Position numbers and translations under genes: made by a program
Part shown: positions 1 to 35,391 of the stretch, piece after piece
Layout: the number at the start of each line of letters is the position of its first letter
Position numbering within the stretch: the stretch's first letter is position 1
Assembly: GCA_021734345.1 (NCBI GenBank)
Contig: JAIPJC010000020.1
Coordinates: 1-35,391, forward strand
Source of the DNA: Kiritimatiellales bacterium
Lineage (GTDB): Bacteria > Verrucomicrobiota > Kiritimatiellia > Kiritimatiellales > Pontiellaceae
Direction: 5' to 3'
DNA length: 35,391 bases
Notes under the pieces: generated by a model
Database searches by the model: none
What the model was told of the DNA's origin: nothing
Seen by the model: only the letters and a program-made list of their open reading frames with translations

Positions 1-114
1 CGGGCGGTCGATCCCTACCTTTCCCCGCCGATGAGACCTGAACCAAAAAAGAGGGAGCTGGAGGCGGGGCAGCTGCGGCAGGTGGTTTATGCACTCCGGT
101 TTTTGCGAAAGTAG
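1..114 (+). CDS. C-terminal fragment of an unidentified protein
   Basis: Frame 1 is open from the window edge to a TAG at 112-114 and encodes about 37 residues ending in ALRFLRK. The other two forward frames stop within about 45 bases, and third codon positions are mostly G or C as in neighbouring genes, so this is probably the tail of a real gene that starts outside the window. The fragment is basic and has no recognisable motif, so no function is proposed. Its stop codon is part of the GTAG that begins the palindromic repeat at 111-174. Confidence 0.5.
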   Translation, partial: RAVDPYLSPPMRPEPKKRELEAGQLRQVVYALRFLRK

Positions 115-174
115 GTAGGGCATGCGTCCCGCTTGCTTCCGGGCGACGGGAACCGAGCGGGACGCTCGTTCTAC
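111..174. repeat. REP-like inverted pair of GTAG hairpins
   Basis: Two hairpins face each other. The plus-strand one has GTAG at 115-118 (another GTAG at 111-114), stem GCATGCG (120-126), loop TCC and stem CGCTTGC (130-136) with one T-T mismatch. The minus-strand one has GTAG (complement of 171-174), stem GAGCG, loop TCC and stem CGCTC (155-167). GTAG at the foot of a hairpin is the hallmark of REP sequences mobilised by RAYT (TnpA-REP) transposases. No RAYT gene lies in the window. Confidence 0.65.
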
Positions 175-227
175 GCTTTACCCATCTTGCGGGATCCGCC
201 GGAGATGAGGGAGGTGTGGAAGCCGTG

Positions 228-1004
228 CTATTCCAACGCCGCGGGAACCGTGAAATAGTACTGCGCGCTGACCTGCTTGCGCAAGACGTCGGCGTAGGCG
301 GAAATGATGTCGAGCGCGGCATCGCGCTGGACTTCGGACAAGGTGGCGAGCCATGCATCGATGTCGATGCGGCGCTTGTCGGGGCCCTTGCCGTTTTCGG
401 CGGTGAAGCGGATCAGCGCCGGATATGCATCGGGGAGTGCCTGCTGCAATTCGAGCATCATGCGATATGAGAGCGCATAGGGTTCGCGGCGGGTTCGCAT
501 GAAATGCCGTTTCCAGTCGCCCCACTCGCGCCCGGTTTCTTCGCAGTACTGCTCGGAAAACAGCGTGGCGATCCCTTCCATGTACCAGTCGATGATGAAG
601 GGGTTGAGCAAGTGGATGCATTCATGGCCCAGCAGCGGGAAGTAGTTCGGGTGCCCCGGATCGACCGCGAGATAGATCACAAACACGCCGTTGGTGGAAT
701 CGACGCATTCGGTGAGCGAGAAGTCCTCGCCGATCCGGTAGCCGCGCGCTTCGGCCACCTTCTTCGAGCGGCGGAGCATGACCTTGTTCACCGGCACGGC
801 GGGCGCACCGAATTGTTCAACGGCCTTTTCCAATGCATGGGCAACGAAGGTGTCGGACGCCGGATCGTCGATGGGTTGATAGGCCTCGTACCATGGGCCG
901 GGCGGCTTGGTGTCGGACAAGTGCATGCATCCCGCCAACCCGGCTAGCAACACCGCTAGGAAAAGTGTTTTCGACAACCAGTTGAGCGGGGCCTTGGCCG
1001 TCAT
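228..1004 (-). CDS. putative zinc-metalloprotease-like lipoprotein
   Basis: A 258-residue protein starting at MTAKAPLNW. An upstream in-frame start would overlap the preceding gene by about 180 bases and encode low-quality sequence, so it was rejected. Residues 10-26 form a lipoprotein signal ending in LAGC (Cys26), predicting attachment to a membrane in the periplasm. Residues 127-131 are HECIH, followed by E143 in a W-Y-M-E-G-I-A segment. HExxH with a Glu about 12 residues later in an EG(x)A context is the gluzincin arrangement of peptidase-MA-like families. No substrate can be named and activity is inferred from the motif only. It begins 8 bases after the nucleotidyltransferase gene, so the two are probably co-transcribed, perhaps as the end of the acc operon. 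A REP-like pair lies 54 bases past its stop. Confidence 0.75.
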   Translation of the reverse strand: MTAKAPLNWLSKTLFLAVLLAGLAGCMHLSDTKPPGPWYEAYQPIDDPASDTFVAHALEKAVEQFGAPAVPVNKVMLRRSKKVAEARGYRIGEDFSLTECVDSTNGVFVIYLAVDPGHPNYFPLLGHECIHLLNPFIIDWYMEGIATLFSEQYCEETGREWGDWKRHFMRTRREPYALSYRMMLELQQALPDAYPALIRFTAENGKGPDKRRIDIDAWLATLSEVQRDAALDIISAYADVLRKQVSAQYYFTVPAALE

Positions 1005-1012
1005 GGTTCCGG

Positions 1013-1915
1013 CTAGCTCCAGAGCTTGGAAGGATAGATGGAGCCAGCGTGCATGGCGGCCAGCGTTGCGACCACCCGCGGCTTGTCGTCGGGATAGGTG
1101 ACGCCAAACCAGGCATCGCGCGACCGGAGCACCTTCACCCGGGTGTCGCCCGTCTTGATCATGTCGTCGATGATCGGCGGAATGAGCCATTCGGATTTCA
1201 GTTCGTTTCCTTCGGCGGCGAGGAAGGTGGAGAAGCGTTTTTCCAAGGCCTGGAAAAATTTTGGTGTGAAGCCCCAGAAATTCATGGAGCAGATTTCCTC
1301 GCCGCTCATGTCGATGGCGCGATCACCCTCGAAATACTGCACCGTTCCGGCGGCGTTGCGCTTGATCTTGAGACGCTCGATAATGCCCGTCAGATAATCT
1401 TCGGCGACGGCGCATACGCCGCGGCTGACCGACCCATGTTCGGACAGCGTGTTCCTGAGCTGGAAGCCGACCATGCAGCTATCGGTGCTTTCGTTGCCCA
1501 TGGCCGCGAGCTCGGCGGCGATCACCTTGTAGGCTTCGACGCCGTAGTAGTCGTCGGCATTCTGCACCGCGAACGGGGTATCGACGACATGCCGGCAAGA
1601 GAGAATGGCCTGTCCGGTTCCCCACGGCTTTTCGCGCCCGGCGGGCACGGTAAAACCCGGAGGGAGATCGTTGAGTTCCTGGTATGCGTAGCCGACCTCG
1701 ATCCGGCTGGAAAACTTATCGCCGACCATCTCCTTGAAGAGCGGGGCGAATTCCTTGCGGATGATGAAGACCACCTTGCCGAAGCCGGCGCGGATGGCGT
1801 CATAGACGGAATATTCCATCAGGGCTTCGCCATTCGGGCCCATCGGATCGATCTGCTTGAGTCCGCCGTAGCGGCTGCCCATGCCTGCCGCCATGATTAC
1901 CAATGTAGGTTTCAT
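1013..1915 (-). CDS. nucleotidyltransferase family protein (sugar-nucleotide type)
   Basis: A 300-residue protein opening with MKPTLVIMAAGMGSRYGG. The AAGMGSRYGG-LKQ stretch is the nucleotide-binding loop of the NTP_transferase fold, with the basic residues that contact the triphosphate. The NADDYYG segment near residue 110 matches the metal-binding Asp region. Family members transfer a nucleoside monophosphate to a sugar phosphate or related acceptor; the substrate is unknown. The ATG at 1915 is preferred on alignment to the fold. A GTG at 1930 would add five residues and neither start has a strong ribosome binding site. It follows amaP by 20 bases (6 with the GTG start) and precedes the lipoprotein gene by 8, consistent with one transcript. 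Confidence 0.85.
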   Translation of the reverse strand: MKPTLVIMAAGMGSRYGGLKQIDPMGPNGEALMEYSVYDAIRAGFGKVVFIIRKEFAPLFKEMVGDKFSSRIEVGYAYQELNDLPPGFTVPAGREKPWGTGQAILSCRHVVDTPFAVQNADDYYGVEAYKVIAAELAAMGNESTDSCMVGFQLRNTLSEHGSVSRGVCAVAEDYLTGIIERLKIKRNAAGTVQYFEGDRAIDMSGEEICSMNFWGFTPKFFQALEKRFSTFLAAEGNELKSEWLIPPIIDDMIKTGDTRVKVLRSRDAWFGVTYPDDKPRVVATLAAMHAGSIYPSKLWS

Positions 1916-1935
1916 CAAAACATCCGGCACGGGGA

Positions 1936-2487
1936 CTATGCATCACCCGAAGGAGCATCGGCGACCGGCTTGGCAGGATCGCCAACGATTTCCTGCACCT
2001 TGATGGTGATATTGCGGATCTCTTCGAGGCCGAGCGATTCGCGGACGCTTTCGCGCACACGCTGTTGCAGGAGATGCGAGAGTTCGGGAATCTTGTTGCC
2101 CGAAACCACCTTCACACTCAACGCCACATCCAGCGCCCCTTTTTTCTGGAGCAGTTTTGCGTCGATGCTTTTGACGGCCGCGAACTCCTTGCCGATGCGC
2201 TGGATGAAATCGCAGATAGCCTTGGTGCTGATGCCCACGTTGCCATCCGCCGAATCGAAGTGGACAAATGCCGCCTTGTCCTTGCAGCATCCGCCGGCCC
2301 AACGCAGCAGAACCGAGAGAACCATGACCAGCCCCGCGGCGGTTCCAACGACTGGAAGCTTAAGCGCATCGGCGATTTGCTGGCCGATTTCCGGTTTGAA
2401 GGCGCTACCATAGATCAGTCCTGCCCCAATGGATAAGAGCAACAGTGTTGTAATGAAGTCACCAAGCCTACCTGGGCGCGCGTTCAT
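1936..2487 (-). CDS. amaP: AmaP-like alkaline-shock membrane anchor protein
   Basis: A 183-residue protein with two hydrophobic segments near the N-terminus (about residues 11-28 and 43-62), followed by a soluble domain resembling Asp23 (GNKIPELSHLLQQRVRESV, then NITIKVQEI near the end). This is the architecture of AmaP, which in Firmicutes tethers Asp23 to the membrane. The ATG at 2487 has AAGGAG upstream, inside the end of the asp23 gene, and only 2 bases separate the two genes, indicating translational coupling. A role in envelope homeostasis is inferred from the family; nothing here shows the partner directly beyond adjacency. Confidence 0.75.
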   Translation of the reverse strand: MNARPGRLGDFITTLLLLSIGAGLIYGSAFKPEIGQQIADALKLPVVGTAAGLVMVLSVLLRWAGGCCKDKAAFVHFDSADGNVGISTKAICDFIQRIGKEFAAVKSIDAKLLQKKGALDVALSVKVVSGNKIPELSHLLQQRVRESVRESLGLEEIRNITIKVQEIVGDPAKPVADAPSGDA

Positions 2488-2489
2488 GG

Positions 2490-2912
2490 CTATTCTCCTT
2501 CTGGTTTTTCGCGGGTGTTGCGAATGCCTTGCACAACCACGTTCACGGCATAGACCTGCTGGCCGGTCATATCCTCGACGGCTTCTTTCACGGCGGCCTG
2601 CAGCTTCACGCAGATGTCCGGAATGCGTACGCCGAACTCGAGCACCACGGCCAGATCGATCGTGAGCAGCTCTTCGTTTTCCTTCTCGACCCGGATGCCC
2701 TTGTCCTTGGGCTTCTTGCCCATCATGCCCGCAATCCCGTCGGCCAGCGAACCCTGAAGCTCGACCACGCCGGGCATTTTCTTGGCGGTTTCGTGCGCAA
2801 TGATGGCAATTACGTTGTTGTTGATTCGAATCTGCCCGTAGCTGGAACCGGGCGCCTCCAGCACCGAAAGCTCCTGGGGATCGATGACTGCATTTCCTGT
2901 TTGATCATTCAT
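2490..2912 (-). CDS. Asp23/Gls24 family envelope stress response protein
   Basis: A 140-residue protein with the full Asp23/Gls24 domain: GQIRINNNVIAIIAHETAKK, PGVVELQG, a central IDLAVVLEFGVRIPDIC strand region and a final VYAVNVVVQGI. The family forms cytoplasmic assemblies linked to cell-envelope stress in Gram-positive bacteria. The start is fixed by AAGGAG 8 bases upstream. It lies 24 bases after accC and 2 bases before amaP. The order accB-accC-asp23 is the common Firmicutes order (accB-accC-yqhY), where the linkage suggests a tie between fatty-acid synthesis and envelope state. Here it occurs in an apparent Gram-negative. Confidence 0.88.
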   Translation of the reverse strand: MNDQTGNAVIDPQELSVLEAPGSSYGQIRINNNVIAIIAHETAKKMPGVVELQGSLADGIAGMMGKKPKDKGIRVEKENEELLTIDLAVVLEFGVRIPDICVKLQAAVKEAVEDMTGQQVYAVNVVVQGIRNTREKPEGE

Positions 2913-2936
2913 TGCCGTACTCCTTGTCGCTTATTG

Positions 2937-4295
2937 CTAATTTAGAAAATTTTCATGCATGAACTTTTCGAGGAAGGCGGTGTTGTAGGTGCCTTCGATG
3001 AAACGGTTGGAGACCAAGAGCGCCTCGCCCAGCGGCACTGTGGTTTTCGGGCCGTTGATGGTGAACTCCTCCAGCGCGCGGCGCAGCCGGGCGATGGCCT
3101 CCGACCGATCCTTCCCCTTGGCGATGATCTTGCCGATCATGCTGTCGTAGTAGGGCGAGATCGTGTAGCCGGAATAGACGTGCGAATCGATACGGACACC
3201 GGGGCCGCCGGGAAAATGCACCGCCTCGACGGGGCCGGGCGACGGGGTGAAGTTGTTGTACGGATCCTCGGCATTCACGCGGAACTCGATGGCATGGCCG
3301 CGAATCACCACATCGTCCTGGGTGAAGGACAGCTTTTCGCCTGCCGCAACGCGGATCTGCTCCTTCATCAAGTCGATGCCGGTCACCTCTTCGGAAACGG
3401 TATGCTCCACCTGGATGCGGGTGTTCATTTCCATGAAATAAAACTGCTGGGCAATCTCGTCGTAGAGGAATTCAAGCGTGCCGGCGCTGTCGTAGTTGAC
3501 GGCTTTGGCGGCCTTGACGGCGGCATCGCCGAGCGCCTTGCGTTCCTCATCGGAGAGCGTCGGGCAAGGGGCTTCTTCCACGAGTTTCTGGTGGCGGCGC
3601 TGGATCGAGCAGTCGCGCTCGCCCAGATGGCACACGTTGCCGTGCTTGTCGCCGATAATCTGCACCTCGACGTGCCGGGCGGACTCGATGTACTTTTCCA
3701 TGAAAAGGTCGGGGTTGCCGAAGGAACTCTCGCCTTCCGCGCTGGCGGCCATGAAACCCTGTACCAGGCTGACATCGTTGCGCGCCACGCGCATGCCTTT
3801 TCCTCCGCCTCCGGCAACAGCCTTGAGCAGGACGGGATAGCCCATTTTATGGGCCAGCTTCAGCGCTTCATTGGAATCCTTCAGGACGCCGTCGGAGCCG
3901 GGGGTGATCGGTACGCCGGCGGCCTTCATCGTGTCGCGTGCAACGGCTTTGTCGCCCATGTTGCGGATGCAATCCGGCGACGGGCCGATAAAGGTGATGT
4001 TGCAATTGCCGCAGATTTCGGCGAAGTGGGCGTTTTCGGCCAGGAAGCCGTAGCCCGGGTGGATCGCATCGACATCGGCCACTTCCGCCGCGCTGATGAT
4101 GTTGGTGATTTTCAAATAACTTTCGCTCGCGGCGGCCGGCCCAATGCAGATGGCTTCGTCGGCCATCTGGACATGCAGGGAATCCGCATCGGCTGTGGAA
4201 TAGACCGCGACAGAGCGAACCCCAAGCTCCTTGCAGGCGCGAATTATGCGCAGTGCGATTTCGCCGCGGTTGGCGATCAGTACCTTTTCAAACAT
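2937..4295 (-). CDS. accC: acetyl-CoA carboxylase, biotin carboxylase subunit
   Basis: A 452-residue protein of normal AccC length. It carries the N-terminal biotin carboxylase motif FEKVLIANRGEIALRIIRAC, the glycine-rich ATP-grasp loop KAVAGGGGKGMR near residue 165, RDCSIQRRHQKLVEEAP, and the catalytic EMNTRIQVEHTVSEEVTG segment near residue 290. The enzyme carboxylates biotin carried on AccB using ATP and bicarbonate, the first half-reaction of malonyl-CoA synthesis. AAGGGAG lies 8 bases before the ATG, and the gene starts 12 bases after accB ends. The carboxyltransferase genes accA and accD are not in this window. Confidence 0.97.
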   Translation of the reverse strand: MFEKVLIANRGEIALRIIRACKELGVRSVAVYSTADADSLHVQMADEAICIGPAAASESYLKITNIISAAEVADVDAIHPGYGFLAENAHFAEICGNCNITFIGPSPDCIRNMGDKAVARDTMKAAGVPITPGSDGVLKDSNEALKLAHKMGYPVLLKAVAGGGGKGMRVARNDVSLVQGFMAASAEGESSFGNPDLFMEKYIESARHVEVQIIGDKHGNVCHLGERDCSIQRRHQKLVEEAPCPTLSDEERKALGDAAVKAAKAVNYDSAGTLEFLYDEIAQQFYFMEMNTRIQVEHTVSEEVTGIDLMKEQIRVAAGEKLSFTQDDVVIRGHAIEFRVNAEDPYNNFTPSPGPVEAVHFPGGPGVRIDSHVYSGYTISPYYDSMIGKIIAKGKDRSEAIARLRRALEEFTINGPKTTVPLGEALLVSNRFIEGTYNTAFLEKFMHENFLN

Positions 4296-4307
4296 GGGCG
4301 GACTCCC

Positions 4308-4751
4308 TTACTTGGGTTCAACTAGGAAGAGCGGCTGCCCGTACTGGACCGGCGTGGCGTCGTCGACAAGGACTTTCCTTATCACGCCCCTGACTTCGGC
4401 CTTGATTTCGTTCATGACCTTCATCGCCTCGATGATGCAGACCACGGAATCCTCGGTGACTTCGGTTCCCACCTGGGCGAAGGCATCGGCATCGGGGGCC
4501 GGCTTGCGGTAGAACGTTCCAACAATGGGCGAAGGGATTTCGACCAATCCGTCGTCCTCGTCCACCGGAATCGCGGCCGCCACTGGAGCCGCTCCGGCAA
4601 CCGGAGCCGCCGGTGCGGTGGCATACACCACTTGGGGTTCGCCGCTGCCGCGCTTCATTGCCAATTCAAAATTATCGTCTTTAATCGAGAACTCGGTCAG
4701 ATCGTTGTCCTTCATCAGCTCTACGATGCGTTTGATTTCCTTGATTTCCAT
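4308..4751 (-). CDS. accB: acetyl-CoA carboxylase biotin carboxyl carrier protein
   Basis: A 147-residue protein: N-terminal helical part (MEIKEIKRIVELMKDNDLTE), a flexible Ala/Pro-rich linker (about residues 48-75), and a C-terminal biotinyl domain with PSIVGTFYR-type start and the biotinylation motif EAMKVMNE, whose Lys receives biotin. AccB swings the carboxybiotin between AccC and the carboxyltransferase. The ATG at 4751 was chosen because GAGAGGG precedes it at a good distance and the protein then begins at the family's usual MEIKEIK. An in-frame start 33 bases earlier lacks this support. It is the first gene of the minus-strand operon. Confidence 0.96.
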   Translation of the reverse strand: MEIKEIKRIVELMKDNDLTEFSIKDDNFELAMKRGSGEPQVVYATAPAAPVAGAAPVAAAIPVDEDDGLVEIPSPIVGTFYRKPAPDADAFAQVGTEVTEDSVVCIIEAMKVMNEIKAEVRGVIRKVLVDDATPVQYGQPLFLVEPK

Positions 4752-4907
4752 AACCACCCTCTCTTGGTTCAACAAATGTTGCATGTCGGGAAACTAAACA
4801 ATATTTCCACTCCCTTGCCTAGCCCTAATCCGTATGTTGTTTTTCAATCCCGGGGACATCGGGCAATGAAACCGGAGCCCGGCACCACGGATTGGAAACC
4901 CGCTTAA

Positions 4908-4937
4908 AATATACAAGCAGAACCCTATTATCTACAA
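4908..4937 (-). promoter_or_regulatory. possible promoter of the acc operon
   Basis: On the minus strand TTGTAG (4932-4937) and TATATT (4908-4913) are 18 bases apart in the 282-base gap between the divergent accB and Gfo/Idh genes. It would give a leader of roughly 150 bases before accB. The match is only fair, and no comparable site for the plus-strand operon was found. Confidence 0.3.
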
Positions 4938-5033
4938 GACTCCGCCAGCCCAAACCGGTATATATGCACCGTTCGTCCATAGCTTTCAACGCAAAGGTTC
5001 CCCCGGGAAGGACACGAAAATAAAGGAGATCAA

Positions 5034-6368
5034 ATGCAGCATCCGACACTGACCCGCCGGGCCTCCCTGATGGCCACCGCCTGCGCTACCGCCACCACCC
5101 TGTTCCCTCCCGCACGCCTCATGGCCGCGCCCAAACCGCTGCGTACCGGCGAGCTTGTCACGGGGCGGAAAATCAGCATAGCGGCGGTCGGCAGCGGCGG
5201 AAGGGGCAAATTCGACACCGGCCAGGTGGCGGGAGAAAACATCGTGGCCCTCTGCGATGTCGATTTCGAGCGAGCCAGCGAGACGTTCAACAGCTTCCCG
5301 GATGCCAAGCGCTTCCGCGATTTCCGCGAAATGCTCGTCGAAATGGACGATCAGATCGACGCCGTGATGGTCTCGACGCCCGACCACATGCATTTTCCCG
5401 CCGCCATGATGGCCATCGAAATGGGCAAGCATGTCCTGGTGCAAAAGCCGCTCACGCACACCGTCGCCGAGGCGCGCCTGCTGGCCGAGGCCGCGCGCAG
5501 GCACAAGGTTGCCACCCAGATGGCCAACCAGGGTCACTCGAACGAAGGCACGCGGCTGGTCAAGGAGTGGATCGCGGCCGGAGCGATCGGCGAGGTTCGC
5601 GAAGTCCACCTGTGGACCAACCGCCCGATCTGGCCGCAGAACATTCCACTGCCGCAGGAGCGCATGGCTCCGCCGCCGACCCTCGACTGGAACCGCTGGC
5701 TGGGTGTCGCGCCCTTCCGTCCCTACAACGAGGCCTACGCCCCCTTCAAGTGGCGTGGCTGGTGGGAATGGGGTTGCGGCGCCATGGGCGACATGGGCTG
5801 CCACGTCATGGACGCGAGCTACTGGGCACTGGAGCTCGGCGCCCCCGTGCGCGTCTCCGCCAACGTCGATGGCGGCAATGAATTTTCCTGCCCGGCAGGC
5901 TCGGAAATCACCTACGAATTCCCCGCCCGCAAAGGCATGCCGGCCGTGAACGTAAAATGGTTCGACGGCACCCGCCAGCCCCCGCGGCCGGAGGCGCTGG
6001 AGGCTGATCGCGAGATGCCCAAAGGAGGCCAAATCTTCTACGGCTCCAAGGGCACCATCATGGCTGCAGGCGACTACTGCGAATCGCCGCGCCTGATTCC
6101 CGAAAGCGCGATGAAGGAGATGGTGGGTCCCCCCAAGACGCTTGAACGCGTTCCGGATGGCCACCACGGAAACTGGCTGCGCGCCATCCGGGGCGAGATA
6201 GAAGCCTCCGTCTCGAACTTCGACTACGCGGAGCCGCTGACTGAAATGGCGCTGCTCGGCAACGTCGCGATCCGTTCCGGCGTGCCGTTCAAATGGGATT
6301 CGAAAACGCTCCGCTGCGACCGCCCCGAAGCCCAGGCCTTCATCGATAAAACGTATCGCGTCTTCTAA
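5034..6368 (+). CDS. Tat-exported Gfo/Idh/MocA family oxidoreductase (first copy)
   Basis: A 444-residue protein. TRRASLMATACATA at residues 7-20 is a twin-arginine-type signal, so it is probably folded with its cofactor before export to the periplasm. The Rossmann domain follows (ISIAAVGSGGRG near residue 55, CDVD at 74-77, STPDHMH at 114-120). The usual EKP catalytic motif is QKP here (137-139). GDMGCHVMD (252-260) matches the C-terminal domain containing the catalytic His. These enzymes oxidise or reduce sugar hydroxyls with a tightly held NAD(P). AAGGAG ends 6 bases before the ATG. It is the first of five plus-strand genes for exported sugar-handling proteins. The substrate is unknown; C3 oxidation of a glycoside is inferred from the neighbours. 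Confidence 0.92.
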   Translation: MQHPTLTRRASLMATACATATTLFPPARLMAAPKPLRTGELVTGRKISIAAVGSGGRGKFDTGQVAGENIVALCDVDFERASETFNSFPDAKRFRDFREMLVEMDDQIDAVMVSTPDHMHFPAAMMAIEMGKHVLVQKPLTHTVAEARLLAEAARRHKVATQMANQGHSNEGTRLVKEWIAAGAIGEVREVHLWTNRPIWPQNIPLPQERMAPPPTLDWNRWLGVAPFRPYNEAYAPFKWRGWWEWGCGAMGDMGCHVMDASYWALELGAPVRVSANVDGGNEFSCPAGSEITYEFPARKGMPAVNVKWFDGTRQPPRPEALEADREMPKGGQIFYGSKGTIMAAGDYCESPRLIPESAMKEMVGPPKTLERVPDGHHGNWLRAIRGEIEASVSNFDYAEPLTEMALLGNVAIRSGVPFKWDSKTLRCDRPEAQAFIDKTYRVF

Positions 6369-6417
6369 AAAAACGACCCACTGCCATGCATTTCCATTTC
6401 AACGGAGACCTCAAATA

Positions 6418-7371
6418 ATGAAACATCTGTTCAAAGCGCTCTTCATCAGCACCGCCCTTGGCGGCATTGCCCTGGCCCAGGACATCCAGCTCGCACTACA
6501 GGCCTACACCTTCCGCGACCGATCCTTCGTCGAAACCGTCGAGACCGCCAAACGGCTCGGTATCAAATATATCGAAGCCTATCCCGGCCAGCGGCTGGGT
6601 GCCGGGTTCGAGGGGAATACCGACTACAATGCCCTTTCGCCTGAAACGCTCAAGCAGCTCAAGGCGTTTGTCGATGGCGAAGGCGTCAAGATCGTGAGCT
6701 ATGGCGTCACCAAGGCGAAGGACGACGAGCAGTGGCGCAAGCTGATGGAGTTCGCGAAGTTCCTGGGCGTCGGCGTCATCGAGATCGAAGCCAGTGGCGA
6801 CCGCGCAAAGCTCGATCTGGCCGAAAAAGCCGCGAACGAATACAAGATCAAGGTCGGTCTTCACAACCATACGCAGGCGGACGGGCTTCCCGCCGCCGTG
6901 CTTAAACAGCTCGAAGGCCGTGGCGGGTATATCGGCGCGGGCAGCGATATCGGCCACTGGACAAGCACGAATACGCGTCCGCTCGATGGCGTGCGCCTGC
7001 TCAAGGGCAGGTTCGTTAGCATGCATCTGGTGGATACCGAGGGGATCGCCAAAGCCAAGATGCGCACGGTTCCCTATGGTTCGGGCGCGGGTGAGATCGC
7101 CGCGGTGCTGGACGAGCTGAAGGCGCAAGGCTACAAGGGATACGTCACGCTCGAGTACGAATACATGTCGCCCGACTTGGAAACCGAAGTCGCAGCCTGC
7201 GTGCGCTGGTTCAACGCCTACCAGGCGGGCCAGCTCGACAAGAACGGCCAGCTGCCCTTGGCCCATATCGATGCGCTCTGGGCCGGTTTCGTCCCCAACG
7301 GCCATCCCGCCACGTGGGATTCCATTAAAGCGAATGAAAACAAAGAAAACCCCGCACACCAGGGAAGCTAG
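6418..7371 (+). CDS. exported sugar phosphate isomerase/epimerase-like TIM-barrel protein
   Basis: A 317-residue protein with a Sec signal peptide (residues 1-20, ending IALAQ). A xylose-isomerase-like TIM barrel follows: LALQAYTFRDRSFVETVE, GIKYIEAYPG, KVGLHNHTQ near residue 150, IGAGSDIGHW, SMHLVDTEG, and YVTLEYEY near residue 245. The His, Asp, His and Glu residues in these strands are the usual divalent-metal ligands of the fold. Such exported proteins occur beside Gfo/Idh/MocA and DUF1080 genes, and some act as lyases or epimerases on 3-keto sugars. The exact reaction is not determinable here. GGAGA precedes the start; the gene lies 49 bases after the first oxidoreductase. Confidence 0.88.
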   Translation: MKHLFKALFISTALGGIALAQDIQLALQAYTFRDRSFVETVETAKRLGIKYIEAYPGQRLGAGFEGNTDYNALSPETLKQLKAFVDGEGVKIVSYGVTKAKDDEQWRKLMEFAKFLGVGVIEIEASGDRAKLDLAEKAANEYKIKVGLHNHTQADGLPAAVLKQLEGRGGYIGAGSDIGHWTSTNTRPLDGVRLLKGRFVSMHLVDTEGIAKAKMRTVPYGSGAGEIAAVLDELKAQGYKGYVTLEYEYMSPDLETEVAACVRWFNAYQAGQLDKNGQLPLAHIDALWAGFVPNGHPATWDSIKANENKENPAHQGS

Positions 7372-7498
7372 GGCTTGGGATTCGGAAATGGCGACGTACC
7401 ATTCCAATCTCGGGGTGTATGTTTTGACGGATAGGTTTCGTCTCTTGGTTGCTGGATCTGCGGAACAAGGGCAAAAAACATGAAGGGAAGATGAAACA

Positions 7499-8437
7499 AT
7501 GAACAGACGTGCATTTTCATCCACTGTGGCAGCAGCGGCTGCCATCGGAGTCGCGGGGCTTGCTTCAAGGGCAACTGCCGAATCCGCGGAGCCTTTCAAG
7601 TTGAACTATGCCCCCGGCTTCCGGCACTTCAAGAACAGCGCCGGCCCCGACCCGATCAACCAGATCAAATTCATGCACGACACCGGATTCCGCGCCATGG
7701 AAGACAACGGCATGATGCAAAAGGATCCCGCCTTGCAGCAGAAAATCGGCAACGAGCTTGCGCGCCTCGAAATGACCATGGGCGTTTTTGTGCTCGGCTT
7801 CGGCATGAATACCTACATGTTCACCTCCAACCTACCCGATGGACAAAAGAAGGATGCCGACCCTGCCGCCGTGCGGGCCGCCATCAAGGCGGAATGCGAA
7901 AAGGCACTGGAAACCCAGAAACGCGTCAACGCCAAATGGTGCACCGTGGTGCCGGGGGCATTCAATCCCAACATCGACTACGACTATCAATTCGCCAATG
8001 TCGTCGCCAATCTGAAATATGGCTGCGAAATCCTCGAACCCGCCGGACTCGTGATGGTGCTCGAGCCGCTCAACCACATGAACCATCCGGGCGCTTTCCT
8101 CAAAACCGTGCCGCAGGCCTATGCCGTCTGCAAGGCCGTTTCCAGCCCGTCGTGCAAGATCTTGAACGACCTCTACCACGAGCAGATCGAGATCGGAAAC
8201 CTGATCAACAATATCGATAGCGCATGGGACGAGATTGCCTATATCCAGGTCGGCGATGTGCCCGGCCGCAACGAACCTTCCACCGGCGAAATCAACTACA
8301 AGAACGTTTTCAAGCATCTCTACGATAAAGGCTACAAAGGTCTCATCGGAATGGAGCACGGCATCAGCCGCAAGGGCATCGAAGGTGAACAGCGCCTGAT
8401 CCAATCCTACCGCGAAGTCGACAGTTTCGAAGCATAA
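7499..8437 (+). CDS. Tat-exported hydroxypyruvate-isomerase-like TIM-barrel protein
   Basis: A 312-residue protein with a short twin-arginine signal (MNRRAFSSTVAAAAAIG) cleaved near residue 27. The remainder matches the hydroxypyruvate isomerase (Hyi) family: VLEPLNHMNHPG at 187-198, DLYHEQIE at 224-231, YIQVGDVPGRNEP at 248-260, STGEINY and GLIGMEHG near 281-288. E189, D224, Q250 and E286 are the expected metal ligands and catalytic acids. An exported location makes the textbook glyoxylate-pathway role unlikely; isomerisation or epimerisation of a keto sugar is more plausible. It is separated from the previous gene by 127 bases without an ORF and followed 16 bases later by the second oxidoreductase. 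Confidence 0.88.
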   Translation: MNRRAFSSTVAAAAAIGVAGLASRATAESAEPFKLNYAPGFRHFKNSAGPDPINQIKFMHDTGFRAMEDNGMMQKDPALQQKIGNELARLEMTMGVFVLGFGMNTYMFTSNLPDGQKKDADPAAVRAAIKAECEKALETQKRVNAKWCTVVPGAFNPNIDYDYQFANVVANLKYGCEILEPAGLVMVLEPLNHMNHPGAFLKTVPQAYAVCKAVSSPSCKILNDLYHEQIEIGNLINNIDSAWDEIAYIQVGDVPGRNEPSTGEINYKNVFKHLYDKGYKGLIGMEHGISRKGIEGEQRLIQSYREVDSFEA

Positions 8438-8453
8438 CCAACAGGGGAAAACC

Positions 8454-9803
8454 ATGAGCGAAGCACTATCCAGCAAGAGAAGAACATTTCTAGCCTCCAC
8501 GATTGCGACCGGGGCAGGACTCACCATTCTGCCGAGCGGCACGCTCGCCGGATTGGGAGCCGGCGGCAAACTCAACATTGCCCTGATCGGCGCCTATGGC
8601 CGCGCCAAGGCGCATTGGGGCAACCTCAAGGGCGAAAACGTCGTCGCCATTTGCGATGTCAATGCCGAAAACCTCGCCTTGGCCGCCGCGGAATTCCCCG
8701 ATGCCAAGCCATACACGGATTGGCGCAAATGCCTTGAGCAAAAGGATATCGAAGCCGTTGTTTGCTGCACTCCCGACCACCATCACGCCTTCGTCTCCAT
8801 CTGGGCCATGAACCGCGGCCTGCACGTCTACTGCGAAAAGCCACTCGGCGACTGCGTCCTTGAAGCGCGTGCCGTCCGTGAAACCTATCTGAAAAACAAG
8901 GGAAAACTGGCGACCCAGCACGGTACGCAGCGGCACATGTATGAAAACTTCGACCGCGTGGCCGAGCTGGTCAAAGGCGGAGCCATCGGCGAGCTGCAGG
9001 ACGTACACGCATGGGGCAATCGCACGCATAATATGACGGCCTACCGCCCCGACGCCGGACCGGCACCGAGCACCATCGACTGGAACCAGTGGATCGGCCC
9101 AACCCGGATGCACCCCTACAACCCCGAATACTTCACCCCCACCCGGGGACCGGGGTCAAACTGCCTGCAATGGAACATGTTCAATGACTTCGGCAGTTGG
9201 CAAATCGGCGACATGGGCAGCCATGTGATGGATCTGGCATGGAACGCCATCGACGCCGACCGGCCCACAAAAATCAAGGCCAGCGGCGATCCCTTCAATC
9301 CCGACGTCTGCCCGTCCGCCCTGCAATCCATCTGCGAGATGCCCGCCAACGATTGGCGCGGCAAGATTCGCCTCGTCTGGTACCAAGGCGGCCCGATGCC
9401 CAAGAGTCCGTTTGGCCCCATCGACCTGTCCAAGATCGGCCACGGCGTCATGTTCAAAGGCACCAAGGGCGTCATCGTCGCCGACTTCAACAACCGCATC
9501 CTGATCCCACTGGGCAAGGACACCGACATGACCTACTACAAGTCCCCCACCCCCGACCAGGTCGCACCGCCGATTGGCGATTTCCAACAGCAATGGATCA
9601 ACGCCTGCAAGACCGACCTGAAAACCTGTTGCGACTTCGACTATGCCGGCCGTATGGTCGAAACGCTCATGCTCGGTCTCGTGGCACATCAAGCGGGCAA
9701 GGAACTCGAATATGATGCTGCAACCGGACTCATCACCAACGATTCAGGCGACTATGCTTCGTTCAAAAAAGAATACCGGGAAGGATGGACTCTCAATGGT
9801 TAA
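8454..9803 (+). CDS. Tat-exported Gfo/Idh/MocA family oxidoreductase (second copy)
   Basis: A 449-residue protein with a clear twin-arginine signal, SKRRTFLAS (7-15). The Rossmann fold shows LNIALIGAYGRA (40-51), AICDVN (65-70) and CTPDHHH (105-111), and the canonical EKP is present at 128-130. GDMGSHVMDLAW matches the C-terminal domain. It is only distantly similar to the first oxidoreductase in the operon, so the pair probably act at different steps or on different substrates. It starts 16 bases after the Hyi-like gene with AGGGGAAAACC upstream, and its last 8 bases overlap the DUF1080 gene, so the two are translationally coupled. Oxidation of a glycoside to its 3-keto form is inferred from context. 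Confidence 0.93.
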   Translation: MSEALSSKRRTFLASTIATGAGLTILPSGTLAGLGAGGKLNIALIGAYGRAKAHWGNLKGENVVAICDVNAENLALAAAEFPDAKPYTDWRKCLEQKDIEAVVCCTPDHHHAFVSIWAMNRGLHVYCEKPLGDCVLEARAVRETYLKNKGKLATQHGTQRHMYENFDRVAELVKGGAIGELQDVHAWGNRTHNMTAYRPDAGPAPSTIDWNQWIGPTRMHPYNPEYFTPTRGPGSNCLQWNMFNDFGSWQIGDMGSHVMDLAWNAIDADRPTKIKASGDPFNPDVCPSALQSICEMPANDWRGKIRLVWYQGGPMPKSPFGPIDLSKIGHGVMFKGTKGVIVADFNNRILIPLGKDTDMTYYKSPTPDQVAPPIGDFQQQWINACKTDLKTCCDFDYAGRMVETLMLGLVAHQAGKELEYDAATGLITNDSGDYASFKKEYREGWTLNG

Positions 9804-10524
9804 AAAATGGATGGCAACAGCGATCTCGCTCATGTTCGTAGCGACGGTCTTGGCGGAAGAAAACTGGATCAACCTGTTCAATGGGAAGAACCTCGACGGC
9901 TGGATTGTGAAAGTGGCGGGCGCGAAACTCGGCGAGAATCCCGGAAATATTTTCCGGGTCGAAGATGGCCTGCTGACCGTTTCCTACGACGCATTCGACG
10001 AGTTCGGAGATCGCTTCGGCCACATCTTCATCGACCGTCCGTTCACCAACTACCACTTCCGCTGTGAATACCGCTTCATCGGCGAACAGGCCAAAGGCGG
10101 TCCCGCTTGGGCCTTCCGCAACAACGGTGCCATGCTGCAGTGCCAACCCCCTGCAACCATGGAACTCCAGCAAAAATTCCCCAACTCCATCGAGTTCCAG
10201 TTCCTAGGCGCTTTCGACGATGGCAAGCCACGCCCGACCGGATCGATCTGCACGCCCGGCACCTACGTCGACGTCAACGGGGAAACCATCAAGAAGCATG
10301 TGATCAACAGCTCTGAACCGGCATTACCCCCGGGGGAATGGGTTGTGGCCGAGGCGATCGTGAAGGACGGGAAACTCCAGCACCTCATCAACGGCAAAGT
10401 GGTCATGGAATACACCAACCCCTGCCTCGACGACGGCACCCCCGTCACTTCCGGCTACATCGCCCTTCAGGCCGAGAACCACCCCACCCAGTTCCGCAAC
10501 ATAGAAATCATGCTGCTCGACTAA
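9796..10524 (+). CDS. exported DUF1080 (3-keto-disaccharide hydrolase-like) protein
   Basis: A 242-residue protein with a Sec signal (MVKKWMATAISLMFVATVLA) and one DUF1080 concanavalin-like jelly-roll domain: NLFNGKNLDGW, then HIFIDRPFTNYHFRCEYRF, a GPAWAFRNNGAML segment, SIEFQFLG, and a final GYIALQAENHPTQFRNIEI. Proteins of this family have been assigned 3-keto-glycoside hydrolase activity and usually sit beside Gfo/Idh/MocA enzymes, as here. The ATG at 9796 overlaps the end of the preceding gene by 8 bases; an upstream in-frame start lies deep inside that gene and was rejected. It is the last gene of the operon; purB converges on it 21 bases further on. Confidence 0.9.
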   Translation: MVKKWMATAISLMFVATVLAEENWINLFNGKNLDGWIVKVAGAKLGENPGNIFRVEDGLLTVSYDAFDEFGDRFGHIFIDRPFTNYHFRCEYRFIGEQAKGGPAWAFRNNGAMLQCQPPATMELQQKFPNSIEFQFLGAFDDGKPRPTGSICTPGTYVDVNGETIKKHVINSSEPALPPGEWVVAEAIVKDGKLQHLINGKVVMEYTNPCLDDGTPVTSGYIALQAENHPTQFRNIEIMLLD

Positions 10525-10545
10525 CCCGGGGCGGCAACGCGTCCC

Positions 10546-11904
<1,359 letters not shown>

Positions 11905-12027
11905 TTATTTCTCCTTGAATTGTAAAACCAGCGGCGAATATAGACGGGAGGGTTGCGATGGGCAAAATAAAAAAGCCTACCGCCCCCACCGCGAGGGACT
12001 CCGGCCCGTTCCAAGCCCTATCACCAA

Positions 12028-12699
12028 CTACTTGATCAGCATCATATCAGGACCAAAAAGGTCGCCAGCGTTGAATTTACTGATGAAGCCAGCGTTGGCT
12101 TCGAGCAATTCGTGGTCGGACTTCACCTCGATGATCTGTCCGCCAGGGGTGGAAACCGTGATGAGATAACCAAGGTACTCGACACCATTCCTTTTCCGTA
12201 TCTCTGGTGAACCGAGCGAAAGGCTGGGACCCGAGAACTTGGGGTTGCGCTGCTCGGCGGTGAACCGAACCTGCTCCTGCGTGCGCTGAAGCACGACATA
12301 GGCTTTGTTGTCGCCCACCATCCCAATGAGGTAAAGCACGACATTCACGGGCGATACGTAGGGCTCGGATCCGATCTGACGCACTTCGATGCTATAATCA
12401 ACCACCTGCACCACGCCGAGACCGGTCTTGACCACCGACTCGACCTTGATGTCGGACTTGAGTCCAAGGACTGGCAGAATCCGGCTATCGAGATATTCGA
12501 TATCGTCGGGGCTGAGGTATGAGCGCGACACCCTGAGTTCGCGTCCGGTTTCGTCGCGCAGAACAACCTTATCCCCGGTTTCCTTGACCAGCTCGGCTTT
12601 GAGCTGGCTACCTACATTGCTGGTCCAAATACGTGTTTCGGCCAGCGCAGGCTGTGCGAGAAGGGCGACCAGCGCCCATGCAACGATGTGGCTCTTCAT
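12028..12699 (-). CDS. secreted SHD1-domain protein (paralogue A)
   Basis: A 223-residue protein with a signal peptide (MKSHIVAWALVALLAQPALA). Residues about 22-72 (RIWTSNVGSQLKAELVKE through YLSPDDIEYLD) match the SLA1 homology domain 1 found in many PVC-group secreted proteins: an R-x-W-T-S opening, a beta-rich core and LS-x-D near the end. The remaining 150 residues have no known domain. The ATG at 12699 has AAAGGAGG 7 bases upstream; a TTG two codons earlier was rejected. It is similar along its whole length to the next gene upstream (12795-13574), for example YVVLQRTQEQVRFTAE against YVILERTQSKFRFTTE, so the pair arose by tandem duplication. Function unknown; extracytoplasmic by its signal. 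Confidence 0.8.
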   Translation of the reverse strand: MKSHIVAWALVALLAQPALAETRIWTSNVGSQLKAELVKETGDKVVLRDETGRELRVSRSYLSPDDIEYLDSRILPVLGLKSDIKVESVVKTGLGVVQVVDYSIEVRQIGSEPYVSPVNVVLYLIGMVGDNKAYVVLQRTQEQVRFTAEQRNPKFSGPSLSLGSPEIRKRNGVEYLGYLITVSTPGGQIIEVKSDHELLEANAGFISKFNAGDLFGPDMMLIK

Positions 12700-12794
12700 G
12701 TCCAACCTCCTTTTGTTTCCCGTTAAACGGTCTGGTAAAACAAAGAAGAAACCAAACTTCCGTATGAAAAGGCCAACGTCCTATGTCTGTAAAA

Positions 12795-13574
12795 TCAGAA
12801 TCTGCGGCCCGGCAGCTTGTTCCTTGCACGATTGCCGATGCTGTCGTGATTCTGTCCTTCCGGTCCATGCTCGACCGGATTGAATTCCTCGTCAAAGAGG
12901 TCTCCGCGCTGCGCAGCAAGGATGACCTTCGCATACTTTTCAAATTCCAATTTACTGCACTTCATCGCCAGCATCTGGCCCGTGCGGTCCTTGACCATGG
13001 CAAGATAGCCCTTGTATTCCACCCCGATCTGTTTTCCGGCTTCGAGTTGCTGGAGCTTGGCCCTTCCGCTGGAATAAGTGTACTGGTTTTTGTTCTCGGT
13101 TGTGAATCTGAATTTGGACTGGGTGCGTTCCAAAATAACATACCCATCGCGTTCACCCGATTGGCCGATGAGATATACTTCGGATACCAGAGGGGCTTCG
13201 TAAGGTGCCGGACTGGTTTTTGCGAGGGTGACTTCAAGTTGGACGGCTTCTTTCTGGATCTGGAAACCCCGCCCGTAGTAGCCATCGCCCAGAGCTTTGT
13301 TGTCGCGATCGGTATCGGTGGAAACCTTGATTTCAATGCGAGGGGGAGCCTGCAAAACCGCATATTTCCGATCCTTCGTGTTAAGCGAGTCGAGCGAAAC
13401 CTTCAGTTCAGACCCATCGCGCTTCAACAATACGACCTTTTCATCCACGACACGGACAAACTCGGCCTCGAGCTGCTTGCCTCCCACATCTGTCCACATC
13501 CGATATTCGGAAAAGCCACCCTGAAGAAGTGAAACAAGCAACAACCCCAATACACTACAGATTTTTGAATTCAT
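12795..13574 (-). CDS. secreted SHD1-domain protein (paralogue B)
   Basis: A 259-residue protein with a signal peptide (about residues 1-22) followed at once by an SHD1-like domain (YRMWTDVGGKQLEAEFVRV to SLDSLNTKDRKY). Its middle and C-terminal regions align with paralogue A, including GVEYKGYLAMV against GVEYLGYLITV and RGDLFDEEF against AGDLFGPDM. It then runs about 30 residues longer with a basic, low-complexity tail (EHGPEGQNHDSIGNRARNK) that paralogue A lacks. That tail may be a readthrough extension after loss of an earlier stop. GAGGTCAGG lies before the ATG. The 95-base gap to paralogue A has no visible terminator, so they may be co-transcribed. Function unknown. Confidence 0.78.
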   Translation of the reverse strand: MNSKICSVLGLLLVSLLQGGFSEYRMWTDVGGKQLEAEFVRVVDEKVVLLKRDGSELKVSLDSLNTKDRKYAVLQAPPRIEIKVSTDTDRDNKALGDGYYGRGFQIQKEAVQLEVTLAKTSPAPYEAPLVSEVYLIGQSGERDGYVILERTQSKFRFTTENKNQYTYSSGRAKLQQLEAGKQIGVEYKGYLAMVKDRTGQMLAMKCSKLEFEKYAKVILAAQRGDLFDEEFNPVEHGPEGQNHDSIGNRARNKLPGRRF

Positions 13575-13647
13575 GTACCTGACCTCACATATTCTCCATG
13601 ATCCTCATCCAAAAAACGTGGAAGCGTGCTATAAATTGCTTTTCAAA

Positions 13648-14253
13648 TCATGTCATTCCACCCATGGATCCCAACAGGGATGACCACTCATCATGAGCTT
13701 TTTGCAATGCATTGGCCCGATGGGAGATACGGTTTTTTATTTCAGAGTCAAGTTGGGCAAACGTTTCAGTATAGCCAGTGGGGATAAAAAGCGGATCATA
13801 GCCGAATCCATTGCTTCCGCGCAGCGCTTCAATGATCGTGCCGGGGCAACTTCCATCCAAGGTCTGGACATTTCCTTCAGGATCGGAAAGGGCGATGACG
13901 GTACGAAAGCAGGCAGACCGATTCTCCTTTCCCGACAATTCATCCAGAAGTTTGGCATTATTATCGGCATAGTTGCAGTGTTCTCCGGCATAGCGGGCGG
14001 AATATACGCCGGGTGCTCCACCAAGCGCGGCAACCTCCAGCCCGGAATCGTCGGCAAGAGTCCAGCAACCCGTGGCTTTTGCCAGTGTCACCGCCTTTTT
14101 GATGGCATTGGCTTCGAGCGTTTCACCGTCTTCCACCACATCGGGGATATCCGGGAAATCGAAGGCTGTGCAAACTTCCAACGACTGGAAGTCGAAGATG
14201 GCACGTATTTCTTCAAGTTTATGCGCATTACGCGTTGCGATCACTAGTTTCAT
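13648..14253 (-). CDS. rdgB: XTP/dITP diphosphatase (non-canonical purine NTP pyrophosphatase)
   Basis: A 201-residue protein of the RdgB/HAM1 family. It starts MKLVIATRNAHKLEEIRAIF, where the T-x-N-x-x-K element contacts the substrate phosphates. LADDSGLEVAALGGAPGVYSARYAG (about residues 67-91) holds the catalytic Asp pair and metal site, and GFGYDPLF with KNRISHRANAL complete the pocket. The enzyme hydrolyses dITP, ITP and XTP to monophosphates and keeps deaminated purines out of nucleic acids. AAGGGGAA lies 9 bases before the ATG; an in-frame start 75 bases upstream is rejected for lack of homology. It lies just downstream of the rRNA operon terminator, in the same orientation. Confidence 0.96.
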   Translation of the reverse strand: MKLVIATRNAHKLEEIRAIFDFQSLEVCTAFDFPDIPDVVEDGETLEANAIKKAVTLAKATGCWTLADDSGLEVAALGGAPGVYSARYAGEHCNYADNNAKLLDELSGKENRSACFRTVIALSDPEGNVQTLDGSCPGTIIEALRGSNGFGYDPLFIPTGYTETFAQLDSEIKNRISHRANALQKAHDEWSSLLGSMGGMT

Positions 14254-14434
14254 GCTGGTTTCCCCTTGAAATTTATTGGAATGCGGGTTTTGTTCCGTAC
14301 TGGCCACTCCCCGAAATCCATCCGGCACGAAAATAGTGCATTGTGTTGGGGGAGAAAAGCAAAAGAGCCGGGTTCATCGGTAAATCCAACAAGTCAAAAT
14401 CGTTGAGGAAAGTGCAGATTGATATGTGCAATGC

Positions 14435-14469
14435 AAAAAAAAGACCTTGAATCCTGAGATTCAAGGTCT
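14435..14469 (-). terminator. rho-independent terminator of the rRNA operon
   Basis: On the minus strand a perfect 12-bp stem (arms 14442-14453 and 14458-14469) with a 4-base loop is followed by a run of eight T residues. It lies 13 bases after the 5S gene. Confidence 0.95.
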
Positions 14470-14481
14470 GAAAAAATAAAA

Positions 14482-14593
14482 CCGGCTACGTGCTACTCTC
14501 CCAAGGTCTAACCCTTAGTACCATTGCCGCTGAGGCTCTTCACTTCTGTGTTCGGGATGGGAACAGGTGTTGCTTCCTCGCTATGGTAACCGG
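14482..14593 (-). rRNA. rrf: 5S ribosomal RNA
   Basis: About 112 bases. The minus strand carries the conserved 5S core TTCCCATCCCGAACAC and the end GAGAGTAGCACGTAGCCGG, and the termini (CCGGTTACC and its partner) can pair. Ends are placed by the terminal helix and may be off by a few bases. It is the last gene of the rRNA operon. Confidence 0.93.
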
Positions 14594-14613
14594 AAAACTG
14601 TTTAAAATGGAAA

Positions 14614-14652
14614 ACAATTGCATAATATTGGAATTACTGCAGCGCATGTACG
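14614..14652 (-). other. 3' arm of the 23S processing stem
   Basis: 14614-14631 is an exact reverse complement of 17673-17690 (18 bases), and weaker complementarity continues towards the 23S gene. In the transcript the two arms would enclose 23S rRNA as a long RNase III-type helix. Confidence 0.75.
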
Positions 14653-14667
14653 CTTTAAAAAATTTAA

Positions 14668-17613
<2,946 letters not shown>

Positions 17614-17650
17614 AAATCAAACATGCTACATAAGTAACATATATAAAGTA

Positions 17651-17690
17651 TACATACGCTTGTTGCAGTTATCCAATATTATGCAATTGT
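17651..17690 (-). other. 5' arm of the 23S processing stem
   Basis: Partner of 14614-14652. The exact core is 17673-17690. It lies in the spacer between boxA and the 23S gene. Confidence 0.75.
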
Positions 17691-17699
17691 CAAAGAACA
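17687..17699 (-). promoter_or_regulatory. boxA antitermination site before 23S
   Basis: The minus strand reads TGTTCTTTGACAA, close to the bacterial rRNA boxA element bound by NusB/S10. It matches the leader boxA at 19800-19812 in 12 of 13 positions. Confidence 0.65.
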
Positions 17700-17752
17700 C
17701 TCCGCCGAAGCGGAAAAGTGGTTGAAATACAAGACATTCAATCGACCAGAAG

Positions 17753-17829
17753 TGGTGGGCGTGACAGGAGTCGAACCTGTGACCTCGTCCTTATCAGGGA
17801 CGCGCTCTAACCAACTGAGCTACACGCCC
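17753..17829 (-). tRNA. tRNA-Ile (anticodon GAT)
   Basis: A 77-base cloverleaf. The acceptor GGGCGTG pairs with CACGCCC, the anticodon arm is CGTCC with loop CTGATAA and GGACG, the T-loop is TTCGACT, and CCA is encoded. It is the second tRNA of the 16S-23S spacer, 11 bases after tRNA-Ala. Confidence 0.97.
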
Positions 17830-17840
17830 GCATCCTAGAA

Positions 17841-17916
17841 TGGTGGAGGTAAACGGGATCGAACCGATGACCTCCTGAATGCAAATCAGGCGCTCTCCCA
17901 GCTGAGCTATACCCCC
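17841..17916 (-). tRNA. tRNA-Ala (anticodon TGC)
   Basis: A 76-base cloverleaf. The acceptor GGGGGTA pairs with TACCTCC with one G-U pair, the anticodon arm is CCTGA with loop TTTGCAT and TCAGG, and CCA is encoded. It comes first after 16S, so the spacer order is Ala then Ile, the reverse of the more common Ile-Ala. Confidence 0.97.
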
Positions 17917-17934
17917 AGAGTGGTCTTATGTCTT

Positions 17935-17988
17935 GTTGAACGACTCATAAACGACTTCGCTCCAGAAATGGTGCGGTTTGTTAGCCAA
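17935..17988 (-). other. 3' arm of the 16S processing stem
   Basis: The sequence is largely complementary to 19737-19797 in segments, including AACAAACCGCACCA, CGAAGT and TATGAGTC. Together they would form a long interrupted helix around 16S rRNA, a substrate for RNase III-type processing. Confidence 0.75.
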
Positions 17989-18064
17989 AAACTTTCTGAG
18001 CAAAGGTTTCCCCATGCTCCGTCCCGAAGGACGTTACCCTAGCTCCAATCTTGCGATTGGGCTG

Positions 18065-19648
<1,584 letters not shown>

Positions 19649-19736
19649 TATAAAAATGGTTGATCCTATAATCTCAATTTAAAACTCGATTCCCCTTAGA
19701 AGAGGGAACCGGATTGCTTTAACAGTTTAAAAGCAA

Positions 19737-19797
19737 TTGGCTTTAACAAACCGCACCACTTCTGATTCGAAGTAATGCTTATTTTTATGAGTCATTC
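19737..19797 (-). other. 5' arm of the 16S processing stem
   Basis: Partner of 17935-17988. The best-paired part is 19737-19764. It lies between boxA and the start of 16S. Confidence 0.75.
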
Positions 19798-19799
19798 AG

Positions 19800-19812
19800 T
19801 TTTCAAAGAACA
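19800..19812 (-). promoter_or_regulatory. boxA antitermination site in the rRNA leader
   Basis: The minus strand reads TGTTCTTTGAAAA, followed by CTGAAT, very like the Bacillus rRNA leader boxA. It lies 58 bases downstream of the last promoter -10 element. Confidence 0.7.
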
Positions 19813-19869
19813 AAAATGCTTCAACTTTTTGCCGTATGTTTCAGCGGCCTTTCCGTTGAAGCGGCGGAC

Positions 19870-19897
19870 AACTTATCAAACTCGTTGATGATGTCAA
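19870..19897 (-). promoter_or_regulatory. rRNA promoter, proximal (fourth in series)
   Basis: TTGACA (19892-19897), a 16-base spacer and TAAGTT (19870-19875), followed by GTCCGCC like the other three sites. A strongly A/T-rich tract upstream (19901-19925) resembles an UP element. The -10 is weak, so this is the least certain of the four. Confidence 0.5.
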
Positions 19898-19986
19898 CCG
19901 CTATTTTGTAAAAAAGTTTTTCAAGAACATTTGCCGGAAACTCACTGCCACTCAAAGTGGCTTATCTGTTTCAAACAAGGCGGGTC

Positions 19987-20014
19987 ATAGTATCGATCCA
20001 AATGGATCATGCAA
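19987..20014 (-). promoter_or_regulatory. rRNA promoter (third in series)
   Basis: TTGCAT (20009-20014), a 16-base spacer and TACTAT (19987-19992), followed by GACCCGCC. The spacer contains the palindrome GATCCATTTGGATC. An A-rich tract precedes the -35. A 6-bp hairpin (19947-19961) follows in the leader. Confidence 0.75.
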
Positions 20015-20134
20015 CCCTTATGTTCAACTTTTTTTCAATGTATCAAAGATCGGTTTTTGCTGCCGTATCCGGCGGCTCCTCGTCCAGCCTGCATCGTGTG
20101 TTTCAACGACCGGTTTGTTTGAACAAGGCGGGCT

Positions 20135-20162
20135 ATAGTAGCGATCGGTTTCAATCGCGCAA
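20135..20162 (-). promoter_or_regulatory. rRNA promoter (second in series)
   Basis: TTGCGC (20157-20162), a 16-base spacer and TACTAT (20135-20140), followed by AGCCCGCC. The preceding AAATAATTTGATTTT tract is UP-like. Its -10 lies 148 bases upstream of the next one. Confidence 0.75.
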
Positions 20163-20279
20163 CCCGAAAATCAAATTATTTTAGTTACCTAAAAAGAACA
20201 ATTTCGTTGTCGCTCTTTCAGCGACGTGCCGTTCCGTGATCGCCTCAAATGCGGCAGATTCGTTGTGAACAGGCGGCGA

Positions 20280-20307
20280 ATAGTACGCGGATTGATTTTT
20301 CTCGCAA
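20280..20307 (-). promoter_or_regulatory. rRNA promoter, distal (first in series)
   Basis: TTGCGA (20302-20307), a 16-base spacer and TACTAT (20280-20285), followed by TCGCCGCC. AGTTAAAATTAAGTTAAAAA upstream is a good UP-like element. The GC-rich stretch after every -10 suits stringent control of rRNA synthesis. Confidence 0.75.
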
Positions 20308-20310
20308 CCG

Positions 20311-20617
20311 TTTTTTTAACTTAATTTTAACTCCACCCACAACTCGCTCATATGCGGCATGTTGCGAAATAACAAAAACCGTTATTTAAGCCATAAAACA
20401 GCAGTCCGCGGTGACATTGCGTGCATTCCCATGACTGGAACATCCACCTTTCAGGCCTTGCCAAGCTGCCAACCATGATATTCAAGGAGTCTCCGATCAG
20501 CCCTGATTCTTGTCCAATTGCAGGGCACAGGACTTCGATTGGCTATGGAGGACTGGCCAAATATTGCGAAATCACTCCAGGTGGGATTCAGTCCACTGCG
20601 CTGCATGGCGGCTACCT
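20311..20617. other. intergenic stretch without a recognised gene
   Basis: Apart from the UP-like tract next to the distal rRNA promoter and a small inverted repeat (AAATAAC/GTTATTT at 20367-20373 and 20381-20387, no T-run), nothing is recognisable. Open frames on the plus strand here overlap the next gene and look spurious. Confidence 0.5.
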
Positions 20618-20986
20618 TTATTCCGCCAAGGCTGCCTGCTTCCGTGCCCTGCGCACATCAATGAAGCTTTTAATAAAGGACACCAGAGCTATCACCGTCG
20701 AAAGGATCATCACCGAAACGCGCATGATCGCCATGCCGTCTTCCCGCCCGATCGAAGCCGTTAGTGGCTTAATCAAACCAACCAGAATCAGCAGCGTCAA
20801 AAGCACCGCGATGTGGGCCACGATCTTGTTCTCTTTTTTGACTCCCTTATAGAGGGAAAGGATCACCACCCCGAACACCACCGGAATCAATGCCGTTTTC
20901 GATGGTGTTTCCGATCCCAAATACCCCCACAACCCCAGCCCAATCAAAACAACCGCATTTATTAAAAATGCCGTATGTGCCTTCAT
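20618..20986 (-). CDS. small four-helix integral membrane protein
   Basis: A 122-residue protein starting MKAHTAFLINAVVLIG. Four hydrophobic segments are visible, at about residues 5-22, 33-48, 58-75 and 90-110, followed by a short basic tail (DVRRARKQAALAE), which suggests a cytoplasmic C-terminus. AAAGGA lies 6 bases before the ATG at 20986; two slightly earlier in-frame ATGs sit on or before this site and are less likely. No family was recognised. It is monocistronic as far as can be seen, transcribed towards the rRNA promoters and divergent from the small Cys/His protein. Confidence 0.7.
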   Translation of the reverse strand: MKAHTAFLINAVVLIGLGLWGYLGSETPSKTALIPVVFGVVILSLYKGVKKENKIVAHIAVLLTLLILVGLIKPLTASIGREDGMAIMRVSVMILSTVIALVSFIKSFIDVRRARKQAALAE

Positions 20987-21134
20987 GTTCATTCCTTTGT
21001 TAATCATATAATACCGATACAGTCCTTAATGAGGAAGCACCATACAAACGACATGACGACGGAGCAAGCCGTATCGCCCCCGCAACCGTCCCAGCCTCTT
21101 TATAAAGGGTACGCCGGCAAACCCCGCCGCCGAC

Positions 21135-21162
21135 TTGACAGGAGGGCATATGCCTATAAAAT
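21135..21162 (+). promoter_or_regulatory. likely sigma-70 promoter of the small Cys/His protein gene
   Basis: A consensus TTGACA (21135-21140) stands 16 bases from TAAAAT (21157-21162), the same spacing as the rRNA promoters. Transcription would begin about 20 bases before the ATG at 21188, just upstream of the GAGGAG ribosome binding site. Confidence 0.5.
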
Positions 21163-21187
21163 GTCAGGTTGCTGAGGAGGGCGCATA

Positions 21188-21457
21188 ATGACGGAAGCGG
21201 ATGATCAAATTATTGAAGAAGCGCGATTGGCCCTTCATGGCCGCATTCTGCGCTGCCCTTTAGGCGAGAATCCCAATGACTGCCCCCTTCATGACCTTCG
21301 CTTGAAACCGATAGAAGAACGTCTGGCTTGGCTGGAAGCCAGACCCGATCCAGAGGTGGTGGAGTTGTACATTCAACACGTCATGTGCATGAAGCGCAAG
21401 CTGACCGAACAAGCCGATCCGGGCATCACTTCAGCGTATCGACAAGAAACTCTGTAA
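21188..21457 (+). CDS. small conserved-type protein with a Cys/His cluster
   Basis: An 89-residue cytoplasmic protein with no signal or membrane segment. Residues 23-35 read CPLGENPNDCPLH, and H64 and C67 follow in YIQHVMCMKRK. The set C23, C32, H35, H64, C67 could form a small metal site. The middle is helical and charged (LKPIEERLAWLEARPDPEVVELY). I recall similar CPxGxNPxDCPLH proteins as uncharacterised in PVC bacteria, but no function is known to me. GAGGAGGG 6 bases before the ATG and a near-consensus promoter support real expression. Its last 32 bases overlap the convergent dienelactone hydrolase gene. Confidence 0.75.
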   Translation: MTEADDQIIEEARLALHGRILRCPLGENPNDCPLHDLRLKPIEERLAWLEARPDPEVVELYIQHVMCMKRKLTEQADPGITSAYRQETL

Positions 21458-22163
21458 AGCGTCGCCACGATTTCTTATCGGCATCTTCACGATAACTTTC
21501 CGACCCAAAAACAGTCCACGCGTGAGGAGCGCCGCCGTAGGTAATCATTTCGTTCGACACGCCGGCCTGCTCCAGGTCATTCGATAGCTTGGCAAACTGA
21601 TCCAGCGTAACATTCGTATCTGCCGAACCGTGCTGGATCAAAACCTGCCCCTTGGTTTTCGAATAATCCTGCCCCTCCGGCAGCGCCAATCCTCCATGGA
21701 ATGTAGCAAAGCCTTTGAGGTCGGCACCCGAGCGGGCAAATTCGAGTACAGCCGTCCCGCCAAAGCAATATCCCATCGCCACGCATCGGCCAACATTTCC
21801 TCCATGAGACTTCGCAGTATCCAGCGCACCCTGCATCAGCAAACGCATTCTGGCACGATCGGCATCCAACTCGCCCGTGCACTTGCGCTTATCCTTCAAC
21901 TCCGTAGGCCGGATTCCTTTGCCAAAGAGGTCGGCGCAAAAAACCGCATAGCCCAGTTCGGAAAGCATTTCGGCGCGTTTGACCTCATAGTCCGTCAAAC
22001 CGTCCCAGTCATGAACCAGCAGTACCAGCGGGGATTCGGGCGATGCCGCTTCGAAATAGCCCTCGTAGGATTGGCCCGCCACGTCATAGGTAATCCAGCT
22101 TCCGGCTTGGACTGGAGAAAGTGCGGCGAACAACACCAGAGAAGAAAACAACCATATCTTCAT
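21426..22163 (-). CDS. secreted dienelactone hydrolase family protein
   Basis: A 245-residue alpha/beta hydrolase with a signal peptide (MKIWLFSSLVLFAALSPVQA). The nucleophile elbow is GYCFGG with Cys133, the mark of dienelactone hydrolases rather than Ser esterases. D182 (HGSAD) and H214 (GGAPHAWTVFG) complete the triad, and HDWDGL near residue 51 forms the oxyanion region. The natural substrate is unknown; exported family members act on diverse esters and lactones. GGAGGT lies 6 bases before the ATG at 22163. The longer in-frame ORF upstream lacks homology and ignores this signal peptide. It converges on and overlaps the small Cys/His gene. Confidence 0.9.
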   Translation of the reverse strand: MKIWLFSSLVLFAALSPVQAGSWITYDVAGQSYEGYFEAASPESPLVLLVHDWDGLTDYEVKRAEMLSELGYAVFCADLFGKGIRPTELKDKRKCTGELDADRARMRLLMQGALDTAKSHGGNVGRCVAMGYCFGGTAVLEFARSGADLKGFATFHGGLALPEGQDYSKTKGQVLIQHGSADTNVTLDQFAKLSNDLEQAGVSNEMITYGGAPHAWTVFGSESYREDADKKSWRRFTEFLVDTLK

Positions 22164-22299
22164 GACCGACCTCCGTGGGGTTAAAAATGCATGACTGGCG
22201 AACGCCCAGAAGACTACACACCAGCGGGAAATCGGCAAGCCATATCCGGTCGATCCAAGGACTGGGAAATATGGGGTTCGGTCGTTCGGCCAAACGCAA

Positions 22300-23733
22300 T
22301 CAACCTTCGAGCAGGACGCGCACAACGTCGGCGGCGGAAAAGTCCGTCTGGCCGGAAGCACAAAAGCGTCCCACGCCGGCAAGGTCATCACCCATCGTGA
22401 TCAGGCAGGGTTCGTCGGTACCGTCTGGCAAGCGTTGCGGCATTCCGACATTGGCGATCAGCGCGTTGCAAAGGCACTTGCGCCCCACCGTATCTTCCAA
22501 CCGCCCGCCCTTGGCCACATAAGCCGCGACCGGCTCGGCCGGACATCGGTAGCCAATTTTTCCGTCGGCACGCCGATAGGGCTGGCGCAGCAGGCCGAGA
22601 TCGCACACGCGCTGGCGCTTCTGGTAGACGGCATCGTCCGACAGGCTGCCAGCCAGTTCCGCCACCTTGAAAGGGAATCCGGTCGGCGATGCGAGCGCAT
22701 CGGTAACAACACGCGCTTCGCCAGCGAGTGCCTGTTGGATCAACTCGCGGCGCACTTCGGGCATTAGCCCGGATTCCTCGCACAGCGCAAAAGCCGTGCC
22801 CACCTGCACACCGCACGCGCCCTCCGCCAGTGCCCGCCGCATTCCTTCGGGTGAACCAATCGACCCCGCCAACCAGAACGGCAGCCCCATATCGCGGAAC
22901 GCCGCCAAGTTTGCAACGTCGCGGACACCATAAATCGGCTCGCCAGCCTCGTTCCATGTAGCCTTCCCGCGTGGCGGAGCATTGTGTCCTCCCGCCAAAT
23001 TGCCCTCGACGATAAATCCATCGATTGGCCCATTCGCCTTGCGCAGGAGAATCGAGGCCAGCGCTTCCGAAGAGACGATCGGCAGGAAATCCGGACGGGC
23101 CAGAACGCCAGGCAGTACGTCATCCTCGATGAAGTGCGCTGGATCGAACACCAGATTGAACGTCTCGCCCTTCCCGTCCGCCCCGGCAATATAGATTGGA
23201 TAGACGGCCGCTTCGTGCCTGGAAAGCGCGGCCAGAACACCCGGAACAGCCAATGGAATGCCGGCACCCATGACGACAACCGCCACCCCGGCCAACAAAG
23301 CCCCGTAGATAGATGCCAGATGGGGCAACTGGAGTTTTTCAAGATAGTTTATGCCAACCGGATTCGAATGCCCTTCCCTTGCGAGAAATACTTCCACGAA
23401 ATTCCCGACGATACACAGCTCCAGCGGTTCGCGCCGCCCTTCAAGGCTATGCATGTTGAACTTCCGGTATGGCGTGTCCTTCGACTTTCCGCCGGGAATG
23501 AAGTACGCATCCAGAACATGTTGCGCCATCCGAGGGAAAGGGAAATGTTCAAGCGCACGCCGAACGTGCCCTCCCAAATCCCCATCCTGCAACCGGCGCG
23601 CAACAACGCCGTCGAGCGCAGTCCCGGAGACAACCCCGAGCTGTCCGATCCGCGAAACCGCCTGAGCCAGACGCCAATTGGAGACACTGGCTCCCATTCC
23701 TCCTTGGAGGACTTTTGGATGTTCAATTTGCAT
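22300..23733 (-). CDS. nitronate monooxygenase family protein (FMN TIM barrel)
   Basis: A 477-residue protein of the 2-nitropropane dioxygenase/nitronate monooxygenase superfamily. QGGMGASVSNWRLAQAVS opens the barrel (about residues 10-27). VVMGAGIP, the FMN-phosphate region GNLAGGHNAPPRG (near 245) and a GSPEGMRRALAEGACGVQVGTAFA segment (near 295) follow. It is about 120-150 residues longer than classical enzymes, with a Cys-containing C-terminal part (RVCDLGLLRQPY, GRKCLCNALIANVG). This long type may not act on nitronates; related proteins include enoyl reductases. The ATG at 23733 lacks a strong ribosome binding site. It is divergent from the BNR_4 gene, with an 18-base palindrome between them. 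Confidence 0.85.
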   Translation of the reverse strand: MQIEHPKVLQGGMGASVSNWRLAQAVSRIGQLGVVSGTALDGVVARRLQDGDLGGHVRRALEHFPFPRMAQHVLDAYFIPGGKSKDTPYRKFNMHSLEGRREPLELCIVGNFVEVFLAREGHSNPVGINYLEKLQLPHLASIYGALLAGVAVVVMGAGIPLAVPGVLAALSRHEAAVYPIYIAGADGKGETFNLVFDPAHFIEDDVLPGVLARPDFLPIVSSEALASILLRKANGPIDGFIVEGNLAGGHNAPPRGKATWNEAGEPIYGVRDVANLAAFRDMGLPFWLAGSIGSPEGMRRALAEGACGVQVGTAFALCEESGLMPEVRRELIQQALAGEARVVTDALASPTGFPFKVAELAGSLSDDAVYQKRQRVCDLGLLRQPYRRADGKIGYRCPAEPVAAYVAKGGRLEDTVGRKCLCNALIANVGMPQRLPDGTDEPCLITMGDDLAGVGRFCASGQTDFSAADVVRVLLEG

Positions 23734-23766
23734 ATCGGGAAGGAATATGATTTTTTCGTACGGGAA

Positions 23767-23784
23767 TTACGATGATAATCGTAA
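23767..23784. promoter_or_regulatory. perfect inverted repeat, candidate operator
   Basis: TTACGAT and ATCGTAA form 7-bp perfect arms around a 4-base spacer in the 106-base gap between the divergent nitronate-monooxygenase-like and BNR_4 genes. The size and symmetry suit a dimeric repressor, but no regulator is encoded nearby. Confidence 0.4.
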
Positions 23785-23839
23785 AGAGAGGTGACTCCTT
23801 TTACATCCAATGCTGCCACCCTTGAAGAGAGAGTCCACT

Positions 23840-25267
23840 ATGAACACAACCATTGCCCCATCAACCCTCGGGTTTCTCCTCGTTGCAAGCCTCGTCCATG
23901 GCGCGGCTCAACCATCCCAAGACAAGAAACTCGTTATCGATGAGAGCGGTCGCAAACCGCACGTTGCCAAAAAAATGGTCATCGACAAGGTGTGGGCGGG
24001 ACATCCGGTCGGATTTTGCCTGCTGACCGAGGGCCGGTTCCAGTATGCGGCGTACTACAACGCCGACCGGCAAATGGTTGTGGCTTCGCGGCAGCTTGGC
24101 GAGGATGGCTGGATCAAGTTCATGCCGCAAACGGACTACAAGCAGCCGCCCAAGACCGGATCGCCGGCCAGTGCGATCCTCGGATGGGACAGCCACAACT
24201 ATATAACCATGGCCTTGGATGAAAACGGATTCATCCATCTCAGCGGCAACATGCATGTGGACAACCTCACCTATTTCCGTTCCACCAAACCGTACGACAT
24301 CACGACCCTCGTCCAGACCAAGTCCATGACCGGTTCGCTGGAAGACCGCTGCACCTATCCGAAGTTTATGAAAAACGCCGGCGGCGCCTTGATCTTTACC
24401 TACCGCCACGGCAGCAGCGGCAACGGCAACCAGATATACAACATCTACAACGCCGCCACGCAAGCATGGTCGCGCCTTCTCGACACGCCTCTCACCGATG
24501 GCAAAGGCCTACGCAACGCCTATATCCTAGGGCCGCAACTCGGCCCGGACGGCTGGTACCACATATCATGGGTGTGGCGCGAAACCTTCGATTGTTCGAC
24601 CAACCACGATCTCTCCTACGCCAAAAGCAAGAATCTGGTCGACTGGTACACCATTGCCGGGAAAAAAATCGCCCTGCCGATCACGCTTGAAACGTCCGGC
24701 GTCATCGTGGATCCGGTTCTCGAGAAAGGCGGCATCCTGAACGGCTCCGGAAGAATCGGATTCGATCAAAAGAAAAATGCCGTGCTGGCCTACCACAAAT
24801 TCGACGCCAACGGAAACAACCAGGCCTACTGCGCCCGGGCCGAAAACGGTGCATGGCAGATCAAGCAACTCACCGACTGGGACTATCGGTGGTACTTTGA
24901 CGGCGGCGGAACAATCCAGTCCGAACTAAGCATTGGTACGGTGCAACCGCGGAAGGACCAATATCTGGAGCTTCACTACTCGCACAAGAAATACGGCGGA
25001 GGAACCTGGCTGCTGGACGACCAGTTGAACATCTGCGGCACAGTCAACAAACCAAGCCAGCTCCCATCATCAGTCGGCAAAGTGCAAAGCAGCTTTCCGG
25101 GCATGGCCGTTAAACGGGCGTACGATGACGCCGCTGCGGACGGTCAGGATGTGGTCTACCTTCTAAGCTGGGAAACGCTGCCGCAAAACCGCGATCTCCC
25201 CCGCGAAGGCGATCTGCCGGAACCTTCCGACCTAACCCTCTATGAAATCCGGTACGAACGGGAATAA
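23840..25267 (+). CDS. secreted BNR_4-type beta-propeller, possible polysaccharide lyase
   Basis: A 475-residue protein with a signal peptide (about residues 1-22, ending VHGAAQ). The repeated pattern of GFCLLTEGRFQYAAYYNADRQ, DSHNYITMALDENGFIHLSG, FMKNAGGALIFTYRHGSSGNG and LGPDGWYHISWVWRET is that of the BNR_4 propeller family. The HNY and HLSGNMH segments resemble the region that carries active-site His residues in propeller lyases of families PL24/PL25 (ulvan lyases). That assignment is tentative; the fold is more certain than the activity. The ATG at 23840 is weakly supported by AGAGAGAG. A marine-polysaccharide lifestyle would fit the proposed host. Confidence 0.75.
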   Translation: MNTTIAPSTLGFLLVASLVHGAAQPSQDKKLVIDESGRKPHVAKKMVIDKVWAGHPVGFCLLTEGRFQYAAYYNADRQMVVASRQLGEDGWIKFMPQTDYKQPPKTGSPASAILGWDSHNYITMALDENGFIHLSGNMHVDNLTYFRSTKPYDITTLVQTKSMTGSLEDRCTYPKFMKNAGGALIFTYRHGSSGNGNQIYNIYNAATQAWSRLLDTPLTDGKGLRNAYILGPQLGPDGWYHISWVWRETFDCSTNHDLSYAKSKNLVDWYTIAGKKIALPITLETSGVIVDPVLEKGGILNGSGRIGFDQKKNAVLAYHKFDANGNNQAYCARAENGAWQIKQLTDWDYRWYFDGGGTIQSELSIGTVQPRKDQYLELHYSHKKYGGGTWLLDDQLNICGTVNKPSQLPSSVGKVQSSFPGMAVKRAYDDAAADGQDVVYLLSWETLPQNRDLPREGDLPEPSDLTLYEIRYERE

Positions 25268-25355
25268 TGCATGGAAATTGTATCGCCCCACCCAGCGGCC
25301 GAACGATAAAAATCACCAGACAGAAGAATAAAACTGGCAATCAGCGGAGACAGCA

Positions 25356-25559
25356 ATGGACTCATCGACTATCTTGATCGGCGTGCTACTCGGGGCCATC
25401 GGGTGCGGATATATTGTCTATGGCCGGAAGCAACTGCACAGCATGGCCTTGGTTTCGGGCATCCTGCTCTGCATCTTCCCCTACTTCGTCGCCAACATCT
25501 GGCTGGCCCTGCTGATCGGGGTCCTGCTGATGCTCCTGCCGCGCTTCATCGATTTTTAG
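25356..25559 (+). CDS. small two-helix membrane protein
   Basis: A 67-residue very hydrophobic protein. SSTILIGVLLGAIGCGYIVY (3-22) and the stretch from about residue 30 to 63 form two or three membrane segments, separated by the basic GRKQLH loop. GCGGAGA precedes the ATG. Similar small proteins are widespread and uncharacterised. Its stop codon overlaps the stop of the convergent DUF4185 gene (4 shared bases), and it follows the BNR_4 gene by 88 bases. Confidence 0.72.
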   Translation: MDSSTILIGVLLGAIGCGYIVYGRKQLHSMALVSGILLCIFPYFVANIWLALLIGVLLMLLPRFIDF

Positions 25560-26722
25560 CGCGGCTCATTCTCCGGGCCGCGACCAAACGATACTTCCAC
25601 CAGCCGCACTTCGCCCTGGAGGAATCCGGTTTCCCGGTAGTAGGAAAAATACATCACACGACCGTCCGACCTGGAAAACTCATCGTGCGACAGACCGGAA
25701 TAGCACCATTGGTTGGTGTTCGTGGGCGGAATGCAGTCCACCGCGTTCAACGGATCGGACCACGGCCCTTCCAGATGCTTCGCCGTGCGGACGACGATCC
25801 GGTTTTCGAGCGGAGCACTGTAGACCGCCAGATACCGTCCAAGCCACCGGTTCCATGAAACACTCATCATCGGCGCACCTTCGAACACCGGAACCGCCTG
25901 CCGCCAGTCGGCGCTCCACTTTCCTTTTCCGGAGTAAAACCGCCACGCGGAACGGTCAAGCGCCTGATCGAACGGAGCCCGGGCGAGCGTCATCGGCCAG
26001 GCAAGCCACTTGGACTCGCAGCCAAAGACATACAGCATCCCGTCTTCCACGATCGCGCAGTCGCCCCACGGCGAATCCCCGGCCGGGAACAGCATGGTCG
26101 GATGTTCCGCACCGGGGTGGATCACCGGGCGAACCGGATGTTCGTCAAGCCGGTTCCAGACCGCGATTGAACGTCCGACCGAGTGGAAATCCCACTGCCC
26201 GTTCGGCCCGCCGAAAATTTTATTATAAAAAACATAGGCCTTCTCGCCGTCCGGCGAAACCACAACCGGACCAGGCCAAAGCCCCCAGCGGCTCCGGCTT
26301 CCTTCCGGAACCTCCGTTGTGAAGTGCTCTCCGTTGTAGCGGGCTTCTGTTTCCGTAAAAGGCAGGAACTCGTACGGCACGCCGTTCGTATCCACCGGTT
26401 CGGCCAGATCCTGTAGATTATCCCGTGCATCCCGGTCACCGGTCTGGCACCAGGTACTGGTTCGCCACTGCGAGCCGTCCACGCCTTTTTTCTGCATGAT
26501 GGAATCGCCGAACACCCAAACCGACTGCCCTTGGAATTCCGCACTATAGCCGCCGTCCCGCCCGCGAATGGCCTCGATGAATTTCATCGGGCCGAGGTCG
26601 CGCGCCACCTCAATCCGCACCTCGGACGGAATCCCCGACTTGCGCCACGCCGGCTCCGAAGAACATCCGACACATGTCAGCACAACCAACACCACGACGG
26701 AATTTAATGCCAAGCCATTCAT
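25556..26722 (-). CDS. DUF4185-type beta-propeller lipoprotein
   Basis: A 388-residue protein. A hydrophobic N-terminus ends in LTCVGC, a slightly atypical lipobox (Cys20), predicting membrane anchoring. The rest matches the DUF4185 propeller: SVWVFGDSIMQ near residue 70, WGLWPGPVVVSPDGEKAYVFY, SPWGDCAIVEDGMLYVFG, and GAPMMSVSWNRWLGRYLAVYS. DUF4185 proteins are related to GH43/GH117-like propellers and often occur in polysaccharide-use regions, but no activity is established. AGGAGGT lies 5 bases before the ATG. Its start is only 28 bases downstream of the duplicated comM tail at 26751-26780. Confidence 0.82.
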   Translation of the reverse strand: MNGLALNSVVVLVVLTCVGCSSEPAWRKSGIPSEVRIEVARDLGPMKFIEAIRGRDGGYSAEFQGQSVWVFGDSIMQKKGVDGSQWRTSTWCQTGDRDARDNLQDLAEPVDTNGVPYEFLPFTETEARYNGEHFTTEVPEGSRSRWGLWPGPVVVSPDGEKAYVFYNKIFGGPNGQWDFHSVGRSIAVWNRLDEHPVRPVIHPGAEHPTMLFPAGDSPWGDCAIVEDGMLYVFGCESKWLAWPMTLARAPFDQALDRSAWRFYSGKGKWSADWRQAVPVFEGAPMMSVSWNRWLGRYLAVYSAPLENRIVVRTAKHLEGPWSDPLNAVDCIPPTNTNQWCYSGLSHDEFSRSDGRVMYFSYYRETGFLQGEVRLVEVSFGRGPENEPR

Positions 26723-26750
26723 ACGACCTCCTGAGATTCAGAAACCATAC

Positions 26751-26780
26751 TCAAACCCACAGCTGCCGGTCGAGAGTCCG
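26751..26780 (-). repeat. duplicated 3' end of comM (distal copy)
   Basis: 28 of 30 bases are identical to 27547-27576 in the same orientation. Both copies translate to RTLDRQLWV and a TGA stop, and both differences are at synonymous third positions. The four-helix-suffix gene lies between the copies. Confidence 0.85.
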
Positions 26781-26856
26781 TCGGCGAAATTCGCGATAGC
26801 GGAGCCTACCGAGCTGATTTGGCGTTTTCAAGAATTGAAATTTATCTACCACACGC

Positions 26857-27465
26857 TCAACCTCGCCCTTCGCCCCGCCTTTGTCCCGTCCGCGCTTTGT
26901 AGAGTCGCTCCGAAAAGCCGCCTCCCTCTTCAAAGTCCTGGGCTTGCCGATCAAGCAGCCGTTCCGCCAACCAATGTGCCTGCGCGGCCAGGATGGCTCC
27001 AAGATTCGCGGCGCGTTCTTCATGGCATTGTTTTACGCCCGATGCGTTTATCCACGCCGCAGCCTCTTCCAAGGTTTGGGGCCGCAGGCTGCGCGCTTCC
27101 TCGAAAGCGGACTCGCCTTGTTGCCAATGGTTCAGATGGCGGCGCTTCAGATGTTTCACATAATCCTTCTGGAGTTCCCCCAGACTCGAACGCGCCACGT
27201 TGGTTAGATTCATTTCCAGCTTCTTGGTTGTTGCGCTATCTTCGCTGCCTTCGGCCAGGTTCTGATAGCCGCTCCTCGCCGCCTGCACCATCTGGTCGTG
27301 ATGGCGATCCTTGAATGGAATGTAGCGCTCGCAAAACCGGCAGGTGAAGTCGTAGCAGAGCTCGGAAACCTGATAGGCCTTCAGCTTGCGGAACCCGCTG
27401 TGCTTGCCGTAGACCCGTCCAGCAGACTCCGAGTTCATTGCCCTTTTATCGGGTTGGTTTTCCAT
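26857..27465 (-). CDS. four-helix bundle suffix-domain protein (23S IVS-protein related)
   Basis: A 202-residue protein. Residues about 24-108 (GFRKLKAYQVSELCYDFTCRF through DQMVQAARSGYQNLAEGSED and VARSSLGELQKDYVKHL) match the four-helix bundle family known from proteins encoded in 23S rRNA intervening sequences. The C-terminal ANLGAILAAQAHWLAERLL, FEEGGGFSERLYKAR part matches the 'four helix bundle suffix' extension (TIGR04258-like). The family's function is unknown; a nucleic-acid-binding role is often supposed. AGGAGAAGG precedes the ATG. It sits downstream of comM in the same orientation, flanked by direct repeats of the comM tail, which suggests it arrived as an inserted unit. Confidence 0.87.
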   Translation of the reverse strand: MENQPDKRAMNSESAGRVYGKHSGFRKLKAYQVSELCYDFTCRFCERYIPFKDRHHDQMVQAARSGYQNLAEGSEDSATTKKLEMNLTNVARSSLGELQKDYVKHLKRRHLNHWQQGESAFEEARSLRPQTLEEAAAWINASGVKQCHEERAANLGAILAAQAHWLAERLLDRQAQDFEEGGGFSERLYKARTGQRRGEGRG

Positions 27466-27481
27466 TTTCCTTCTCCTGTTT

Positions 27482-27534
27482 ACGGACAGAACCGACGAAA
27501 CAGAGTCTCCCGCCGTTGTGTCTGTTCAGTCCGT
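27482..27534. other. inverted repeat between comM and the four-helix gene
   Basis: ACGGACAGAAC (27482-27492) and GTTCAGTCCGT (27524-27534) can pair at 10 of 11 positions, enclosing 31 bases that include smaller complementary segments. There is no T-run, so a terminator is unlikely. It may be a structured end of the inserted unit. Confidence 0.4.
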
Positions 27535-27546
27535 TTCTCCATTTCT

Positions 27547-27576
27547 TCAAACCCAAAGCTGCCGGTCGAGCGTCCG
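27547..27576 (-). repeat. 3' end of comM (copy in use)
   Basis: Direct-repeat partner of 26751-26780, and the present end of the comM coding sequence. Confidence 0.85.
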
Positions 27577-29082
27577 GTATTGGATGGCTTCGGAAATGTG
27601 ATTCGGCTTGATGATGTCCGAGGCATCGAGATCGGCGATGGTGCGGGCGACTTTCAGGATGCGGTCGTAGGCGCGGGCGCTGAAGTTGAGGTCGGACATG
27701 GCGGTGCGCAGGATCTGTTCGGCATCGGGTTCCATGCGGCAGACCTGGTGCAGGGTCTTGCTACGCATGTTGGCGTTGCAATGGATGCCGGGATGTTTCT
27801 TGTAGCGCTCCTGCTGGATTTCACGGGCGCGGACGACGCGCTCGCGGATGGCGGCGGACGGCTCGCCTTTTTCGAGTTTGGTGATCTGTTCGTAGGAGAT
27901 GGCGGGCACTTCGACGTGGATGTCGATACGGTCGAGCAGCGGGCCGGAAATCTTGCTGCGGTAGCGCGCAATCTGCATGGGCGAGCAGCGGCACTCGCGC
28001 TTGGGGTCGGTCTGGTAGCCGCACGGGCACGGGTTCATCGCGGCCACAAGCATGAAGCGGCAGGGATAGGTGACGCTCGCCGCGGCGCGGGCGATGGTGA
28101 CTTCGCCATCCTCTAGCGGCTGTCGCATGACTTCGAGCACACTGCGCTGGAACTCCGGCAGTTCGTCGAGGAACAGCACGCCGTTATGGCCAAGGCTGAC
28201 CGCGCCGGGCATCGGGTTGGTACCGCCGCCAAGCAGCCCGGCGTCGGAAATGGTATGGTGCGGCGAATGGAACGGGCGACGCGCCACCAGCGCCTGATGC
28301 GATTTGAGCGAACCGGAAATGCTATGGATCTTCGTCGTCTCCAACGCTTCGTCGAGCGACATCGGCGGCAGGATGGAGGGCAGCCGCTTGGCAAGCATGC
28401 TTTTCCCGGTGCCGGGCGGGCCGATCATCAGGCAGTTGTGTCCACCGCTGACGGCCACCTCGATGGCGCGCTTGGCGAACTCCTGCCCCTTCACATCGGC
28501 GAAGTCGTCCTCGTAGAGACTGTTGGCTTCGAAGACGGAGCGGATATCGAGCTGGTAGGGTTCGATCTTGATGTCCTGGTTGAGGAAGTCGGCCGCTTCG
28601 CGCAGGTTGCGGACGGGGAAAACCTTGATGCCGTCGACCACCGCCGCCTCTTCGGCGTTCTCTGCCGGAACCATGATGGCTTTGATACCGGCATCGCGCG
28701 CCATGATGGCGATGGGCAGGATGCCGCGTACTTTCCGTACCGCCCCGCTGAGCGCCAACTCGCCAACGATGGCGATGCGCGGCAGCAGGTCCGGCTTCAT
28801 GTCGTCGAGCGCGGCGATGATGCCCAACGCAATGGGCAGGTCGAAACTCGGCCCCTCCTTCTTCATGTCGGCCGGGGCGAGGTTGATGGTGGTGCGCCCC
28901 ATCGGCGGACGGAACCCGGAATTGATCAGCGCCGTCCAGACGCGGTCGGAGCTTTCCTTCACCGCGGCGTCGGGCAACCCGACAATCACCACCTTGGGTT
29001 CGCCGTGCCCCGCATTGACCTCGATTTCGACGGGATAGGCGTCGATCCCGTACACCGCCCCCGAATTGACTTGTGAAAGCAT
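27547..29082 (-). CDS. comM: ComM/YifB family Mg-chelatase-like AAA+ ATPase
   Basis: A 511-residue protein of the usual YifB/ComM length. It has the N-terminal ChlI-like domain (MLSQVNSGAVYGIDAYPVEIEV, NLAPADMKKEGPSFDLPIALG), the Walker A motif GPPGTGKS at about 221-228, the Walker B-like GVLFLDELPEF, a zinc-type CPCGYQTDPKRECRC segment and the C-terminal Mg-chelatase domain. In naturally transformable bacteria ComM is a hexameric branch-migration helicase that extends integration of foreign DNA. GGGAG lies ahead of the ATG at 29082; a TTG 24 bases upstream was rejected. The gene is divergent from lon. Its last nine codons are duplicated beyond the next gene. Confidence 0.95.
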   Translation of the reverse strand: MLSQVNSGAVYGIDAYPVEIEVNAGHGEPKVVIVGLPDAAVKESSDRVWTALINSGFRPPMGRTTINLAPADMKKEGPSFDLPIALGIIAALDDMKPDLLPRIAIVGELALSGAVRKVRGILPIAIMARDAGIKAIMVPAENAEEAAVVDGIKVFPVRNLREAADFLNQDIKIEPYQLDIRSVFEANSLYEDDFADVKGQEFAKRAIEVAVSGGHNCLMIGPPGTGKSMLAKRLPSILPPMSLDEALETTKIHSISGSLKSHQALVARRPFHSPHHTISDAGLLGGGTNPMPGAVSLGHNGVLFLDELPEFQRSVLEVMRQPLEDGEVTIARAAASVTYPCRFMLVAAMNPCPCGYQTDPKRECRCSPMQIARYRSKISGPLLDRIDIHVEVPAISYEQITKLEKGEPSAAIRERVVRAREIQQERYKKHPGIHCNANMRSKTLHQVCRMEPDAEQILRTAMSDLNFSARAYDRILKVARTIADLDASDIIKPNHISEAIQYRTLDRQLWV

Positions 29083-29246
29083 CGAAAACTCCCGGTTTGG
29101 AAACAATAAACTTGCAAACAGTAAACCGTTTTAAATGACGAAAAGAAATGGCAAATTGGCGCGCATTTTTCCAGACATTGGGAATCCTCTCCCCTATTCT
29201 TCCGGCAACCAATAACCAACAACAACCAGCAACGAACAACCGACCT

Positions 29247-31621
<2,375 letters not shown>

Positions 31622-31625
<4 letters not shown>

Positions 31626-31705
31626 GCAGAATGATTTTAAGGCAGAATAATTCCTGACAGAAACATGCGGACTCAATCATTCTGCCTGCAAATTATTTTG
31701 CTTAC
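31622..31705. repeat. nested inverted repeat after lon (AGAATGATT family)
   Basis: The unit GGCAGAATGATT occurs at 31625-31636, a variant GGCAGAATAATT follows, and both recur inverted near 31675-31703 (AATCATTCTGCC, then AAATTATTTTGC). The whole is an imperfect inverted repeat of about 84 bases starting with GTAG at 31622-31625. It fills most of the gap between lon and the serpin gene. Its A/T-rich arms distinguish it from the GC-rich REP-like hairpins elsewhere in the window. Confidence 0.7.
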
Positions 31706-31735
31706 TCCAACCCGTTGAAAGGAAGACAGGTAAAA

Positions 31736-33523
31736 ATGAAAAAAATGTTGTGCTCTGCTCTTGTGTGTTTTTGTGTTTTTCGTGGGTTTGCGGAGGCGAC
31801 GCCCGCCGATGACATTCTGGCGATGGTGCGCTCCAAGTTGCCGAACGACCCGCTCACGTTGACGGGAACGCTCAAGGTGCGAACGCCGAAGGGCTTCACC
31901 AAATCCAACCTGCCAATCGAAATGGAACTCGATTGGGGCGCGGAGGTTCCGTCGGCAAAATACCGGATCGGCGCAGAAGCCCTCGACATCACCTGGCACA
32001 ACGACCAACCCAGCTATGCCTTCTCCAACACCGCCGACACGCCCACCTCCGAGATTCTCGACACCGGCATCACCTGGGCCGACTTGAGTTTTTCCGTTTT
32101 GTGGTGGCCCAACTCCCGCCTGATCGACGAGGGGAAAAAGATCAACCGCGATTGCTATGTCGTCGACGTGCCCGTACCGGAATCCGACCACACCATGCGC
32201 CTGTGGATCGAAAAGAAAATGGGCATGCTGCTCGAAATCCAGACGCTCGATGCCAGCCAAAAAGAGGTCCGCCTGATGAAGATCAAGAGCATCAAGAAAC
32301 TGGACGGCATGTGGGTCGCGAAGGATCTCGAAATCACCAACGCGAAAAGCGGCAACAAAACCACCCTGCAAATCACCGACCTGCAATGGAAAAATCCAAA
32401 AGCCACCGCCAGCGCTTTTGATCCGTCCGATTCGGTCAACCAACTCTCGATCGACCTCTACCAGCGCCTCGCCGCCGATGGCGACGGCAACCTGTTCCTC
32501 TCGCCCTACAGCATTTCGTCCGCGCTGGCCATGACTTACGGCGGTGCGCGCGGCGAAACCGCCGAACAGATGGAGGACACCTTGTACTTTGGCGGACAAG
32601 GCGCAACCCATCCCGCATTTTCCCATCTGCGCAAAACGCTCAACGGCATACAGGGGAAAGGCCACGTCCAACTCAGCGTCGCCAACTCGCTCTGGCCGCA
32701 AAAGGACTACACCTTCCTGCCCGACTACCTCGCCATGACGAAAGAGTTCTATGGCAGCACCATCGAACCCGTCGACTACAAGGCCGACGCCGAAGGCACA
32801 CGCCAAAAAATCAACACCTGGGTCGAACAGCAAACCAACGACCGCATCAAGGATCTGATTCCCGCAGGCATGCTTGATCGCGCCACCCGGCTGGTGCTCG
32901 CCAATGCCATCTACTTCAAAGGCAACTGGGCTCGCCAATTCAAGCCCACATCCACCCGCACTGCCCCGTTCCATCGGACGGATGGGAAAACCGTCGACGT
33001 TCCGATGATGATGCAAACCGCCGACTTCCGGATGGCCCACACCAACGACTTCCAAGCCTTGGAACTCCCCTATGAAGGCGACGATCTTTCCATGCTCATC
33101 GTATTGCCGAACAAACCGGACGGGCTACCAGCCTTTGAAAAATCCCTAACCTTGGAACTGCTGGACACTCTTCAATTCAACGAGATGGAAACGATGGTGC
33201 AACTGCCGAAGTTCAAGCTCGAATCGACGTTCAACCTCGGCACCACGCTCGCCGCCATGGGCATGCCGCTCGCCTTTTCCGGCCAAGCCGACTTTTCCGG
33301 CATGACCGGAAAAACAGACCTTTCCATCAGCGAAGTCGTCCACAAAGCGTTTGTGGAAGTGAACGAAGAAGGCACCGAAGCCGCCGCTGCGACCGCCGTC
33401 GGAATGCGGGTCACGAGCATGCCGCCCATGTTCGAAGCCAACCACCCGTTCCTGTTCCTCATCCGCGAAAACTCAACCGGCGCAATCTTGTTTATTGGGA
33501 GGGTCACTGACCCATCAAAGTAG
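31736..33523 (+). CDS. LolA-like domain fused to a serpin (secreted protease inhibitor)
   Basis: A 595-residue protein with a signal peptide (MKKMLCSALVCFCVFRGFAEA). Residues about 24-220 look like an outer-membrane-lipoprotein-sorting (LolA/LolB-fold) domain: LTLTGTLKV, IEMELDWGAEVPSAKYRI, LWIEKKMGMLLEIQTLD, KIKSIKKLDGMWVAKDLEI. Residues about 233-595 are a full serpin: NLFLSPYSISSALAMTYGGARGET, LVLANAIYFKGNWARQF, and hinge EEGTEAAAATAV (544-555), an inhibitory-type hinge rich in small residues. Aligned with alpha-1-antitrypsin, the predicted P1-P1' pair is T560-S561. Serpins trap serine or cysteine proteases irreversibly. AGGAAG and CAGG precede the ATG at 31736. The stop codon is the TAG of a REP-like GTAG. 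Confidence 0.88.
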   Translation: MKKMLCSALVCFCVFRGFAEATPADDILAMVRSKLPNDPLTLTGTLKVRTPKGFTKSNLPIEMELDWGAEVPSAKYRIGAEALDITWHNDQPSYAFSNTADTPTSEILDTGITWADLSFSVLWWPNSRLIDEGKKINRDCYVVDVPVPESDHTMRLWIEKKMGMLLEIQTLDASQKEVRLMKIKSIKKLDGMWVAKDLEITNAKSGNKTTLQITDLQWKNPKATASAFDPSDSVNQLSIDLYQRLAADGDGNLFLSPYSISSALAMTYGGARGETAEQMEDTLYFGGQGATHPAFSHLRKTLNGIQGKGHVQLSVANSLWPQKDYTFLPDYLAMTKEFYGSTIEPVDYKADAEGTRQKINTWVEQQTNDRIKDLIPAGMLDRATRLVLANAIYFKGNWARQFKPTSTRTAPFHRTDGKTVDVPMMMQTADFRMAHTNDFQALELPYEGDDLSMLIVLPNKPDGLPAFEKSLTLELLDTLQFNEMETMVQLPKFKLESTFNLGTTLAAMGMPLAFSGQADFSGMTGKTDLSISEVVHKAFVEVNEEGTEAAAATAVGMRVTSMPPMFEANHPFLFLIRENSTGAILFIGRVTDPSK

Positions 33524-33596
33524 ACGCGGCTTCCAGCCGCGTTGCGCACGCTAAGCGCACCCGTTACAACGCAACGCGACTTGAAGCCGTGTCTAC
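33520..33596. repeat. REP-like inverted pair of GTAG hairpins
   Basis: The plus-strand hairpin has GTAG at 33520-33523, then perfect 7-bp arms CGCGGCT and AGCCGCG around loop TCC (33525-33541). The minus-strand partner has GTAG (complement of 33593-33596) and an imperfect stem (33575-33591). The pair fills the serpin-DUF423 gap: it begins in the serpin stop codon and ends 4 bases before the AAAGGAG ribosome binding site of DUF423. Confidence 0.8.
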
Positions 33597-33614
33597 AATA
33601 AAAGGAGAAACACC

Positions 33615-33992
33615 ATGAACCCCACCGCGAAACTTTTCCTCTCCCTCGGCTCCATCAGCGGGGCGTTGGCCGTGATGATCGGCGCGTTCGGCGCACATGG
33701 CCTGAAGGATAAACTGACCACCGAAATGCTGGCGATCTACAAGACCGGCGTGGAATACCATTTCTACCACACGCTCGCGCTGCTGATCGTCGGCGTGGTC
33801 GCCCTGCACTGCAAGTCCGCCCTGCTCACTGCCAGCGGCTGGTCGATGGTCGTGGGCATCGTAATCTTTTCCGGCAGCCTCTACGCCCTCTCCATCAGCG
33901 GCATCCGCATCCTCGGCGCCATCACTCCGATCGGCGGCCTGTGCTTTATTATCGGATGGGTGTTGCTGGCTTTGGCCGTTGTGAAATCGTAG
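33615..33992 (+). CDS. DUF423 family small membrane protein
   Basis: A 125-residue protein of the DUF423 (YgdD/YwdK) family. The conserved start is LGSISGALAVMIGAFGAHGLKD, and VEYHFYHTLALL follows near residue 46. Four membrane helices are visible, at about residues 7-26, 48-65, 73-92 and 98-122. Function unknown; it is an inner-membrane protein by hydrophobicity. AAAGGAGAAACACC precedes the ATG. The gene is tightly framed by two similar REP-like pairs, and its stop codon is the TAG of the downstream one. Confidence 0.93.
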   Translation: MNPTAKLFLSLGSISGALAVMIGAFGAHGLKDKLTTEMLAIYKTGVEYHFYHTLALLIVGVVALHCKSALLTASGWSMVVGIVIFSGSLYALSISGIRILGAITPIGGLCFIIGWVLLALAVVKS

Positions 33993-34072
33993 ACGCGGCA
34001 TCCTGCCGCGTTGTACACGCCAAGCTCTCGCCCGTACCATTCATGCGCAATGCGGCAGGATGCCGCATCTAC
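33989..34072. repeat. REP-like inverted pair of GTAG hairpins
   Basis: The plus-strand hairpin has GTAG at 33989-33992 and perfect arms CGCGGCA and TGCCGCG around TCC (33994-34010). The minus-strand hairpin has GTAG (complement of 34069-34072) and perfect arms TGCGGCA and TGCCGCA around TCC. It is very similar to the pair at 33520-33596 and shows compensating base changes in the stems. Confidence 0.85.
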
Positions 34073-34122
34073 AATTAAAGAGCCCAGAATCTGGTCGCGG
34101 ACCGTGCGGCAGCAGGCCGCCA

Positions 34123-35157
34123 TTAAAACAAAAACTGCCAGCCGGCCGTGGCGAGCCAGTCGGTTTCGAGCTGGGGGCCGTCGAGATTCTGATAGACCGG
34201 CAGGCCGACTTCGAGCGCAAGGCGGTTCCCGTCCAGCCTGCCGGACGGACGGAAATCAATCCCTACCAATAGATCAAGGCGCGTTCCGGCGCGCCGGTTC
34301 GGATCGGCGACCGGCGTCATGGCCGGATTGAGCGTCGGATCGGCTCCGTCGATGTTGTCCCAATGTTTGGCATCCAGGCGCAACGACACGGTCGACACTT
34401 TGCACAGGTCGCGCAGGAGCCAGCCTTGGAGGTCGTATTTGTTGCCGAGCGTGTAGTCGTATTCATTTTCGTTGAGCGGTATCGTAGCCGAGACCTGCGA
34501 TCCCCATCCCCAACCGCCGGAAAGTCCGGTGTAGGTAAGTCCCGGCAGGAGACCGTACGATCCGGAGCCCAGTTGCATCGGATAGGGAAGGCGCGCACCC
34601 GCGCTGTTTTTTTCGTTGATCGATCCTGTTGGAAGGCTGACACCCAAATTAAAAATGATTTGCTGCTCCGCCGAACTCCACACGTTGCAGTTGGCCGACA
34701 GCTCAACATCGCCAATGCCATCGGTCCGCATGGTCGACTTGACACCGGCCATGTTCTGCATATCCATCTCTAGCTGAACATAGGGAACCATCAACATGAG
34801 TCCGATCCGGTCGGTTGCGGCATACATGGTTCCCAGCATATGCATGTCCATATCCATGCTCGTTGGAGCCATCATGTAGGTTCCGGGCGGCGGCATCAGG
34901 ATCTGGTCTGTGCCGATGTGGTCCGTGCCGTCCCGGTTGCCTTCCATGTGCATATGCATGTAGCGATAGGAAACCATCCAGCTCCCCTTGGCATGGACAT
35001 GGTCGCCCATCACGCCGATCGGTGCGCGCGGGCCGTGCCCACACTCGCAGGATGTTGAACAGGCACATTCGCTGCCCGCTTGGCACGCACAATCCGCCGC
35101 CCAGCCCGATACACTAAGAACAAGAACCAGCAATCCGATACAAACCATCTTCAACAT
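34123..35157 (-). CDS. outer-membrane beta-barrel with metal-binding-like N-terminus
   Basis: A 344-residue protein with a signal peptide ending near residue 21 (VSGWAA). Directly after it come six Cys in 17 residues (DCACQAGSECACSTSCECGHG), then Met/His clusters MHMHM (67-71) and MDMDMHMLG. The rest is beta-rich with alternating aromatic residues and ends in a terminal Phe (WQFLF), typical of an outer-membrane barrel. It resembles MetA-type 'transporter' barrels. The Cys and Met/His clusters suggest copper or another soft metal, but no efflux gene lies in the window. AAAGGAGAAAAC precedes the ATG. A small GCGGC/GCCGC hairpin (34106-34120) lies 2 bases after the stop. Confidence 0.8.
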   Translation of the reverse strand: MLKMVCIGLLVLVLSVSGWAADCACQAGSECACSTSCECGHGPRAPIGVMGDHVHAKGSWMVSYRYMHMHMEGNRDGTDHIGTDQILMPPPGTYMMAPTSMDMDMHMLGTMYAATDRIGLMLMVPYVQLEMDMQNMAGVKSTMRTDGIGDVELSANCNVWSSAEQQIIFNLGVSLPTGSINEKNSAGARLPYPMQLGSGSYGLLPGLTYTGLSGGWGWGSQVSATIPLNENEYDYTLGNKYDLQGWLLRDLCKVSTVSLRLDAKHWDNIDGADPTLNPAMTPVADPNRRAGTRLDLLVGIDFRPSGRLDGNRLALEVGLPVYQNLDGPQLETDWLATAGWQFLF

Positions 35158-35284
35158 GTTTTCTCCTTTAGAATGTAAATGCGAATACGAGTACCTGTTT
35201 GCTGGCGGATTGGTCGATTATTTTTTCGGTTTAATATCCAACCCCATCCGTCTAGAGCACATCACAAATGGAATGTCATTCGTT

Positions 35285-35391
35285 GTAGCGACGTTTCTTA
35301 GAAACGCCAGCGGCACCAAGGGGAATTGAAACAGCTGAAATACCAATGTCCAACCGGAAACATGCCCTCCGCTTCGCGGAGAGGCACGTCC
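35285..35391. repeat. REP-like hairpins at the window edge (incomplete)
   Basis: GTAG at 35285-35288 stands at the foot of a hairpin with arms CGTTTC and GAAACG around TTA (35292-35306). A second hairpin, CTCCGC and GCGGAG around TTC, lies near 35367-35381. The element probably continues past the window. The 127 bases between it and the start of the outer-membrane gene show no gene. Confidence 0.6.

Follow-up and report, generated by a model that had tools for sequence, protein, structure and literature searches.

A four-helix-bundle suffix gene between direct repeats of the comM 3' end may belong to a scattered family of small, apparently mobile cassettes

Results

The window, that is, the whole stretch of 35,391 nucleotides analysed here from a Kiritimatiellales bacterium (assembly GCA_021734345.1, contig JAIPJC010000020.1), carries on its minus strand an intact comM (yifB) gene (27547-29106; TIGR00368, 635.7 bits). 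The 3' end of this gene (27547-27576) is the proximal copy of a direct repeat and encodes RTLDRQLWV followed by a stop codon. Behind comM, and on the same strand, come a hairpin (27482-27534), a four-helix-bundle suffix gene of 202 amino acids (26857-27465) with its suffix domain at 26875-27018, a 76-base spacer (26781-26856), the distal copy of the repeat, encoding the same nine residues and stop (26751-26780), and, 28 bases beyond this distal repeat, a DUF4185 gene (25556-26722). The two repeat copies are spaced by 796 bases and are identical at 28 of 30 positions; both differences (ACG/ACT and CTT/CTG) are synonymous. The chance expectation for such an ungapped repeat is about 2e-6, taking the whole window and assuming equal base use. 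The positions of the two repeats, their coding content, the synonymous differences and the 28-base distance to the next gene had been described in a sequence-only reading of the window, and we reproduced them exactly. Its description of a unit of about 800 bases that holds one gene and no recombinase was also confirmed. The unit lies between comM and DUF4185, outside any rRNA gene. A comM-tail pattern matched our genome only at the two window sites, with the reversed control pattern also matching twice there.

The hairpin contains two GAC (27531 and 27522) and two GTC (27496 and 27487) triplets, each pair nine bases apart. Both of these nonamer arms are upstream of the gene, and none is recognisable downstream. 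This inverted repeat, which the sequence-only reading had noted, folds with a modest signal: an 87-base stretch reached -23.2 kcal/mol (z -1.91), equalled by 8 of 200 shuffled sequences. No Rfam match was obtained at E 1 across 26700-27620, and the spacer matched only itself among 28 genomes of the genus (E 0.01). At E 1e-40, the neighbouring DUF4185 protein had no match in the other 344 genomes of the class (1/345 including our own); this gene was probably acquired, given the absence of matches in the class.

The product of the four-helix gene passes the TIGR04258 model (49.9 bits, cut-off 40) and falls under the gathering score of PF05635, the 23S_rRNA_IVP family (24.7 versus 33.8 bits). Its AlphaFold model has a mean pLDDT of 87.8, and the top structure match in the PDB is 2gsc, with a probability of 1.00 but an E value of 0.12; the S23-family protein 2rld is also among the matches (E 1.4). 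Searching the PDB by sequence gave a best E value of only 0.99. TIGR04258 is present in 61 of the 97 genomes searched, our own included, with up to 10 copies per genome (in G055), and in 0 of 14 control genomes. For the member at locus L025, the best 79 further relatives are 62-83% identical and come from records titled Verrucomicrobia, Lentisphaerae, Planctomycetes, Acidobacteria, Geobacter, Chlorobium and others. This spread suggests horizontal transfer, although most of the records are metagenome bins, in which sequences may be mixed. We found ten further members of the window subfamily (at least 65% identity). They include genes directly behind comM in G028 (a sister genus), behind radC (G040), between hemCD and hemB (G032) and behind isocitrate dehydrogenase (G005). 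Elsewhere the family is located behind hsdM, hsdS and PIN genes. The upstream neighbour is on the same strand for 117 of 150 four-helix genes, compared with 263/407 (p=0.0015). Between our unit gene and that of G028, dN is 0.09 and dS 2.9, which indicates that the protein is under selection. Of note, two members of the family (L048 and L050) carry a C-terminal zinc ribbon of the topoisomerase type (PF01396), and the same ribbon was recognised by eye at L049, L193, L204 and L210. Reverse transcriptases (PF00078), considered as a possible helper of the units, had no match in our genome, which is about 85% complete, or in G055. Over the 97 genomes, PF00078 and TIGR04258 correlate (rho 0.27, p=0.008) and co-occur (29/61 versus 9/36, p=0.03), both values being uncorrected for genome size and completeness. 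The term "four helix bundle suffix" was found in no paper, and none of the titles and abstract openings listed in the literature searches describes such units.

The sequence-only reading suggested looking for other four-helix-suffix genes between duplicated ends of host genes, and such loci exist. When the sequence ahead of each gene was compared with that behind it, counting scores of at least 20, flanking direct repeats were found at 18 of 131 four-helix genes, with 0.35 expected from flanks paired across different genomes. A second set of 74 loci from named genomes gave 14/74, with 0.2 expected. Under uniform geometry, repeats flank 28/185 four-helix genes and 5/252 other ORFs from the fetched loci, and three of those five control ORFs are comM-tail duplications in loci that had been fetched deliberately. 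The remaining 157 of the 185 units have no significant flanking repeat. The repeats are locus-specific and 19-148 bases long. Some of them coincide with the 3' end of the gene upstream, which Pfam confirmed to be hsdM (N6_Mtase; L025, L307, L349, L331, L318 and L286), hsdS (L313) or PIN (L204). L348 resembles the hsdM group, and its 127-amino-acid fragment has no Pfam match. The hsdM cases probably reflect a few events and not seven. At L025 both copies finish with an ATG, which in the first copy is the assumed start of the inserted gene and in the second starts the gene read as hsdS. At L210 and L209 the repeat corresponds to the leader of the following sequence, with or without its start codon, and the repeats at L193, L210 and L217 are non-coding hairpins or leaders. 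Those at L218, L229, L226 and L193 are themselves arrays of short repeats or hairpins, so that some of the excess may come from repeats growing locally.

Across ten loci with coding repeats, 18 of 34 codon differences between the copies are synonymous and 16 are not (p=4e-4 against a neutral expectation of 25%, which is an assumption, the ten loci not being independent). This frequency of synonymous differences fits with both copies having once been real gene ends. At four of the ten loci (L331, L318, L307 and L348), non-synonymous changes outnumber synonymous ones.

The units have a second signature at their ends. GAC at nine-base spacing occurs upstream of 37% of 188 four-helix genes and of 6% of 342 other ORFs; for GTC downstream, the figures are 35% and 10%. 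Triples are likewise in excess (GAC upstream, 38/188 versus 4/342; GTC downstream, 36/188 versus 5/342). The peak at period 9 is sharp and stands far above every other period between 4 and 13. Complementarity between the flanks exceeds the 99th percentile of controls in 14 of 109 genes. In the 26 repeat-flanked units, the complementarity of the ends was not above that of cross-pairs overall (p=0.17), and inverted repeats lying inside direct repeats were not shown to be a general rule.

Several junctions occupied by a unit are unfilled in relatives. In G040, radC is followed by a unit and then by a MASE1 histidine kinase gene, whereas in G030 a radC 91% identical to that of G040 is separated by 60 bases from a MASE1 kinase gene (65% identical over 306 amino acids), with no unit. 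The unit between hemCD and hemB in G032 has no counterpart in G042, where hemCD overlaps hemB by 11 bases; similarly, hsdM overlaps the Methylase_S gene by 4 bases in G052, G126 and G173, and the unit is absent. These comparisons involve other species and not sister strains, so that they bear on junctions and not on single events. As a separate observation, the place of the G032 unit upstream of hemB is taken in G030 (L247) by another hairpin, formed by ACCAGCGAATGAATAAAATTTACGAA with its complement. An empty counterpart of the window site, with a single comM end followed by DUF4185, had been anticipated and was found in none of the 344 other genomes of the class; no unfilled relative of the window site was found because its DUF4185 gene is unmatched there.

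The sequence-only reading also proposed that the unit targets comM. The presence of a unit behind a gene whose 3' end is duplicated was borne out, and comM as a dedicated target was not: units lie behind many genes (hsdM, hsdS, PIN, radC, hemCD and isocitrate dehydrogenase). We discarded the comM tail as a conserved DNA site, since identity at four-fold sites is not raised there (517/984 in the last 10 codons versus 0.54 overall, in 20 comM genes). The comM-tail pattern had 45 matches in 28 genomes, against 9 for the reversed control, and matches with three mismatches are unsafe. In G028, the related unit is directly behind comM and no distal comM end is recognisable. G021 carries an extra comM tail behind comM with other cargo, a PALP enzyme, as well as a longer comM fragment. 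Extra tails also occur in G007 and in G005, where two fragments spaced by 790 bases share their flanks, as in a tandem duplication; G008, G024 and G027 have such tails at places away from comM. Behind comM in G027 (L141, 3800-17800), units of about 1.0, 1.7, 5.8 and 5.5 kb form an array, with comM tails of one orientation as their boundaries. Tail duplication at comM is thus not peculiar to the four-helix family, because comM tails bound other cargo in G021 and G027. Within this genus, the end of comM recurs as a seam, even though its synonymous sites are not conserved. Dispersed comM tails (L131, L132, L133, L134, L135 and L136, in G027, G024 and G008) lie beside GTGTCAGTCCTATTATTTC or GAAATAATAGGACTGACAC sequence, and some copies have GTGTCAGTCCTATTATTTC-type ends; the arrangement resembles capture of the comM end by a mobile repeat. 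No recombinase was recognised by eye among the listed ORFs of the comM-tail regions of G027, G005, G007 and G008, and the Pfam scan of such regions covered four ORFs (three from G027, one from G021).

Regarding the age of the unit, identity at four-fold sites between our genome and G028 is 27/65 for the unit genes and 133/210 for the comM genes (p=0.002). Hence, joint inheritance of comM and the two units is improbable, although codon use may differ. The comM-tail copy in the window (28/30) is younger than the split between the two unit genes.

Discussion

In this study, we characterized a four-helix-suffix gene enclosed between duplicate comM 3' ends. We consider, with a probability of roughly 0.55, that it is a member of a scattered family of small, apparently mobile cassettes that enter gene junctions. 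The observations behind this reading are the repeats, their recurrence around the gene family, the nonamer excess and the filled and unfilled junctions; the recurrence of the repeats supports insertion well. In the proposed scenario, the cassette would consist of the four-helix-suffix gene, in many cases with GAC/GTC nonamer repeats at its ends that are able to pair. It would enter the junction between two genes, usually behind one on the same strand, and some insertions would leave a locus-specific duplication of about 19-148 bases with both neighbours intact. At the window locus, the duplication would be the last 30 bases of comM. We infer that insertion itself creates the repeats, that a mobilising enzyme from outside the unit acts in trans and that the helical-bundle protein may assist by binding the nonamer stem. 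Later on, the duplicated gene end might permit the unit to spread or exit by homologous recombination. The varied length of the repeats, unlike the duplications made by transposases, counts against this scenario. So do the majority of units without a significant flanking repeat, the unremarkable complementarity of the ends in repeat-flanked units, the upstream position of both nonamer arms in the window, the repeats that are short arrays or hairpins, the probably small number of hsdM events and the other cargo bounded by comM tails.

The duplication can also be read the other way round, in line with the sequence-only reading, the unit having brought its own copy of the host-gene end. A single crossover, homologous or site-specific, of a circular or fragmentary form would then leave a donor tail next to the native one. 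This reading, which we regard as unlikely, keeps its place because codon differences between repeat copies are more often synonymous (18 versus 16) than the assumed 25%, as would be seen for alleles. That argument is tempered by the expectation being assumed, the loci being non-independent and four of the ten pointing in the opposite direction. Moreover, within one group of hsdM loci the four proximal ends are alike (IRxLL), as are three of the four distal ends (IKALL), and the unit genes of our genome and G028 both lie behind comM, yet were probably not co-inherited with it. On the other hand, the repeats at L193, L210 and L217 are non-coding hairpins or leaders, the unit has a single gene and no recombinase, and the comM tail is not conserved at the DNA level.

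Two further readings concern the distal side. The four-helix gene could have settled behind comM first, as in G028, with DUF4185 arriving later and carrying a foreign comM end. We find this distinctly unlikely, and it retains some weight because DUF4185 was matched in only 1/345 genomes of the class and no empty site was found. The arrangement in G028 (comM and a related gene without a recognisable distal end) agrees with it, as does a tail copy that is young relative to a dS of 2.9 between the unit genes. However, the four-fold-site comparison speaks against co-inheritance of comM and the unit gene, and duplicated ends at other four-helix loci require no such partner. Finally, the distal copy might be the leftover of a tandem duplication or of a decayed second comM, for which the fragments in G005 and G021 offer precedents. 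Since the homology in the window ends sharply at 30 bases and the flanks on both sides are unrelated, this origin is largely refuted and highly improbable.

Beyond the preferred reading of the window as one copy of a cassette family, we tentatively raise a broader idea that we hold to be rather doubtful. Four-helix-suffix units might be a widespread class of minimal mobile elements that correspond, in free-living form, to the intervening sequences (IVS) of rRNA, in which an S23-type protein would recognise paired GAC/GTC nonamer ends and insertion at a junction would duplicate the upstream gene end, sparing the host operon. Relatives that lie outside rRNA, offer insertion sites to count and unfilled junctions to compare and carry a sharp nonamer signature would make the question of IVS/S23 mobility testable. 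Our results also call for caution: a lone small gene within an operon like hsdM-hsdS can be a mobile passenger.

The unit shares features with several known systems. Islands of the SCC type or tRNA type restore the 3' end of the gene that they enter, so that the end is duplicated and the host gene stays intact, as in the window. Unlike them, the window unit measures about 0.8 kb and has no recombinase, the family sits at many different host genes and no conserved attachment DNA is seen at comM. Transposons with target-site duplication also produce direct repeats particular to each locus, as four-helix units do, but of fixed length. Four-helix repeats vary, and the unit has no transposase, which sets it apart from DDE transposons and MITEs. 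The Avd protein of diversity-generating retroelements is a relative of S23 proteins and belongs to the same helical-bundle class; in contrast to these retroelements, our incomplete genome gave no reverse transcriptase match. The units depart from the IVS of 23S rRNA in lying outside rRNA, in their extra suffix domain, in having nonamers instead of heptamers and, for some, in being flanked by duplicated host-gene ends. The Coxiella IVS paper treats function and origin as unclear, with hypotheses only, and describes GACAGAT heptamers ahead of the S23 ORF together with a 28-bp terminal stem (PMC4990558). Short GAC-core repeats preceding the ORF are common to both. Like the IVS, the units carry an ORF for an S23-type four-helix bundle, have ends that appear complementary in part of the family and are suspected of mobility.
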